This document shows, piece by piece, positions 1-64,000 of a DNA stretch of 64,000 nucleotides. Every line of letters begins with the position of its first letter. The first letter of the stretch is position 1. The stretch comes from Laspinema palackyanum D2c (GTDB taxonomy: Bacteria; Cyanobacteriota; Cyanobacteriia; Cyanobacteriales; Laspinemataceae). Where the stretch lies: contig NZ_JAMXFD010000026.1 in NCBI RefSeq assembly GCF_025370875.1, positions 1 through 64,000 on the forward strand, written 5' to 3'. The notes below the pieces were generated by a model. That model saw only the letters and a list, made by a program, of their open reading frames with translations, was not told the origin of the DNA and made no database searches. Made by a program: the position numbers and the translations under genes.

Positions 1-338
1 TCTTTTGTTTTTTTGTCATCAAAATCCAATTTAATTGCCATCTTTTTTACTTTTTTAAAAATGAGCGAACCGTAAGTCATTATACCACTCAAACTGCTCT
101 TTTAGGAGAAGTTGAGATTAGATTTGGGGAAATTCCCGGAGAGAGAAATACCCCCATTTCGGAACAATTAAGAACTCCCCAACCGGGATTATATAATTTC
201 CCCGCCACCGGGCGATCGGGTCGTTCGCCTTACTATGCTGCGCGAGTGGAAGAACAGGGTTATTTGTGTGGCAGCAATACCAGTATTTCCCCTCTGGAAT
301 TCGAGCAAATTCTTCAGTCCTTGGTCTTATTAGAATAA
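1..338 (+). CDS. 3' end of an unrecognised protein (truncated by window edge)
   Basis: An open frame runs in from the left edge and stops with TAA at 336-338. The last 75 or so codons read like real protein (for example EIRFGEIPGERN, GLYNFPATGRSG, YYAARVEEQGYLCG, SPLEFEQILQSL). The first 60 bases are very T-rich and look less like coding sequence, so the true start or a frameshift may lie near 60. I do not recognise a family. The gene converges on the large FHA-CHAT gene, and a strong hairpin lies between the two stops, which supports real transcription units ending here. Function unknown. Confidence 0.4.
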   Translation, partial: FCFFVIKIQFNCHLFYFFKNERTVSHYTTQTALLGEVEIRFGEIPGERNTPISEQLRTPQPGLYNFPATGRSGRSPYYAARVEEQGYLCGSNTSISPLEFEQILQSLVLLE

Positions 339-346
339 GGGGTTAA

Positions 347-393
347 CTGGAAAAAAGGGCGATTCTCTGTAAAAAAAATCGCCATTTTTCCAG
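347..393. terminator. bidirectional terminator between convergent genes
   Basis: CTGGAAAAA at 347-355 pairs with TTTTTCCAG at 385-393, and GGCGATT at 358-364 pairs with AATCGCC at 377-383. The A-tract and T-tract flank the GC core, so the hairpin can end transcription in both directions. It sits 9 bases after the stop of the left gene and directly against the stop of the FHA-CHAT gene. Confidence 0.75.
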
Positions 394-394
394 A

Positions 395-3300
395 TTACCA
401 CGGACTACCAATTGTGATAAATCCGGACCAATAGTAAGGATGGGAAAGGTCCATTCCATTCAGGTGTTCTAATTCCTGGGGTAAGGCGATCGCCGCATCA
501 GAACCCACCAATTGTCCCCCCTCAAATCGGACCTCCCCGCGCAAGAGTTGCAGTTGTGCGCGGCGTAACCCTTCCGCACGAATGGGGGCCGATCGCAACT
601 GCTGATACAATTCGCTCATTAATCCTAATGTGGCCTCATCACTGACATACCACACCGAGGCGATCGCAGATTTCACCCCCGACTGCAATGCTAACCCGGC
701 AAATCCTAACTCCGCCTGTTCATCTCCTACCGCAGTTCGACAAGAACTCAACACTAATAATTCAACTTGAGGGTCCGTCCATTGCAACTCCTTCATTTCC
801 GGAAAATTAACCCGTTTATCCCACAATTGAATATAAGAATTTTCCGGTTCTCCCGGCTGAAAATCCGCATGAGTGGCCAGATGAATCATTTTGAAATCTC
901 CCGATTTTCCCCGCTGAGTTAGGGTAGTGAATGTAAATGATTCATTTAAAAAGACTTCACCGGGCCAGCAGTTATTTCGGTGCGCCTGATTTCGGCAAAT
1001 AATTGTATTTAATTCCACTGAAACCGCAGGTAATGGCGGTAAGTTATCAAATTGGGTAGAACCCATTGCCAGGACTCGCTCATTTTTTAAATTCGTATAG
1101 CGAGGTTGAGTTAAACTAAAACTCGGAACCAAGGCCATACTGTAGTCTTCAATCAGAAAATTTTCTCCATTATGGAGTGCCGCAAAGGGAATTGATCGCA
1201 ATCCAGCATCAGGAATAAACACGAGATTTTGAATGCCGCGTTCTTTTAAGGCCAGTTCAATGGGTTCCATCACTAAATGATGTAATGCTTGAGCTGTTTC
1301 TAAATAATTATCCGTAAACTGTAGCTTAAAATCCGTGACTTGGGTTCGTAAGTCCCGGGCCAATTGTACCACTAATTCGCGATGCGCTTCGGGGATTTGA
1401 AAACGCAGAGGTTCTTCAACTCCTGTGACTACGAACAACTCGACGGGATCTTCGGGATGGGGGTCACAAGGCGATCCTAACTCTTTTTCCCAGGCGCGAT
1501 CGCCACGGTCCTCTTCTAGGCGATCGCTGGTGGGACAAAGCAGTGCTGAATTTTCCTTAAAATCCTTTCGTCCAAACATGATATAAATCACCGCTGTTTT
1601 GACTTCGGTGATTTCCTCCGTTGCTAGAAGCACTTCCTGGATTTCATCGAGCGATAGGAGTTCAAGGGTCTCGTCAGGATAGCCAAAATAGGCCATATAC
1701 TCCCGAGAAAACGCTTCTTCCAGGGTCATAATCTGGGTATCTAACTTGAGGGGGGCGATCGCCACTTCAGTCCGCTCATTAGAGCGTCCAGAGACTTGTC
1801 CCCGTGAGGGAGAAATTTCTATATTCTCTATATTTTCTATAGTATAAATCGGTAAACCTTCCCCGACTACAGCAGTCGGTTCCGGGTCAGGGGTAATTTC
1901 CGGAGGTAGAGTGGCACTGACTACTGGTTCTGGTTCAGTAGGAGGCGATAACATCGGCAGACTGAGTGGGGGAGAAACTGTGAGAATCGGTTCCGCTGTA
2001 ATGCCTGGTGTCCGTGTAATTCTCGGGGGTTGGATGGGTTCCGGTTGTGGCAAATTGTCATTGACTGCCAGTTCCTGGGGAATTTCCCGCGTTCCTACAG
2101 GTTCCAGTGGGGAAATGGGTTCCTGGGGGACAATTTCCGGGGGTGTCGGTGCCGATACGGGTGGCGGTGTTGAGGCGGGTTCCTCTGGAAGTGTCTCTGG
2201 GAGGATGGGATTCTGAGATGTTGTCGGTGTCCCTGTGGTTGCCGGTTCCGGTGTCGGTTCCGGTGTCGGTTCCGGTGTAATATCATCAGTTGTAATCGTA
2301 ATATTTCCCCGAGTAAAAGAATCTGGAAAGACTTCCCCCAGATTGAGGACCGATGTCCCTGTAATCACCACATCCTCAGTGCCGTTTAACGCGGGATTCC
2401 CTATTTCAAATCCTGCAATCGGATCGCCAGCTTTCCCTCCGGCGTGGTTCAGAGTGATACTCCCACCACCCGTCCCGCCAGCGGTGGAAATACTAGCAAA
2501 CCCGGTGGGAGAATACTCACTGGCAAAGGACTCCATAGCGCGGAAAAATCCTCCGGTGGTTGAGATAGATACGTCACCGCCTGTACCATTTGTTCCCCCT
2601 TGTGCGTTAATCCAGGAAACTTGGATATCCCCAATCGGGTCTAGGAATACATTCCCGGCATCTCCGAGGGTGGCACTGGAGTCAATCTCTCCAGCAGTAA
2701 TGGCAATTTCAGCAATTATAGTAATATCTCCCCCCTGGGTTACCCCGGATGCGGTGAGATTTCCGGTAGTAATTTCCCCTTTCTTACTGGTGAGTGTAAT
2801 TGCTCCGCCAGTGGTGGCAGAAGATGTATCTAAATTCCCAGTAGTGACGCTTGCAGTTTGACTTTCCAGGTTTAGCGGTTGTCCGTTGGTTGTCATATCA
2901 GCAACAGTCAGCAGATTTTCAGACTGGATTTGGACTCCCAGTGCAGCGGTGGTGGTTAAGTTCCCTTGCAGCGTAATCGTTCCGCTACTCAAGGCGCGGA
3001 AACTTGCTGCTGATATTGTATCCAATGCCGTAATATTTCCGGCATTCAATATATCCAAATTACCCAAGGGTTGCAGACTGCCTACGACACCGTTAAAGAT
3101 AATTGCCCCAGTTCCGGCACTCAGGGTCAAATTTTGCCCCTGGTTCGTCTCACTGTCCAGGGTTCCAGCAAAGGTGATATTTCCCCCACCTTCTCCGGTA
3201 GAGAGTTGTAGCGCTTCAGCGAGGGCGATCGCCCCATTAAAGGTGATATCCCCTCCATCAGTCATCACATTTCCTTGAACTATCCCCCTGTCACTCGTCA

Positions 3301-6300
3301 CTGTTACACTCTGTAACGGCGTTATTTCACCCAGATTTCCCCTGAGATTAATCGCACCTGTTCCGGCATTTAACGTTAAATTGCGTAGCGGCATATTGCC
3401 GGAATCACTGTCAATATTTCCAACAACGGTAATATCACCCCCTTCGCTATTCGTGTCCAGAGTAATATCAGTTCCAAGAATTACATTTCCAGTTAAAGCA
3501 ATATCATTATGCGCTGTGATAATATCAGCATTTAGCTTAATGGTAGTCGCATTCAAGGCAAGAGAGGCATTACCTGAACCCGTAATCGTCCCATTCACCA
3601 CCAGTATCCCCGAACCTGCTTTTATCGCCACCGGGTCCAAAAATGTCAGAGGATTAACAATAGAAATCGTTCCCGATGAGTCAGGACGTCCCAAGGTAAT
3701 GGCGGTAAATCCATCTTGGATATACTCCAACTCCGTGCGGGTTAGATGTAAGCTCTCTGGGTCCAAATTATTATCCCCCAGAGTCATATTCTGGGTCGTT
3801 GTTGCCGGTTGCAACGTCAGCGTATTGGTTCCAGTAACGGGTCCATTAAATTCAATTTGTCCGGCAGTTAAGGTGAGGGGATGATTAAGCGCATCCAGAG
3901 GGGAAGTAAAAACTAAACCCCCGGTTCCAGCATTTAAACTCGCCGCTCCGGTTAGGGTGACAGGTGCAGTAAACTCGATATTATGATGGTTGGTTGTAAT
4001 TTCGCTGTTGAGGATGACGCTTCCCATGCCAGTTTGCTGGAAGACCCCCTCTAAATTCAAAGGTGCAGCAATTTCTAAACCTTCTGTATTGTCCAGGGTT
4101 ACGCCACCGCCTCCCGTTGTCGTAATCGGAGCATTAAACCTCATCTGATTGGTGGTCAGATTAATCCCATTTGCGCCAGTTGTCACAATTTCGCCGTTAA
4201 AGATGGTGCTTCCTGTCCCCGCCAATTGAGTCAAACTTGTGGCGGTTATAGATTCAGTTGTGACATGGTTGGCATTCAAAATGGTGAGGTTACCTAACTC
4301 GGATTGACTGCCTACAGCCCCCTCTATAGCGATATTGCCGCTTCCCGAATTTAAAGTAAAATTAGAGTTTCCATCAATAGTCTGCGTAAAGGTAATATTC
4401 CCCGAATTAGTGGTAAAGGTAGCAGGATTGACAAGATTAACCCCACCATCTAGGGTCAGATTCCGGGTATTTGCAATCAGGTCTCCATTAACATAAATCC
4501 CTTGACCCGTTTTCAGAGTCAGGTCATAATTAGCATCACTAAGGTCAATGGTTTCATCTAAAGAACCGAGATAAATATTGCCGATTGTTTCCGAACCCAG
4601 GGTGAGAATGCCACGGGGAACCTCTAACATCAGCAATTCTTCGGTAGTGATATCGTACTCGGCGGTAGTATTATTGAGGGAAATATCACGACCGGGGGCG
4701 ATCGGTTCTAAAGTGAGCATACCAGTGGTAAAAATGCGAGTTTCACCGATGAGGCGGATATCGTTACTGCGGAGAATGACATCGCCACTGCCGGTTCCCA
4801 TCTGGTTGATAAAGCTATTCTCTAACCGAATCCCCTCCACACCATTTGCACCCATCCCTTCCAGGGTAATAGTGCCGGTTCCCGTTGATTCAATGTTAGT
4901 GACGGGAGAAACATTATCAGGTTCGGTGTTATTGAGAGTGGTTAACAGAAAAATACCTTGATTATTTTCTCCCGTACCCTTGCCGGTACCCCGGAGAGTA
5001 ATATTTCCATTTCCGGACTGGATGGTTGTGTTAGTCTCTATGCCGTCTGTGTCAATGCCAACAAATATCCCGGTATTCCCATTTGTGCCAGTGCCGCCAG
5101 TGCCTGTAATCGCGATCGCCCCCCCTGTGGATTCCACCCTGCTGCCATTGAGAAGAACAACGCCTGGGTTAAATTCTTCTGCGCCGCCGCCAGTGCCGGT
5201 GAGGGTGATATTTCCGTTTCCTAATACGGTTGTGTTGGTATTAACAAATATCCCTTCGTTATCATTAGTGCCAGTACCGCCGATGCCGGTGATGGCGACT
5301 GCACCCCCTGTGGATTGCACCATGCTACCCCCTAGAAGACGAACACCTCGGTTATTTTGCCCGGTGCCGTCGCCACCAATGCCAGTGAGAATAATATTTC
5401 CGTTCCCGAATATGGTGGTTGTGTTATTAACCCCTATCCCAATGCTCTCATCGGTGCCACTGCCGCCTCTGCCTTCGATGGCGATCGCCCCACCTGTAGA
5501 TACAATACTGTTACTAAGGCCAACCCCGGCGTTCTGTCCTGCCGTGCCGTCGCCACCGTTTCCAGTGAGGGTGATATCTCCCTTCCCGAATAAGGTTGTG
5601 CTATCAACAAATATCCCGAGGTTTCCAAGCGTGCCAGTGCCGCCTCTGCCTTCGATGGCGACTGCACCACCTGTGGATTCCACCCTGCTGCCACCTTGAA
5701 GCGTAACACCTTCGTTGTATCGTCCCGTGCCTTCGCCACCAGTGCCGGTGAGGGTGATATCTCCGTTCCCTAATACGGTTGTGCCGGTATCAACAATTAT
5801 CCCCGTGTTGAGATTCGTGCCAGTGCCGCCAGTGCCGGTGATGGCGATCGCCCCTCCTGTGGATTGCACGCTGCTGCCATTTTGAAGAGTAACGCCTTGG
5901 TTGCTTTCTTCCATGCCGTTGCCACCAGTACCAGTGAGGGTGATATCTCCAGTTCCTGACTTAATAATAGTTCTGATAGTCTCTGGAGTGTTACTAACAA
6001 ATATCCCCCTGTTCTCAGTGAGACCATTACCACCGATGCCTTCTATCGTAATCCCTCCACTGGTTGATTCTATGTTGCTCCCTTCCAAATCGATGCCACT
6101 ATTGGAATTTCCAGTTCCATTCCCTCTACCAAAAAGCCTTATATTGCCTTCTTCAGATCGAACAGTAGATTGTTGAAGAAATATTCCATCATTTTCGTCC
6201 AGTCCATTACTATTAACTATGCCAATTAGCTCGATTATTCCCGTTCCCCCTGTTGAAACCGTACTATTTCTAATAATTACCCCATCGGTATATTCCCCTG

Positions 6301-8401
6301 TCCCGCTCTGTCCTACTATAGTGAGATTTCCAGTTTTAGAATTTATAGTGGATGTATTAAATAAAGTAATTCCAAAGTTGTTGCTCCCTGTACCTTGACT
6401 GCCCCTGCCTTCTATGAAGATTGCCCCGCCTGTGGATTCCACTCTGCTGAAATTTACAAGTGAAATACCTGCATTGAGGTTTCCTGTCCCATTACTACTG
6501 CCTAGAAAGGTTATATCTCCATTTTGCGATCGCACCGTGCTATTAGTAGTCAAAGATATCCCATTGTTGGAATCAGTGCCGTTACCACCAGTGCCTTCTA
6601 ATCGGATTGTACCATTTCCGGCAGTTTCCACCCTACTGTTATTAAATAGACGAATTCCCGTATTATTGGCTAGTCCATTGAAACCGCGCCCTGTTAGGCT
6701 AATATCCCCGCCACTCGCCTCAATTGTACTATTATTGGTAATATCAATTCCACTATTGGAAGTAGCACTGCCCATACCTTCCCCAGTGAAATTCCCACCC
6801 CCAGTATTAATGATGGCATTGGTAATCGCTATTCCTCCCTCTGCACTTAAGTCAATATTTCCTTGATTCAGAGTAATATTAGCGTTGACTATAATATCGT
6901 TTCCGGCGGTAGCCCTTAGTCCTACTCCTGGAGTTTGATTATTAATAGCTGCATTAAATATAATGTCATTAGTAGCTTGTAAAATTATGTTAGCGGTGGC
7001 ATTGTTAATCGCCGTTACATCCAGTCTTGTATCCCCATCTGCGCCTATATCAGGTTGATTAAAGGCAGTGACTTGATTCAAGTTCAATGTTTCCCCTGTC
7101 CCTGCGGCGACTATTTCTATATTGGTAGGGTCTAATAATAAAGTGCCGAGGTTTCCCTTGGGGGCAAAGGTATCAACTTGACCCTGGTATTCTAAAAACT
7201 CTAATCCCGAAACTTCTACAAATCCGCCATCCCCCAATTCTGGCCCTCCTTTGGCGCTAATATTGCCAAAAAATTGGGTGGTTTCATCGGCCCAAATAAT
7301 GACTCGTCCCCCATTTCCGCTTTCTATGGCATCAGCATGAATGGTGGTGTTGGGACTAATAAAGGTTTGCACAGCATTGGGAATTGAGCCATTTCCTTGA
7401 TAGTCACCGCCGATGAGGATAGTCCCTGCGCCATTGATTCCCGATGCGTTGATATCGGCATCAATAACAGCAATGCGATTTCCTAAGAGGGCAATTTGTC
7501 CTTGGGAGGTGGTGATAGTTCCTGCTGCAATATTATCTCCGGTTTGGGTTTGAATGGGAATTTCTGAACTGGATAATTGTACGCTGCCATCAGGGTTAAC
7601 AGTGACTTGATTGGCATGAGTTACCCCCGAACCTGTTAGCAATTCGGGTAAAGATTGGGGGGTGGGAAGTTCTAGTCCTGATATGCTGGTTCTGATGTCT
7701 AAACTTAAGAGATGATTCTCTTGAGAAATCCGGACGACACTCTCTCCGGGAACTGCTGCAATGGTTATATTGCCACCCGGGGCAGATAAAGTGCCGCTGT
7801 TGAGGAGGGTTCCTCCTAATAGGGTTAAATTTTGACCCGGTTCTAGGGTTAAGTTCCCTTGGTTAATAATTGCACCGGGTTGGAGAGTCTCCAAGGCAAA
7901 TTGAGCGGGGGTTCCGACTAGGTTAGACCAAGAATTATCGCCTACGGCATTAAACCAATTGCCTTCACTGAATCCGATTCCCGTGGCAGTTGTCGCGAAA
8001 AAGTCGGCGGGGACATTTAACTGAGCGTTGGGTCCAAATAATATCCCTGCCGGGTTCATGAGGTAGAGGTTAGAATTGCCGCCGGTGAGTTGAATTAATC
8101 CGTTAATAATGGAGGCATCTCCCCCAGTAATTCGTCCTAAAATGTGTTGAATTTCGGGGTTAGAGATAAAATTAGCAACCTGTCCGGTATCGAGTCCAAA
8201 TTGTTCAAAACTATGGAATAAATTTGCGCCATCTTTAGAGAGTTGTCCGCCTTCAATATTAAATTGTGGTCCATCGGGATTGACAATTGTGCCGGTGCCA
8301 TCGGCAGCGGGGGTGATGGGTTGGGCATGGGTGGATTTGGCGGTTCCGGTTAGATAGGAGAGGAGGAGTAGAGAGGCGATCGCCCTGAGTTGGTTGTTCA
8401 T
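395..8401 (-). CDS. giant secreted FHA/TPS-domain protein with beta-helix repeats and C-terminal CHAT protease domain
   Basis: 2668 residues. A Sec signal peptide (about 1-26) is followed by a two-partner-secretion, filamentous-haemagglutinin N-terminal domain (about 30-150; GRITGGDAS and NPAGILFGPNA are the typical motifs), then some 1,900 residues of Gly/Thr/Asn-rich beta-helix repeats. A Pro-rich linker (TPEPTPEP, about 2040-2190) leads to a CHAT (caspase-HetF-associated TPR) domain at about 2330-2665. The presumed catalytic His is in HLATHADF (near 880) and the Cys in LSSCRTAVGD (near 740). TPS proteins are exported through a TpsB outer-membrane pore; none is encoded in this window. The repeats would form a long fibre carrying the peptidase at its end. 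FHA-CHAT fusions occur in cyanobacteria, but the substrate is unknown. The start ATG at 8401 begins a good signal peptide. Domain calls are from motifs, not a profile search. Confidence 0.9.
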   Translation of the reverse strand: MNNQLRAIASLLLLSYLTGTAKSTHAQPITPAADGTGTIVNPDGPQFNIEGGQLSKDGANLFHSFEQFGLDTGQVANFISNPEIQHILGRITGGDASIINGLIQLTGGNSNLYLMNPAGILFGPNAQLNVPADFFATTATGIGFSEGNWFNAVGDNSWSNLVGTPAQFALETLQPGAIINQGNLTLEPGQNLTLLGGTLLNSGTLSAPGGNITIAAVPGESVVRISQENHLLSLDIRTSISGLELPTPQSLPELLTGSGVTHANQVTVNPDGSVQLSSSEIPIQTQTGDNIAAGTITTSQGQIALLGNRIAVIDADINASGINGAGTILIGGDYQGNGSIPNAVQTFISPNTTIHADAIESGNGGRVIIWADETTQFFGNISAKGGPELGDGGFVEVSGLEFLEYQGQVDTFAPKGNLGTLLLDPTNIEIVAAGTGETLNLNQVTAFNQPDIGADGDTRLDVTAINNATANIILQATNDIIFNAAINNQTPGVGLRATAGNDIIVNANITLNQGNIDLSAEGGIAITNAIINTGGGNFTGEGMGSATSNSGIDITNNSTIEASGGDISLTGRGFNGLANNTGIRLFNNSRVETAGNGTIRLEGTGGNGTDSNNGISLTTNSTVRSQNGDITFLGSSNGTGNLNAGISLVNFSRVESTGGAIFIEGRGSQGTGSNNFGITLFNTSTINSKTGNLTIVGQSGTGEYTDGVIIRNSTVSTGGTGIIELIGIVNSNGLDENDGIFLQQSTVRSEEGNIRLFGRGNGTGNSNSGIDLEGSNIESTSGGITIEGIGGNGLTENRGIFVSNTPETIRTIIKSGTGDITLTGTGGNGMEESNQGVTLQNGSSVQSTGGAIAITGTGGTGTNLNTGIIVDTGTTVLGNGDITLTGTGGEGTGRYNEGVTLQGGSRVESTGGAVAIEGRGGTGTLGNLGIFVDSTTLFGKGDITLTGNGGDGTAGQNAGVGLSNSIVSTGGAIAIEGRGGSGTDESIGIGVNNTTTIFGNGNIILTGIGGDGTGQNNRGVRLLGGSMVQSTGGAVAITGIGGTGTNDNEGIFVNTNTTVLGNGNITLTGTGGGAEEFNPGVVLLNGSRVESTGGAIAITGTGGTGTNGNTGIFVGIDTDGIETNTTIQSGNGNITLRGTGKGTGENNQGIFLLTTLNNTEPDNVSPVTNIESTGTGTITLEGMGANGVEGIRLENSFINQMGTGSGDVILRSNDIRLIGETRIFTTGMLTLEPIAPGRDISLNNTTAEYDITTEELLMLEVPRGILTLGSETIGNIYLGSLDETIDLSDANYDLTLKTGQGIYVNGDLIANTRNLTLDGGVNLVNPATFTTNSGNITFTQTIDGNSNFTLNSGSGNIAIEGAVGSQSELGNLTILNANHVTTESITATSLTQLAGTGSTIFNGEIVTTGANGINLTTNQMRFNAPITTTGGGGVTLDNTEGLEIAAPLNLEGVFQQTGMGSVILNSEITTNHHNIEFTAPVTLTGAASLNAGTGGLVFTSPLDALNHPLTLTAGQIEFNGPVTGTNTLTLQPATTTQNMTLGDNNLDPESLHLTRTELEYIQDGFTAITLGRPDSSGTISIVNPLTFLDPVAIKAGSGILVVNGTITGSGNASLALNATTIKLNADIITAHNDIALTGNVILGTDITLDTNSEGGDITVVGNIDSDSGNMPLRNLTLNAGTGAINLRGNLGEITPLQSVTVTSDRGIVQGNVMTDGGDITFNGAIALAEALQLSTGEGGGNITFAGTLDSETNQGQNLTLSAGTGAIIFNGVVGSLQPLGNLDILNAGNITALDTISAASFRALSSGTITLQGNLTTTAALGVQIQSENLLTVADMTTNGQPLNLESQTASVTTGNLDTSSATTGGAITLTSKKGEITTGNLTASGVTQGGDITIIAEIAITAGEIDSSATLGDAGNVFLDPIGDIQVSWINAQGGTNGTGGDVSISTTGGFFRAMESFASEYSPTGFASISTAGGTGGGSITLNHAGGKAGDPIAGFEIGNPALNGTEDVVITGTSVLNLGEVFPDSFTRGNITITTDDITPEPTPEPTPEPATTGTPTTSQNPILPETLPEEPASTPPPVSAPTPPEIVPQEPISPLEPVGTREIPQELAVNDNLPQPEPIQPPRITRTPGITAEPILTVSPPLSLPMLSPPTEPEPVVSATLPPEITPDPEPTAVVGEGLPIYTIENIENIEISPSRGQVSGRSNERTEVAIAPLKLDTQIMTLEEAFSREYMAYFGYPDETLELLSLDEIQEVLLATEEITEVKTAVIYIMFGRKDFKENSALLCPTSDRLEEDRGDRAWEKELGSPCDPHPEDPVELFVVTGVEEPLRFQIPEAHRELVVQLARDLRTQVTDFKLQFTDNYLETAQALHHLVMEPIELALKERGIQNLVFIPDAGLRSIPFAALHNGENFLIEDYSMALVPSFSLTQPRYTNLKNERVLAMGSTQFDNLPPLPAVSVELNTIICRNQAHRNNCWPGEVFLNESFTFTTLTQRGKSGDFKMIHLATHADFQPGEPENSYIQLWDKRVNFPEMKELQWTDPQVELLVLSSCRTAVGDEQAELGFAGLALQSGVKSAIASVWYVSDEATLGLMSELYQQLRSAPIRAEGLRRAQLQLLRGEVRFEGGQLVGSDAAIALPQELEHLNGMDLSHPYYWSGFITIGSPW
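5060..6680 (-). repeat. coding tandem repeats in the FHA-CHAT fibre
   Basis: Inside the giant gene, roughly 60-residue units recur about eight times, each made of two related halves of about 30 residues. Hallmarks are VxSTGGAIAI-GTGGTGT followed by NGNITLTGTGG-GT. At DNA level they share blocks such as GCCAGTGCCGCC and GGTGAGGGTGATAT. The similarity suggests recent internal duplication and makes copy-number change or assembly error likely. Confidence 0.75.
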
Positions 8402-9083
8402 AATTTTGACTCAATTTAGCTCAATAAACAACAAAGTATTCTCTAAAATTGTGATTGAATTCAATTAATTTTTTAGAGGGTTTTGCTCCCAATAGGGTCA
8501 CCCCTGCCAACGCTTCTCCAACGCGAAATCCCATGAGGGTCTGCCAAATCTCCCCTCGGTTTGGGACTTGAGTACACTGCTGTGTCTTGCCCTATCACCT
8601 ATCTCCTGTTGAGGTACAACAAGACAGGGCCTCACAAGGTTTTATCTCTTGGGGTCCTGGGAGAGGGGGGAAAATAGGGTGGATTTAAAGTAGTTAAGAT
8701 GCAATTATACCATACCACGCCCTCCCTGTACCTAGCCAAAAGTACAATTTTTTAAAGGATCCTCGATAAATGTTTAGGAAGGGTCAGGGAAAATCACACC
8801 GGAAGTCCTAGAGGTGGGGGCGATCGCTCTTGCCAAATCCTTGGGGGAGTGGTTGCGATTTTCAGAGGATAGAGTTCCGTTGAAAGTTGGGTGATGTTTT
8901 CTCGCTGCAACTGTAGGGAATTCAAGCAGAATTTGTGCTTGTCAATCTCAAAGAAAATGCTATAATATAGCTGTGAAATTCAAATTTAGGGTTGCTGTCG
9001 GCTGGATACCAGACGGGGGCGTGTTAAACTCTGGGACAACGCTCAGGGTGCAGTAATTGTCCGCAAAGGAGAGTTAAAGCACT
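8402..9083. other. 682-bp divergent intergenic region
   Basis: The giant FHA-CHAT gene reads leftwards and the LprI-like gene rightwards from this region. No convincing ORF is present. The right end holds a good promoter (8939-8966); I could not identify a clear promoter for the leftward gene. Confidence 0.6.
8939..8966 (+). promoter_or_regulatory. sigma70-type promoter of the LprI-like gene
   Basis: TTGTCA at 8939-8944 and a perfect TATAAT at 8961-8966 are 16 bases apart. The expected start near 8973 leaves a leader of about 110 nt before the ATG at 9084. Confidence 0.6.
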
Positions 9084-9758
9084 ATGAAAGAGATCAATCG
9101 AGATCAAGTTTGGCGCGGGTTGGGAGGATTGGGACTAGGGGGAATGACTGCGATCGCCCTCATGTGGAATCAACCGAATGTAGTTGCTCAACCCCGACTC
9201 AATTGCAACAATCCGCGCAGTCAATCTGAAATGAATGCTTGTGCGGGAGAACGGTGGCAGGCGAGCGATCGCGAACTTAATGAAATTTATCAAGCGGTGA
9301 TCCCGGAACTGTCCAATACCAGACGGCAACAATTAGTCACGGCACAACGCGCTTGGATTACCTTTCGGGATTCTGAATGCACCTTTTACAGCAGTTTCGC
9401 CGAAGGGGGAACGATGCAACCGATGCTGCGATCGGGCTGTTTAGCGGATTTAACGGACATTAGAACCTTTGAGCTTTATCAGTATAGTTGGGGCGAAATT
9501 CCACCAGCGGAAGGACAAAGTTATCAAGTGGCTGATAACCGGCTCAATGAGGTCTATCAGCAGGTGATGCGACAACTTTCAGGGAAACGCAAAGAACAGT
9601 TAAGGACCGCACAATTGGATTGGATTAAATATCGCGATGCTCTCTGTGAGTTTGAGCGTAGCGGCGGCGGGAATGCCGGATTTAATATGTGTCAAATTCG
9701 GCTGACTGAGGTCCGGACGGCTCAGTTGGAAGAGCATTTAGGATACAGTGGATTGTAA
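9084..9758 (+). CDS. secreted LprI-like protein with two DUF1311 domains
   Basis: 224 residues. AAGGAG at 9067-9072 precedes the ATG. A hydrophobic stretch (about 15-36, ending VVAQ) is a signal peptide. Two related DUF1311 (lysozyme-inhibitor LprI N-terminal) modules follow, at about 40-120 and 140-218. The first has CNNPRSQSEMNACAGE, the second lacks the matching start, and both carry the family pattern LNEIYQ-V...QL-TAQ-WI-FRD..C. The family includes periplasmic lysozyme inhibitors, but many cyanobacterial members are uncharacterised. It is probably a periplasmic envelope protein, with an inhibitor role only inferred. It is monocistronic, with its own promoter and terminator. Confidence 0.85.
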   Translation: MKEINRDQVWRGLGGLGLGGMTAIALMWNQPNVVAQPRLNCNNPRSQSEMNACAGERWQASDRELNEIYQAVIPELSNTRRQQLVTAQRAWITFRDSECTFYSSFAEGGTMQPMLRSGCLADLTDIRTFELYQYSWGEIPPAEGQSYQVADNRLNEVYQQVMRQLSGKRKEQLRTAQLDWIKYRDALCEFERSGGGNAGFNMCQIRLTEVRTAQLEEHLGYSGL

Positions 9759-9797
9759 CCCTTAAGGGGTTTTAGTAACAGGTTTTTAAGGATTTTA

Positions 9798-9832
9798 GAC
9801 TGGGGAAATTAGGCTATTCCCCAGTCTTTTTT
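9798..9832 (+). terminator. rho-independent terminator of the LprI-like gene
   Basis: GACTGGGGAA (9798-9807) pairs perfectly with TTCCCCAGTC (9817-9826) and is followed by TTTTTT. Confidence 0.85.
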
Positions 9833-9944
9833 ATATACCTTATGAAGTGAGAGAGTTTGTTTGATAAAGGTATTAGGCGGCAGAGCCGCAACAGGGCCTT
9901 GTCACTGCGGAGCCATGAGACGAGAGGAGGTTTTTCCGGTCCCC

Positions 9945-10010
9945 TCTCCTCTTTCCGGTCCCCTCTCCTGATTCTTGGGGAGGGTTAGGGAGGGGTTCCC
10001 AGGCGGTTGC
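9945..10010. repeat. dispersed CCGGTCCCCTCTCC / GGGGAGGGTTAGGGAGGGG repeat
   Basis: Two direct copies of CCGGTCCCCTCTCCT are followed by an imperfect complement, GGGGAGGGTTAGGGAGGGG, giving a foldable element. Relatives occur at 20050-20102 and, translated in frame, at 22300-22405. This is a common non-coding repeat type in Oscillatoriales genomes. Confidence 0.6.
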
Positions 10011-10028
10011 CTCCCCCCCCAATCCTCC

Positions 10029-13000
10029 CTATACCCTCCGTAAATCCAAGGTGAGAGGATATTCCCGACTGGGTAAAACCGATCGCACCTGAATCTCCCC
10101 TGGAGTATGTCCCAAGGGAACAAACCGCGTAATCAGTCGGCTATGAGCTTCCCGGGAGTTGAGGGGGAAGGTACTCCAGTCTACACCCCCTGGATGTTCG
10201 GCGTAGTAAGTGCAACCTCCGAGCGATCGCCTCTGCCAGGTATCCACGATATCAAAGACTAAAGGAACATGAGGGTCGATCGCCGGATGTAGTCCTGCTG
10301 CTACTGTGCGGGCACGATAGCGGACTCCTGCTACACATTCTCCTGCTGTATCCGTCCCTTGTAAGGGCACGGGATAGCCGTTACAGGTGACACTATGCCG
10401 TCCCGGGGTGGCATTCCTCAACAGGACCTGGATGCGCTCCATTGAGGAGTCTACATACCTTGCTGTCCCTGTGGTTGTGGCTTCTTCTCCTAACACATAC
10501 CAGGGTTCGATCGCCCGTCGCAGTTCCAGTTCAACTCCCTCTCGCACGATCGCCCCATATCGAGGAAACCGGAACTCTAAAAATGGCTCAAACCACTCCC
10601 ACTCAAAGGGATAACCGCTATCGGTTAACTCCCGCAGGATATCCCGAAAATCCAGGGCGATGTAATACGGCAATAAGAAGCGATCGTGTAAAATCGTCCC
10701 CCAGCGCACCAAATTTCCGCTGTAGGGTTGTTGCCAAAAGCGGGCAACCAGGGCGCGAATCAGTAATCCCAGGACCAGTGCCATGTGCGGATGAGGGGGC
10801 ATTTCAAAGCCCCGTAATTCCAGCAATCCCAGTTGATTTTTCCAATTTTCCACCGGATACAGTTTATCGATGCAAAACTCACTGCGATGAGTGTTGCCGG
10901 TGACATCGATCAGGAGGTTCCGTAACAGGCGATCGATGACGTTGGGGGGAACCTCGGTTTTGGGGACTAAATGTGCCAGGGCGATTTCTAGTTCATATAA
11001 ATTTTCAAACCGCCCTTCATCGACTCGCGGGGATTGGCTGGTGGCCCCGATAAATAAGCCGGAAAATAGGTAAGATAAGCTGGGATGGTGCTGCCAGTAA
11101 GTGATTAAACTCCGCAGTAAGTCGGGACGACGGAGTACAGGACTCTCCTCTAGGCTTGGGCCGCCTAGGGTGATGTGAGAACCGCCTCCAGTGCCGATGC
11201 GGATTCCATCTTTGGTGTATTTTTCCGCATCTAGGCGGCAGAGTCGGGCTTCTTCGTAGAGACAGGTTGTGGTTTCCACCAGTTCTTGCCAATTCGCGGC
11301 AGGATGCAGATTGACTTCGATTACGCCGGGATCTGGGGTGATTTGAAAGCCTTGCAGACGCCGATCGCGCGGTGGGGTAAATCCTTCAATGTGGATGGCA
11401 TAGCCGGTTTCGCTGGCAGCATCTTCGATAGAGGCGATCGCATCGAGGTAGTTTTCTGCGGCACTAATCGGCGGCATGAAACAGTACAAGTTTCCCTCTC
11501 GCACTTCCACACATACCGCGACTTTAACGCTGTTAACGGTATCCACCCGGTGAGGTTTCTCACCTACTCGACTGCGGACTCGATTCAAGATATCCCCCAA
11601 CGGGTGAAAACTGTCCTCGGGATTGACTTCTGCTTCGGTTTGGAGTTCTTCCTCCGCTGCCCAATTCATCGCACTCAGGGGTAAGCGAAACCCTGCGGGA
11701 GAATCTCCGGCAATTAAGGCGAGGCGATCGCCTGGGGGATGCCAAGGACCTGTTACCCAGCCCTCTGTCCCATCCCTTTTAGTCCAAATTAAGGGCAGAA
11801 CATAAGCACAGAGGTCTTTGTCCGGATTTTTGTCATAAGCGGCGATGATACAGTTTGTATCCACCCCTAGCCGTTGGGCAACTGCGGTGATGAAAATTTG
11901 AGCATCTTTGGGGGTATAATTTGTATCCCCGGTTTCCGGAAGGGGACTGTGCCAAATCGGAACCCCATCCTTGCGCCAATAACAGCCTAATGCCCAGCGG
12001 GGTAAGGGTTCCCCGGGATACCACTTGCCTTGACCCTCATGCAAGAGTCCTCCGGGGGCGAAGCGTGTGCGTAATTGGCCGAGCAACCCCCAGGCTAACT
12101 GGCGTTTTTCTGTCCCTAGCGCCCCAGTGTGCCATTGAGCCGACTCGCGATCGTCCTGGGAAACAAAGGTCGGTTCTCCCCCCATTGTTAATCGCACATC
12201 TGCCGCTTGTAACTGCGCCTCGACTGTCTCACCTAACTGGGTGATGACTTGCCATTGTTCTTTTGTATAAAATTGAGTCACCCTCGGTTGTTCTTCCATC
12301 CGGGTTACAGTGACGGAATAGGTTAAATCGCTCTCACAAGGACCGATTGAGCCGGTGACAGGTTCGGCATTTTTGGGGTCAGCCGCCGCCGCGAGGGGAA
12401 TATGTCCCTCAGCGGTGAGGATTCCCGAGGTGGGGTCGAGTCCAATCCATCCGGCCCCTGGGAGATATACTTCGGCCCAAGCGTGTAAATCTGCTTTATC
12501 TGCCTCCGGTCCCGGAGGACCTTCTAAGGGGGTTTCATCGGGTTTGAGCTGGATTAAATAGCCGGAGACAAATCGCGCCGCTAACCCACAATGCCGCAAA
12601 ATTTGGACTAATAACCAAGCGGTATCGCGACAGGAACCGAGGCGTTTGGAGAGAGTTTCTTCACAGGTTTGAATTCCCGGTTCAAAGCGGACGGTATAGG
12701 CGATATCCTGTTGGAGTTTTTGGCTGAGGTTGCCAATAAATGTGGTGATGAAGGGGTTGGATTTTTCCAGTTGATTCACCCATTCAGTTAACCCGGGTCC
12801 GGATTCTTGAATTTGCAAACAGGGTTGCAGTTCAGCGGCGAGTTGTTCGTCGTAGGTAAAGGGGTAGGAACTGGCGTACTGTTCCACTAAGAAATCAAAG
12901 GGATTGATGGGATGAAGTTCGGCGATTAAATCTACCTGAATCTGGAGGTGACTACTCATTTCAGGGAAGTTCACTCGGGCCATAAAATCACCGAAAACTC

Positions 13001-13169
13001 CTTGTCGCCAATACAGGGAATGATTCTCCGGTGTAATGTTTAAGGCATAACTTTGAATCGGGGTGCGGCAGTGGGGAGAGGGACGCAAGCGGAGGACATG
13101 GGGACCCAAAACCGCAGGGCGATCAAAACGGTAGATTGTTTGATGGTTGAGGGCAACTTTAACAGACAT
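10029..13169 (-). CDS. transglutaminase-like family protein with DUF2126
   Basis: 1046 residues. An N-terminal bacterial transglutaminase N-domain (about 1-90) is followed by a transglutaminase-like cysteine-peptidase core with Cys180 (RLGSCRDTAW), His229 (ADLHAWAEVYLP) and Asp245 (GLDPTSG), all present. The rest, from about 300, is the large DUF2126 region (for example LTMGGEPTFV, GTGGGSHITLGG). Such proteins are usually encoded with shorter transglutaminase and alpha-E (DUF403) genes, which are absent here. The family is thought to cross-link or process peptides, possibly linked to ATP-grasp peptide synthesis, but its substrate is not established. No signal peptide is seen, so it is probably cytoplasmic. 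Confidence 0.9.
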   Translation of the reverse strand: MSVKVALNHQTIYRFDRPAVLGPHVLRLRPSPHCRTPIQSYALNITPENHSLYWRQGVFGDFMARVNFPEMSSHLQIQVDLIAELHPINPFDFLVEQYASSYPFTYDEQLAAELQPCLQIQESGPGLTEWVNQLEKSNPFITTFIGNLSQKLQQDIAYTVRFEPGIQTCEETLSKRLGSCRDTAWLLVQILRHCGLAARFVSGYLIQLKPDETPLEGPPGPEADKADLHAWAEVYLPGAGWIGLDPTSGILTAEGHIPLAAAADPKNAEPVTGSIGPCESDLTYSVTVTRMEEQPRVTQFYTKEQWQVITQLGETVEAQLQAADVRLTMGGEPTFVSQDDRESAQWHTGALGTEKRQLAWGLLGQLRTRFAPGGLLHEGQGKWYPGEPLPRWALGCYWRKDGVPIWHSPLPETGDTNYTPKDAQIFITAVAQRLGVDTNCIIAAYDKNPDKDLCAYVLPLIWTKRDGTEGWVTGPWHPPGDRLALIAGDSPAGFRLPLSAMNWAAEEELQTEAEVNPEDSFHPLGDILNRVRSRVGEKPHRVDTVNSVKVAVCVEVREGNLYCFMPPISAAENYLDAIASIEDAASETGYAIHIEGFTPPRDRRLQGFQITPDPGVIEVNLHPAANWQELVETTTCLYEEARLCRLDAEKYTKDGIRIGTGGGSHITLGGPSLEESPVLRRPDLLRSLITYWQHHPSLSYLFSGLFIGATSQSPRVDEGRFENLYELEIALAHLVPKTEVPPNVIDRLLRNLLIDVTGNTHRSEFCIDKLYPVENWKNQLGLLELRGFEMPPHPHMALVLGLLIRALVARFWQQPYSGNLVRWGTILHDRFLLPYYIALDFRDILRELTDSGYPFEWEWFEPFLEFRFPRYGAIVREGVELELRRAIEPWYVLGEEATTTGTARYVDSSMERIQVLLRNATPGRHSVTCNGYPVPLQGTDTAGECVAGVRYRARTVAAGLHPAIDPHVPLVFDIVDTWQRRSLGGCTYYAEHPGGVDWSTFPLNSREAHSRLITRFVPLGHTPGEIQVRSVLPSREYPLTLDLRRV

Positions 13170-13232
13170 TTAGGGTGACGCAGGGAGAGTGCAATGGAAA
13201 GAAGAGGTGGGGGGAATTAAGCGGGCGATCGC

Positions 13233-13799
13233 CTAGGATAAGCGCTGACCGCAATTCGCACAAAAACGGTCATTTTCTTTCACCGGCGCACCGCATTGGG
13301 GACAAAAATTTTGCCGGTAAGATTGGGTCGATTCTCCTATATTCATGGACATATTTCCCATCCGCATTTCCATCGGATTCATTCGCATTTCCATATCCCC
13401 CATTTTCATGGGTTTCATGGGTTCCATTGGTTTCATGGGTTCCATTGGTTTCATGGGTTCCATTGGTTTCATGGGTTCCATTGTCGCCGCTGGGGGGGGT
13501 TCTACGGTTTGCATGGGTAGCACTTCAGCCGTCTCCAAATTCGGGGTCGTGCCGATCGCACTCATGGAGGACCCTTGCAACTGCACATAATGCGGACCGC
13601 GATCGCTTTCTATTCGCAAAATGAAACCCCCGGCATGGCGATATAAAATCGGGAGGGCGGTCCATTTTCCCGTGTAAAATCCGCTACTTGATTGCTGCTG
13701 TTGCCCGGGAACAGTCCCACTGAGGGTCACAATCGTTTGATTGTCCTGATTGTCAACAAAAACCTGCTGGCCATTACCCAGGTTACACAAATATGCCAT
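13233..13799 (-). CDS. zinc-ribbon protein with Met/Glu/Pro/Lys repeats
   Basis: 188 residues. A globular N-terminus of about 85 residues (YVQLQGSSMSAIG) is followed by a linker made of MEPMKP repeats and further Met-rich sequence (MGDMEMRMNPMEMRMGNMSM). It ends in a zinc ribbon of two CxxC pairs (CPQCGAPVKENDRFCANCGQ). It lies 63 bp downstream of the DUF2126 gene start, on the same strand. No function is assignable. The Met-rich linker could bind copper or simply be flexible; this is speculative. Confidence 0.75.
   Translation of the reverse strand: MAYLCNLGNGQQVFVDNQDNQTIVTLSGTVPGQQQQSSSGFYTGKWTALPILYRHAGGFILRIESDRGPHYVQLQGSSMSAIGTTPNLETAEVLPMQTVEPPPAATMEPMKPMEPMKPMEPMKPMEPMKPMKMGDMEMRMNPMEMRMGNMSMNIGESTQSYRQNFCPQCGAPVKENDRFCANCGQRLS
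13411..13482. repeat. four exact 18-bp tandem repeats (coding)
   Basis: GGTTTCATGGGTTCCATT is repeated four times without change. On the minus strand it encodes the MEPMKP units of the zinc-ribbon protein. The lack of any silent difference indicates very recent expansion by slippage. Confidence 0.9.
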
Positions 13800-14294
13800 A
13801 ACCGAACCTCAAACGTTATTAAACGAGGATCTTTTCTAGTTTAGGATAGTTTGGGACAGAAACAACCCTTGAATCGGAAACGAAACAAATTGAAATTAAA
13901 CGCAGGATTATTTAATAAACCACCCCCCAAATTTTCAGATTCCGTTGGGTTCTCTAGCAGAACCTGCCCCTGCTATTGCCTCTGAACCCGGGGAAGAGTT
14001 GAGAGGGTCTGGGAAGGGTTTCTCGATATCAAGAAACGGTGACAAAATGCGGAATAGTTTCCGTGAAGAGGTGCCCAACATCAAGAATTGATGACAAACT
14101 GGGGGGCTTGATAGAGTTTGGGAATAAGTCTAATAAAAGTACAGTGAAACTGATCCGAGTCAAGAACCCGGTTATGGCAACGGGCTTGATGAGGGGTAAA
14201 CAGGTAGTCTGGTAACTAACATCAACCGTCGGTTTAAATATAAAGGAAAAACCTCGTGAATTCTTGAATAACTATCAGTTTGGGGGCCGACTTT
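13800..14294. other. 495-bp intergenic region
   Basis: No ORF or RNA gene recognised. Two loosely similar 22-mers, ATCAAGAAACGGTGACAAAA near 14028 and ATCAAGAATTGATGACAAAC near 14080, form an imperfect direct repeat about 52 bp apart. Their role is unknown. Confidence 0.4.
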
Positions 14295-14495
14295 TCACTC
14301 CACCACTTTGATTAATCCCAGATGTAATCCCTGATAAATTTTATCAACTAAGTCTTGTTCTCGTTCTCCGAGATAACTGCCGCAGAGGAGGCGCATCAAT
14401 TGGGATTGATCTTGACGGCTAATTCGACGAGAATTCAGAATTTTTTCCGTCAGTTCGCCTATGGTAGATTCTGATGACCGATGAGAGGCGGACAT
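14295..14495 (-). CDS. small conserved cyanobacterial protein of unknown function
   Basis: 66 residues from the ATG at 14495 (MSASHRSS); an in-frame ATG at 14507 would add four residues. The protein is mainly helical and charged (IGELTEKILNSRRISRQDQ, LMRLLCGSYLGEREQDLVDKIY). I recall this pattern as a small conserved cyanobacterial family without assigned function. It is monocistronic. Confidence 0.65.
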   Translation of the reverse strand: MSASHRSSESTIGELTEKILNSRRISRQDQSQLMRLLCGSYLGEREQDLVDKIYQGLHLGLIKVVE

Positions 14496-14753
14496 AAGTA
14501 TAATCACGGTTAAATTATAGGTTCTTACTTTTCTAATTTATGTGTTTTTCCCCTTGACGGGTGTGATGTTTTTGGTGTAATGTCGCGATCGCGATCGGTA
14601 AGCGGGAGTGATAGCAGTCACTGAAAACCATTCCTATCAAGGGATTGCGCCATTATCTGTGGAGCATTCGCCTCCCCTTCTTTCCCAGGGTTTCCCCAGG
14701 TTTGTGAAGTTTCTTAAAACTTCGCCATCTGACTTCAATAAAATTGGGGCAAA

Positions 14754-14813
14754 CCGGACTTGCCCCAGATTTAATATCAACCCTATAGATGTAGGGTTGA
14801 GGCGCAAGTCCGG
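14754..14813. repeat. nested inverted repeat
   Basis: Outer arms are CCGGACTTGC (14754-14763) and GCAAGTCCGG (14804-14813). Inner arms are CAACCCTA (14778-14785) and TAGGGTTG (14792-14799). It could fold as a long stem-loop RNA or be a small dispersed element. Confidence 0.55.
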
Positions 14814-14888
14814 GCACAGAGGTCCCTTCCCTCTCAAGTTACATGGAGAGGACAGCCAAGCTCAACTTACCTGCTGCCCATCAACGGT

Positions 14889-14937
14889 TTGAGGCGCAGT
14901 CTCCCTTGCCGGTTGAGGTGCGGAGACTGCGCCTCAA
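14889..14937 (-). terminator. perfect 16-bp stem, possible terminator of the DUF2267 gene
   Basis: TTGAGGCGCAGTCTCC (14889-14904) and GGAGACTGCGCCTCAA (14922-14937) pair perfectly around a 17-nt loop, 31 bp past the DUF2267 stop. There is no T-tract, so it may be a dispersed palindrome rather than a true terminator. Confidence 0.45.
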
Positions 14938-14967
14938 GAGGTTATCCTATCGTGATAACCCTCAGAT

Positions 14968-15744
14968 TTAGGCTTGATTCCAGAGTTCCTTCACCTTACC
15001 GGGTAGCCATTGGGCAATTTCTGCAATTCGCTCACTGGAAAGTTGCTCTTTGGTGGCGGCAAATACGGCTTTAACCACTCGTTCTGCATCGGTGAATTCC
15101 GGCATCGAACCTTCCTGAGCAATCCGGAATAAAAAGCGATCGTCTTTAATAATTAAAGGCTGACGGATCCGGCTAATAAATCCCACAAAGGGATTCGTAT
15201 CTTTCCATAAATCTGCCACTTCCATGTTCAGGGTTTTATCGGCAGTGGGTTGGGCTTCGGTATGGAGTTCTGCGCCAATGCGATCGGCAGCTTCAGTGGT
15301 CATCACATCTCGCATGACCCGATACACCACCACGGTCAAATCCCGGGCATCAAAGATATCATTTAGGTTCGCTTCCAGCATCACCTTTTCCAGAAATCCC
15401 ACATTCTCAGTCGCAATGGGAACCCGGGGACGCCCAAACCCATCAGCGGGAGAATGAGACTCCATTTTTTTAAGAGTTTGGCGACCTTTCTCGGTTAACG
15501 TGGCTTGTTCCAAAATAATAGGAGAGGCGGAATTGCCCTCCTCTGAATTGCCACTAACCTGAGCCTTAATATAGGCTTTTTCATTCAAGTAGTCTAAATT
15601 GTCGAGCAATTCTTTCTGGGTGACTTCTTGCTCAGAAAAATCCATCAGGTTCAAGTTGACTTGAGCATCTGCCTGATTTTGGCTGCTTTCCTTAATTTTT
15701 TTCAAAACGATGTAAGCTACATCATCACGGAGTCCGATTGTCAT
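14968..15744 (-). CDS. DUF2267 domain protein
   Basis: 258 residues from the ATG at 15744, chosen because GGAG (15751-15754) lies 6 nt upstream; an in-frame start at 15756 adds MENF but has no such site. The N-terminal 110 residues look like a winged-helix-like unit (TQKELLDNLDYLNEKAYI, ATLTEKGRQTLKKM). The C-terminal 140 residues match DUF2267 (LTVVVYRVMRDVMTTEAADRI and IAQWLPGKVKELW). DUF2267 proteins are small helical bundles of unknown role. The N-terminal extension hints at regulation, but that is inference. Confidence 0.75.
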   Translation of the reverse strand: MTIGLRDDVAYIVLKKIKESSQNQADAQVNLNLMDFSEQEVTQKELLDNLDYLNEKAYIKAQVSGNSEEGNSASPIILEQATLTEKGRQTLKKMESHSPADGFGRPRVPIATENVGFLEKVMLEANLNDIFDARDLTVVVYRVMRDVMTTEAADRIGAELHTEAQPTADKTLNMEVADLWKDTNPFVGFISRIRQPLIIKDDRFLFRIAQEGSMPEFTDAERVVKAVFAATKEQLSSERIAEIAQWLPGKVKELWNQA

Positions 15745-16261
15745 AAAATTCTCCAAAGTTTTTTACCGGCAATCCCTAGGTGCGATCGCCCTGGTAATTC
15801 CCCTGATTTAAAAAGGTTAACTTTACTGCAAAATCCCCCCGGTCAGGTAAAATTCTGCCGCTCCCGCTAACCCCTCATTTTCAGAGAGAATCGGATTAAG
15901 TTTATTAAAAACTCATCCCCGGGCAATGAACCAAGGATTGCTGACATTTATTTAGTCTTTCCCTACCCTATCGTTGGGGCTAGAAAAAATCCTCTGCCTG
16001 TAGGATGACAACCCTTTCAGCCTACAGAAGGAAATTAGGGAACCTGGGATTTTTATTGGCCTCGGTTAAAATCCCTGGAATTTAAGAGGAAATCCCTTTT
16101 AAAATCATTAGAATTATTCAAAATCCCCCCGATTTAACCCGGTTACTCGGAATAACAGGGCATCCTATGACTTTTGCCATTTCATAGAGATACCCTATTC
16201 CCCCGTGAGTTCGGCGGAGGGTTTACGATGAATTCAAGGAGGTCCAACCCGGTGATCCCGA
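15745..16261. other. 517-bp intergenic region
   Basis: AT-rich, with no ORF I would support. CTGTAGG (15998-16004) and CCTACAG (16021-16027) form a small hairpin. Promoter elements for the leftward DUF2267 gene should lie in its left part. Confidence 0.4.
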
Positions 16262-19200
16262 TCATCGTTGCAACAGGAACTGCTCGCCGTAACTTAATAA
16301 ATCCTCCAGGGTTTGGAGACGATTTTCCCAAGTTTCAATCTGATAGGGTTTTTGCAAAGAATAGAGATTCATCCAACCCCGAAACTGGCCGCGAAATTCC
16401 CTCAAAACCGAACGGGCTTGCTCAAGATTTGGCCTGGAAGGATCACTCGCCAACTGGTCCAAGGCTTGAGTTAATTGCAATCCCTTATCCTTAAACTGGC
16501 TCAAGTCAACCTCTCTCATGGACAACTCTTCAGTATCCCGCAGAAATTGCCATTCCCGTTGCAATCCGGTAAAGCGAGCAACAGCAGCAGCAAAGGGTTC
16601 GCGGTAGGGAATGGGAGTGCGATCGCCTAAAGCAGAAGGTCCTTGAGTCCGCTGAAAAATTCCATTCAACACCGGGTTAAGATTTTCTGCCGCAAACAGC
16701 GCATATCCTCCCACCGACTGATTCCTTAACGCCTGGATTTGGTCTACGGCAATAATCTCCGGTAAATCCAACAGCCGAATCGCCGGTAATATCAAAGCCG
16801 CACCTAGATCTTCCTGATTAATCCAAGGTTGCGCCAACTGTTCTAGGCGGTTTGTATCCATTGCATAAGTCATGGGTACAACTAAGTCAACCTCCCCGCG
16901 ACGGGCCCATTCTTCCCAATTTTGTTGAATTTTGTTGCGGCGATCGTGAGGATTCAAGGGAAACACTGCCACGGACAAGATTAAGTCAGAACGCAGAGTC
17001 CGCAGCAGTTGAGAGGCATCAGCGACAAAACTATCAATTTGACGCACCCGAAAATCAGTCCATTGCTGCCACAAATCGCGATCGCTTGGACGAATCGTCA
17101 TCGGGTCTACGCCGGTTAAATTCTGAAACTCCTGGCGCGCCACCTTCCCATATCCATAAGTGCGTTCCGCACTCGGGTCCTGAAAAGGATATCGAATATA
17201 ATCTAACTGCACCCCATCCACTTCATACCGAGTCGCAATTTCCTCCAAGAGATTTAACAAATAACTGCGAACCTCGGGATTTGCCGGGTCCAAAAAAGGC
17301 TTCGTTTGTCCTGGGGGAATCATCTGTCCCTGGTTGGTATAACCCGCCCAATCGGGATTAGCTGCAATCACAGGACCGGGATAATTCGGGTCTAAATTGA
17401 GTAAAACATTGTGTCGCTGATTCCCGGCAGCAAAGGTCCAAACCCAGGCGTGTAACTCCATGCCGCGATCGTGAGCTAGTTTGACCGCTACAGCTAGGGG
17501 GTCCCAATTTGCAATTAAGGGATTCTGCTGCGGTGCCACCTGGGAGGGATAAATCGGATATCCGGCATTGATGGTTTCAAAAAAGACCGTATTAATCCCC
17601 GTAGCGGCGAGATTGTCAAAAATCCGGGCTAGACCCTGTTCTGAGCCCGCCCGCACAATGGAACCGCGATCTAACCAGATTGCGCGGATTTCCGGTTGAG
17701 CGAGTACGCCATTGGTGGGATAGTTTTCCCACAGGAGATCGCGAATTTCCACCCATTTAGCGCGAGCACCGGCATAGTCCTGTTGCTGAACTAATTGGGG
17801 GAATTCCAACAGCAGCGATCGCGCCGTGACGATCGCCTCATGAGTAGGAACAAACGCCTGTTCTATCTGGGCGATCGCCTCCCCAGTGTCCGTCTCTTTC
17901 TTCTCCCCCACCGAATCCAGGGATGTAGAAGCGACGGAAATTTTATCCGTCATCTCCTCATCAGTCTCAAAACGAGCTTGCTCAGGACCTTGAGCATGGA
18001 CGGAAGCAGTAATCAAGGCAGTTTCCACCCGTCCTAAGAGATTTTCCAATTCTTGCCGCATCTCGATCGCCTGGAACGAGGGAATCGGCAATGGCCCTTG
18101 CTCCACCATCAGTCCCGGAGGTGCCGTTTCTTCCGCCGGATCCAACTCACCCAGTTCAATCTCTGCTACTTGTGCCGTTGTCCTCTGGGAGGGAACCGCA
18201 CTCCCGGGAAAGGAGGGGAGAGTATCCCCAGGAGAGGGACGTGCCGGTGCTTGGGGGACGGGCGCGGGTGCTGGAACCGGACTACTGGCGGGGGCCGCTT
18301 CTGGCTGTTGCCTCCGTTGCATCTGCGCTTCCCGCAATTGTTCTGCCTCACTTTGGGCGGGAGATGATGGGGCCTGAGATTCAGGCGGGGGTGGGGGATT
18401 CTCCTGACCCGCTATCGTGCGATTGACTAGGGGTCCCCGTTGGAGTTCACTTCGCAGGAGGGCCGCCCGTAACCAGGCGCTATCATACTCTACATCTGCA
18501 TGGTTGCCCCATTCCCAGCCGAAAAAGGTCGTGCGATCGCTAACTAGAACCGCTGGATTCCCCGGTGCAGGACCCCAGGTGGTCATCACTTCGGTGTTAT
18601 AGCCACTCGGCGCTAAAATTCCCCCAGGAATGGCGATGCGGTTGACCTCTGGGGGAATCCAATTGGAGGGACAGAGCATTTCAGTCCGGCAATAGAGGGG
18701 TTCCATCGGCGTCGGTTGGGACAACGGACCTTGCCAAGTTCCCCCCAGGGTGGCAGTTAAAGCGTGACGAATCCCCGCTGCGGAATTCACTCCTAACGGT
18801 CCTGAGACGATCGCATGAACCCCTTGACTGAGTAAACTTTCCAGGGCCAGGGCCTGTTCCACGGTCCAGGTGGCAATATTGGGGATAAACAGGACGGTAA
18901 TATTGGCCTCGCGGGCATCATCCAACAGGCGATCGAGTTCAATCGTCTCATAAACCAATCCTGCCGCCCGTAAGCGGGCATCGATCGCCTCCCATTGGGC
19001 TTGATTTTCCGAACTGCGGACCACTCCTAAGCGCAATGCGGAGTTTTCCGTCAGGGGTTGGGAGGGCACTCGACCCGGAGTCGTTTCGGGTGCCGTTTGA
19101 CTTAGGGAGGTTTCAGGAATGTTCGTTCCCGGTGGAGTCGGCTGTGCGATCGCCCCGGGGACTGGGGCACTGAGGAGCCCTAAACTCGCCACCACAGTCC

Positions 19201-19324
19201 CCATAACCCATTGCCCTCGGTTGGGAATCGATGGCCCCTTGCCCCGGTGGGTGTAGATGATCGGGTCGAGCCAGAATTGCACCTTTTTCAAAGATTTTCT
19301 CAGATGATAACGGCGATCGCTCAT
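16262..19324 (-). CDS. GHL10/DUF187-type family 10 glycosyl hydrolase-like protein
   Basis: About 1020 residues from the ATG at 19324 (MSDRRYHLRK), preferred over the upstream start at 19378 because AGGAAC lies 10 nt before it. A positively charged N-terminus and a hydrophobic segment ending PGAIAQ suggest a long signal peptide or membrane anchor. Residues about 75-300 resemble an amidotransferase or beta-galactosidase trimerisation-type fold (VRSSENQAQW, WGNHADVEYDSAWLRAALLRSE). A Pro/Gln-rich linker follows. Residues about 545-880 form the GHL10 (DUF187) TIM barrel, with IRAIWLDRG, GVQLDYIRYP and VDLVVPMTYAMD. It probably acts on a cell-envelope or sheath polysaccharide; the substrate is unknown. 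A helical C-terminal tail ends the protein. Confidence 0.85.
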   Translation of the reverse strand: MSDRRYHLRKSLKKVQFWLDPIIYTHRGKGPSIPNRGQWVMGTVVASLGLLSAPVPGAIAQPTPPGTNIPETSLSQTAPETTPGRVPSQPLTENSALRLGVVRSSENQAQWEAIDARLRAAGLVYETIELDRLLDDAREANITVLFIPNIATWTVEQALALESLLSQGVHAIVSGPLGVNSAAGIRHALTATLGGTWQGPLSQPTPMEPLYCRTEMLCPSNWIPPEVNRIAIPGGILAPSGYNTEVMTTWGPAPGNPAVLVSDRTTFFGWEWGNHADVEYDSAWLRAALLRSELQRGPLVNRTIAGQENPPPPPESQAPSSPAQSEAEQLREAQMQRRQQPEAAPASSPVPAPAPVPQAPARPSPGDTLPSFPGSAVPSQRTTAQVAEIELGELDPAEETAPPGLMVEQGPLPIPSFQAIEMRQELENLLGRVETALITASVHAQGPEQARFETDEEMTDKISVASTSLDSVGEKKETDTGEAIAQIEQAFVPTHEAIVTARSLLLEFPQLVQQQDYAGARAKWVEIRDLLWENYPTNGVLAQPEIRAIWLDRGSIVRAGSEQGLARIFDNLAATGINTVFFETINAGYPIYPSQVAPQQNPLIANWDPLAVAVKLAHDRGMELHAWVWTFAAGNQRHNVLLNLDPNYPGPVIAANPDWAGYTNQGQMIPPGQTKPFLDPANPEVRSYLLNLLEEIATRYEVDGVQLDYIRYPFQDPSAERTYGYGKVARQEFQNLTGVDPMTIRPSDRDLWQQWTDFRVRQIDSFVADASQLLRTLRSDLILSVAVFPLNPHDRRNKIQQNWEEWARRGEVDLVVPMTYAMDTNRLEQLAQPWINQEDLGAALILPAIRLLDLPEIIAVDQIQALRNQSVGGYALFAAENLNPVLNGIFQRTQGPSALGDRTPIPYREPFAAAVARFTGLQREWQFLRDTEELSMREVDLSQFKDKGLQLTQALDQLASDPSRPNLEQARSVLREFRGQFRGWMNLYSLQKPYQIETWENRLQTLEDLLSYGEQFLLQR

Positions 19325-19411
19325 CACACTGTTGTTCCTTATTCCTGCGTCAAGACAGTCAAGGAGCAATTCTAACAACTTTAGGAGCGAATCCGATAGA
19401 GCCCAAGATCC

Positions 19412-19477
19412 GTAGGGTGGGCACTGCCCACCTGCCTTGTCAGCCCTACTACGCGATGTGGGCAGTGCCCACCCTAC
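19412..19477. repeat. 20-bp inverted repeat (GTAGGGTGGGCACTGCCCAC family)
   Basis: GTAGGGTGGGCACTGCCCAC (19412-19431) and its exact complement (19458-19477) are 26 bp apart. Single-arm relatives occur at 27344, 28302 and 37409, so this is a dispersed palindromic family. Confidence 0.8.
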
Positions 19478-19484
19478 AATGACT

Positions 19485-19892
19485 TCAGTTATTATCTACG
19501 GGATGCCCGGTGAAGCGAGAATACTGCACCTGTCCTGTACGATTAGGGTCTGATATGGCGGCCACTCCCTTCCGCTTTTTCTCAAAATAAATGACTCCCC
19601 CAATCTCATTCTCTACCGTAAAACTCCCATGAATAAACTCATATTCAGGAATCTTGATGAGCAACATATTCTGGGGGTCTTTTTTAAAAAGTTTTTGAGT
19701 AATTAGCGGGATGACTTCTTTCAAAAAAGGATGATCAACAGGTGCGCCAAAATCCAGAAATTCGGGATGATCAATAAATCGGTCCATATAAAAATTCCAG
19801 AACTTCCCTAAATCTTTGTCCCGATCTAATCGGATTTGAAGTTCTCTTAATTTATGAATATTAAATGAAGGGGGTGGGCTAGACTTTGACAT
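19485..19892 (-). CDS. conserved hypothetical protein
   Basis: 135 residues, hydrophilic, no signal peptide or membrane segment. Visible pattern: an N-terminal helix (HKLRELQIRLDRDKDLGKFW), then DHPEFLDFGAPVDHPFLKEV, then strands around GSFTVENEIGGVIYFEKKRKG. The composition looks like a real small cytoplasmic protein. I cannot assign a family. It ends 8 bp from the 20-bp inverted repeat and is separated from the defence island by about 200 bp containing dispersed repeat sequence. Confidence 0.65.
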   Translation of the reverse strand: MSKSSPPPSFNIHKLRELQIRLDRDKDLGKFWNFYMDRFIDHPEFLDFGAPVDHPFLKEVIPLITQKLFKKDPQNMLLIKIPEYEFIHGSFTVENEIGGVIYFEKKRKGVAAISDPNRTGQVQYSRFTGHPVDNN

Positions 19893-20049
19893 AACTAATT
19901 TATCCTGATGATTAAGATGGACGCTTCCCCCATTCTATCAAGCCGATTGGCATTGTTAAGGGGCTGGCTATTATATTAACTTCACCTGATGCGCCCTTCC
20001 CCTCTGTCTTAGGGAGGGTTAGGGTCTTACAAGGGTAGGTTTTTCCGCT

Positions 20050-20102
20050 TAACTCCACCTCCGGTCCCCTCCCCTGTGTCTTGGTCCGGGTTAGGGTGGG
20101 GT
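20050..20102. repeat. dispersed CCGGTCCCCTCCCC / GGGTTAGGGTGGGG repeat
   Basis: Same family as 9945-10010: CCGGTCCCCTCCCCTGTGTC followed by GGTCCGGGTTAGGGTGGGGT. It supplies the last codons and stop of the small ORF at 20091-20231, which suggests insertion into a once longer gene. A weaker relative (CCCTTCCCCTCTGTCTTAGG) precedes it near 19990. Confidence 0.6.
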
Positions 20103-20231
20103 CCTCTGCTGCTGGACTGTTTTATAGCGTAGGTATTCAATAAAACTGGCAAGCTCATTCAGCATTTCATCGGGCAGGGTATTGATTGAGGCAATCAAGT
20201 TTTCCCGTTGTCCTGTTGTTTTAGACCTCAT
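20091..20231 (-). pseudogene. truncated small helical protein, antitoxin-like (DUF2281-like?)
   Basis: 46 codons from the ATG at 20231. It begins 32 nt after the stop of the second methyltransferase, on the same strand. The product contains LIASINTLPDEMLNELASFI then EYLRYK, the two-helix pattern of short VapB/DUF2281-type antitoxins. The last codons and the stop derive from the dispersed repeat at 20050-20102, so the original 3' end seems lost. No partner toxin gene is visible next to it. Family assignment is tentative. Confidence 0.4.
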
Positions 20232-20263
20232 TAAACTCTTAATGGATTGGGTGATTTTTTAAA

Positions 20264-23158
20264 CTATTTAGCACCTTGGGTTTTGCCGGTTCCTAACTTT
20301 TTCCCGGAGTTTTGCTGGCGGGTCATTTTACTGTACATTTCAAACAGTTTTTCTAGCCGTTCGGTGTCATTTTTGAAGCGGCGACCGATGTAGATGCGTT
20401 CGATAATTTCATCATTGCGATCGTGCGCTTCCCGGACTCGGGGGAATTCCCTATCCAGCCGTTCTGGAGCGTACATATCGGCAATTGTAGCCGGGAAATA
20501 ATGCTCTCGGGCTAATAGGATTTCTTCCGCGCAACGGGTCATATCAGTTTTGTTTTGTTCCGTTAAAGTGGGGACAGGGAAGGTATTCCAGCCGAGAGTG
20601 TTGGAGTAGCGAAAATCGGTTTTTAGCTTGCCGCAAACGGTGGCGATCCAGACTAAGTGCAGCCGTGAGGCGATTAGCGCCATGTTCCACAGGGGTGCAT
20701 CGTAGAGAGCGAATAGAAGATCACTGGCGATCGCTCTACCCTCCAATAAATCAACCGGGATATAATGTCTTTTCTCCGATGATACTTTTGCAACTACCAG
20801 AGCGTGATTTCTGGCGGTGCCAGCGATTTGTACAAACCGATAAGGGCGCGAAGCAAAATCGCGTGTAGATCCTGCTTTGCTGGCTAAACGAAACTGCCTA
20901 ACCTTTTCTTGTACTTTTTTTAAATAGGGATGTTCACTGGCAATGGCTGAATCAGAATTCTCAATCCAAATGCACCACCTGCGCTTACCCTGTATCATTT
21001 CTTCTGCTCCCAAATAGGGACGAATAAAGCGCTCAAGAGCAGAATAAGTTTTCAATATATTCGCTCGTTCCTCACCATCCAAAATCAAATTTCCGCCGTC
21101 TCTTGGCATATTGCCAAACAACATAGGCGATACTTCTGACAGTGGATTCCGGACTTGTTCAACCCGACAATTTGAACCGGCGACGAGATACGCATTGATG
21201 TATCCAACACTGCGCTCAAAAAGTGTTTCTTCGTCAGTGATGGAAAATAACCGTCGCATAGTGGCAGGCTCGCTTGCAATTCCAATAATAGAAACCGTCA
21301 CCCCAGCATTATGACTCGCCAGATTCGCCCAGTTGAACGAGGTATGTGCGAAAGCAATCTCATGTCCGGTTTCAAAAATTAGCGGCCAAAGAATCGGCAC
21401 TTGTTGCCCTTGACAAATCGAATTTGTCGATACAAATGCCGCCGCAGAATGGGTCTGAGTTCCATAATCTGCCGCCTTCATAAACCAACCCGACACATAA
21501 TCCAGCGACTTCCAATGTTTTGTACGACTATCAAAAATTTGTTGTAAATCATCCTTCTGTTCCTGGGATTGCCACTTGGAACCCAAATAAGGCGGATTCC
21601 CACAAATATAAGTTTCTCCCCCCTCATTCTCAAACTCAATCTCTGCCTGCTCCCGCGTTTCCCCCCACCAATCCAAATCGTCACGCTGCACCTTCACCCC
21701 CGTTCCCGTGGGTGGACATAAACTCAACCAATCCAACCGCAACGCATTCCCACAGGTTATCCAATTATCATTTTGCAGGGGCAGAAACTCCCACAAAGCC
21801 AACTGCGGCACCCGATACAACACATCACACTGAAACTCGGAAATAATCAACGCCAACCGCGCCACCTCTGCCGCAAAATGGCGAATTTCTATCCCCCGAA
21901 AATTGGTTAAAGGAATCTCAGAACGGTGTTCCACATCTTCCCGACGACGGTTAATTTCTGCCTCAATTTTCCGCATTTCCTTATACGCAATCACCAGAAA
22001 ATTCCCCGACCCACAAGCCGGGTCAAACACCCGAATTCGCGCTATCCGTTGCCGTAAATTCAACAATTTGCGGCGATTCTCCCCCGCCTCTTCCAACTGA
22101 CTCCGTAAATCATCCAAAAACAACGGATTCAGCACTTTGAGAATATTCGGCACACTGGTATAGTGCATCCCCAAAGCGCCGCGTTCCTCCTCATCCGCCA
22201 CCGCTTGAATCATCGACCCGAAAATATCGGGATTAATCTTTTTCCAGTCCAGATTTCCCACATGAAGCAAATAAGAACGGGCAATTTTGTTAAAACGCGG
22301 CACAAGACCCTCACCCCCGACCCCTCTCCCCGGGTGGGAGAGGGGAGATATACCTTCTTGTCCCCCTTCTCCCGTCTTGGGAGAAGGGGTTAGGGGATGA
22401 GGGCCAAACAGCCCTCCATTCACATAAGGAAACCGATCCGCCCAACTGCAAATCCCCGCTGCCTTTCGGTCCTTTAAAGGAGTATTCATCGCCCGAAACA
22501 CTTCCGAGAGCACCTCATGGGTATTAGAAGCATCGGGGGCACTCATCTGGGTAATAGTCGCCGTAAACAACCCCTCACTATGGAAAATATGGGTATCCTC
22601 AGCAAAGAAACAGAAAATCAGCCGCGCCATGAAATGGTTAAACCTCTCCCGGTGTTCCGCTTTATCCCAGTCGGGATTCTGCTTGAGTAACTCCATATAT
22701 AGCCGATTCAGACGACCCGTTGCCTTGATATCAACCGCATTTTCCCGGATTTGCCGCACTGTGGTAATCCCTGCCAAGGGCAAGAAAAAGCCGAAATGGT
22801 CGGAAAAATTGGGGTAGTTGCAAGCAACTGTCTCACCATCGACCAAATTTTCCGCCTCAAAACTTTTGCCATCCGTTGCCAGGATAAACTTAACCTTGTA
22901 GCGAGTTGTAGCGGAACTCTCACGCAAAGCGGTGAGGGTGGCGGTAACTTCCCCTTCTGGACAAACCTGCAAATGGATAGTATTGCGCTGAAGCACCCCA
23001 CCGGGTAAATCCGATGGATTGAAGTTACTGCTTTTCAGCCGCTTGATAGTCGTCGCCTTGTTCCCAAAGGCTTCCAGGAAAGCAAAGGGGAACGCTTCCG
23101 GGTCAAAAGGGGCTTCGGCTAACTGGGAAACGGCTTCTTCGATTTCAACTGCGTTCAT
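20264..23158 (-). CDS. MmeI-like class I SAM-dependent DNA adenine methyltransferase (copy 2)
   Basis: 964 residues. An MmeI-type helical spacer (about 160-250, MARLIFCFFAEDTHIF) precedes an N6-adenine methylase core with motif I DPACGSG (379-385) and motif IV NPPY (521-524). A target-recognition region lies at about 635-820 and an MmeI-type C-terminal helical domain (ATIADMYAPERLDREFP) closes the protein. The N-terminal nuclease motif of MmeI (D...ExK) is not apparent, so it probably only modifies DNA. It is nearly identical to the gene at 23452-26253 outside the recognition region. Residues about 252-286 are an extra in-frame segment encoded by a dispersed repeat. It lies 293 bp downstream of copy 1, in the same direction. 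Role: DNA self-marking in a restriction-type defence system (inference from context). Confidence 0.88.
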   Translation of the reverse strand: MNAVEIEEAVSQLAEAPFDPEAFPFAFLEAFGNKATTIKRLKSSNFNPSDLPGGVLQRNTIHLQVCPEGEVTATLTALRESSATTRYKVKFILATDGKSFEAENLVDGETVACNYPNFSDHFGFFLPLAGITTVRQIRENAVDIKATGRLNRLYMELLKQNPDWDKAEHRERFNHFMARLIFCFFAEDTHIFHSEGLFTATITQMSAPDASNTHEVLSEVFRAMNTPLKDRKAAGICSWADRFPYVNGGLFGPHPLTPSPKTGEGGQEGISPLSHPGRGVGGEGLVPRFNKIARSYLLHVGNLDWKKINPDIFGSMIQAVADEEERGALGMHYTSVPNILKVLNPLFLDDLRSQLEEAGENRRKLLNLRQRIARIRVFDPACGSGNFLVIAYKEMRKIEAEINRRREDVEHRSEIPLTNFRGIEIRHFAAEVARLALIISEFQCDVLYRVPQLALWEFLPLQNDNWITCGNALRLDWLSLCPPTGTGVKVQRDDLDWWGETREQAEIEFENEGGETYICGNPPYLGSKWQSQEQKDDLQQIFDSRTKHWKSLDYVSGWFMKAADYGTQTHSAAAFVSTNSICQGQQVPILWPLIFETGHEIAFAHTSFNWANLASHNAGVTVSIIGIASEPATMRRLFSITDEETLFERSVGYINAYLVAGSNCRVEQVRNPLSEVSPMLFGNMPRDGGNLILDGEERANILKTYSALERFIRPYLGAEEMIQGKRRWCIWIENSDSAIASEHPYLKKVQEKVRQFRLASKAGSTRDFASRPYRFVQIAGTARNHALVVAKVSSEKRHYIPVDLLEGRAIASDLLFALYDAPLWNMALIASRLHLVWIATVCGKLKTDFRYSNTLGWNTFPVPTLTEQNKTDMTRCAEEILLAREHYFPATIADMYAPERLDREFPRVREAHDRNDEIIERIYIGRRFKNDTERLEKLFEMYSKMTRQQNSGKKLGTGKTQGAK
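22300..22405. repeat. dispersed palindromic repeat inserted in frame in methyltransferase copy 2
   Basis: CCCCTCTCCCCGGGTGGGAG and CCCTTCTCCCGTCTTGGGAG are the centres of two hairpins. Together they add a net 31 codons (rich in Pro, Gly and Ser, e.g. PHPLTPSPKTGEGG) relative to the paralogous gene, where the sequence runs GGLFSGSLEVPRF. The insertion keeps the frame and falls at a surface-type turn before the methylase core. Confidence 0.85.
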
Positions 23159-23451
23159 AATTCAGACTATCAAGCACTCAAGGGCCTTGGATCAGGGGCG
23201 GTTCTGTCGGGAATTGATGACCGTATCCTCATCTTTTTATCCTACAGTGGCGATCGCCCCACCTGGACAGATCCGTGATAGAACCGTTCACCGATACAAA
23301 GGACGATCTAAATCATCCTCACTCACCCAACATCTGCGATCGCCACTCACATCGCTATTTTATACAGTTAGGGGAGAATATAATGAAGAAAAAGTTACTG
23401 AAAGCCAAAGCCGGAGCATTATTGCCCTAAAACAAGGGAAATCTCTTCTCT

Positions 23452-26253
23452 TTATTTAGCCTTTTTCCCTTGAGCAGACTTTTTCCCAGGCTTTTGCTGA
23501 GTGGTCATTTTACTGTACATTTCAAACAGTTTTTCTAGACGTTCCGTGTCGTTTTTGAAGCGGCGACCGATGTAGATGCGTTCGAGGATTTCGTCATTGC
23601 GATCGTGTGCCTCCCGGACTAGGGGGAATTCGCTATCCATGCGATCGCGATCGTACATATCTGCAATAGTAGCGGGGAAATAATGCTCTCGCGCTAACAA
23701 AATCTCCTCCGCGCAACGGGTGAGGTCGATTTTGTTTTGTTCGGTGAGAGTGGGGACAGGAAAGGTATTCCAGCCGAGAGTATTGGAGTAGCGAAAATCG
23801 GTTTTGAGCTTGCCACAGACGGTGGCAATCCAGACGAGGTGAAGACGGGAGGCAATCAGCGCCATGTTCCAGAGGGGGGCATCAAATAATGCAAAAGCGA
23901 GATTGCTAACAATAGTTCCGGAAGGACAATATCCTACAGGTAAATATTCGCGGCTTTCGGATGAAACACTTGGTACAATCAGCACCGTTTCAGTTCCAAT
24001 TTGACGAACTTCACCAAACCTGAATGGAATTGTGGCTAATTGCTTTGTAGTTGCTCGATTTGATTTAAAACGCTGTTGTTTAACAGATTTAAAACGTTCA
24101 TTTAACCACTCATTTTGAGTTGCTTTTGATTGATCTGAATCTAGCACCCAAATACACCGCCGCTCAAGACCCCGAATAAACTCTTGAGAACCCAAAAAGG
24201 GCCGAATATATGACAAATCTACACCAAACTGATTCGTGGCTTGTTTAGCTTCCGATGCGCTGAGAATAAGGAACCCTCCATCATTTGCCATATTGCCAAA
24301 ATACATTTCTCCTATGCTAGACAAAGGCTCATTTGCTTTCTTGACAACGATATTAGCTGCCGCTGCTAAATAAGCATTAATGTTGATGGCTTCCTTGATA
24401 GTCACACATCCGTAATCATCGGTAGAAAATAGTTTTCGTATTTTTACAGGAGTAGCTGTAATTCCAACAATTACTACGGTCACGCCAGCGTTGTGACTGG
24501 CCAGATTTGCCCATTTGAAGCTCGTGTGGGCAAATATAATCTCATGCTTTGTATCAAAAATAAGCGGCCAGAGAGTCTCCACCTGTCGTCCCTGGCAAAT
24601 TGAATTGGTCGATACGAATGCTGCTGCGGAGTTTGTGTGAGTTCCGTAGTCCGCTGCCTTTATGAACCAACCTGAAACATAGTCGAGAGAACCCCAATTT
24701 TTAGTCCGTGCCTCGAAGATATGCTGCAAGTCTTCTTTTTGTTCCGTGGTTTGCCACTGGCTCCCTTTATAAGGCGGATTCCCACAAATATAAGTCTCCC
24801 CGCCCTCATTCTCAAACTCAATTTCCGCCTCATCTCGCATTTCCCCCCACAAATCCAAATCCTCACGCTGCACCGTGACCCCCTTACCCGTAGGCGGACA
24901 AAGACTCAACCAATCCAACCGCAAGGCATTCCCACAAGTAATCCAATTGTCAGCTTTTAGCGGCAAAAACTCCAACAAAGCCAACTGCGGCCCCCGATAC
25001 AACACATCACATTGAAACTCCGCAATAATCAACGCCAACCGCGCAATCTCCGTGGCAAAATGACGAATCTCAATCCCCCGAAAATTGGTTAAAGGAATCT
25101 CAGAAGGGCGAGTTAGTTCACCCAGCAACTCATTAATTTTTGCCTCAATTTTCCGCATCTCCTTATAGGCAATCACCAAAAAATTCCCCGATCCACAAGC
25201 CGGATCAAACACCCGAATTCTGGCCATCCGTTCCCGCAAATTCTGCAACTTCCGAGGATGAGTTCCCGCTGCTTCTAATTGCTCCCGTAAATCATCCAAA
25301 AACAACGGATTCAGCACTTTGAGGATATTCGGCACACTGGTATAGTGCATCCCCAAAGCGCCGCGTTCCTCCTCATCCGCCACCGCCTGAATCATCGACC
25401 CAAAAATATCAGGATTAATCCGCTTCCAGTCCAAATTACCCACATGAAGCAGATACGATCGCGCAATCTTGCTAAAACGCGGCACCTCCAGACTCCCAGA
25501 AAACAGCCCCCCATTCACATAAGGAAACCGATCCGCCCAATTGCGAATCCCTGCCTCCTCTCGCTTCTTCAGGGGAGTGTTCATCGCCCGAAACACCTCC
25601 GAAATCACCTCATGGGTATTAGAAGCATCCGGCGCACTCATCTGGGTAATAGTCGCCGTAAACAACCCCTCACTATGGAAAATATTCGTATCCTCAGCAA
25701 AAAAACAGAAAATCAGCCGCGCCATGAAATGGTTAAACATCTCACGGTGTTCCGCCCGATCCCAGTCCGGATTCTGCTTGAGTAACTCCATATAAAGCCG
25801 ATTCAGACGACCCGTTGCCTTGATATCAAAGGCATTTTCCCGGATTTGCCGCACCGTGGTAATCCCCGCCAAAGGCAAGAAAAACCCAAAATGGTCCGCA
25901 AACTCTGGGTAATCACAGGCAACGGTTTCCCCATCCGCCAAATTTTCCGCCTCAAAACTTTTGCCATCGGTTGCCAGGATAAACTTAACCTTGTAGCGAG
26001 TCGTAGCGGGACTCTCACGCAATGCTGTCAAGGTGGCAGTCACTTCCCCTTCTGGACAAACCTGCAAATGGATATTATTGCGCTGAAGCACCCCCCCGGG
26101 TAAATCCGATGGATTGAAATTACCGCTTTTCAGCCGCTTGATTGTCGTCGCCTTGTTCCCAAACGCTTCCAGGAAAGCAAACGGAAACCCTTCCGGGTCA
26201 AAAGGGGCTTCGGCTAACTGGGAAACGGCTTCTTCGATTTCAACTGCATTCAT
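23452..26253 (-). CDS. MmeI-like class I SAM-dependent DNA adenine methyltransferase (copy 1)
   Basis: 933 residues with the same layout as copy 2: N-terminal domain, helical spacer (MARLIFCFFAEDTNIF), motif I DPACGSG (about 350), NPPY (about 490, ICGNPPYKGS), a target-recognition region at about 605-790, and an MmeI-type C-terminal domain. The first 240 residues and the last 150 are nearly the same as in copy 2, whereas the recognition region differs at most positions. The pair should therefore methylate two different sequences. No nuclease motif is visible. It lies downstream of the Rpn gene (118-bp gap) on the same strand. Confidence 0.88.
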   Translation of the reverse strand: MNAVEIEEAVSQLAEAPFDPEGFPFAFLEAFGNKATTIKRLKSGNFNPSDLPGGVLQRNNIHLQVCPEGEVTATLTALRESPATTRYKVKFILATDGKSFEAENLADGETVACDYPEFADHFGFFLPLAGITTVRQIRENAFDIKATGRLNRLYMELLKQNPDWDRAEHREMFNHFMARLIFCFFAEDTNIFHSEGLFTATITQMSAPDASNTHEVISEVFRAMNTPLKKREEAGIRNWADRFPYVNGGLFSGSLEVPRFSKIARSYLLHVGNLDWKRINPDIFGSMIQAVADEEERGALGMHYTSVPNILKVLNPLFLDDLREQLEAAGTHPRKLQNLRERMARIRVFDPACGSGNFLVIAYKEMRKIEAKINELLGELTRPSEIPLTNFRGIEIRHFATEIARLALIIAEFQCDVLYRGPQLALLEFLPLKADNWITCGNALRLDWLSLCPPTGKGVTVQREDLDLWGEMRDEAEIEFENEGGETYICGNPPYKGSQWQTTEQKEDLQHIFEARTKNWGSLDYVSGWFIKAADYGTHTNSAAAFVSTNSICQGRQVETLWPLIFDTKHEIIFAHTSFKWANLASHNAGVTVVIVGITATPVKIRKLFSTDDYGCVTIKEAININAYLAAAANIVVKKANEPLSSIGEMYFGNMANDGGFLILSASEAKQATNQFGVDLSYIRPFLGSQEFIRGLERRCIWVLDSDQSKATQNEWLNERFKSVKQQRFKSNRATTKQLATIPFRFGEVRQIGTETVLIVPSVSSESREYLPVGYCPSGTIVSNLAFALFDAPLWNMALIASRLHLVWIATVCGKLKTDFRYSNTLGWNTFPVPTLTEQNKIDLTRCAEEILLAREHYFPATIADMYDRDRMDSEFPLVREAHDRNDEILERIYIGRRFKNDTERLEKLFEMYSKMTTQQKPGKKSAQGKKAK

Positions 26254-26382
26254 AATGACAAGTAAAAAAGACTGTGATTATATCTCAAATGGGTGAATAA
26301 ACAAGAATGCTTTGATCCGGTGTCGATCGCCCCAAACCGCCTTAAAAACGCCAATCGGCTTTTGGGAATTTTGCACCCCTGT

Positions 26383-27273
26383 CTAATCATTCATTTCTTG
26401 GCGTAAGGCGGCAATTTCCTCGAAACTCAATCCAGTAGCTTGGGCGATCGCCTCATCATTCAGTTGACCCAATAAGTTGCGCGCCACGTCACGTTTTCCT
26501 TGTTCGAGTCCTTGTTCGAGTCCTTGTTCGAGTCCTTGCTGGAGTCCTTGTTCCAGTCCTTGTTCGAGTCCCAAAGCGATCGCACCCTGTTGGTCATAAA
26601 TAAACATTTCCCGCCGTTCCACCTCTTCTAATTCTTCTAGGGTTAATCCCGCTTGATTGGCAATTTCAAAAGCTTGATTGAGTTCGGCGATATCATCCAT
26701 ATTGTCCGGAATCGAAGTGAGCGATCGGGCAAACTTCATAAAATAAATCCATTTGTCCGTCAGGGTTTCCAGCTCATCCAGTTCTTTGGTAAACTTCGGT
26801 AATTCAACAAAAACTAACTCCATCTCATTCTCAGGGTAATGCCAGCCTTCAGACTTCTCGCGATAGACAAAACGGGAAATCAATTGATTCTGTCCCGGAA
26901 ACATCTCAAAATCCGTTAAAGTCAAAGCAATCACCGGCTTCAGGAATCGATACCCTTGTCCCCGTTGCAGTTGAAACGCATAGGTTTTAGCCGCATTAAA
27001 CAACACCCGCTTCCCAAAAGATTGCACATTCAAAACCTGCATCTCAACAATCACAAATGTGCCATCATTAAGCTGGGCTTTAACATCCAAATAGGTATCT
27101 TTTAACCCTTCCAGTTGAGGAGGCAAATTAGGATTAATGATTTCCAAATCTTGAATAGTCGAATTGCCATCATAGACCAAAGCATTGAGAAAACTGATTA
27201 AGATGTTCTTGCTTTGTGCCGAACCAAAGATTTTTTTAAAAGCGTAGTCAGTTTTGGGGTTAATAAATCTCAT
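26383..27273 (-). CDS. Rpn family recombination-promoting nuclease / PD-(D/E)XK transposase-like protein
   Basis: 296 residues from the ATG at 27273 (MRFINPKTDYAFKKIFG, the typical Rpn start); the longer reading at 27288 uses TTG. The PD-(D/E)XK signature is visible as TYLDVKAQLNDGTFVIVEMQ. The C-terminal part holds a run of LEQG units followed by KRDVARNLL and a small helical end (ATGLSFEEIAALR). Rpn proteins are DNA endonucleases that stimulate recombination in E. coli; cyanobacterial genomes carry many copies. It lies between the methyltransferases and the xisHI cassette. Confidence 0.85.
   Translation of the reverse strand: MRFINPKTDYAFKKIFGSAQSKNILISFLNALVYDGNSTIQDLEIINPNLPPQLEGLKDTYLDVKAQLNDGTFVIVEMQVLNVQSFGKRVLFNAAKTYAFQLQRGQGYRFLKPVIALTLTDFEMFPGQNQLISRFVYREKSEGWHYPENEMELVFVELPKFTKELDELETLTDKWIYFMKFARSLTSIPDNMDDIAELNQAFEIANQAGLTLEELEEVERREMFIYDQQGAIALGLEQGLEQGLQQGLEQGLEQGLEQGKRDVARNLLGQLNDEAIAQATGLSFEEIAALRQEMND
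26497..26568. repeat. six 12-bp tandem repeats (LEQG units of Rpn)
   Basis: TCCTTGTTCGAG repeats six times in 26497-26568, units 4 and 5 carrying substitutions. On the minus strand it encodes LEQG/LQQG. Such units in Rpn proteins vary in number by slippage. Confidence 0.85.
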
Positions 27274-27343
27274 AGACAGCCTACCCAAATTTTTTTAACT
27301 AATTTTAGCATGAGTTGGGTCTTCAGGAGTGCCACCTCGATCT

Positions 27344-27393
27344 AGTAGGGTGGGCATTGCCCACATAGCGGTTCGGTGGCTTCACCATCATAC
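27344..27393. repeat. 50-bp direct repeat, left copy
   Basis: Identical over 50 bp to 28302-28351. It begins AGTAGGGTGGGCATTGCCCAC and ends GGCTTCACCATCATAC. Together the two copies bracket xisH-xisI. Confidence 0.95.
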
Positions 27394-27503
27394 TATTCTA
27401 TTCGGTTGTTAAAGGAGAAGGTGGGTAAGTGCCTACGGGGCGATCGCGATGATAGCTTTGTATGATAAGTTTGGATAGAATCGGGTTTAGGCGATCGTCT
27501 ATT

Positions 27504-27920
27504 ATGGCTAAGGATCGTTTTCATCAAGTGGTTAAGAAGGCTCTCGAATCAGATGGGTGGACTGTCACCCACGATCCCCTTGAGATTAAAGTCGGTGGGG
27601 TAGATATGGAGATTGACTTAGGGGCAGAACGACTACTAGCAGCAGAGCGCGGACATGATAAAATTGCGGTGGAAGTCAAAAGTTTTTTGGCGAGGGCATC
27701 GGCAATTTCAGAGTTTCATACCGCCTTGGGGCAGTTTATTAACTATCGGGCTGCTTTACGCCGTGAAGACCCCGATCGCATTCTCTATCTGGCTATCCCA
27801 AATCTAGTCTATCACACATTCTTTCAGAGGGAATTTCCAGCATCAATGCTGCAAGAAAATTCCGTAAAACTCATGGTTTACGATATTGAATTGGAGCGAA
27901 TTTTGCTATGGAAGGAGTGA
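27504..27920 (+). CDS. xisH: XisH-like protein (fdxN-element excision controlling factor homologue)
   Basis: 138 residues from the ATG at 27504 (MAKDRFHQVV), the usual XisH start; the longer frame from 27462 has no family support. The PD-(D/E)XK-type core is visible: GGVDMEIDLGAERLLAAERG then KIAVEVKSFL, followed by LGQFINYRAAL. XisH and XisI are required with XisF for excision of the fdxN element in Anabaena, but most cyanobacteria carry many copies with no such element, and their general role is unknown. It overlaps xisI by 13 bp. The pair is the only plus-strand unit inside the minus-strand island. Confidence 0.9.
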   Translation: MAKDRFHQVVKKALESDGWTVTHDPLEIKVGGVDMEIDLGAERLLAAERGHDKIAVEVKSFLARASAISEFHTALGQFINYRAALRREDPDRILYLAIPNLVYHTFFQREFPASMLQENSVKLMVYDIELERILLWKE

Positions 27921-28255
27921 CCGATAAATTAAAAACTTACCAACAAATTGTGCAACAATTGTTGATGAAGTATGCCAAAAGTAAGCCAGCTTATGGTGAG
28001 ATTGAGGTTGAAACTATTTTTGATACCCAACGAAATCATTATCAAATAGTCCATTTCGGTTGGCACCATCAGCGCTGGATTCATCAGAGTGTCATCCATT
28101 TAGATATCCGCAATGAGAAATTTTGGATTTTTTGCAATTCAACCGAGCATGATGTTGCGGAAGATTTAGTCAATTTGGGTGTCCCCAAACAAGATATTGT
28201 GCTGGGATTTTATCCGCCTTTTATGCGAAAAATGAGCGATTATGCGGTAGACTAA
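27908..28255 (+). CDS. xisI: XisI-like protein
   Basis: 115 residues with the family pattern: KLKTYQQIVQQLL, DTQRNHYQIVHFGW, RWIHQSVIHLDIRNEKFWI, NSTEHDVAEDLV, and VLGFYPPFMRKMSDYAVD. It overlaps xisH by 13 bp, so the two are translationally coupled. XisI is thought to act as the partner of the nuclease-fold XisH, in an arrangement that resembles a toxin-antitoxin or regulatory pair (inference). Confidence 0.92.
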   Translation: MEGVTDKLKTYQQIVQQLLMKYAKSKPAYGEIEVETIFDTQRNHYQIVHFGWHHQRWIHQSVIHLDIRNEKFWIFCNSTEHDVAEDLVNLGVPKQDIVLGFYPPFMRKMSDYAVD

Positions 28256-28301
28256 AATAGAGCAACCAGGGAGGCATAATAATATTCCCAAAAACCGAAG
28301 G

Positions 28302-28351
28302 AGTAGGGTGGGCATTGCCCACATAGCGGTTCGGTGGCTTCACCATCATAC
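28302..28351. repeat. 50-bp direct repeat, right copy
   Basis: Identical to 27344-27393 and in the same orientation; the starts are 958 bp apart. It lies 46 bp after the xisI stop. Confidence 0.95.
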
Positions 28352-28415
28352 AATTGCGGGCAAAAACTTTCGCGATCGCATTGTCGGTTCTATTGCTGCC
28401 TTCCTCTTAAACCGC

Positions 28416-28871
28416 TTAAGGATGGGAATCATATCCCTGAAGGTGAGTATCTAAAGACCAAATAAACACCCGACGATTGGGAAATAAGCGCCTCGATTTT
28501 TCCCATTCCTGGACAATGGATAGATCTGCCATTCCCTTCCCTTCGGTTGCTGAATCTGGAAAACCCGTCAACCAGAGTTTCACTTCATCCAATGTGGGAA
28601 CCTGCATCACCGTCCAAGGGGTTTCCCCGGCGATCGCCTGTTCAACTTGCTCGACAAAAAACTGGGCACATTGTCGGCGCAAATTACCCTTACTGATATG
28701 AGCGATATGATTTCCAGTTTCATAAACCACAGCCATAGGTAACAGCAAATTAGTTCCTTTTTCCAAAAATTGCCTGAGTTCTTCTATGATTTTCTCTCGC
28801 TCATCATTCAATTTAGGAATATTCAGGACATTACAGAAAACCGACGTATCGACAATCGCAACATCCGCCAT
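28416..28871 (-). CDS. PIN-domain ribonuclease-like protein, partner of the AAA ATPase
   Basis: 151 residues from the ATG at 28871, which overlaps the TGA of the ATPase gene as TGATG; a GTG at 28874 is an alternative. Acidic residues typical of PIN nucleases are in place: D8 (AIVDTS), E51 (VVYETGN), D116 (GMADLSIVQEW) and D141 (IWSLDTHL). No classic VapB antitoxin lies beside it. Its tight coupling to the ATPase suggests that the ATPase controls it, as in ATPase-nuclease defence modules (inference). Confidence 0.8.
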   Translation of the reverse strand: MADVAIVDTSVFCNVLNIPKLNDEREKIIEELRQFLEKGTNLLLPMAVVYETGNHIAHISKGNLRRQCAQFFVEQVEQAIAGETPWTVMQVPTLDEVKLWLTGFPDSATEGKGMADLSIVQEWEKSRRLFPNRRVFIWSLDTHLQGYDSHP

Positions 28872-30178
28872 CACTGAACCTCTACCCTCGAATTCAGGGA
28901 AGTCAACCAGTCTAAAGCCTGCTGTTTTTTTATCTCAGCGCCTGGATGCTGCTTTACAAACCGTTCTAACAGCCCGCGAGTCATTAAATGACCCACTGAA
29001 CCTTGAGCAATGAGTTCCGGGTAATCCGGAATATCTTGCAACCGAATTAACTGACTTGACCCATCATCCGGACTGCGATAACACAATTCAGTTTCAGGAA
29101 TTGCTTCATCAGGAAGAGCATCTAATAAAGCTGGATTATGACTACTAATAAGAATACGGAGGTTACGTTGTCGCGCAAGTTCAGCCATCCGAGACATTAA
29201 AGCACTCGCCCGACTGGGGTGTACACCATTATCGATTTCTTCAATGACCACCAAACTTTCTTCCGGTGCAGAAAGTAATACCGCTGCAATGGATAAAACT
29301 CGCAGAGTTCCATCAGAAAGTCGTGCTGCATCATAAGGAGTCGCCACGCCTCCAAAGGTTTCAGTGAGTTCTAACATCACCTCATCCCGAGGTGTTTCCA
29401 GGAAACTAATATCCTCAATATTCTGTTCGGGGAGACTCCGAACAAAATCCAACACCACCTGCTTAGAAGTTGGAGATTGGCATAAATTATAAATAACTCC
29501 AGATAAATTTTGCCCTTTCTCTCGCAAAACCTGATCCGTTTTGTGCCCATATTCTCTCATCAAACTCGGTTCCGGCTCTAAAAACACAATTCCACTCAAC
29601 CAACGGACATAAGTTTCGCAAACCTCGGGGATAATTTCTCGACTTTTGATATTTTCCGGTCGAAATCGAATCGCACTTAAAAGTTGGGTAAAAACCGCTA
29701 GATGACTACTACAAACCAGACTCGGTTTTTTACCGCCTCTCGCAAAATTATTATAAGTCACAAAAATATCACTACCTGCCCCTTGCGGTTCACTGGTAAT
29801 TTCATACAAGGGAACCTTAGAATCTGAACTAATAATCCGTTCTTGAGTGACCTGCAAATGGGTGTCTGAACTAAGTCCAAGTTGAATCTCAAACCGTTCC
29901 CAATCGGGATGATTGGTCAAGCAAGCCAGTTGAAATGTATGTTTCCCTCGGTATCCCAAATGTTCGACATTGCCGCGAAAGAAAGTCTCTCCTTTTTGTT
30001 GAGGATTTCTGAGCAATCCCAGCCGTTCCCCCGTAGCAAGTCGAGATAAAAGCCGTAAGGCTTCAATGACATTACTTTTTCCCGAAGCATTGGCCCCAAT
30101 CAAGACCGTGAGCCGCCCTAAGTGCAATGTCGCCGATTTATAACTTTTAAAATCTTTTAACTCTATTTCTGTAATCAT
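28871..30178 (-). CDS. AAA family ATPase (ABC/SMC-like, OLD-type AAA_15/AAA_21)
   Basis: 435 residues. Walker A GANASGKS (28-35), an ABC-type signature LSDGT (287-291), Walker B LVVIEEIDNGVHP (309-321) and the H-loop SSHNP (345-349) are all intact. The opening MITEIELKDFKSYKSATLHLG is typical of RecF/SMC-like single-domain ATPases in anti-phage systems. No TOPRIM domain follows. The PIN nuclease gene downstream overlaps it at TGATG. It probably senses DNA or phage structures and licenses the nuclease (inference). It lies 168 bp downstream of the GIY-YIG gene. Confidence 0.85.
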   Translation of the reverse strand: MITEIELKDFKSYKSATLHLGRLTVLIGANASGKSNVIEALRLLSRLATGERLGLLRNPQQKGETFFRGNVEHLGYRGKHTFQLACLTNHPDWERFEIQLGLSSDTHLQVTQERIISSDSKVPLYEITSEPQGAGSDIFVTYNNFARGGKKPSLVCSSHLAVFTQLLSAIRFRPENIKSREIIPEVCETYVRWLSGIVFLEPEPSLMREYGHKTDQVLREKGQNLSGVIYNLCQSPTSKQVVLDFVRSLPEQNIEDISFLETPRDEVMLELTETFGGVATPYDAARLSDGTLRVLSIAAVLLSAPEESLVVIEEIDNGVHPSRASALMSRMAELARQRNLRILISSHNPALLDALPDEAIPETELCYRSPDDGSSQLIRLQDIPDYPELIAQGSVGHLMTRGLLERFVKQHPGAEIKKQQALDWLTSLNSRVEVQ

Positions 30179-30346
30179 TGAAGTTCACTCGGTGGGTGAG
30201 TTAAAATATTAAACTTGACCTGTTCACAAAACCCCTTGAGAAATGTCCGTGGGGGAACCTATGAGAGGCCACTTATTCGAGAGAAGAATACTCGTGAATT
30301 GTGCCATCTGGTCATTCTTATTGCTCCTTCTGGCTCAAGTTGATGA

Positions 30347-31579
30347 TCAGACTCTCGTCAAACTGGCGGTTTCCCGATCATAGCGGAATTGCTCAATGGT
30401 ACCGTCCTGGATTTTGTTAATCGCCTCCTCAATGGCTGCCAAAGGCACGATAAACCACTCCCTAGGCTTGACTGGCGTATCAAAGCGATCGCGCAATTCC
30501 AAATCCAATCGAGCGCTGGCGAAAAACTTCTGAAGGAGCGCCTCCAGTTTTTTCCGGTTAATATTTTCTAATTTAAAAGTAGCCACAATTTCTACATCAG
30601 CTAACAAATAGGTTGGGTCAGTCTTCGCGTTAGCAACTCGCTTTTTAACATCCCCTCCCGTCACGCCAATTTTATGAATCACAGAGCGATTCTGAGCAAT
30701 GAAAGGATGATCCGCCTGACTCCGCAACACATAAATATAGCCCGTGGCTAATTCCTGTTCTGCCTCAACTTCGGGTTCAGATTGAAACGAAAATAACGGA
30801 CCTAAATCCAGCTTAGTGATGCGACGGCTCGTTTTATCTTTATTTAAAGCGCGCTGGAAGGAGCGAAACAGAGGATTGCTCTCAGTGCCATTGTCATAAA
30901 TCACCCGCATCCGGCAATTTTTAAGCCCATACTCACTGATAAACATCTCTCCCATCTCAGCCACTAAAACTTTTTGTCCATCCAAAATGAACAAATCCCC
31001 GGGATTAATCGTGGCATTATCCTGATATTTCACCGTTTGCCGTTCCCCAGTCTTTAACTGACGGGCAACTTCTGCAAACATGGCTTTAAATTCATCAAAA
31101 TCCTCGCAAGGAAACCGCTGGGCAACTTCCTCTGCTGCTTTGATTTCTTGACGCGATCGCACATGAGTAAGCTGAGTAATCTCATTCCCAGACTCAGCAT
31201 CAACCCCCAATTCAGCCAGCAGCGCCGCATCAATCTGGTCCGGTTCTAGATCAGGTTCTAGGGTAAAACCGGCATCATTTTCCGCCTTTAAAAGCCCTCG
31301 GGAGTCCAGAGTTTCCAAGAGGGCGCGACATTCTGCCGATTCCCGCAGGCGATCAAGTCGCACCGCATAGAGACGCTCAAAAATATCGCCATCTTCTCCA
31401 TGTTGAGGCAATCGGCCTTTTTCCGCGACAAACCGCTCAATTTCCTCAAAACCTGCAATAATCCGCTCTTCTCTAGGAGAATGTTGGCTGGGTGCTTCCG
31501 GGGTGATATCCAACCCCAATTCAGCCAGCAGTGCTAAATCTTCATCAGTGGTAGATTTGTTCGGTGTAGACTTAGGCAT
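30347..31579 (-). CDS. GIY-YIG (T5orf172/MUG113-type) nuclease with helicase-associated motif
   Basis: 410 residues from the ATG at 31579 (MPKSTPNKST), chosen because GGAGGAG lies about 8 nt upstream; it overlaps the Uma2 stop by 8 bp. The C-terminal nuclease domain has GYIYVL (280-285), KIGVT (303-307, in place of YIG), R314 and E346, as in T5orf172-type GIY-YIG enzymes. The N-terminus has a helical unit with FVAEKGRLPQH (50-60) that also occurs at the C-terminus of the helicase in this cluster, and two LLAELG segments (17 and 120). It is probably the DNA-cleaving subunit of the island. Confidence 0.85.
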   Translation of the reverse strand: MPKSTPNKSTTDEDLALLAELGLDITPEAPSQHSPREERIIAGFEEIERFVAEKGRLPQHGEDGDIFERLYAVRLDRLRESAECRALLETLDSRGLLKAENDAGFTLEPDLEPDQIDAALLAELGVDAESGNEITQLTHVRSRQEIKAAEEVAQRFPCEDFDEFKAMFAEVARQLKTGERQTVKYQDNATINPGDLFILDGQKVLVAEMGEMFISEYGLKNCRMRVIYDNGTESNPLFRSFQRALNKDKTSRRITKLDLGPLFSFQSEPEVEAEQELATGYIYVLRSQADHPFIAQNRSVIHKIGVTGGDVKKRVANAKTDPTYLLADVEIVATFKLENINRKKLEALLQKFFASARLDLELRDRFDTPVKPREWFIVPLAAIEEAINKIQDGTIEQFRYDRETASLTRV

Positions 31580-32291
31580 TTCTGTTCTCCTCCTGTTCAG
31601 ACTCACCCATCCCCTCCTGTGGTTGTGGCGGATTTTGTAACTGTTGGATTAACCAACTGGCGGCAGCGGTGTTGGTTTCGGTGGTGAGTCGTTCTAGGGT
31701 TTGTTCTAGGAGGGCGATCGCTAAACCCGTCAACACCTGAGACTGCTCAATCCTTTCATAATGCCCCAATTCCGTCAACCCAAAGGCAAAAATCCGCTGT
31801 CCTTTCACATCAACGACCCAATATTCAGGAATCCCTAAGCTGGCGTAGAGTTGCTTTTGTTCATCCAGATCCAGACTGAGAGTGGTATCCGCAATTTCCC
31901 CCACCAAATCGGGCAAACGGTGGCGACTCAACTCAATCCAAGGCGGTTCACCGGGTTGCCACTTCGGAATATTATCGCCCTTGTACAGCACTAAATCTGG
32001 CGCACAGGCGTGGGTATCGGGGCGTTCAATGACACAACGTCCATAAGATTGCAAGACAAACTCAGGGTGCAGGAATACCCAAACAAAGAAAATCATGGTC
32101 ATCAAATCACTGAAAGAAGCGTGATTTGGTCCTTCTGTACCCCTATCTACCCACAACCATCCTTGATAAAATGAGATTTTTCGCCAGTCTATAGCCTCGT
32201 CATCCCGGATGGCTACATAGTCTTGCCAGGTGGCGTTATGGCGCTGGAGGATGGAGTTGGCTGGGGTGGATTTTTCTAGGGAGAGAGTCAT
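31572..32291 (-). CDS. Uma2 family endonuclease (DUF820)
   Basis: 239 residues. The Uma2 PD-(D/E)XK pattern is clear: CAPDLVLYKGD, LPDLVGEIADTTLSLDLDEQ, KQLYASLGIPEYWVVDVKGQ. It differs from most cyanobacterial copies by a longer N-terminus and a Glu/Gln-rich tail. Uma2 genes are extremely numerous in cyanobacteria, and their role is unknown. Here the gene lies between helicase and GIY-YIG nuclease, 37 bp after the helicase stop and overlapping the next start by 8 bp, so it is co-translated with the putative restriction genes. Confidence 0.88.
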   Translation of the reverse strand: MTLSLEKSTPANSILQRHNATWQDYVAIRDDEAIDWRKISFYQGWLWVDRGTEGPNHASFSDLMTMIFFVWVFLHPEFVLQSYGRCVIERPDTHACAPDLVLYKGDNIPKWQPGEPPWIELSRHRLPDLVGEIADTTLSLDLDEQKQLYASLGIPEYWVVDVKGQRIFAFGLTELGHYERIEQSQVLTGLAIALLEQTLERLTTETNTAAASWLIQQLQNPPQPQEGMGESEQEENRNA

Positions 32292-32328
32292 CTGTCACCT
32301 CCTGATGATATTTGCGGACAACTGAATA

Positions 32329-34368
32329 TTAGCCATTGTTTTCTTCTTTCGCTTTCCGTTGTAGGAAGGCAACCCCTTCCGCCATCCGTTTTTCCCAAAC
32401 ATCGACGGCAGTGAGGGACGGCAACCGGCCTTTTTCCTGTTTGAACCGCACCGCCCGTTTTGCTAACTCTCGTGCTTCTTCCAGGGTGAGATTGATTCGC
32501 TTGGCGGCGATCGCCTCTGCTACCAGTTTTAACCGTTCTTCACTCATGGATTTAGCCAGAATCGCATAAGCTTCCCCAAACGGATTAATCCGGTCAATCA
32601 AATCAATATCTAAATCGGTTACCGATAGGGCAAACTGGCGCACCCCATCAATCAGGGCGGTGTTTTTCGCCGCTATCCCGTCCCCTTCGTTGCTCGTTTT
32701 CTTAGCTTGTTGAACCAAATTGAGAGCGGCGATCGCGTGTTGCCGGACCGCTTCGCGATCGCCTTCATCCAGGTTGGGGAATTTCTCTTTAATAATTTTT
32801 CCCATCCGCACTTGAGTCAGTTCCTCGGGCACCAACTCCTCATCAAACAAACCCCGCTCAATCGTCTGTTTATCTTGCACAAAAGCCGTCACCAGTTCGG
32901 TTAAATCCTCCCGACAGATGCGATCGGCTTCCGGGCTTTTCGGCACAGTTAACCCCTTAATTTCGAGCTGAATTTCCCCGGTTTCAGGATTCACGCCCAG
33001 ATTGCAGCGATTCGGATCGTAGCCATTATCCCCATAGTCAAAGCCGGGAGTGGGTTGATTCTCCGGGCGCTTGGGTTTGAACTCAAAGCGCGGCGCGAGG
33101 ACCTGTTCCATCAGCAGACTAGCGGCGATCGCCTTAATCGTATCATTCACCGCCTCAGTCACCATCATTTCGCTGGCATCCGGTTCCGCAATCAGGTTCG
33201 TAAACCGGGCGCGGGTTTTACCCGGTGCATCCCGAGTCGCCCGCCCAATAATCTGCACAATTTCGGTCAAACTAGAGCGATACCCGATGGTTAAAGCGTG
33301 TTCGCACCAAATCCAATCAAAACCTTCTTTAGCCATCCCCAGGGCAATAATAATATCCACCCAATCGCGGTTATTTTTCTGAGTAGGGTCTTTGAGAGCA
33401 GCAGCGACTTTATCCCGCTTGCTGGGGTCATCATCCACCAAATCGGCAACCTTCAGAATCTTGCCCTCGGCGGTTTTTACCCGTTGAAATCCGGTTTTTG
33501 GATCAGTGCCCTGCCATTCCCCCAGGGCCTCAATGATATGTTCCACTTCGCGGATTTTGTCCTTGGTACTCTCCCGGGAATTAACATTTGGAATATGCAG
33601 GATAGTTTTCTCGTTGGGATTAAGTACCTCCATGATTTCATCAGTATAGTTCCCCGAGTAAAAATAGTAACCAATATCCAGTTGCTTCAGATATTGATAG
33701 CCGTTAAGTTGTTGATAATAGGTATAGGTAACGGTTTGAAACTTGGATTCATCTTCAGGATGTAGGACCGCTTCCGCATCGCCCCTAAAATAAGAACCCG
33801 TCATCGCGACAATATGAGTTTTATCGCGAGTCATAAGTTGGCGGATATGGTCCCCCAGCTTGTTGTCTGGGTTCGAGGAAACGTGGTGAAATTCATCTAC
33901 AGCAATCAGGCGATCGTCCAACATTTCCACCCCAAATTTATCCACCGCAAATCGGAACGTAGCATGGGTGCAAACCAGCACTTTAGACTCACTTTCGAGA
34001 AAGGTTTTCACCGCCTCCACTTTACCGCCATCGGTCCCCGGTGCATTGCAGAGGTTCCACCGGGGTTCAACGTGCCAATCCGCCCAAAAGCCAAACTGCC
34101 TCAAGGGTTCATCTTGAAAACTAGCCCCGATCGCCTTCTCTGGAACCACAATAATCGCTTGTTTGAGCTTCTGGTTTTCCAGCTTATCCAAAGCAATAAA
34201 CATCAGCGCCCGACTTTTCCCAGAGGCAGGAGGAGATTTAATCAGCAAATATTGTTCACCCCGTTTCTGGTAAGCGCTTTCTTGCATGGGGCGCATCCCC
34301 AGTTCACTGAGGCGGGTGGAACTGCCATTCTGGGCATAAGCAACGGAAACGGAGGGGATTGCAAGCAT
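32329..34368 (-). CDS. SF2 DEAD/DEAH-box helicase (restriction-subunit type)
   Basis: 679 residues. Motif I SPPASGKS (45-52), motif II DEFH (158-161), motif III MTGSY (189-193) and motif VI QIIGRATRD (372-380) are intact, in the style of type I/III restriction translocases. The C-terminal part (about 600-675) is helical and contains RFKQEKGRLPSL, a motif shared with the GIY-YIG protein. No nuclease motif is visible in the protein itself. It is the first gene of the minus-strand cluster. No clear ribosome site precedes the ATG at 34368; an alternative is Met25. Likely role: DNA translocation that feeds the nuclease. Confidence 0.85.
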   Translation of the reverse strand: MLAIPSVSVAYAQNGSSTRLSELGMRPMQESAYQKRGEQYLLIKSPPASGKSRALMFIALDKLENQKLKQAIIVVPEKAIGASFQDEPLRQFGFWADWHVEPRWNLCNAPGTDGGKVEAVKTFLESESKVLVCTHATFRFAVDKFGVEMLDDRLIAVDEFHHVSSNPDNKLGDHIRQLMTRDKTHIVAMTGSYFRGDAEAVLHPEDESKFQTVTYTYYQQLNGYQYLKQLDIGYYFYSGNYTDEIMEVLNPNEKTILHIPNVNSRESTKDKIREVEHIIEALGEWQGTDPKTGFQRVKTAEGKILKVADLVDDDPSKRDKVAAALKDPTQKNNRDWVDIIIALGMAKEGFDWIWCEHALTIGYRSSLTEIVQIIGRATRDAPGKTRARFTNLIAEPDASEMMVTEAVNDTIKAIAASLLMEQVLAPRFEFKPKRPENQPTPGFDYGDNGYDPNRCNLGVNPETGEIQLEIKGLTVPKSPEADRICREDLTELVTAFVQDKQTIERGLFDEELVPEELTQVRMGKIIKEKFPNLDEGDREAVRQHAIAALNLVQQAKKTSNEGDGIAAKNTALIDGVRQFALSVTDLDIDLIDRINPFGEAYAILAKSMSEERLKLVAEAIAAKRINLTLEEARELAKRAVRFKQEKGRLPSLTAVDVWEKRMAEGVAFLQRKAKEENNG

Positions 34369-34622
34369 TAGGCGAATAGGGTAACGGGATAGTTTAGGGT
34401 TAGGGAATTAGGCAGTGACGAACTTGCCAAGGTTTGAACGCAATGAGCGAGGCATCCGACTCCCTCGAAATGGGAGTTAATACCAAATCCGGTTGTTAAA
34501 GACCTACTTTAACTCCCTCAAGTCAAAAACTGATGCATTTTGTCAGTCCCAACCACAGTAAAATCAGGATATCCCAAATTCGGGTAGGCGTTCCATAGAC
34601 CAACGAGCAGGCGGTAGGAAAA

Positions 34623-36032
34623 ATGGATCAACAGGGTAAGGATTTTGAGATTGAGTTAGAGTTGCAGCAGTTGCGTCAGGCGATGGAGATGGATTTAAAG
34701 TTAGCGCAGTTGCCGGAGGCGATCGCACCGCCACCGGCAGTAGAATCGGCGCACACTGAGGCAGACGAGCGCCCGCAAGTGGTACCAAATCCAGCCGCCT
34801 CGCCCTCTTCGAGGAAACCCAAAGCATTCATCGCCGCGATCGCCTTGTTGGGATTGGCGCTGGCAGGAAGTGCGATCGCCGCATTCAAGGTCCAGCAATG
34901 GGCGCTCACTACCTCAACCACGATTGGCACTGACATAGAAACAGCGCAAAAAACCGTAGATATTGACCTCCTGAAACAGCATCGCCAAACCCTGCAAACC
35001 GCAACGGCTATCCTAGAAAAAACTCCTAATTTACCGGGATTCAACTATCAACAAGCCCAGGCTAATTTACCCCAAATGCGATCGCTCCAAACGACGGTAC
35101 AATTGGACCTAACCGCAACAGAACGCCTCAAACTAGCCGAAACTCTAGCAATGGAAGCGGCAGTGCTGGTTCAAAATCCGCCGCATCCGGTGCAAACTTG
35201 GGCAAAAGCACGGGAGAAATGGCAACAGGCGATCGGGCAATTAGAAAGCATTTCACCGGATACCATCGTTAGTTCAACCGCAGAACAAAAGTTATCGAGC
35301 TATCGGACTAATCTTGCCAACATCAACAACCGAATGGCAACTGCTCAAAAATCTGTAGACTTCAATAATCGAGGCGCTGCGGAAATCAGTAAACGAGACT
35401 ACCAGCGAGCGATTCAATATTATAAGCAGGCGATCGCCCTCAATGCCAGCCAGCCGGAAGCCTATATCGGACAGGGAATCGCTTACTCAGAACTTGGAAA
35501 TAATCTCCAAGCCATTCAACAGTACGACAAAGCCATCCAACTCAATTCTAACTTAGCCGAAGCCTACTACAACCGAGGTTTATCTCATTATGAACTCGGG
35601 AATGAGGAAAAAGCCCTAGAAGACTACAATCTCGCCATTCAAAACCAGCCCAATTATGCTCAAGCCTATCTGGAACGAGGTGGCGCTCACTATGCGCTAC
35701 AAAACTCCTCCGCAGCGATGGCAGACTTCCAGCAAGCCGCTCAACTGTTTTCGCAGCAAGGGGATACCCAAAATCATCAATTAGCGCAAAAAATCATCGA
35801 TTATTTGCAAGCAACAACGGCATCAAATCTCGATGAAAGCGAGCAGGAAGACTATCAAGAATGCTGGGACGCTTGGGGAAATCCCTGCAATGAAATTCAT
35901 TACTATGTCCCCCCAAGAAGATCCAGGAATTCCGGTGCAGTGAACGTCCCCACCCCGCAACGGAACTCCACCTCCATTCGCACCCCCTCTCGCACGGGTG
36001 GAGGAAGATCCCGCAGTCGTCGCAGGCGGTAA
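34623..36032 (+). CDS. membrane-anchored TPR protein
   Basis: 469 residues. The cytoplasmic N-terminus (about 1-65) is followed by one transmembrane helix (about 69-88, FIAAIALLGLALAGSAIAAF), a helical stretch, and at least three TPR units at about 250-370 (AIQYYKQAIALNASQPEAYIGQG, YNRGLSHYELGNEEKALEDY, YLERGGAHYALQNSSAAMADF). The C-terminus is acidic and then basic and Ser/Arg-rich. It is a probable scaffold for protein-protein contacts at the membrane, partner unknown. It is divergent from the helicase gene, with about 250 bp between them. Confidence 0.8.
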   Translation: MDQQGKDFEIELELQQLRQAMEMDLKLAQLPEAIAPPPAVESAHTEADERPQVVPNPAASPSSRKPKAFIAAIALLGLALAGSAIAAFKVQQWALTTSTTIGTDIETAQKTVDIDLLKQHRQTLQTATAILEKTPNLPGFNYQQAQANLPQMRSLQTTVQLDLTATERLKLAETLAMEAAVLVQNPPHPVQTWAKAREKWQQAIGQLESISPDTIVSSTAEQKLSSYRTNLANINNRMATAQKSVDFNNRGAAEISKRDYQRAIQYYKQAIALNASQPEAYIGQGIAYSELGNNLQAIQQYDKAIQLNSNLAEAYYNRGLSHYELGNEEKALEDYNLAIQNQPNYAQAYLERGGAHYALQNSSAAMADFQQAAQLFSQQGDTQNHQLAQKIIDYLQATTASNLDESEQEDYQECWDAWGNPCNEIHYYVPPRRSRNSGAVNVPTPQRNSTSIRTPSRTGGGRSRSRRRR

Positions 36033-36102
36033 TTGATATTAATGTTTTATACGGAATACGGTAGTGATAAATCTATAAAAACGAGCGGCGTAAAGCTGTA
36101 TT

Positions 36103-36154
36103 TGTAGGGGCGCAATGCTTGCGCCCTTACGGGCGCAAGCATTGCGCCCCTACA
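36103..36154. repeat. perfect 24-bp palindrome with TTAC loop
   Basis: TGTAGGGGCGCAATGCTTGC plus GCCC (36103-36126) pairs perfectly with 36131-36154 around a 4-nt loop. GC-rich, 71 bp after the TPR gene. This kind of GTAGGGGCGCAATGC palindrome is a widespread mobile-like repeat in cyanobacteria. It may also end transcription from both sides. Confidence 0.9.
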
Positions 36155-36296
36155 ATCTGTACTTCACAGATGCATCGCAATCATTAGGTTAATAGGGGAA
36201 CGAAATAGTTTTAGATTAGGCAATTTGGCAGTCACAAACTTGCCAAATTTTGAACGAAATGAGCGAGCGATGTTGTTACATCTTTATTCCTATTTT

Positions 36297-36659
36297 TTAC
36301 AAAGCAAACACAATTCTCAGAGCATTATCAATTTGTAGTAAAACTTCAGGTTCAAGTTCACCTCGAATGGCAACCAAGCGAGAGCGATAATCAATCGGGC
36401 GGGTTTGCAAGCAATCTGCAATAGATTGTTTAATCAATCCATTCCCTGCCGAGGGCAAAATCTCAACATTTGTTATAATCCGAGCTTTTTTGTCGCTCCA
36501 TGCCGTAATCGGGACAACTTGAATAACGGGTACTCGCTCATTGTAGGTGTTATTTGTAACTACAATCCAAGGTCTAATTTTTCCAGTTTCTGAACCTTGG
36601 GTGGGGTTAAGATTAACATCAATAATTATACCCCGATGGAGTTTTATTCTTTCGGCCAT
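36297..36659 (-). CDS. mazF: PemK/MazF-family toxin (endoribonuclease)
   Basis: 120 residues with the family core: HRGIIIDVNLNPTQGSETGK, IRPWIVVTNN, VVPITAW, KQSIADCLQTRPID, RGELEPEVLLQID. MazF-type toxins cut mRNA. Here the usual RG-x-I opening and the conserved Arg after GK are kept, so it is probably active. It overlaps the upstream antitoxin gene by 16 bp and is transcribed after it. Confidence 0.9.
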   Translation of the reverse strand: MAERIKLHRGIIIDVNLNPTQGSETGKIRPWIVVTNNTYNERVPVIQVVPITAWSDKKARIITNVEILPSAGNGLIKQSIADCLQTRPIDYRSRLVAIRGELEPEVLLQIDNALRIVFAL

Positions 36660-36880
36660 TCTTCTAACCCAGCTTCAGCTAGTGCTTGTAACTCGGGTTC
36701 TTCTTCATAGATTTCCGCATAAAGGGCGGCTGATTCCTGTAATTTAGCGGATTCTAAAGCCGATTGGAATCGTTGCAGGGCTGCCATAACAAGCGCCCTC
36801 GAATCTTGAAACCCATAGTCTTGGAATTGTTCAACAAATTGGCTGATTGAATCATCCAGTTTAAATGTATATTCTTTCAC
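36644..36880 (-). CDS. antitoxin of the MazF-type toxin (ribbon-helix-helix-like)
   Basis: 78 residues. The N-terminus MKEYTFKLDDSISQFVEQ and the following DSRALVMAALQRF look like a ribbon-helix-helix DNA-binding unit. The acidic C-terminus (EIYEEEPELQALAEAGLEEW) is suited to wrap the basic toxin. It precedes and overlaps the toxin, as expected for a self-regulated TA operon. Confidence 0.82.
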   Translation of the reverse strand: MKEYTFKLDDSISQFVEQFQDYGFQDSRALVMAALQRFQSALESAKLQESAALYAEIYEEEPELQALAEAGLEEWPKE

Positions 36881-37041
36881 CTTCTCTATCCTCTCGAACG
36901 AAACGGCTCATCAACAACGTCGATTTTCTCTCGACGCCCGCGTAGGCAGGCTATAGCCCTTCGGCTCCCGGCTATGCTAACATCTGTTTCGGGGAAACGC
37001 TTTAAGCTAGACTAAACAAAACCCCTAAACTTGACTTAGCT

Positions 37042-37272
37042 ATGAGCTACCGAAATATTATTACCCTCGAACCCGGTAAACGAGGGGGCAAGCCGGGGAT
37101 TCGCCGAATGCGAATTACCGTGTATGATGTATTGGGTTGGTTGGCAGCAGGAATGTCCCATGCAGAAATCTTAGATGATTTTCCAGAGTTAACTGAGGAA
37201 GACATCAAAGCTTGTGTGGAGTTTGCGGCAGACCGAGAGCGCCGCCTAATTGCTGTGGTAAGTGGTCTCTGA
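37042..37272 (+). CDS. DUF433 antitoxin
   Basis: 76 residues with the full DUF433 pattern: ITLEPGKRGGKPGIRRMRITVYDVLGWLAAGMSHAEILDDFPELTEEDIKACVEFAADRERR (parts). It is normally the antitoxin of a DUF5615 (PIN-like, Mut7-C) toxin encoded directly downstream with a 4-bp overlap. Here the downstream toxin frame is broken (37269-37378), so this antitoxin appears orphaned. Confidence 0.88.
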   Translation: MSYRNIITLEPGKRGGKPGIRRMRITVYDVLGWLAAGMSHAEILDDFPELTEEDIKACVEFAADRERRLIAVVSGL

Positions 37273-37378
37273 AGCTTCTATTCGACCCACTAAGGTTGAA
37301 CGAATCTGGCAGGCTGGAGTCCAAACTATTCAACAGTTTATCGATCGCACTTTGCTCGATCGCCTGGAATTGTACTAA
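37269..37378 (+). pseudogene. remnant of a DUF5615 PIN-like toxin gene
   Basis: Overlapping the DUF433 stop, CTG AAG CTT CTA TTC GAC reads (M)KLLFD, the usual start of DUF5615 toxins with the ATG changed to CTG. After about eight codons the similarity is lost; a second frame continues as VQTIQQFIDRTLLDRLELY to a TAA at 37376-37378. Only about 110 bp remain of an expected 330 bp, so most of the gene has been deleted. The assignment rests on position and a short match. Confidence 0.45.
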
Positions 37379-37408
37379 TTCATATCTCCCGATGATTTAG
37401 CCTCATCT

Positions 37409-37435
37409 GGGTGGGCTCTGCCCATCTGCCCACCC
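37409..37435. repeat. short GGGTGGGC/GCCCACCC palindrome
   Basis: GGGTGGGC (37409-37416) and GCCCACCC (37428-37435), followed by TACAA. A member of the GTAGGGTGGGC family seen at 19412, 27344 and 28302; it lies about 60 bp past the end (in the leftward sense) of the Ski2-like gene and may end its transcript. Confidence 0.55.
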
Positions 37436-37494
37436 TACAATTGCTTCAAGGGATTAAACCCACTTAAAACAGGCACGACTCACCGGACGATTGC

Positions 37495-40203
37495 TTAATC
37501 CACCGTCTCATTCACTGGGAAGCGATTAATCAGTTGAATCGCCCGATAGGCATTCACCTTTAACCCTTCAGAAATGTGGGGAACATAAGGAATCTGCGAC
37601 AAGAAATCCAAAGTCCGGCGCAACATTCGCACAATATCCCCCTCATCCAAACTCGTATTCGCACAGAGTTCGGTCCATTCCACTCCCAGCGCCCATTCTT
37701 CAACGATCGCAATTAATTGTCGTTCTAACCAAATCGGTAGGGTCACCCGATGCCGGTGTTGCAGTTGAAACAGTTTCCGTCGTTCTCCTTGCAGTTGCGA
37801 CAACGCCCCATCCACCTCTCGGGACAGATTATAATTCGTCCAGTTATCCGGACGGGAAACCTCTGTCACCAAAGCGGCACAAGCACAAGCAAACTGATGG
37901 GGTTCTAACCATTCTAAACAGCCGGACATCAGGGCCAATCCCAACCATAACTCGTTATCTCCCCGAATCGCTGCCGCACTTTCCCCTAAGGAAGTCACCT
38001 CAAAGGTCAGATTTTCAATCGCATCTTCATCCCCATCGGTTTGGGTTTCCAACTGTCGTAAACATCCCACCTGTTGGAGAATATTAATCAAATCCAGAAA
38101 CTCTTCCCAGTGCGCCGTGAGATGGCTATCCAGCTTGTTTTTAACCTTAGATAGGTCGCTTTCTAGCTTTTTATAGCGTTTGAAATGTTTAACCAGGGTG
38201 CCCGGATGTCCATATTGATTGAGAGGATGGTCCTTGAGTTGACCATCCAGGGCCGCAATTCGCCGTTCCTGTTCCGCCACTTCTGGCGCATAAAAGGTGG
38301 GCACTGAACTGGGAATCAACTGAGCGATCGCCGCTGTATCTTCATTCCCCTTGCGCGATTGTCCCGGTTTCAGGACCAATTCTCCCGGGGGTAACGGGGA
38401 TTCAAATTGATTCCACTTCGGTAGCGGTTCATGCAATTCCACCACATCCAGTCCGGTCCCCACATACCAGCGATTGCTTTGACTCAGACAGACCAAAATC
38501 GGCGATTTCCCCGGTCCCGGCGCTTTTGCCACCAAAACTGCCAAAATAGGCTCTTTCGTAACAATATGACGGCCTTTGAGACTGAGCAGTTGTCCCGGTT
38601 CAGCCATCGGCAGCGCTTGAGCGGCGATCGTCCGAGTGGATTCTAAAGCTTGCTCCTCCAGGGTTTTGAGCAGTTGCCGTTCCACCTTCATCCGCTCTCG
38701 TAATTTCTGATATCCCTTGCACAGGTCCTCATCCACCCCTTGTAGCTGCTTTTTGAGGGTTGCCAGTTCCTGGGTTTGTTTGGAAATATCTTGCAGTTTC
38801 GGTTGCAGATGCAGGGTTGCCAAATACTGCCCAAAACTCGATTCCACCAGTTCTTTGGTTTCTTCTAAGGTGTGGGTTTGCAGCAGATTTAAGACCATCC
38901 CGTAAGTGGGAGTAAACTGACTCACCAACGGGTCCGGTCCCACAGTGGCTAAGTAAGACGCTTCTTTTGCCCCTTCAAACCGGGTCTGAACCGTGACCAC
39001 ATACCCCCGTTCATCCATCCCTCGACGACCGGCGCGACCGGACATTTGCAGGAATTCAGAGGCTTTTAAGAGTCGATGTCCATCATCGGTGCGCTTGGAC
39101 AGACTGGAAATCACTGTGGTTCTAGCAGGCATATTAATCCCCGCCGCCAGAGTTTCTGTAGCAAACACGACTTTAATTAAACCCGCCTGAAAGAGTTCTT
39201 CGACTAATCCTTTCCAAGCGGGCAGAATTCCGGCATGATGGGCCGCAATTCCCCGCAGCAGGGGTTGCAGTTGTCCCGTGCGTTCCGCTTCTGGGTTTTT
39301 GGCTAAAAATTCATGGACTCGTTTGTGCAGTTGGGCCGCTTCTTTCGGCGTCACCAGACTCAGGTCAGACACTTGGGTTACTGCATCATCACACCGCCGA
39401 CGACTGAAGATGAAGTAAATCGCCGGAAGCATATCCTTTTCGTGCAAATGGGTCAATAACTCAATTAACCCCGGTTCGTCTCGACTGGACCCTCTACCTT
39501 TGCCTGGGGTTTTAATCAGGCGCTGGTTAATCTTTGTCTGGTCTTTACTCAGCAGGGGAAATAATCCCTTGGCGCTGCAAAAGTAATATTCCAGAGGAAC
39601 GGGTCGATAGTCGGAGTAAATTAACTGGGTGGGCCCATGTACCTGGGAGATCCACTCGGTTAACTGTCCCGCATTGGCAACAGTGGCCGAGAGGGCCACA
39701 AGCTGAATCTCTGGAGGACAGTAGATAATCGATTCTTCCCAGACGGTTCCCCGTTGGCGATCGTTCATGTAGTGGCATTCGTCCAGAACCACCGCCTCAA
39801 CCCCATGCAAGGAAGTCCCCACGGCCCCAATGGAGGTGCCATAGAGCATATTTCTAAAAATTTCCGTGGTCATCACCAAGACTGCTGCATCCCGGTTGAT
39901 GGAGATATCCCCGGTGAGTAGTCCCACGTTGTTTTCCCCAAACTGTTGCCGAAAGTCGCGCAGTTTTTGGTTGGAGAGGGCTTTGAGTGGGGTGGTGTAA
40001 AAGACTCGTCCACCCCGTTTTAAGGCGCGGTGGATGGTGTATTCTCCAATTAAGGTTTTCCCTGAACCCGTGGGCGCACAAACCACCACGGACCGGCCTG
40101 CTTCTAAGGCGGCGATCGCCTCATGCTGAAATCGATCTAACGCAAAGGGAAACAGGTTGTTTGACTCAAATTTTTTCAAGATAGGGGTACTGTTCACGCC
40201 CAA
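37495..40203 (-). CDS. Ski2/Mtr4-like DEAD/DEAH-box RNA helicase
   Basis: 902 residues. Motif I APTGSGKT (43-50), DECH box (141-144), SATVAN and QMSGRAGRRG (about 390) are those of the Ski2-like branch of SF2. The C-terminal third is helical and ends in a DSHCT-like domain. The family unwinds structured RNA and feeds it to exonucleases in eukaryotes; cyanobacterial copies are conserved but poorly studied. The start is TTG at 40203 or GTG at 40197, with AGGA upstream of both; no ATG is near. Confidence 0.88.
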   Translation of the reverse strand: MGVNSTPILKKFESNNLFPFALDRFQHEAIAALEAGRSVVVCAPTGSGKTLIGEYTIHRALKRGGRVFYTTPLKALSNQKLRDFRQQFGENNVGLLTGDISINRDAAVLVMTTEIFRNMLYGTSIGAVGTSLHGVEAVVLDECHYMNDRQRGTVWEESIIYCPPEIQLVALSATVANAGQLTEWISQVHGPTQLIYSDYRPVPLEYYFCSAKGLFPLLSKDQTKINQRLIKTPGKGRGSSRDEPGLIELLTHLHEKDMLPAIYFIFSRRRCDDAVTQVSDLSLVTPKEAAQLHKRVHEFLAKNPEAERTGQLQPLLRGIAAHHAGILPAWKGLVEELFQAGLIKVVFATETLAAGINMPARTTVISSLSKRTDDGHRLLKASEFLQMSGRAGRRGMDERGYVVTVQTRFEGAKEASYLATVGPDPLVSQFTPTYGMVLNLLQTHTLEETKELVESSFGQYLATLHLQPKLQDISKQTQELATLKKQLQGVDEDLCKGYQKLRERMKVERQLLKTLEEQALESTRTIAAQALPMAEPGQLLSLKGRHIVTKEPILAVLVAKAPGPGKSPILVCLSQSNRWYVGTGLDVVELHEPLPKWNQFESPLPPGELVLKPGQSRKGNEDTAAIAQLIPSSVPTFYAPEVAEQERRIAALDGQLKDHPLNQYGHPGTLVKHFKRYKKLESDLSKVKNKLDSHLTAHWEEFLDLINILQQVGCLRQLETQTDGDEDAIENLTFEVTSLGESAAAIRGDNELWLGLALMSGCLEWLEPHQFACACAALVTEVSRPDNWTNYNLSREVDGALSQLQGERRKLFQLQHRHRVTLPIWLERQLIAIVEEWALGVEWTELCANTSLDEGDIVRMLRRTLDFLSQIPYVPHISEGLKVNAYRAIQLINRFPVNETVD

Positions 40204-40664
40204 AAATTCCTAGTGCTTTTGTTTACTGTTTTTTCAAATCGGTTTGCCTGGGTCGCTCATCTGAATCTAGCGGTTGCTTTCGTTAGCAGTCGGATCCGTT
40301 TTTTTTAGCGTTCTCCTCCGCTGCCCTTAGAATTTGCTCGCTTCCCAATTGCTTGACCGATTTTGGCGGGGGTTTGCCCGTTGGCTGGCTCTGACCCCCT
40401 CTTCTTTATTAAAATCCCATTATTCTTTGGTGATTATTATAGCAATCTTCTGGGTCATCCTTCGAGTTGAGTTTATACCTGTTCTGTTTTCCAAAAATCG
40501 CCGGGTCATCTCCCCAATTCTTGGCTTTAATTGTTCACTTCTTGAATTATGACCTTGGGGGTTTTCCTTGTACAGGTATCCCCTCGGTTCCGGTCTCTCC
40601 CGTCTGTTAAACCTGTTAGCTATTAACAATTGTCAACCTTCAAAGAGAGATAAGCCAAACTGGG
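40204..40664. other. 461-bp intergenic region
   Basis: No supported ORF, RNA gene or clear repeat was seen between the Ski2-like helicase and the TPR protein, which are both leftward. Confidence 0.4.
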
Positions 40665-42950
40665 TTACAAGCGGCGCATGAGTTCGCTTAACAGGGGACC
40701 GGGGACTCGCGATAATGCCCGAGTTTGGCCCTCAATGCCAAATTCTGCATAAATGGTGCGGACAATTTGGACAATATAGGCCCAGGCATTTTGATGGCGT
40801 TCCGGTTGGTCTTGAGTCGCAGTCGCCCCTTGGATATAATGATCCAGGGCGGCATGGAGATGTTGAGCGCGGCAGGTGGCATCAGGAATGGCGTTAGTTT
40901 GGGTCACCAGTTGATAATGAGCCAATCCCACGTTAGTATGAGCGGCAATCAAGTCAAAGGCTAGTATTTTTTGGGGAGAAGACTGACTCCCGGCCTGGTG
41001 ACAGAGGGTTTGTCCCAAGGTAATGGCTGCATCGTAGGCGGCGATCGCCTCAGTTAAAAATTCCACCCGCAGTTCCGGTTCCGATTGCGAGTGATTGGCT
41101 AGATGCCAATAGGCGGTTCCCAAATTATTTTGAGTCGCAGCATGAGCCGCCGGAACGGTCTGTTTTGTCCGATACATTAACGCAATTTGATAAGCGGCGA
41201 TCGCCAGCATCAGATAATCTTTGGGTTTTTCATATTGCGCTAAATTCCAATAGGCTGTCCCCAAATTATTTTGAATCATCCCATATTCTAAGGGTTGTTC
41301 CGATCGCGAGTGATGACGCAACGCTTCACTATAGGCCGAAACCGCTTGTTTTAAATTCTGCACCGCATCCCGATGTTGGGCCAAGTTCCAATAGGCGGTT
41401 CCCAAATTATTCTGAGTCGCGGCATAAGGCCGCATATCCCCACCGGCTTCCCCTTTGCGATAGTCTAAGGCTTGTTGGTAGGCCAGGATGGAACGCTGTA
41501 AATTTTCCTGACGGTCTTGATACCGGGCCAATTCGCTATAGACTGCCCCTAAATTATTCTGAATCCGCGCCCAGACGGAGGGTTGGGCCTGGACATCCAG
41601 ATGTTGCAACCCCTGGTGATAGAGTTCAACGGCCTTGAATAAGTCCGGTAGTTTCTCCTGCGGTTGCGATCGATAGCGCGATCGCATCCAGTGACAATTT
41701 CCCAAGTCATTGGCCAAATCCCCCCACTCCGGCGCATCCTTCTCCATCAAAGCGATCGCCTCTTCGTAGGCCAGAATCGCTAGGGTCAGATATTGCGGCA
41801 ACAACTCCGGGGCGACAGTCGCCCCATTTTGACTCCCACTACTTCCCTGGGATAACCCATCCCGATAAAACGACCCCAATTTTACATAAGCATGGGCCAG
41901 TTCCCCCCGAGAGGTCCCGCTACAGTGCAGATGTTCCACCTGTTCCAACAGTTGGAGGGGGAGGGCATTGGACCCAGAAGGCACTACTTCTGCCTTGACA
42001 TCGGCGCTGATTCGTGCATTAACTGTGGCCCAGACTAATTCCACCAGCTTTGCTGGAGGTTTGGGGGGAGAAGGGGGAGATGGGGCGGTGAGTAGGGGGG
42101 TGGGGGTTTTTAGGGGGCGGTAGTCGCCTTCTGTCTCTCGGTGGGATTGTTCTAATGGGAGTAATGGTCGCGGTGGGGGATTTTCCTGGGGTAATCGGGG
42201 GATGACGGGGGATGCTTCAATGGTGGTTTGACTGTACTCTGGAGACTGGGCCACGGGGGTGGGTTCGCCCTCAAACTCAAAGAGTCCCGTGCGACAATGC
42301 CAAAATTGGGGTGCAGATTGGGCAATGGTTCGACCCCAGGGACGGGAGACCCAGAGTAAAATACTACAAGAAAACAGGCGATCGCCGGGATCACTCAAGC
42401 GGCCCTCACTCGCCTCTAAATCCGCCAAAAACGACCATTGCACCGTAGGAGTCGCCTTGGTTAATTTTTCTAATCCTAGGACCTGAAACACCGGCAAAGG
42501 CGATCGCGGATCCGGTAGAGGATGACGAGTGATCCATGCCTCAATTTGGGCGACTGGATTGGGGTCCTGAAGATTTAACTCCAAACTGACCAATCGAGGA
42601 TATTCCGATTGGCGAGTTTTCCCCCCGCCATTCTCCGGGACTTCCCCGCTTTCACAATCTGCTTTCAAATCCGCAGCTAAACCTTTGGCCAAGCGGTTTC
42701 GCAGAGGCAAGTCATCACAGACCGCCACAAAGATTTGACGGCGTAAATTCAGACTCAGCGCCAGTTTAAGCTGCTTGTAGGTTTGCCGATTAACGTCCAA
42801 AACTGTTAGGGGAAGAATATCCGTTACGATCATCGTATCAGGATCACGAGTGCAGGGCATAAGGATACAAACTCTGCCGAGGGTAGACTGAACACTTAAC
42901 TCCAGAGGCAAAGTCGGCGTGAACAGATACTCTTTCCAGGAGTTCCTCAA
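40665..42950 (-). CDS. large TPR protein with N-terminal NTPase-like domain
   Basis: Up to 761 residues; the longest start is TTG at 42950, and ATG codons at residues 32 and 40 are alternatives. The N-terminal 240 residues look like a degenerate P-loop-type domain (QIFVAVCDDLPLRNRLAKGL, FQVLGLEKL, LLWVSRPWGRTI) without a recognisable Walker A. A Pro-rich linker follows, then at least six TPRs at about 370-650, with the unit ATQNNLGTAYWNLA repeated four times. It is probably a scaffold protein; the partner is unknown. Confidence 0.75.
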   Translation of the reverse strand: MRNSWKEYLFTPTLPLELSVQSTLGRVCILMPCTRDPDTMIVTDILPLTVLDVNRQTYKQLKLALSLNLRRQIFVAVCDDLPLRNRLAKGLAADLKADCESGEVPENGGGKTRQSEYPRLVSLELNLQDPNPVAQIEAWITRHPLPDPRSPLPVFQVLGLEKLTKATPTVQWSFLADLEASEGRLSDPGDRLFSCSILLWVSRPWGRTIAQSAPQFWHCRTGLFEFEGEPTPVAQSPEYSQTTIEASPVIPRLPQENPPPRPLLPLEQSHRETEGDYRPLKTPTPLLTAPSPPSPPKPPAKLVELVWATVNARISADVKAEVVPSGSNALPLQLLEQVEHLHCSGTSRGELAHAYVKLGSFYRDGLSQGSSGSQNGATVAPELLPQYLTLAILAYEEAIALMEKDAPEWGDLANDLGNCHWMRSRYRSQPQEKLPDLFKAVELYHQGLQHLDVQAQPSVWARIQNNLGAVYSELARYQDRQENLQRSILAYQQALDYRKGEAGGDMRPYAATQNNLGTAYWNLAQHRDAVQNLKQAVSAYSEALRHHSRSEQPLEYGMIQNNLGTAYWNLAQYEKPKDYLMLAIAAYQIALMYRTKQTVPAAHAATQNNLGTAYWHLANHSQSEPELRVEFLTEAIAAYDAAITLGQTLCHQAGSQSSPQKILAFDLIAAHTNVGLAHYQLVTQTNAIPDATCRAQHLHAALDHYIQGATATQDQPERHQNAWAYIVQIVRTIYAEFGIEGQTRALSRVPGPLLSELMRRL

Positions 42951-43002
42951 AGGTTCAGGAGGGATAACACCTGGGCGATCGTCCGGACAAATTCCCAGAA
43001 GA

Positions 43003-43082
43003 AACGACTGAAGTCGTTACTACAAACATTCAGAAACAACTGAAGTCGTTTCCCTTTGTTCGTAGTGACGACTTCAGTCGTC
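43003..43082. repeat. MITE-like repeat family, locus A
   Basis: AACGACTGAAGTCGTTACTA (43003-43022) and the inverted GTTCGTAGTGACGACTTCAG (from 43058) bracket a third copy at 43035. The palindromic core is AACGACTTCAGTCGTT. Same family as 43413-43735, 48030-48530 and 50229-50297. Confidence 0.85.
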
Positions 43083-43122
43083 TCCCCCAGTTCATAAAAG
43101 AGGTTTAAAAAGGCTGTTCTAA

Positions 43123-43302
43123 TTAGCTGAGGTTAGAAATCAAGGCCGTTAAGACCAATAAACCGCTGACTAATAAAAGGCCCAAAACCGCCTGGACCGC
43201 GTAGTTCCGTTTTTCCGTGGTCGTTGGGGGGGTGGCGGTGTACATTTTCGGCTCTTTTGCAAAATTATTGAGCAATCCGCCTTCATCTTCACTATAGGGC
43301 AT
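43123..43302 (-). CDS. psb34: photosystem II assembly protein Psb34 (Ssl1498 family)
   Basis: 59 residues from the ATG at 43302, with GAGG about 9 nt upstream. The sequence fits the family: an N-terminal signature EDEGGLLNNFAKEPKMYTA, a Thr/Pro-rich turn, then KRNYAVQAVLG and one transmembrane helix (about 37-56) ending in ALISNLS. Psb34 is a single-helix protein that binds photosystem II assembly intermediates, where it competes with high-light-inducible proteins for CP47. It acts in the thylakoid membrane. It is flanked by members of the repeat family. Confidence 0.88.
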   Translation of the reverse strand: MPYSEDEGGLLNNFAKEPKMYTATPPTTTEKRNYAVQAVLGLLLVSGLLVLTALISNLS

Positions 43303-43412
43303 TTGTTAAAACCTCAGTCTTTCTACCTACCTAGTTTTACTCTATCAGATGGCGGCAAAGATTGATCCCGAGATCATCATCAATTTTATGAACGACCAAA
43401 TCTTGGAGGGAG

Positions 43413-43735
43413 GATGGGGAGGATGGGGAGGATAGGGGAAATTGTTCGTAGTAACGACTTCAGTCGTTGCGCTCGTGTCATGGATTAAGCCATCACACGA
43501 GCAATTGGAGAGTCTACCACCTACCTGCTTGGGGACTGGAGGTAGAGCCTCAGTTGAGGGCGTTACATGGCCTAAAAGCCATGTAACGCGGAAACGACTG
43601 AAGTCGTTACTACGAACACAAGAGAACGACTGAAGTCGTTACTACGAACACAAGAGAACGACTGAAGTCGTTACTACGAACAATTTCCCCCATCCTCCCC
43701 ATCCTCCCCATCCTCCCCATCCTCCCCATCCTCCC
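43413..43735. repeat. MITE-like element, locus B (28-bp perfect terminal inverted repeats)
   Basis: ATTGTTCGTAGTAACGACTT CAGTCGTT (43441-43468) is repeated as its exact complement at 43657-43684. The arms extend outward into GGAGGATGGGGAGGAT and its complement. Inside are three direct copies of a 25-mer at a 32-bp period (43593, 43625, 43657) and a hairpin CGTTACATGGC (43561-43571) / GCCATGTAACG (43578-43588). No transposase is encoded. Confidence 0.88.
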
Positions 43736-43938
43736 CATCTCCCCCATCCTCCCCATCTCCCCCAGACCTCTGGGAACACTGCCCGGTCCTTATCGTTATA
43801 GATAGAGAGAGCGTAGGTATTGCCATTCCCGAAGCCAAATTTAAGAACCCTCTCTACTTAACCATTGGCTTAGTGTCCCATCAAGGGTTGGAAATTGCCT
43901 CGCCGTTCATATCGGAGTAGAGAATCCCCTCACACCCC

Positions 43939-43966
43939 TTGACAAAATACCCCGAATATGTATAAA
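43939..43966 (+). promoter_or_regulatory. promoter of the PEP-CTERM gene
   Basis: A perfect TTGACA (43939-43944) and TATAAA (43961-43966) are separated by 16 bp. The predicted start near 43973 leaves a leader of about 550 nt before the ATG at 44526. Confidence 0.65.
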
Positions 43967-43989
43967 AGGTAGGCTCTTGATTTCCGTCG

Positions 43990-44100
43990 GCTCATCAGGC
44001 AAAGTTATCTAAAAAAAAGCTATAGGTAGCCTTATTTAATATTCAGAACCCCAGGAAAAAGCGGGGACCTTTAGCCAAGAACACTGAATGGAAAATCTTC
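43990..44100 (+). promoter_or_regulatory. candidate c-di-GMP-I (GEMM)-like structured leader, possibly degenerate
   Basis: Features resembling the class I c-di-GMP riboswitch occur in order: CAGGCAAA (near 43996), AAAGCTATAGG (near 44017), a CCCC...GGGG hairpin (44049-44066) within ATTCAG/CTGAAT arms, and TAGCCAAGAACACTGAATGG (44072-44091), which resembles the conserved AGCCGGGTTACCGAATGG. The usual hairpin arm with GACGC before AAAGC is missing, so either a deletion has occurred or the match is chance. A covariance-model search would decide. Confidence 0.35.
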
Positions 44101-44525
44101 CGCCTCGGCTGCCGTTAAAAAAAGTTAGATACCCGGGATAGGGTGTGATTCCTATAGGGATAAGGTATGATTCCGGTAATTGGGATACCTGTAGACCGAA
44201 AGTTTAAGGCTGCTTTAGTCCTTTGAGTATCAGGAAGGAATGCCAGAGCGACCCTGGGCTATGGAGACTCAGCTCTGATTGTGGGTCTTCTTGAAACAAT
44301 GGGGGCAGTCTGAACCCAAACCCATTTGAAGAGTGCTTCAACGCAACTTTACACCGGGTATCATCTTTATAAAGCCTTGGTAAAGTTAGGCTAGTGAGTA
44401 TAGACAAGTCCTCAAGGGGTTGTTAATCTAAAAAGCATAAGGGGAACAGGCAATAACAAACGAACTTCCCCCCCCATCTCACGCCGGATTCAGATACATA
44501 AGGACCACTAGGAGGGTTTGCTCAG

Positions 44526-45173
44526 ATGAAACTTAATTTTTCTACAGTATTGGGTTCTGCTTTAGTCACCACAGGGTTCGTTTCCATGATTGCTGTGGCC
44601 CCAGCATCTGCCGGATTGACACTCACAGGGTTAAGCTGTACAGAGACAGATGAGGTGTCATTGGGAGGTGTCCCATATACCGCTTGTGAAGGAGCCTTTG
44701 CCGGTAATGACACGAACAGCAGCTTCCTCGATGACTTGAATAGTGGTGTTCTGTTCAACGACCATTATAACCCCACTCAAACTTGGTCATTCGCTGCAAA
44801 AAATGAGGGTGATTCCTGGTTGAGTGCACCCGAAACAACGGACGGCGAGTGGAGTTTTACCCTACCCGAAGTTCTCAACAAGGCTACATTTATCTTGAAC
44901 CTCAAGAGCAGCACTGCTTTTAGCTCCTATCTGTTCAAAGACTTTGATTTCGGTGGAGTCACTAGCTGGTCAGGTGTATTCGATACCTTGGGTGTTTCTC
45001 TTAACCCTCGAAACGGCAACCCCCAAGATTTATCTCATGCTTCCTTGTACTTCGCGAGTGGCGGTGGCACAGTTGACCCCGAGCCAGTTCCCGAACCCGC
45101 TACTCTGCTCGGTTTGGCTGTAGTCGGTGGTGGACTCTCCCTGTCTCGTCGTCGCAAATCGACCTCCTGCTAA
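44526..45173 (+). CDS. PEP-CTERM sorting-domain secreted protein
   Basis: 215 residues; AGGAGG lies about 9 nt before the ATG. The signal peptide (about 1-29, SMIAVAPASA) is followed by a beta-rich domain with two Cys near the N-terminus (LSCTETDE, YTACEG). The C-terminus carries the PEP-CTERM signal: PVPEPATLLGLAVVGGG then SRRRK. Such proteins are handled by exosortase and linked to exopolysaccharide or cell-surface deposition. The body resembles no named domain I recognise. The long leader suggests regulation at RNA level. Confidence 0.92.
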   Translation: MKLNFSTVLGSALVTTGFVSMIAVAPASAGLTLTGLSCTETDEVSLGGVPYTACEGAFAGNDTNSSFLDDLNSGVLFNDHYNPTQTWSFAAKNEGDSWLSAPETTDGEWSFTLPEVLNKATFILNLKSSTAFSSYLFKDFDFGGVTSWSGVFDTLGVSLNPRNGNPQDLSHASLYFASGGGTVDPEPVPEPATLLGLAVVGGGLSLSRRRKSTSC

Positions 45174-45216
45174 AGATTGATCGGCTAGGGTGATCGTGAA
45201 CTAGCTTTTAACAGGT

Positions 45217-45249
45217 CAATCGCTATGGGTTAGAGCCTCTAGCGATTTG
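45217..45249 (+). terminator. weak terminator hairpin after the PEP-CTERM gene
   Basis: ATCGCTA (45219-45225) and TAGCGAT (45240-45246) pair, followed by TTGCTTGTTTT. Short stem, loose T-tract. Confidence 0.5.
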
Positions 45250-45442
45250 CTTGTTTTAGGGTAATCATCCGTTAAGGGATTTTTCCCCAGTTCCCCGTCT
45301 TCTATCCAAAAACCTGGGTACAGGAACGGGAAGACAACCGGGTTTCTTGACAACATTTCTGATGGTTTGGCAAGCAAGGTCCAGAAACCCGATGTCTATG
45401 TCTTGAGTAACGCTACAGATAGAGGGTGGGAAATTCAATCTA

Positions 45443-47422
45443 TCAAGGGGCGATCGTGCCGGTCAGGGGTGAACTAGCACTAGCGGCAGATTTGATGGGA
45501 ATACGACCGGCGAGATAGGCCAGACGACCGGCTTCTACTCCTTGGGCCATAGCTCTGGCCATTGCTGCGGGATTTTGGGCGAGGGCGATCGCACTATTAA
45601 TCAAGACCAAATCCGCCCCCATCTCCATCGCCAGGGCGGCCTCGGAAGGGACCCCAATCCCAGCATCCACTACCACCGGCACTTGAGCATTCTCAATAAT
45701 AATCGCAATATTCGCAGCGGTACTAATTCCCTGTCCGGACCCAATCGGTGACCCCAAAGGCATCACTGTAGCACAACCCACCTCTTCTAAGCGTTTGGCT
45801 AACATTGGGTCAGCATTAATATAAGGCAACACCGCAAAGCCTTCTTTGACTAATTGTTCTGCCGCTTGCAACGTCCCGATCGGGTCCGGTAACAGATATT
45901 TCGGGTCGGGAATCACCTCTAATTTGACAAAATTATTCTCCTCTTGGCCCAAAAGTTTAGCCATTTCTCGACCCAATCGGGCCACGCGAATCGCTTCCTC
46001 AGCGGTTTGACATCCGGCAGTATTCGGCAACATCCAGATTTTACTCCAGTCGATCGCCTCGGCTAATCCCTGATGTCCCGGTGCATTGGTTTGTACCCGA
46101 CGCACCGCCACAGTCACGATTTCACAACCACTGGCGATAATACTTTGCTGCATTTCCTCCATTGACCGATATCTACCCGTCCCCGTCATCAAGCGCGACT
46201 GGAACGATCGCCCCGCAATGGTTACAGGTTGATCTAACTGCTGTAACAAAGATTCCGGAGAAGGGACAGAGGGTTTGGCAGTGGCGTAGGTGAGAGAATT
46301 AGTCATGGTAGATGGGTTCGGTTGAGCATAAGAGGTCAAAAATCGCTGACTATTAAAGTGTGGCAGCAGGGGATCGGTATTTTCCTGGAGAATACAATCG
46401 GCAATCAGGGAAGCGGTAATCGGTGCGAGTAAAATCCCGTTGCGATAGTGACCTGTGGCTAAGGTTAAATGGGCGATCGCACTCGGACCCAGAACCGGCC
46501 ATTCATCCGGGGTCGCCGGTCGATATCCCCACCAACATTCACTAATCGGATAATCCGCTAAAACCGGATAGAGGCGCATCGCTCGTTCTAACAAGAGTTG
46601 GATTCCCCCAGGAGTGTTACCCGGAGTAAACCCCACATCCTCACTGGTGGCACCGATAATAATCCGGCCATCCCGTCGCGGAACAATGTAGGTTTCCGGT
46701 CCAAATAAGACCCGCGTTAGAGGGGGCACCGGGGAATTCTGCGGGACTTGCACCGACAGCATCTGCCCTTTTTTAGGATGAACCGGAATCGGCAGGAGTT
46801 GATGACTCCAGGCCCCCGTTGCCAGGACATAATGGGAGGCGTGTAATTCTCCCTGATTTGTCCGCAAGGCGACTGCCTGCTGTTGTCGCTGGATTATCCC
46901 CTCAAGGATGACCCCCTCACGAATCTCCACTCCCAATTCTCGGGCAGCCTTTAATAACGCATTGGCAAGGGCGCGATTATCCACTTGTCCATCTTCGGGA
47001 TACCACCACCCGCCCAGGACTGCCTCACCTAAACCCGGTTGGTACAGGTCCAGGTGACATTTGTCAACCCAAGTGGCGGGAAATTCTGAATCCGTGGGGG
47101 CGGGGGTCCCTGGTGGGACGGGTTCATAAACTGGGGCGAGGATACCCCCGGGCCAATAGCCGGTGGAGACGCCGCTGAGGTCCTCTATTTTGCTAATCCA
47201 GTCCGGATAGAGCGATCGCGATCGCAAGCACAAATCCAGCATGGGTCCCGGGGGAATCGCCTCCGCTTGCGGGGCCAGCATTCCCGCTGCGGCATAGGTT
47301 GCCCCCTCCTGCAGCGATCGCGCACAAACCGTCACCGATGCCCCGCGCAGTTTCAGGTCAATGGCAATGGATAGACCGATAATGCCACCGCCAATAATAA
47401 TGATGTCGCTTGATGTCTTCAT
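45443..47422 (-). CDS. thiO/thiG: bifunctional glycine oxidase ThiO / thiazole synthase ThiG
   Basis: 659 residues. The N-terminal half (about 1-370) is the FAD-dependent glycine oxidase ThiO: dinucleotide motif [15 protein letters not shown], substrate region [15 protein letters not shown] and [13 protein letters not shown]. The C-terminal half (about 395-650) is Thi[19 protein letters not shown], the VKLEVIPD segment with the Schiff-base Lys, [13 protein letters not shown] and [19 protein letters not shown]. ThiO makes the dehydroglycine that ThiG joins with deoxyxylulose phosphate and ThiS thiocarboxylate to form the thiamine thiazole. This fusion is common in cyanobacteria. No thiS is adjacent. 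Confidence 0.96.
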
Positions 47423-47631
47423 TAAAAAATTAGGGTAATTTTTTTTATAAAAATCGGATTTTTGTCAAGTTGCAATCGGTGAAGATTAGGTTAAATTTTT
47501 ACCAGATATGGCACTCCGTGGTGTTTAATGAATCCGAAGAAAGCAGGATATAATTTAGACGAATGCTTTGCCAATCTGAGAAAAAGCTGCGCTGAAATTA
47601 TTAATTCTTAATAATCAATGCCCTTCCAGCC

Positions 47632-47970
47632 TTAACCTTCTGCTGTCCAGACCGGATTTTCCCCTTGTCCCCAGAAGCCGTCATATTTTGTCAACTTTAC
47701 ATCACCTAAAACTTGAGTTTGACAAGCTAATCGGAGATTTTTTGCGGGAGAATGAGGAGGGAGCGATCGCCGAGTTCGGTCTCGCCAATTGGGAGCCGAG
47801 ATTTCTCCTTCAATCTCCACCGCACAAGTGCCACAACTACCCAGGCCCCGACAATTAATCAATTTGGCCTTGCCATTGTACAGGTCAATCCCATTGTCTA
47901 ACAAAACCTGCCGGAGATTAGCCCCGCGATCGCACTGTAAGGTCTTTCCCGCCACTTGTACTTTTGGCAT
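47632..47970 (-). CDS. [2Fe-2S] ferredoxin-like protein
   Basis: 112 residues. Plant-type ferredoxin cysteines are present at 40, 46, 49 (CRGLGSCGTC) and 83 (LACQTQ). The fold begins MPKVQVAGKTLQCDRGANLRQVL (parts) and ends in a 25-residue tail beyond the last Cys. The spacing CxxxxxCxxC differs slightly from photosynthetic PetF (CxxxxCxxC), as in the cyanobacterial paralogues of unclear electron partner. Soluble electron carrier. Confidence 0.9.
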   Translation of the reverse strand: MPKVQVAGKTLQCDRGANLRQVLLDNGIDLYNGKAKLINCRGLGSCGTCAVEIEGEISAPNWRDRTRRSLPPHSPAKNLRLACQTQVLGDVKLTKYDGFWGQGENPVWTAEG

Positions 47971-48029
47971 CTCAACTCACTCAAAGCATTTCACTCTCTA
48001 TTTTTACACTTTTTGGGGAGAAGGGGAGA

Positions 48030-48530
48030 GTGGGGAGGATGGGGAGGATCGGGAGGATGTTCGTAGTAACGACTTCAGTCGTTACCTCGTTACTTGGCGG
48101 ACGCCAAGTAACGCACCCCTGTCCGGATCCTCCAGTTCCCAAACAGGCGCTTAAGCCCCTCCTGGTGAGGCAACACCCGGCGGGAGTTAAAACGATTGGC
48201 GGCCTAACCGCTAAAGTCGGTTGAAACTGACATCTTGCAGCAGTGGCGACACCCGGCGGGGGATAAATCCCCCGCCTAACAGCTAAAGTCGGATAAATCC
48301 GACTGAAAACACCACTGTATCAGGCTTGCAGTCGTCTTTAGACGACTTGAGCTATTAGGCGGGGGATTTATCCCCCGCCGGTGTTGAGAATGGCGCAAGA
48401 TGTCGTTACTACGAAATGAAGAGAACGACTGAAGTCGTTACTACGAACACCGGAAACGACTGAAGTCGTTACTACGAACACCGGATCACGACTGAAGTCG
48501 TTACTACAAACATCCTCCCCATCTCCCCTG
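48030..48530. repeat. MITE-like element, locus C
   Basis: GTTCGTAGTAACGACTTCAG TCGTT (48059-48083) is inverted as three copies at 48424, 48455 and 48487. Outer flanks are GGGGAGGATCGGGAGGAT and CATCCTCCCCATCTCCCC. The internal hairpin CGTTACTTGGC (48088-48098) / GCCAAGTAACG (48103-48113) corresponds to the hairpin of locus B with a paired base change. A TCCAGTTCCCAAACAGGC block matches, inverted, GCTTGGGGACTGGA in locus B. Confidence 0.85.
48229..48404. repeat. 176-bp inverted-repeat element nested inside locus C
   Basis: Terminal arms are GACATCTTGC (48229-48238) and GCAAGATGTC (48395-48404). Inner arms ACACCCGGCGGGGGATAAAT and its near complement each contain the palindrome GGCGGGGGATAAATCCCCCGCC. 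The pairing continues through CTAACAGCT / AGCTATTAG. It could fold into one long cruciform. Confidence 0.8.
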
Positions 48531-48555
48531 TCCAATGACTAACGACAAATGACAA

Positions 48556-50187
48556 ATGACCAAAACTATGAACGCAGATAGCACCAACCGGATTTGGATC
48601 TACGACACCACCTTAAGAGATGGCTCTCAGCGCGAGGGGATGTCTCTGTCTATCGAGGATAAATTGCGAATTGCTCACCGCCTCGATCGCCTGGGAGTCC
48701 CATTTATCGAAGGCGGATGGCCTGGGGCCAATCCCAAGGATGTGCAGTTTTTCTGGAGACTCAAAGAAGAACCTCTACAAAACGCCGAACCTGTGGCTTT
48801 TTGTTCCACCCGTCGTCCGGGAAAAACGGCAGCAGAGGACCCCATGTTACAGCCGATTCTCTCTGCCGGGACCCGTTGGGTGACCATTTTTGGCAAATCC
48901 TGGGATCTTCATGTGATTGAAGGACTCAATACCACCCTGGAAGAAAACCTGGAGATGATCCGCGATACCATCGAGTTTTTGCGGAGTCAGGGACGACAGG
49001 TGATTTATGATGCCGAACACTGGTTTGATGGTTACAAACACAATCCCGCTTATGCGCTAAAAACCCTAGAAACAGCGATCGCCGCCGGTGCGGAATGGAT
49101 TGTTTTCTGCGATACCAATGGCGGCACCCTACCCCATGAAATCAGCCAAATCACCAGCACCGTGATTCAAACCCTCCGCCAAAATACCGATATCCCCATC
49201 AATTTTGGCATTCATACCCACAATGACGCAGAAACTGCCGTTGCCAACGCCCTAACTGCGGTTCTCGAAGGAGTTCGCATGGTTCAAGGCACAATTAATG
49301 GCTATGGTGAACGCTGCGGCAATGCCAACCTTTGCTCTTTAATTCCTAATCTCCAGCTTAAATTGGGCTATGATTGCATCGACCCGAGTCACTTGGTGAA
49401 ACTCACAGAAACCAGTCGATATATCAGCGAAGTCGCCAATCTCGCCCCGGATGATCATGCCGCTTTTGTTGGACTTTCAGCCTTTGCTCATAAGGGGGGA
49501 ATTCATGTTTCTGCGGTCCAGCGCAATCCCTTGACTTATGAACATCTACAACCGGAATTAATTGGCAATAAGCGCAGAATTGTGGTGTCGGACCAAGCGG
49601 GAATGAGTAATATTTTGGCAAAGGCGGCGACTTTTGGGATTGACCTGAATAAAAAAGATCCAAAATGTCGGCAGATTTTGGAGAAGTTGAAAGAGTTGGA
49701 AAATCAGGGCTATCAATTTGAGGCGGCGGAAGCGAGTTTTGAATTGTTAATGCATGAAGCAGTAGGCGATCGCCAGACGTTTTTTGAAATTAAAGGCTTT
49801 CACGTCCATTGCGAACAACTCGAAGGAATGACGAATGTTCTGGCAACGGTTAAGGTCGGAGTGAATGGCAAAAATATTTTAGAAGCGGCTGAAGGCAATG
49901 GTCCAGTTTCAGCCTTAGATGCCGCCCTGCGGAAAGCGCTAGTTAATTTTTATCCGGCTTTAGCTGACTTCCAACTCACGGATTATAAGGTGAGAATTCT
50001 GGATGGGGGAGCGGGAACTTCGGCCAAAACTCGGGTTTTAGTGGAATCGAGCAATGGTCATCAACGCTGGACGACGGTTGGGGTTTCTACCAATATTATT
50101 GAAGCCTCTTATCAAGCGGTGGTGGAAGGATTGGAATATGGGTTAATTCTGCAAACCCAAGGTAAGGAAGTGGTAGCGGTTTCTTAG
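48556..50187 (+). CDS. cimA: (R)-citramalate synthase
   Basis: 543 residues from 48556; an ATG at 48568 (MNADST) is equally possible because no ribosome site is seen. The HMGL-like catalytic barrel starts at IWIYDTTLRDGSQREGMSLS; metal-binding GIHTHNDAETAVANAL and NGYGERCGNANL follow. The C-terminal allosteric LeuA dimer-type domain (about 400-535) contains LDGGAGTSAKTRVLVES. The length and the FIEGGWPGANPKD motif favour CimA over 2-isopropylmalate synthase. It condenses acetyl-CoA and pyruvate to citramalate, opening the threonine-independent route to isoleucine, and is probably feedback-inhibited by isoleucine. Confidence 0.94.
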   Translation: MTKTMNADSTNRIWIYDTTLRDGSQREGMSLSIEDKLRIAHRLDRLGVPFIEGGWPGANPKDVQFFWRLKEEPLQNAEPVAFCSTRRPGKTAAEDPMLQPILSAGTRWVTIFGKSWDLHVIEGLNTTLEENLEMIRDTIEFLRSQGRQVIYDAEHWFDGYKHNPAYALKTLETAIAAGAEWIVFCDTNGGTLPHEISQITSTVIQTLRQNTDIPINFGIHTHNDAETAVANALTAVLEGVRMVQGTINGYGERCGNANLCSLIPNLQLKLGYDCIDPSHLVKLTETSRYISEVANLAPDDHAAFVGLSAFAHKGGIHVSAVQRNPLTYEHLQPELIGNKRRIVVSDQAGMSNILAKAATFGIDLNKKDPKCRQILEKLKELENQGYQFEAAEASFELLMHEAVGDRQTFFEIKGFHVHCEQLEGMTNVLATVKVGVNGKNILEAAEGNGPVSALDAALRKALVNFYPALADFQLTDYKVRILDGGAGTSAKTRVLVESSNGHQRWTTVGVSTNIIEASYQAVVEGLEYGLILQTQGKEVVAVS

Positions 50188-50516
50188 AATGATATTCAAT
50201 TAAGGGGATTGAACAACATCAATCATCCAAACGTTCGTAGTAACCCCTTCAGGGGTTTCTTGAAGAGGTCTCAATCAAGGAGTCACTACGAACGTTTTGG
50301 GGATTTTATTTTGTGAAGTTCCCTAATCGCATTTAAGGGTCATTTTTTCACGGTATGACGGTGGGCATATTTTGGATCTATCTCTGGATAGAGAATAAAT
50401 TAAGGGGGAGAATCACGGGGTCAGTCACTTGTCAAACTGTCACAAACGGTCCCGTAGCTGCCTGGGACTGGAATAATAATTAAAGTGATTCTTGATCGTC
50501 TAGGATTTTAGCCCTC
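50188..50516. other. 329-bp intergenic region
   Basis: It holds the short repeat locus D (50229-50297); the remainder is AT-rich and should contain the promoter of the DUF3419 gene. Nothing else recognised. Confidence 0.45.
50229..50297. repeat. MITE-like repeat family, locus D (variant core)
   Basis: AAACGTTCGTAGTAAC (50229-50244) and GTCACTACGAACGTTT (50282-50297) pair with one mismatch. The internal palindrome is AACCCCTTCAGGGGTT (50242-50257), where the other loci have AACGACTTCAGTCGTT: several substitutions, each matched on the other arm. It starts 41 bp after the cimA stop and may act as its terminator. Confidence 0.8.
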
Positions 50517-51602
50517 ATGCAGCGCTTAGAAAATTCCACTGCCTCTGAAATCAGTTTTTCTCAGGTTCCCGAAGATCCTCGCATTGAACTTTCGGTTGCG
50601 GAAAGGTTGGGAGAATGCCAGGAAAATTTATTACGAGTTTTAGTGGTTGCCTCTGGGGGTTGCACGGCGTTGAGTTTGTTGGCGTCGCCAATGGTGGGAC
50701 AAATTGAAGCGGTGGATAGTAATCCGGCGCAGTTGCATTTAGTGGAGTTACGCCGTCAGGCATTGTTGCACTTACCATTATTGGACCAGATGGCGCTGAT
50801 TGGGGGCGATCGCACCACTCACAGTCGGGAACGACTGGACCTCTACAAAGAATTGCGGCCCTATCTGCCGGAAGCGACGTTATCCTTCTGGGATGCGCGA
50901 CTCGAACAGATTGCCCAGGGAATCAATCAGGTAGGCCGATTTGAGACCCTGACGACTCAGTTAGCGGCCCAATTTTCGGCTTTAGGGTTGGATCCGCTAC
51001 AAAATCCAACCCAAAGTCTTGCTCATCCCGGGTGGCAAGATTGGGTTGAGTCGATTTTCACTCCCGAGGAGTTGGTGAAGGTTTTTGGAGAAATTCCGGT
51101 GAAGGGGTGGCAGGGACTTTCGTTTGGGGAGCATTTTGCTCAGAGGTTGGCCGTGGCCCTCAATAAGATGCCTCCCCAAGAAAATTATTTTATGACCCAA
51201 CTGTTTGCCAACTCTTACGCTGAGGGGTTAAAAGGGGTGCCGGTTTATTTACAAAATCTTGCTCAAGGGACGATTTTGGCCCTGGGTACCCAGCGTCTGA
51301 AATTGCATGGCGGTCAGTTTTTAGAAAAAGTTGTGGAACTGGGTCAATCGGGCGGATTTGACTTGATTTCTATGTCAAATTTTGGGGATGGGATGGCCCC
51401 TGATGAGTTAGGGGGTGCGATCGCCAAGATGACGCACTACTTAAATCCCGGTGGCGCTTTAATCGGACGCCGACTCCAGGGCCATTATGATTTAGGGGCG
51501 CTGATGGGCCAGTCTTTGCAGGTGGATCGGGAATGGAGCGCTAGATTACTAGAAATGGAACGCTCTTATCTCTATGAAGAGGTGGTGGTTGGGTTTGCCT
51601 GA
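50517..51602 (+). CDS. DUF3419 family protein (BtaA-like methyltransferase fold)
   Basis: 361 residues. DUF3419 features: VLVVASGGCTALSLLASP and IEAVDSNPAQLHLVELRRQAL form a SAM-binding Rossmann-like start; FGDGMAPDELGGAIAKMTHYLNPGGALIGR is the later conserved part. The family includes BtaA (S-adenosylmethionine:diacylglycerol 3-amino-3-carboxypropyl transferase) of betaine lipid synthesis, but cyanobacterial members may act on other acceptors. No btaB-like N-methyltransferase is next to it, so the lipid role is uncertain. No signal peptide. Confidence 0.8.
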   Translation: MQRLENSTASEISFSQVPEDPRIELSVAERLGECQENLLRVLVVASGGCTALSLLASPMVGQIEAVDSNPAQLHLVELRRQALLHLPLLDQMALIGGDRTTHSRERLDLYKELRPYLPEATLSFWDARLEQIAQGINQVGRFETLTTQLAAQFSALGLDPLQNPTQSLAHPGWQDWVESIFTPEELVKVFGEIPVKGWQGLSFGEHFAQRLAVALNKMPPQENYFMTQLFANSYAEGLKGVPVYLQNLAQGTILALGTQRLKLHGGQFLEKVVELGQSGGFDLISMSNFGDGMAPDELGGAIAKMTHYLNPGGALIGRRLQGHYDLGALMGQSLQVDREWSARLLEMERSYLYEEVVVGFA

Positions 51603-51774
51603 TGATGTGGCGATCGCTGCTGGGTGATGGGGACCCAAAATCGCCTGCCCCGGGGAACCCTAGACCCGGACTTCACCCTGAATTAATCCCCACTTCACCC
51701 CCTCTGGACGGCTGTGTAGTCGAAGGCCCTGGGTCCTTAACTCATTTTAGTGAGGCAAATTCTCCACAACTCTA

Positions 51775-51802
51775 TTGTTTTCTCACTGAAGCGAGATAAA
51801 AT
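51775..51802 (+). promoter_or_regulatory. candidate promoter of the NB-ARC gene
   Basis: TTGTTT (51775-51780) and TAAAAT (51797-51802) are separated by 16 bp. The start predicted near 51809 lies after the longest possible ATG (51750), which supports the later GTG start at 51882. Confidence 0.45.
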
Positions 51803-51881
51803 TGGGAGTGAACAAAAGCTCACTTATTTGCATCTAAGACCAAGGCAACAGTCGTCGTTACATAAGGGTGAGAGAACTGCT

Positions 51882-53495
51882 GTGATTCCGCAAGACTTTT
51901 TAAAAGTGGTAACCGTCGAACGGGGCGTTTCGGACTCAGAAATTCAGGTCTTATCTTATGCGCTGCATGGTGAATCCATAGCCGCGATCGCCATTAACCT
52001 GGGCATTCGACCCGAAGCGGTCCGCAAACGACTCGGTGAAGTGTACAAAAAATTTAAAATCGGGGGCGCTGGACCCGGTAAAATGGCCAAATTACAACAG
52101 ATTCTGGTCAGCGAGTATCAGGTCCATCAGACCGGGACAACCTTGAACAGTCATGGACTCCAGAATGGGTCCGCCTGTTGTGTTAAATCCATCTATGATT
52201 GGGGAGAGGCACCGGATAGTTCGATTTTTTATGGGCGAAAACTCGAACTCGCTACCTTGGAAGAGTGGATTTTAGAGCAAGAGTGCCGGGTGGTGTCCAT
52301 TTTGGGGATGGCAGGGATGGGCAAAACTGCACTCTCCGTCAAACTGGCTCACCAACTCCAAGATCAATTTGATGCGGTGTTCTGGCGAAATTTGCATCAG
52401 GGTCCACCGCTGAGAGACCTCCTGGACAATCTACTCAAATTGATCTACCCTCATCAGGGGCCTAATTCCGTCCCGGAACTCCATGATAAAATCTCCCTAC
52501 TCCTGGAATATTGTCGCCGTCATCGCTGTTTATTAATCCTGGATGGGGTGGAAACCCTGTTACAAGGGGGTGAACTCTCGGGACAGTATCGCGACGGTTA
52601 TGAAGAGTATGGAGACTTTTTTAAACGGCTCGCCTGCCAACCCCACAAGAGCTGTGTGCTGATGACCAGTTGGGAAAATCCCAAGGAAATCACGTTACAA
52701 GAAGGGGATTATTTGCCCGTTCGCTCTCTACAATTGACGGGGTTAAATGTAGAGGCATCTACTCAAATTTTAAAAGATAAAGGATTGATTCCCGAACCGG
52801 CCTGGGCCAATTTATGTGATTTATATCGAGGGAATCCTTTAGAACTGAAAATTGCGGCGCGGACAATTCAAGAATTATTTGGGGGCCAAGTTGCAGCCTT
52901 TCTGAAACATGGCACGTTAGTGTTTGGGGAAATCGGTGAATTGCTCGCCCAACAGTGCGAGCGCTTGTCCACCTTAGAAAAAGAAATTCTCTATTGGCTG
53001 GCGATCGAGCGTCAACCTTTATCCCTGGAGCATCTGCGTCGGACTCTGTTATTGCCGGTGCCGTTGCAGGAATTATTAGAAGCGGTGGCTTCTCTAGGAC
53101 GGCGATCGCTGCTTGAAAAAATAGCCGACCCTGACCGGGCCTTATTTTCCCTGCCGCCGGTTTTGTTGGAATATGTAACCACCGCTTTGATGAGTCAAAT
53201 TTTTGATGAATTACACGAGGTTTTTAACACCAAAAAGCCGGAAAAATTTTTGCTGTTCCGCAGCCATGCTCTGGTGCAATCGTCGGCCAAGCCCCAGGTT
53301 CAACAGGAACAACTCTCTCAGATGATTACGCCCCTAGGCGATCGCCTCCGACGCACGATTCGCAGTGAAAGTCGGATCGTCGATTATTTAACCCAAATTG
53401 ACACCCTCTTGCAAGGAGAACCGACCCTAGAAGTGGGTTATAGCCGGGAAAATGTCAAGAGTCTCCTGAAATCCCTCCAACCGGAGAAAAAATAA
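51882..53495 (+). CDS. NB-ARC (STAND) NTPase with N-terminal LuxR-like helix-turn-helix
   Basis: 537 residues from GTG at 51882 (VIPQDFLKVVTVERGVSD), the usual start of this cyanobacterial family; the open frame reaches back to 51750 but that part looks non-coding. Residues about 10-75 form a LuxR/sigma-type HTH (DSEIQVLSYALHGESIAAIA, PEAVRKRLGEVYKKF). An NB-ARC ATPase follows with Walker A GMAGMGKT (142-149) and Walker B CLLILDGVE, then a winged-helix part. Family members usually end in WD40 or TPR sensor repeats; here the protein stops after a short helical tail, so the sensor is absent or is a separate protein. It is possibly a signal-dependent regulator or an immune-type STAND protein. 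Confidence 0.85.
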   Translation: MIPQDFLKVVTVERGVSDSEIQVLSYALHGESIAAIAINLGIRPEAVRKRLGEVYKKFKIGGAGPGKMAKLQQILVSEYQVHQTGTTLNSHGLQNGSACCVKSIYDWGEAPDSSIFYGRKLELATLEEWILEQECRVVSILGMAGMGKTALSVKLAHQLQDQFDAVFWRNLHQGPPLRDLLDNLLKLIYPHQGPNSVPELHDKISLLLEYCRRHRCLLILDGVETLLQGGELSGQYRDGYEEYGDFFKRLACQPHKSCVLMTSWENPKEITLQEGDYLPVRSLQLTGLNVEASTQILKDKGLIPEPAWANLCDLYRGNPLELKIAARTIQELFGGQVAAFLKHGTLVFGEIGELLAQQCERLSTLEKEILYWLAIERQPLSLEHLRRTLLLPVPLQELLEAVASLGRRSLLEKIADPDRALFSLPPVLLEYVTTALMSQIFDELHEVFNTKKPEKFLLFRSHALVQSSAKPQVQQEQLSQMITPLGDRLRRTIRSESRIVDYLTQIDTLLQGEPTLEVGYSRENVKSLLKSLQPEKK

Positions 53496-53635
53496 GCGAT
53501 CGCCCTCGACCGCTCAAGAGACAAGCCCCCAACCCATTTCCCGGGAAGGGGGAAGCCGAAAGCCTTGTTCTGCCTAATTTTTGATGCATCTACTTCCAGT
53601 CCCCTCCCGCCCTCAAAAAACGTGGAGGATTCTCC

Positions 53636-53667
53636 CTCTCCTCTGAGGCCCTACCCTCAGAGGAGAG
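53636..53667. terminator. 12-bp perfect stem after the NB-ARC gene
   Basis: CTCTCCTCTGAG (53636-53647) pairs with CTCAGAGGAGAG (53656-53667) around an 8-nt loop. No T-tract on the plus strand, so it may be a dispersed palindrome instead. Confidence 0.5.
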
Positions 53668-54372
53668 AAAAAGGGCGAATGCTTGAGTCCCCCATCCTCC
53701 CCATCTCCCCATCTCCCCAATAAAGCCAAACAATTGGGAAAATTTGTGATAAACTACTTTAGTAGAGAAAAAACTCTCCACTAAAAATCAAACCCAATTC
53801 CGTACCCATAGCAAGCGCCAAAGCGAACTCACGGATCAAGAAGTTCGACTTCGCTCCGCTGCGATCGCCCTGGAGATTGATTGGTTATCCGGGAGGAAGC
53901 CGATCTCGCTGCTGACGGTGGTAGGTAGCCCCAACAAGTTTAATCTTTTCCAAAATGTGGAGACTTGCGGAGTGTGAAGCAAGGGCCTCCCGCCTGACTC
54001 GGCTCGATGCGATCGCCATCCTGGGCAAGCGGAACCGATAGGGTTAGGGGTTTGCTCATAGCCCGGACCACTGGAATCGGGAATTAGGTTAAAGGCCCAC
54101 AGGAATCTGAAATTAGGCGATTCGGAAAAAAAAATAAAAAATAGACTTGCCAAAAGCCGCGTGCTACGATAAAAGATATAAAGTAGCTTTCCCACCGATT
54201 ACCGAATCTAGGATTTTTCCGAACCGGCACTCAACTGCTTGAAGTTGGGAACTGCCGCTCAGTCCAGATAGCGAAGATAGCGTGGATCGACATTTTTGAT
54301 AGTCGAGAACCGATGATCATTCCTCCCAATTCACCTAGAATATCGGCCAGAGCAAAAAGAAAGGACTTTCCA

Positions 54373-54510
54373 ATGGTTCAAAACGTTTCCTTAGCTTCAG
54401 GTGGTTTACACAAACCGTGCAAATCTCCGGATTATATACCCTGTTCGGCTGGAAGTGTGTCAAGGCCGATGCCAAACCGACTCAACGGTCTAACGAACTT
54501 GACTAGCTGA
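54373..54510 (+). CDS. possible 45-residue peptide
   Basis: AAGGA (54361-54365) sits 7 nt before an ATG that starts MVQNVSLASGGLHKP. The remainder is low in hydrophobic content and has no family resemblance. The only support is the ribosome site; it could be a leader peptide upstream of the DUF4327-like gene or a chance ORF. Confidence 0.2.
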   Translation: MVQNVSLASGGLHKPCKSPDYIPCSAGSVSRPMPNRLNGLTNLTS

Positions 54511-54713
54511 AACTGATGGTAAAAAATGCAGGCACTTTTTTAAAGAGGTCTGGAAGCGGAAACCCCAAACTTCGCGCTGGAACGGCAGAGCCGTCTAGCA
54601 AAAATCCACCGTCAACTCTACGAGGATGGCGAATAAAACCTTGCGAAGTATGGTAAAAAGATTGGAAAGCAATTGTATGTTGTTAGAAGTTTTTGGAAAA
54701 TTAAAGAGGTATT

Positions 54714-54935
54714 ATGACCCAGCAGGTTTGTCACTCGATGGATAAATTACAGCGTCAGGTGCGATCGTTAGTAGAATCAAAAATCCTCAAGCCCACAGAT
54801 AGCCTCTGGAAAATCGCCTTTCTCTATGGAGATGAATGGGCGTACTGGAAAAAAGAATTACTTGAATTTGGCTTTTCAATGAAAGATCCGGTGGTTCACC
54901 TCCTAGCGGTAGAAACCTGGGAAGAAGACGAGTAG
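54714..54935 (+). CDS. small cyanobacterial protein, DUF4327-like
   Basis: 73 residues, with AGAGG about 7 nt upstream. The sequence (DKLQRQVRSLVESKILKPTD, LWKIAFLYGDEWAYWKKELL, FGFSMKDPVVHLLAVETWEE) follows the DUF4327 pattern: a helix, a central Trp-rich stretch before an acidic helix, and a terminal W-E-D/E-D motif. The family is confined to cyanobacteria, and no function is known. It has a long untranslated region upstream. Confidence 0.7.
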   Translation: MTQQVCHSMDKLQRQVRSLVESKILKPTDSLWKIAFLYGDEWAYWKKELLEFGFSMKDPVVHLLAVETWEEDE

Positions 54936-55052
54936 AAGCTTAAGAATCAGGATAACCGGGAAAAAAACAGAGGAGCGATCGCCTAATCTGTGATCGTTTA
55001 GCCCATCTAGATCTGAGGGTTTTCGCTCATCTGTTCTCCCGAATATCCCTAT

Positions 55053-56318
55053 TTATAAACACTGGGATAAAGCCCGGGCGAGTTGTGCAGCGGTTTGATA
55101 GCGATCGCTGGGTTTGGATTCGGTAGCCTTTTCAATCGTCTCTCGGACTTGCGAAGTAATGCGCGGATCACCTTTGAGGTTAAACCCATAGCCCGAACCG
55201 CGAAGCTCAAAAAACTTCTGAGGACTCTCCCCAGTGAGTAAAAAAATCAACGTAGCACCGATCGCATAAAGATCCGACTGAGTTAATGGCTCACCTCGGT
55301 TCTGTTCCGGTGCCGTATAATCCGGTGCGCCAATACAAGTACCCAAGGGCGTACCAATTTCCTTAACCGCGCCAAAATCCAGCACGATAATTCGATTATC
55401 CACCGTCCGCACCATCAAATTAGCCGGTTTGATATCCCGGTGAACGATGGGCGGACTTTGGGCATGAATATACTCCAATACCTCACAAGTTTGAATCATC
55501 CACTCGATCGCCTGAGATAACACAACCGGACCGCGCTGATAAACCCGCTGTTCCAAATCCTGACCGTGGATCATCGCCATTGCCAGATATTTTTTGCCCT
55601 CATCCACAAAAAAATCATAAAACTGCGGTACCCCAGGATGATTCAACCCCTTAAGGATCCGTGCTTCCCGCTCAAATAATTCCCGAGCTTTAGGAATCCG
55701 GGTCATATCCGCATTCATTTCCTTTAACACCAACATTTTGGGACGGGGGTTATTTTCCTCGGGAGGAACGAATGCCAGATAAGTTGTACCCATTCCCCCT
55801 TGACCCAAAGTTTTCAAAACTTGATACTCTCGGATCTGCCGTTCCACCAGAATCGGCGCGCCGCAGTGAATGCAGAACAGGGTATTGGGAGGATTATTGG
55901 CATGAGTGCAAACCGGGGAAACCGGGGAAACCGGGGAAACCGGGGAAGCCGGGGGAGAGGGGGAAGAGGGGGAAGCCTGGGCTTCCAGGATAAACTTTAA
56001 CAGTGGACCTCCTCGGGCTAACTGAATCAGCGCCCCATTACTGAGGCGCGACTGCTGGACCGGGTGACCATTGACAAACGAGCCATTGGTCCCGTAATTG
56101 ATCAACTGCCAGACTTTGCCGTGAGTGCTATCCTGGGTCAGATGTAACTCCAAATGCAGGCGAGACACGACCGGATCATCAAGCACTAGATCATTCTGTT
56201 CAGGCGATCGGCCAATGCGAATCACATCAGCATTGTCAAACCGCCACTGTTTAATCGGAGAATTCGTGTCGTCTACCAAAACCAGAGTAACCACTTCGGC
56301 AACTCCTTGAAACATCAT
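55053..56318 (-). CDS. FHA-domain serine/threonine protein kinase
   Basis: 421 residues. An FHA phosphothreonine-binding domain (about 33-90: [26 protein letters not shown]) is followed by a Ser/Pro linker with SPV repeats, a small zinc-ribbon remnant (CTHANN...CIHCG, 137-152) and a Hanks-type kinase domain. The kinase has GQGGMG (172-177), K199, HRDIKPAN (293-300) and DFG (314-316), all present, so it should be active. No transmembrane helix. It lies 82 bp downstream of the PP2C phosphatase gene on the same strand, suggesting a kinase-phosphatase pair acting on the same targets. Confidence 0.93.
55912..55947. repeat. four 9-bp tandem repeats (SPV units)
   Basis: ACCGGGGAA repeats four times exactly and encodes the SPV repeats of the FHA-kinase linker on the minus strand. 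Confidence 0.85.
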
Positions 56319-56400
56319 TGAAACTTAGCCTTAAACCTGATCGAAGCACAATCTAAAGGCGCACCGAAAGCCCAAACCCCGGCTTTCGGTACGCGGGGAT

Positions 56401-58680
56401 TTATCGTTCACGGACTAGAGCACGAACGGCGATCGCCGTAATATTATCGTGACCGTTATATTGATTCGCTAACTCAATTAACGCCTTAACCCCAGGCTCT
56501 AACGGCATTTCTGCATTTAGGAGGGGTTCGAGATGAGTCAAATAGTGAGTCTCTAACAAATCATTATCCGTCAGACCATCAGAAGCCAGAATCAATAAAG
56601 TATCTTCCTCTATCTTAAAAAACTGCACCTCGGGGCTAACAAAATCCTCATTGCGAGGACCCAGCGCCTGGGTGAGTTGGTAGGCATCGGGACGCAAGTA
56701 GGCCGTTTCGGGATCCACACCGCGCTGAATTTCCCGTTGCCCCACTTCATGATCCACCGTAACTTGCTGCAATCCCCGAGTGCGAGTAAAGCGATACAGC
56801 CGACTATCTCCCACATGAGCAACGGCTACATTCTGATCTTCAACCAACACCATCACCAGGGTGGTCCCCATGCGCCCACTGCCCCCGCGTTGTTCGGCTT
56901 GGTTCAGGTCATAAATCCCCTGATTGGCAAACAGAACCCCGGTGGAGATGACCTCTTTATTCGGTAAGCTATCCTGCCAATATTGATGGAAATATTCCCG
57001 CAACTTTTCCACCGCTAAAGCACTAGCGATTTCCCCGCCTTCATGTCCTCCCATGCCATCACAAAGAATGTAAAGCCCCTTGTGGTGGGTAGAAAACGCT
57101 CTAGCACCCTGACGCTGCTTGACTAGGGTTTCAATGCCAAAATCGTCTTCGTTATGGGTACGTTGCCGTCCAATATCCGTCTGTCCCGATGCTTCGAGGT
57201 TTTCTAACAGAATCGGCATGACCATCGTGGGACTGTCATCCATATCGAGGTTATCGGTGATTGCTCCGAGGTAAATCGGGTCAGATTGGGGGGAACTGAT
57301 GGGAGTTGCCGGTTGGAGTTGAGATTGGAGGGTTTGCAGGCGCGATCGCAGTCCTTCTACACTGTCCCACTCGACTTCAAGTAATTCTGCCACCACCTGT
57401 TGTAATTCAGAACTCTCATCCTCTTCTGTCTCCGGTGTCAGTTGTGCCGAATTCAAGAGAGTTTGCCAAAACTGCCCCACTGCGGTGAACCTGGGGGTGG
57501 CATCGGGCAGATCAGGATATAACCGTTGTAGACACAGAATTTGGTCTTCTACATCAAGACGGAGATTTTGCGGTTCTAGTAAACTTTGCTGACAGTGCCA
57601 GGGTTCTAATCCGATCCAGAGTTCCGTCACTTCCTGCAACCAGTGCAGGATTTGGGAGGGAAGGATGGGGTTAGTTTGAACATATTCCATTAGGAATGGT
57701 TGGGTGGAACGGTCTTCTAAGAGGATGACCCGGCGATCGCCCCAGTGCCATGCATCATGGATCGCCGGAACGATCGCATAAAATTGGGAGTGGAGGGCCA
57801 GATATGCTTTGGCGATTGCCGGAATTGCCAGGGCCAAAGCGGGAGTGGGATGATCCATGCGATCGGGGATTTCTACAGGGTGAGAACTCAAAGCCAAGAG
57901 GGGCGATTGTTGCAGGGGAACGCAATCTAGTACCTTCACCTCAATTTCCCCCTGGGTGAGTTGATTTAAGGCCAAATCCTCCAACAGTTGATAGCGTTTC
58001 TCTTGGTCTAAAAAGGACCAGGCAGGCAGAATCTCGTCGGGTTCCTCGGGGATTTCTAATGCTGCTGCCGCCGATGCCACCCTGGAGGATTGTTCTTCAG
58101 ATAGGTCAGTCTCAGGACTATCCAGGTCCGTCTGTTCTATTGCCGGTTCTGTCTCCAGGGAGGATTCCTCCAGGGTGGCGACTGCGGAGGTTTCTACATC
58201 CGCCTCAACTCCCAGGGTTTCCGAGGGTTCTGTACTTTCCCGGACTTGTTCCACCACTTCCGACAGACTGGCGATGGTATCAACCTCGGAAGTCTCAGAG
58301 GCGATCTCCTCGGGGAGTTCTTCCTCTGTCCCTGCCTCGGATTCTATTTCCGGTTCTTGTGGGATATCGGGTTCCAGAGGTGCCGAGACGGACGCCACAG
58401 CCATTTCCGCCGTCTGCCCGGTTGCCACAGATACGGATTCCTCAACCACTGGAGTCTCAACCGCGTCTGCAACCTCGGCATTCTCAGGTACTCGTTGGCG
58501 ATCGACGATCGCCAGCCAAATTTGCCCCGTGATGGCACCGCAATTATGGCAGTTTAAATCACTGGCAAGCACCGGGGTTCCACATTGCCCACAGGATTTA
58601 TGGGTGAGGGACATCCCACATTTTTGACAAAACTTGTTAGAGTTTGGGTTCTCGAAATGGCATTTAGAGCAGACAAGCAT
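56401..58680 (-). CDS. PP2C-type protein phosphatase with N-terminal zinc ribbons
   Basis: 759 residues from the ATG at 58680 (MLVCSKCHFENP), with GGA 8-10 nt upstream; the longer frame to 58719 is unlikely. Two zinc ribbons open the protein (CSKCHFENPNSNKFCQKCG, CGQCGTPVLASDLNCHNCG). A long acidic Ser/Glu/Val-rich linker and a middle domain of about 250 residues follow. The C-terminal PP2C (PPM) domain, about 515-757, has TDIGRQRTHNEDD, CDGMGGHEGGEIAS, GRMGTTLVMV, VAHVGDSRLYR, ASDGLTDND and GHDNITAI, with the metal-binding Asp residues intact. It should reverse phosphorylation by the adjacent FHA kinase (inference). Confidence 0.92.
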   Translation of the reverse strand: MLVCSKCHFENPNSNKFCQKCGMSLTHKSCGQCGTPVLASDLNCHNCGAITGQIWLAIVDRQRVPENAEVADAVETPVVEESVSVATGQTAEMAVASVSAPLEPDIPQEPEIESEAGTEEELPEEIASETSEVDTIASLSEVVEQVRESTEPSETLGVEADVETSAVATLEESSLETEPAIEQTDLDSPETDLSEEQSSRVASAAAALEIPEEPDEILPAWSFLDQEKRYQLLEDLALNQLTQGEIEVKVLDCVPLQQSPLLALSSHPVEIPDRMDHPTPALALAIPAIAKAYLALHSQFYAIVPAIHDAWHWGDRRVILLEDRSTQPFLMEYVQTNPILPSQILHWLQEVTELWIGLEPWHCQQSLLEPQNLRLDVEDQILCLQRLYPDLPDATPRFTAVGQFWQTLLNSAQLTPETEEDESSELQQVVAELLEVEWDSVEGLRSRLQTLQSQLQPATPISSPQSDPIYLGAITDNLDMDDSPTMVMPILLENLEASGQTDIGRQRTHNEDDFGIETLVKQRQGARAFSTHHKGLYILCDGMGGHEGGEIASALAVEKLREYFHQYWQDSLPNKEVISTGVLFANQGIYDLNQAEQRGGSGRMGTTLVMVLVEDQNVAVAHVGDSRLYRFTRTRGLQQVTVDHEVGQREIQRGVDPETAYLRPDAYQLTQALGPRNEDFVSPEVQFFKIEEDTLLILASDGLTDNDLLETHYLTHLEPLLNAEMPLEPGVKALIELANQYNGHDNITAIAVRALVRER

Positions 58681-59016
58681 AGTAATATTCCAGTTCAGAA
58701 ATTTAAGAGTTTTAATCAACCTGGATTTTTAACGATCGCATCTTAATTTAGGATACTACTTGGATTTTAGCGTTCCTATCCTATTGAGTTAACCCCCGCT
58801 AGACTTACTCGATTTCCCCCTCCTTGTTCCCAAACCCCTCGCGTCCCCTTCCCTGTGACTTGCCCAGGGAGGGCGTTAACCCGCACCTTGAAGGCAGGAC
58901 TTACGCAAATTTTGAGAATCCACCCCTGATGTAGAGGCGATTCCCTTGCTCGCCTCTACATCATGGGGTATCACTTTTCCAAGGGTTTTGCCACCGTAAC
59001 GACCCAGGGAGTCCCT
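58681..59016. other. 336-bp intergenic region
   Basis: It should contain the promoter of the leftward PP2C gene. A perfect palindrome is at 58927-58963, and a short CTTGCCCAGGGAGGGCGTTA stretch resembles other dispersed G/C-rich repeats. No ORF supported. Confidence 0.45.
58927..58963. repeat. 14-bp palindrome (GATGTAGAGGCGA family)
   Basis: TGATGTAGAGGCGA (58927-58940) pairs perfectly with TCGCCTCTACATCA (58950-58963). It lies 54 bp past the YciI stop (leftward sense) and could end that transcript. Confidence 0.75.
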
Positions 59017-59286
59017 TTAAAATGCTTGGATCCATTCCTTGACCTCGTATTCGGTCCAAATCCCATTTTTCCAATAAGGGTCACCCTCGATCGCCTCCCG
59101 GACGGTTTGTTCATCTGGGGCTTCATAAATCCCAAACACTTTGGTGACATCTTGCGTAGGACCCAGGGTAATCACTAAACCCGCTGCTTTTTGGGCGCTG
59201 ATTCCATCTAGGTGCGCTTGTCGATAAGGGGCGCGTTTTTCCAGAACATCTTCGCAGTAGCTGCCCCACATTACATACTTCGGCAT
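59017..59286 (-). CDS. YciI-like (YCII domain) protein
   Basis: 89 residues from the ATG at 59286 (MPKYVMWGSYCEDVLEKRAPYR, parts); the longer frame to 59340 adds residues outside the family. The YCII fold shows an N-terminal strand, the RQAHLDGI helix with its conserved His, VITLGPTQD and FGIYEAPDEQTVREAIEGDPY. The His-Asp pair resembles the proposed catalytic pair of YciI hydrolases. Small cytosolic protein, substrate unknown. Confidence 0.85.
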   Translation of the reverse strand: MPKYVMWGSYCEDVLEKRAPYRQAHLDGISAQKAAGLVITLGPTQDVTKVFGIYEAPDEQTVREAIEGDPYWKNGIWTEYEVKEWIQAF

Positions 59287-59419
59287 CGTTTTATTTTTTA
59301 GACTAGAGGTTGACAAGTGAACCGTTATATCCCCAGGCATAGGGAAGTCTAACCGCAGGTCGGGAGTATGAACCCCCGACCGTTGGTTGTGGGGAATATT
59401 TCCCCGGGAAGAGAGGGGG

Positions 59420-61870
59420 TTAGCTTCGCAAACTCACCGCAAACTGACTGACTAAGGCATCCCGAACCTTTTGATGGGCCGGTTCTATCTCTTCATCAGT
59501 GAGGGTGCGATCGCTGGCCCGATAGACCAGTCGAAAGGCTAAACTCCGTTGTCCTTCCGGCACATTCTGTCCCCGATAATCATCGAACAGTTCCACGGAC
59601 TCTAACAAAGACCCCGCAGACTGACTCATCACCCCGGTGAGCTCACTTACCGCTACCTCAACCGGCGCATAGAAAGCCAAATCCCGGTCTGATGAGGGAT
59701 AGGAGGAGTAAGCGCTAAACTTGCGTCCAAATGTATCTTGCGTGAGAACATCTAAAATGGGTTGTAACTCCATCTGGAAGATATACACCTCATCAGGCAG
59801 TCCTCGGTCTTGTCGGAGTTGGGGATGGAGTTGGCCAAAAACCCCAATATTCCGGTCCTGCAACCACAAAGAAGCCGTTCGTCCCGGATGTAACAGAGTG
59901 GGATAGGCATTGGATTCCGGACGATAAGTGATTTCCAGTCCGAGGCGATCGCAGACACTTTCCAGAATCCCTTTCGCCTCATACCAGGACATTGGTTGTT
60001 CCCGACCACTGCGGACCCAGCGGCCTAGGGTCGGATCACCGCCTACAATTCCGGCGATCGCCTCTTGTTCCTTCAGTCCTTCGCTATCTTTCCAGAATGT
60101 GCGACCCAACTCAAACCCATTCAGCGGACCATTGCCTTGGGCTAAATTATACTCAAACGCATCAATTGCCCCAGAGAGCATTTCCGTCCGTAAGGCAGAA
60201 TATTCCACAAACAGGGGATTAGCTAACGCAATTTGATTCTCCTGTTCAGCCTTAACTAACGAATAATGCATCAGTTCCGTCAAACCCGCACTGCGGAAGG
60301 CCGATCGCAAATCTCGCCTTGCCTGTTGTTCGGGTCCAAGTTGACCGGCAGCACTTTGGGTTGGTAAGGTTTCGCAGAACTTGTCATACCCATAAAGACG
60401 GGCAATTTCTTCGATTAAATCGATTTCCCGTTCCAAGTCCCGAGCCCGATAGGGTGGTACTTGCACCGACCAGACTTGACCGGGGGTAATCCCTGTGAGG
60501 GTACATCCCAAGGCAGTGAGAATCGGTTCGATATCCGTTGCTTGTAATTCTCCCGTGCCTTCCCCTTGGTTGATGGGTCCGAGAACCTGATTAACGCGAT
60601 CGCGGCGCAGTTCGATGGATTGGACCGAACCCCCGACGCGCAGTTCTTCCGGACGTGCATCGGCAATTTGTTGATGGACGGGAGTACCGCCTGCGAGTTC
60701 TAGGAACAGGGCGATCGCGCGATCGCAAGCGGTTTCTAATCCCGCATAATTCACCCCCCGTTCATAGCGCGCCGAGGACTCCGTGCGTAACCCCACCGCG
60801 CGAGACGATCGCCGCACTGCCGGAGGGTCAAACAATGCCGCCTCTAAAATTAAATTCTGCGTCCCTTCATAGACTTCAGTTTCCTCCCCACCCATCACCC
60901 CAGCGATCGCCACCGGCTGATTATTCGCCGTAATCAAGAGATTTTGAGCTTGCAGAGTGCGGGTTTGACCGTCGAGGGTTTTGAAGGTTTCCCCAGATTG
61001 AGCAAACCGGACGCCGAGAGTGAGGGAATCTCCTCCGGCGAGGGTTTGGAGGCGATCGCGATCGAAAGCGTGTAACGGCTGTCCCCATTCCAACAGAATG
61101 TAATTCGTGACATCCACCACATTATTAATCGGACGCACCCCTGCCGCTTGGAGACGCTGCTGCAACCACAGAGGAGAAGGAGCAATTTTCACCCCGGTGA
61201 TTTCGGTGCCAATATAGGCAGGACAGGCTTTGGATTCGTCAATTTTTAAGGACAGACCCTTGCCACCGGATGTAATATCTGTGCCCGAGGCAGTCGGTAA
61301 TCGTAACGAGGCCCCAGTCAGGGCCGCCACTTCCCGGGCTACCCCCACCATACTCAAGGCATCAGCCCGATTTGCCGTGGATGTTAAGTCTAAAATTACA
61401 TCATCCAGACCTAACAACGGAGAAACTGCCGTCCCTAATTGAGGGTTTTCCAGGTGAAAGTGATGAATCCCTTCGGATTCCTTCGCCAAACCTAATTCGG
61501 CTAACGAGCAAATCATCCCCTCAGAGGGGACGCCGCGCAGTTTAGCCTTTTTAATTTTTAAGTCAATTTTGGGCAGATACGTCCCAATCGGGGCCACGGC
61601 GACATAAATATCAGCCCTGGCGTTGGGTGCGCCACAGACAATATTTAAAGGGGAATCCCCGCCAATATTGACCTTGCAGACGCTTAGTTTATCGGCATTG
61701 GGATGTTGTTCACGCTCGATAATTTTTCCCAACACGACGCCGTTGGCCCAACTGCGCCGATCTTCGATGTCTTCTACTTCAAATCCAGCCATCGTCAGCG
61801 TATGGGCTAACTCTTCTGGAGACATCGTGATGTCTATCAGTTCCCGCAACCAGTTTAGAGAAATCCGCAT
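59420..61870 (-). CDS. pheT: phenylalanine-tRNA ligase beta subunit
   Basis: 816 residues, the normal bacterial length. Domain order: N-terminal B1 ([13 protein letters not shown]), tRNA-binding EMAP-like B2 ([51 protein letters not shown]), B3/B4 editing region ([17 protein letters not shown]), B5 DNA-binding-like, the catalytic-like B6/B7 region, and a C-terminal anticodon-binding B8 ([19 protein letters not shown]). It forms the alpha2beta2 enzyme with PheS, whose gene is not in the window (common in cyanobacteria). Confidence 0.97.
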
Positions 61871-61962
61871 TGATATGGACGCCTAAAATAAGTCAGCCTG
61901 ACTCATTTTACAAGAGCATGGGTCGGCTCATGGGTGGAAACTGGGTTTGGGGGAGAAATCGG

Positions 61963-63567
61963 CTAAAAGATTCCCCGTTTGCCATTGGGTTTAATGGTTA
62001 ACCAGTTGGTGCGGGCCATCGCCAGTTGGGTTTCGCTGATTCTGGCCCCGGTGAGGTTGGCCCCGCAGAGGTTGGCCCCGCGTAGATTGGCTTGGGTAAA
62101 GGAGGCTTCCATCAAGTCCGCCCCTCGGAGGTCCGCGCCTTCTAAATTGGCATTGACAAAATAGGCTTTGGTTAAATTGCTATCCCGTAGACAAGCTTTG
62201 ACTAAACTGGCACGTCCGAAGTTGGCACTTACGAGGTCCGACCCTTGGAAGTTGACGCGATTGAGCTTGGCGTCATAAAAATTAGCGCCGGATAGGGTAG
62301 AGGACCGCAAGTCTAAGCCTGTGAGATTGCAGTCGCCAAAGTCTCGTTTGCCCTTGCCATAAGCAAGGCGAACTGCCTTGGCATCTAAGATGCCATCACT
62401 GGCAACACTGGAAGGGGCTAAGGTTTGGGTACGAAAGCTCGTGGCAAAACTGGGATTAGAATTCATCGCTGAATTTAAGGCAGTGGCCCCGCGACTGGCG
62501 GCTTTGGCCTTTTTATTGGCGCGGCGCGTTCGCAGTAATTCCACTTCTCGGGCGGCAGGGGATAATGCGTGGTGATTTTTTTCTTCGAGTCGGGTTTCTT
62601 CTTCTTGCTGGGATACGTCTTTGCGTCGCGTCGAGAGTCCTTCGGAAAGGGTTTGACGGTGGGATTCTACATCGAGGGCGCGGAGGGCTTCTTCTGGGCT
62701 TTGGTAGCGATCGCGCACGGAAGCTGCCAGCATTTTTTCCAGGACCGCTGCAAAACTATCACTGACATAAACGAAGGGACGCCAGATCAGTTCGGTTGTC
62801 ATCGGGTCATAGTCGAAATGCTTGGGGGATTTGCCGGTGAGCAGATACAGGCAAGTGGCTCCCACGGCATAGATATCACTGGCATACACCGGGCGCAATG
62901 CCATTTGTTCTTGGGGGGCAAAACCCGGGGTCCCGATCGCAAAAGAGGTAAAGGCGGTTTCTCCGGTGGAATTGGCGTTGAGCAATGCAGTTTGACTCAC
63001 TTGGTCCTTGACTGCCCCAAAGTCAATCAAAACTAACTGATTATCCACGTCCCGGCGAATGATATTGGCGGGTTTGATATCCCGATGGATGACTTCATTA
63101 TCATGCAGATATTTGACCAAGGGCAGGATTTCCCGCAGAAATTGTTTGACCGCAAATTCGCTAAAAGGTCCATTGCGCTTGGCTTCTTGTTTGAGGGTTT
63201 GACCCCCAACATATTCCTGAACTAAATAAAATTGGCGATCGCTTTCAAAGTAATCTAGGAGTCTAGGGACTTGGGGATGATTGCCAATTTTCCCCAAGGT
63301 TTTCGCCTCGCGCTCAAATAGTTGCCTTGCCATGTCCAGCACCCGAGGCGAGGTTGAGGCGGGGCGCAGTTGCTTAATCACGCAGACAGGCTTTCCAGGC
63401 AATAGGTCGTCTACGGCTACAAACGTAGCTCCAAAACCACCTTGACCCAATGCTTTAAGTACGCGATAGCGATCGCGCAGGAGTAAATTTGAGCCACAGG
63501 CTTGACACTGGAGGGCTTCGTCGGCATTTTTAGGTTCCGGACAGGCGGGATTGACGCAGTAGCTCAT
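61963..63567 (-). CDS. spkB: SpkB-like serine/threonine protein kinase with pentapeptide repeats
   Basis: 534 residues. The N-terminal Cys motif (C4, C9, C21, C24: CVNPACP...CQACG) precedes a Hanks-type kinase with GQGGFG (41-46), K65, HRDIKPAN (161-168) and DFG (182-184), all intact. A basic linker leads to about 20 pentapeptide repeats (about 425-520: ANFYDAKLNRVNFQGSDLVSAN and on), which form a right-handed beta-helix. This order matches Synechocystis SpkB, whose Cys motif is redox-sensitive and whose kinase acts in oxidative stress. The symbol is assigned by architecture only. It lies 93 bp upstream of pheT, same strand. Confidence 0.9.
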   Translation of the reverse strand: MSYCVNPACPEPKNADEALQCQACGSNLLLRDRYRVLKALGQGGFGATFVAVDDLLPGKPVCVIKQLRPASTSPRVLDMARQLFEREAKTLGKIGNHPQVPRLLDYFESDRQFYLVQEYVGGQTLKQEAKRNGPFSEFAVKQFLREILPLVKYLHDNEVIHRDIKPANIIRRDVDNQLVLIDFGAVKDQVSQTALLNANSTGETAFTSFAIGTPGFAPQEQMALRPVYASDIYAVGATCLYLLTGKSPKHFDYDPMTTELIWRPFVYVSDSFAAVLEKMLAASVRDRYQSPEEALRALDVESHRQTLSEGLSTRRKDVSQQEEETRLEEKNHHALSPAAREVELLRTRRANKKAKAASRGATALNSAMNSNPSFATSFRTQTLAPSSVASDGILDAKAVRLAYGKGKRDFGDCNLTGLDLRSSTLSGANFYDAKLNRVNFQGSDLVSANFGRASLVKACLRDSNLTKAYFVNANLEGADLRGADLMEASFTQANLRGANLCGANLTGARISETQLAMARTNWLTIKPNGKRGIF

Positions 63568-64000
63568 GAAACTTCACCTGATTGTTAAAACGGATGTTTT
63601 TTGACCCCTTGAGCGAGTCGTTATAGATGCAAGACCCCTTTTGCTTCAAGCATAGCAAGTCATTTGAGTGAATCTATCCTTACCTTAGACCATTGGTTGA
63701 GAAGTCTCAAAGACAAGGGAGCCAATCTGGTAAAGGAATATCAAATTTATAAGGCGATTGTGTAAAGTCTTCGTAAATGCCACGGCGATCGAGATGGGAC
63801 AAGCGCTCCTGATAGCGATCGCTCTATGCATGAGAGTTCCCTCAATTCCCCCTGAACAAACAAGGCCGCTCCGGTTTTTTCCGGAAATCTTCGACTTTAG
63901 TCGAGTTGGATCCTCCCTCGGCGCGATCGGTTATCTCAAAGGATCCTGTTTGGGATAATTTTCTCATTTAAGTGATTTTTGCAAAAAAACCCCCTATAGT
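63568..64000. other. 433-bp end region
   Basis: Holds the upstream region of the SpkB-like kinase. A 66-codon frame at 63758-63958 has no family resemblance and is probably not a gene. Nothing else recognised. Confidence 0.4.

What the first reader, a model, noticed from the sequence alone, without database searches (positions are those of the whole stretch)
27344..28351. xisH-xisI pair bracketed by identical 50-bp direct repeats
The only plus-strand unit in the island is flanked by two exact 50-bp repeats, starts 958 bp apart. This is what an inserted or excisable cassette would look like. XisH and XisI are named for excision of the fdxN element, yet their many cyanobacterial copies have no known cargo; here the direct repeats could be exchange sites or leave the cassette open to loss by recombination. 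The repeat is one arm of the GTAGGGTGGGC palindrome family.
Basis: partly seen in the sequence, partly recalled or inferred. Interest (0 to 1): 0.7.

Follow-up and report, generated by a model that had tools for sequence, protein, structure and literature searches.

The report
Dispersed palindromes beside an xisHI pair
Two identical short DNA repeats beside a pair of cyanobacterial genes turn out to be stray copies of a scattered palindromic repeat that most likely came in after the genes, so they do not mark a movable cassette; the gene pair itself shows gene-loss patterns like those of a toxin and its antidote.

Summary
The repeats are real: 27344-27393 and 28302-28351 are identical over 50 nt, 958 bp apart, around an intact xisH-xisI pair. 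They are not cassette ends. They are decayed copies of a dispersed inverted-pair palindrome built like a REPIN. It occurs elsewhere in this genome and at 11 places in one congener, none with XisH or XisI in the flanks held; three of those lie in a 121-bp MITE-like unit. Four congeners carry xisHI at this locus; every flank readable there lacks the repeat, and three keep a leader that the repeat block has, by parsimony, replaced here. The one relative with both neighbours and no xisHI also lacks the repeat. Loss by recombination between the repeats is possible but was not seen. A second result concerns xisHI itself: near-full XisH was always followed by XisI (43 of 43 in six genomes, 10 of 10 in four more), while 55 of 98 XisI lack near-full XisH and 23 of those keep XisH remnants. 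Two congeners lost XisH here and kept XisI. That resembles decay of a nuclease toxin beside its antidote; no function was tested.

The parts
27344..27397 (+). left copy of the palindromic element (27344-27393 identical to the right copy)
27398..27437 (+). decayed head of a second copy (CTATTCGGTTGTTAAAGGAG..), directly behind the left copy
   Evidence: read by eye against the tandem copies of G001 (L046)
27439..27503 (+). conserved part of the xisH leader with a putative -10 region, kept in relatives; the ~100 bp before it are replaced here
   Evidence: alignment; the promoter reading is by eye
27504..27920 (+). xisH, predicted PD-(D/E)XK nuclease, D38/E57/K59 present
27908..28255 (+). xisI, start overlaps the end of xisH
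28302..28355 (+). right copy of the palindromic element, between convergent xisI and the PIN gene
26383..27288 (-). left neighbour: Rpn/PD-(D/E)XK_2 family gene
28416..28874 (-). right neighbour: PIN-like gene, PADLOC candidate PDC-M07B
28871..30178 (-). AAA ATPase gene, PADLOC candidate PDC-M07A

Best explanation
The repeats are two decayed copies of a dispersed, non-coding inverted-pair palindrome of REPIN/MITE type. One copy settled near xisHI after xisHI was already in place, and a local copying event (short-patch gene conversion or re-insertion) made the second. On the left, the repeat block replaced about 100 bp of the old leader but spared the part next to xisH. They do not move xisHI. 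Their only likely effect is passive: hairpins in intergenic DNA, and a target for rare deletion of xisHI by recombination between direct repeats. Shown: family membership, dispersal, absence at the same locus in congeners, mobility signs in a congener. Inferred: that xisHI came first (parsimony), the order of the two copies, the copying mechanism and the mobilising enzyme.
For: Dispersed family: the left arm has 33 matches at up to 3 mismatches in the own genome against 0 for the reversed-pattern control; of the 30 of these held as loci, only the two at issue have XisH or XisI in the flanks held. Two full siblings fold into strong hairpins (z -11.8 and -7.4; a short-arm G001 copy -3.1). The short-right-arm subfamily (23-nt pattern, up to 2 mismatches) has 2 copies in G000, both at xisHI, 11 in congener G001, and none in the other 57 of 59 genomes; 11 of 11 G001 loci have no XisH or XisI in up to 1.5 kb of flank. 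Three G001 copies lie in an identical 121-bp unit with inverted ends and 3-bp flanking duplications TTA/ATA/TTA (sequences, read by eye). Both xisHI copies share changes absent from the other copies printed (GCGG, CATCATAC), so one derives from the other or they were homogenised. Same locus in congeners: no repeat in G002, G005, G007 (both sides) and G001 (right side only); best match to the 20-nt arm has 7-8 mismatches there, and 9-10 in G013, G003, G011, which lack xisHI at this place.
Against: The subfamily's only two copies in this genome sit exactly on the two sides of xisHI, which the explanation treats as local copying plus chance. No relative examined has both xisI and an intact PIN gene without the repeat, so the state before the right copy came in is not directly seen. 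The left flank of G001, the nearest relative by this locus, is off its contig. The locus was not found in congeners G004 and G006. No target duplication was identified at the window copies.
Confidence: 0.82

Rival explanations
1. xisHI plus one repeat is a mobile or excisable cassette that integrated by recombination at a single repeat, leaving two identical copies.
For: Perfect 50-nt direct repeats on both sides; no other copy within 3 mismatches in the genome; a site with both neighbours and no xisHI exists in G013.
Against: xisHI or its remnant sits at the same site in four congeners without the repeats on any readable flank, with a homologous leader in three; the G013 site has no repeat. 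The other own xisHI pairs (C45, C21) and the XisH-less xisI (C34) are not bracketed by the element within the 1.5 kb held.
Confidence: 0.06
2. The repeats mark the joint of a homologous or illegitimate exchange that rebuilt this locus: an intact PIN gene was brought next to xisI, the repeat served as or was left at the joint, and the left copy followed by gene conversion.
For: G001 and G005 share the same joint of xisI to a truncated PIN gene, although in the AAA region G001 is nearest to G000 (94.6%) and G005 to G003 (93.8%). Among the genus genomes where the locus was seen (G000-G003, G005, G007), only G000 has xisHI with an intact PIN gene, and the repeat lies in that joint.
Against: Deletion of the PIN gene could also have spread between lineages; no donor with the joint was found.
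Confidence: 0.2
3. The repeats are functional regulatory or terminator hairpins for xisHI, kept identical by selection.
For: The right copy lies between convergent genes, the left upstream of xisH.
Against: The right arm is decayed in both copies and folding is weak: DNA fold z -2.2 and -1.6 for the left copy (two strands), 0.0 and -0.9 for the right. Four congeners lack them on every flank that can be read.
Confidence: 0.07

Closest known systems
REPINs / REP doublets (Nunvar 2010, PMC2817692; Bertels and Rainey 2011, PMC3116915; passages seen)
   Same: Two inverted REP-like arms starting GTAG with a palindromic foot, dispersed. The arm GTAGGGTGGGCATTGCCCAC(C) resembles the published REP of Haemophilus influenzae, GTAGGGTGGGCTTcAGCCCACC. 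The own genome encodes two proteins over the NCBIfam cut-off for REP-associated tyrosine transposases, and a RAYT-like gene of congener G003 has an inverted GTAGGGTGGGC pair just upstream.
   Different: 33 left-arm matches here (both arms of full pairs counted); the Nunvar abstract calls over 100 copies usual, though its Haemophilus REPs have about 20-40. Neither RAYT locus of this genome has the element in the flanks held; mobilisation by a RAYT not shown.
MITEs
   Same: In G001 three identical 121-bp units with inverted ends (GGGTATTCCAAAAAATAAAT...ATTTTATTTTTTGGAGTTCCC) and 3-bp target duplications (by eye).
   Different: The window copies have only the inner palindrome, without recognisable outer ends or a visible target duplication.
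XisH/XisI of the Anabaena fdxN element
   Same: Both Pfam families at full length; solved XisH and XisI structures match.
   Different: No fdxN gene and no element recombinase among the six proteins of the pair and its neighbours scanned with Pfam, and no element ends. Papers seen in passages call the roles unclear, undisclosed in non-heterocystous strains, or likely an endonuclease and a directionality factor.

Membership tests
REPIN / REP doublet | Two inverted short palindromic arms with GTAG-type head | tested here: met
   Full siblings L048, L050; hairpin z -7.4 and -11.8; the window copies have a decayed right arm
REPIN / REP doublet | Dispersed, extragenic, many copies | tested here: inconclusive
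   33 left-arm matches in 7.03 Mb, more than the control but few; extragenic position of each not checked
REPIN / REP doublet | Linked RAYT gene in the genome | tested here: inconclusive
   Two RAYT-family proteins in G000, neither with the element in its held flanks; one linked case in G003, 73.3 bits against a cut-off of 80
MITE | Terminal inverted repeats and target-site duplication | tested here: inconclusive
   Seen for three copies in G001 (by eye), not visible at the window copies
Excisable cassette bounded by direct-repeat exchange sites | Empty site carries one copy of the repeat | tested here: not met
   G013 (both neighbours present, no xisHI) has no copy, 9 mismatches at best over 20 nt; likewise G003 and G011 (9 and 10), where only the right neighbour matches
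Excisable cassette bounded by direct-repeat exchange sites | Cargo found with the sites | tested here: not met
   Same locus without the sites in G002, G005, G007 and, on its one readable side, G001
fdxN-type excision element | Site-specific recombinase and a split target gene | tested here: inconclusive
   No recombinase among the six proteins scanned with Pfam (the Rpn neighbour carries a nuclease/transposase name); the genome was not searched for XisF
Toxin-antitoxin-like pair (XisH/XisI) | Overlapping two-gene unit with a nuclease-fold partner | tested here: met
   Overlap 27908-27920; D38, E57, K59 invariant in 116 of 116 aligned XisH, including the window's; motif meaning recalled
Toxin-antitoxin-like pair (XisH/XisI) | Presumed toxin not found without presumed antitoxin, the reverse allowed | tested here: met
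   43 of 43 and 10 of 10 near-full XisH have XisI; 55 of 98 XisI lack near-full XisH. XisH fragments without XisI do occur: 6 of 11 fragment loci
Toxin-antitoxin-like pair (XisH/XisI) | XisH harms the cell and XisI neutralises it | not testable with these tools
   needs expression assays

The most novel reading that the evidence does not exclude
XisH-XisI pairs, of which hundreds of XisH and XisI matches were found in the 59 genomes searched here, are mainly a PD-(D/E)XK nuclease toxin with its protein inhibitor. Cells repeatedly disarm them by deleting XisH and keep XisI, possibly as protection against incoming XisHI; the fdxN-excision role would be a later recruitment of one such pair.
Probability: 0.55. 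Interest if true: 0.65.

Novelty: new member of a known kind. Interest (0 to 1): 0.38.

Why it matters
It removes a tempting false lead: identical direct repeats around a gene pair need not mean a mobile cassette when a dispersed palindrome family is at work. Studying the pair gave a stronger, testable claim, that XisHI behaves in evolution like a nuclease and its antidote, which would explain why so many copies exist in cyanobacteria beyond the fdxN element.

Tried and rejected
Excisable cassette: rejected because congeners have the pair or its remnant at this locus without the repeats, and the G013 site without xisHI has no repeat.

Known RNA family: the four matches listed in 26000-30000 are all far below their gathering scores.

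Link of the element to a RAYT or IS200 gene: of 30 Y1-transposase loci held from 8 of 9 genomes (two of them overlapping), one (L267, G003) has GTAGGGTGGGC in its flanks. Suggestive only.

General habit of xisHI to be flanked by direct repeats: with equal 900-nt flanks, 5 of 70 loci have an exact repeat of 20 nt or more across the pair against 2 of 142 off-centre controls (Fisher p 0.04, uncorrected); at 30 nt or more 3 of 70 against 1 of 142 (p 0.11). The repeats printed are not this element. A first version with a control from other DNA gave 8 of 87 against 9 of 289 at 20 nt and 6 of 87 against 2 of 289 at 30 nt. A weak excess that I do not explain and do not take as evidence.

Phage carriage: no XisH match in 50,697 phage records; 39 of 72,556 plasmid records match. 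A 30-nt inner repeat sequence has no exact match in viral contigs.

Papers: in searches no listed title or abstract, and no passage opened, proposes XisHI as toxin-antitoxin; most listed papers were not opened, and one search (XisHI) was swamped by an unrelated word. The library lacks most subscription journals and the Hwang et al. structure paper, so this is not a claim of priority. Passages only were seen of PMC4853749, PMC4874684, PMC2674450, PMC11297309, PMC5647855, PMC3116915 and PMC2817692; nothing was read whole.

Rows dropped: in the six-genome census, XisI matches under 66 bits (13 of the 111 rows) were left out, 17 of 110 loci without a plus-strand XisH hit and 6 with flanks under 400 nt were left out; the xisI of G002 and G008 was not retrieved.

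Full report
OBSERVATION. One search finds 27344-27397 and 28302-28355, 53 of 54 identical, spacing 958; the identical core is 50 nt. In the own genome (G000, 7.03 Mb, 81 contigs) no third place lies within 3 mismatches of the 49-nt core. Between them are xisH and xisI, full-length members of PF08814 and PF08869. The large ORFs around them, 20.2-34.4 kb, are on the minus strand: two MmeI-type genes, an Rpn-family gene, a PIN gene with an AAA ATPase (PADLOC candidates PDC-M07B and A), and more.

WHAT THE REPEAT IS. Searching the left arm alone gives 33 matches at up to 3 mismatches in the own genome against 0 for the reversed-pattern control; of the 30 held as loci, only the two at issue have XisH or XisI in their flanks. 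The best siblings are full inverted pairs, GTAGGGTGGGCA-TGCCCACATAGCTGTTCGGTGGGCATTGCCCACCCTAC, and the two folded are strong hairpins (z -11.8 and -7.4). The xisHI copies have lost most of the right arm (GTGGCTTCACCATCATAC), and their own fold is weak. The same shortened arm, without the last changes, occurs 11 times in congener G001 and in no other of 59 genomes besides G000; none of the 11 is on C380, the G001 contig that carries this xisHI, and none has XisH or XisI in up to 1.5 kb of flank. Three of the G001 copies lie in identical 121-bp units on three contigs, with inverted ends and 3-bp flanking duplications TTA, ATA and TTA (sequences, read by eye). Two pairs of G001 copies lie 110 and 61 bp apart, so close pairs are not unusual for this family. 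The family resembles published REPs: Table 1 of Nunvar et al. (PMC2817692, passage seen) lists GTAGGGTGGGCTTcAGCCCACC for H. influenzae. Two proteins of this genome pass NCBI's cut-off for REP-associated tyrosine transposases, but neither has the element in the flanks held. A RAYT-like gene in G003, under the cut-off (73.3 against 80), has an inverted GTAGGGTGGGC pair immediately upstream. Which enzyme moves the element is not shown.

ORDER OF EVENTS AT THE LOCUS. The xisHI locus was found at the same place in G001, G002, G005 and G007; it was not found in congeners G004 and G006. In G002, G005 and G007 the stretch between the left neighbour and xisH is a shared leader of about 100 bp; in G000 it is replaced by the repeat and a decayed second copy, while the part next to xisH is kept. 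Three against one, the leader is taken as the older state. No repeat is present at these loci on the sides that can be read (best 7-8 mismatches over a 20-nt arm); the left side of G001 is off its contig. In G013 both neighbours are present 255 bp apart without xisHI and without the repeat; G003 and G011, which match the right neighbour only, also lack it (9-10 mismatches). So xisHI is most likely older here than the repeats, and its absence in relatives is not explained by recombination between them. The two copies share changes not seen in the other copies printed, so one was copied from the other or they were homogenised.

OTHER XISHI COPIES. The own genome has three XisH and four XisI. The pairs at C45 and C21 and the XisH-less XisI at C34 are not bracketed by the element; one palindrome arm lies about 0.7 kb downstream at C45. 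Of 80 XisH loci from named genomes 3 contain GTAGGGTGGGC at all.

WHAT XISHI IS. XisH matches solved structures 2inb and 2okf; XisI matches 3d7q, 2nlv, 2nwv and 2nvm. D38, E57 and K59, which fit the PD-(D/E)XK pattern (motif recalled), are invariant in 116 of 116 aligned XisH. In G005 most of xisH is deleted in frame, leaving 35 codons from MAKDRF; in G007 a different deletion leaves a short stub and a tail; both keep a 115-codon xisI. XisI dN/dS is 0.14 between G005 and G007, and 0.07-0.14 over the six pairs of four genomes; pairwise values do not isolate the time after XisH was lost. In G008 an xisI is preceded by what reads as the tail of xisH (by eye). Over 59 genomes XisH has 292 matches and XisI 400, fragments included; XisI exceeds XisH in 34 genomes, the reverse in 4, equal in 21. 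In six genomes chosen partly because of their XisI excess (G003, G007, G010, G015, G053, G055), 43 of 43 near-full XisH (150 bits or more; three with an internal stop) have XisI directly downstream, and so do 19 of 19 XisH fragments. Of 98 XisI at 66 bits or more, 43 have near-full XisH, 13 an XisH fragment, 10 only an XisH tail (weak matches, E under 0.05; 0 on reversed control sequence), 30 no trace, and 2 are at contig edges. In the four genomes with more XisH than XisI matches, 10 of 10 near-full XisH have XisI; the other 11 XisH matches are fragments, and 6 of those loci show no XisI. In 87 of 87 further XisH loci tested XisI follows (23 of 110 dropped; some overlap with the genomes above). 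Near-full XisH without XisI was thus not seen, while XisI without XisH is common. If the pair worked only as a complex both should decay alike. The simplest reading is a nuclease toxin with an inhibitor. It is not proven: XisI may have a second role, 30 XisI show no trace of XisH, and XisH fragments without XisI fit either view. [quoted passage not shown] No title, abstract or opened passage in searches calls the pair toxin-antitoxin; most of the listed papers were not opened.

VERDICT. Observation confirmed. The cassette reading is contradicted by comparison with relatives; the palindrome-family remark is right; loss through the repeats remains possible and unseen. The repeats are an ordinary dispersed element. 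The evolutionary asymmetry of XisHI is the part worth following.

Noticed in passing
L106 (G000:C45), 242-398 and 1284-1440: A segment of about 157 bp is repeated directly, 1042 bp apart, with a small ORF and a PIN-like ORF (493-1198, VapBC-like by eye) between the copies, right beside another xisHI pair; it looks like an insertion with a long duplication.
   Followed up: no
window 28416-30178: PIN plus AAA ATPase pair matching PADLOC candidate PDC-M07; G001 and G005 share the same truncation of the PIN gene next to xisI, and G002 lacks both genes at this place.
   Followed up: partly
window 20264-23158 and 23452-26253: Two tandem paralogous MmeI-like type IIG restriction-methylation genes (the second scanned, the first by similarity).
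   Followed up: no
L042, L043, L044 (G001): A 121-bp MITE-like unit with inverted ends and 3-bp flanking duplications carries the palindrome as its core in a congener.
   Followed up: partly
L267 (G003) 1181-1248: Inverted GTAGGGTGGGC pair directly upstream of a RAYT-like gene.
   Followed up: partly
window 26500-26571: 12-bp tandem repeat inside the Rpn-family gene, coding for repeated EQGL.
   Followed up: no
window 19412-19477: A complete inverted pair of the same palindrome family, not near xisHI.
   Followed up: no
L035 (G007) about 8640-10246 and L038 (G003) about 4063-5643: A gene with a Fic-like HPFxDGNGR motif (by eye, motif recalled) lies beside xisI in G007 and between the MmeI and PIN genes in G003, part of the patchwork of this island.
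   Followed up: no
L089, L233, L235: Exact direct repeats of 45-66 nt across other xisHI pairs, unrelated to this element.
   Followed up: partly
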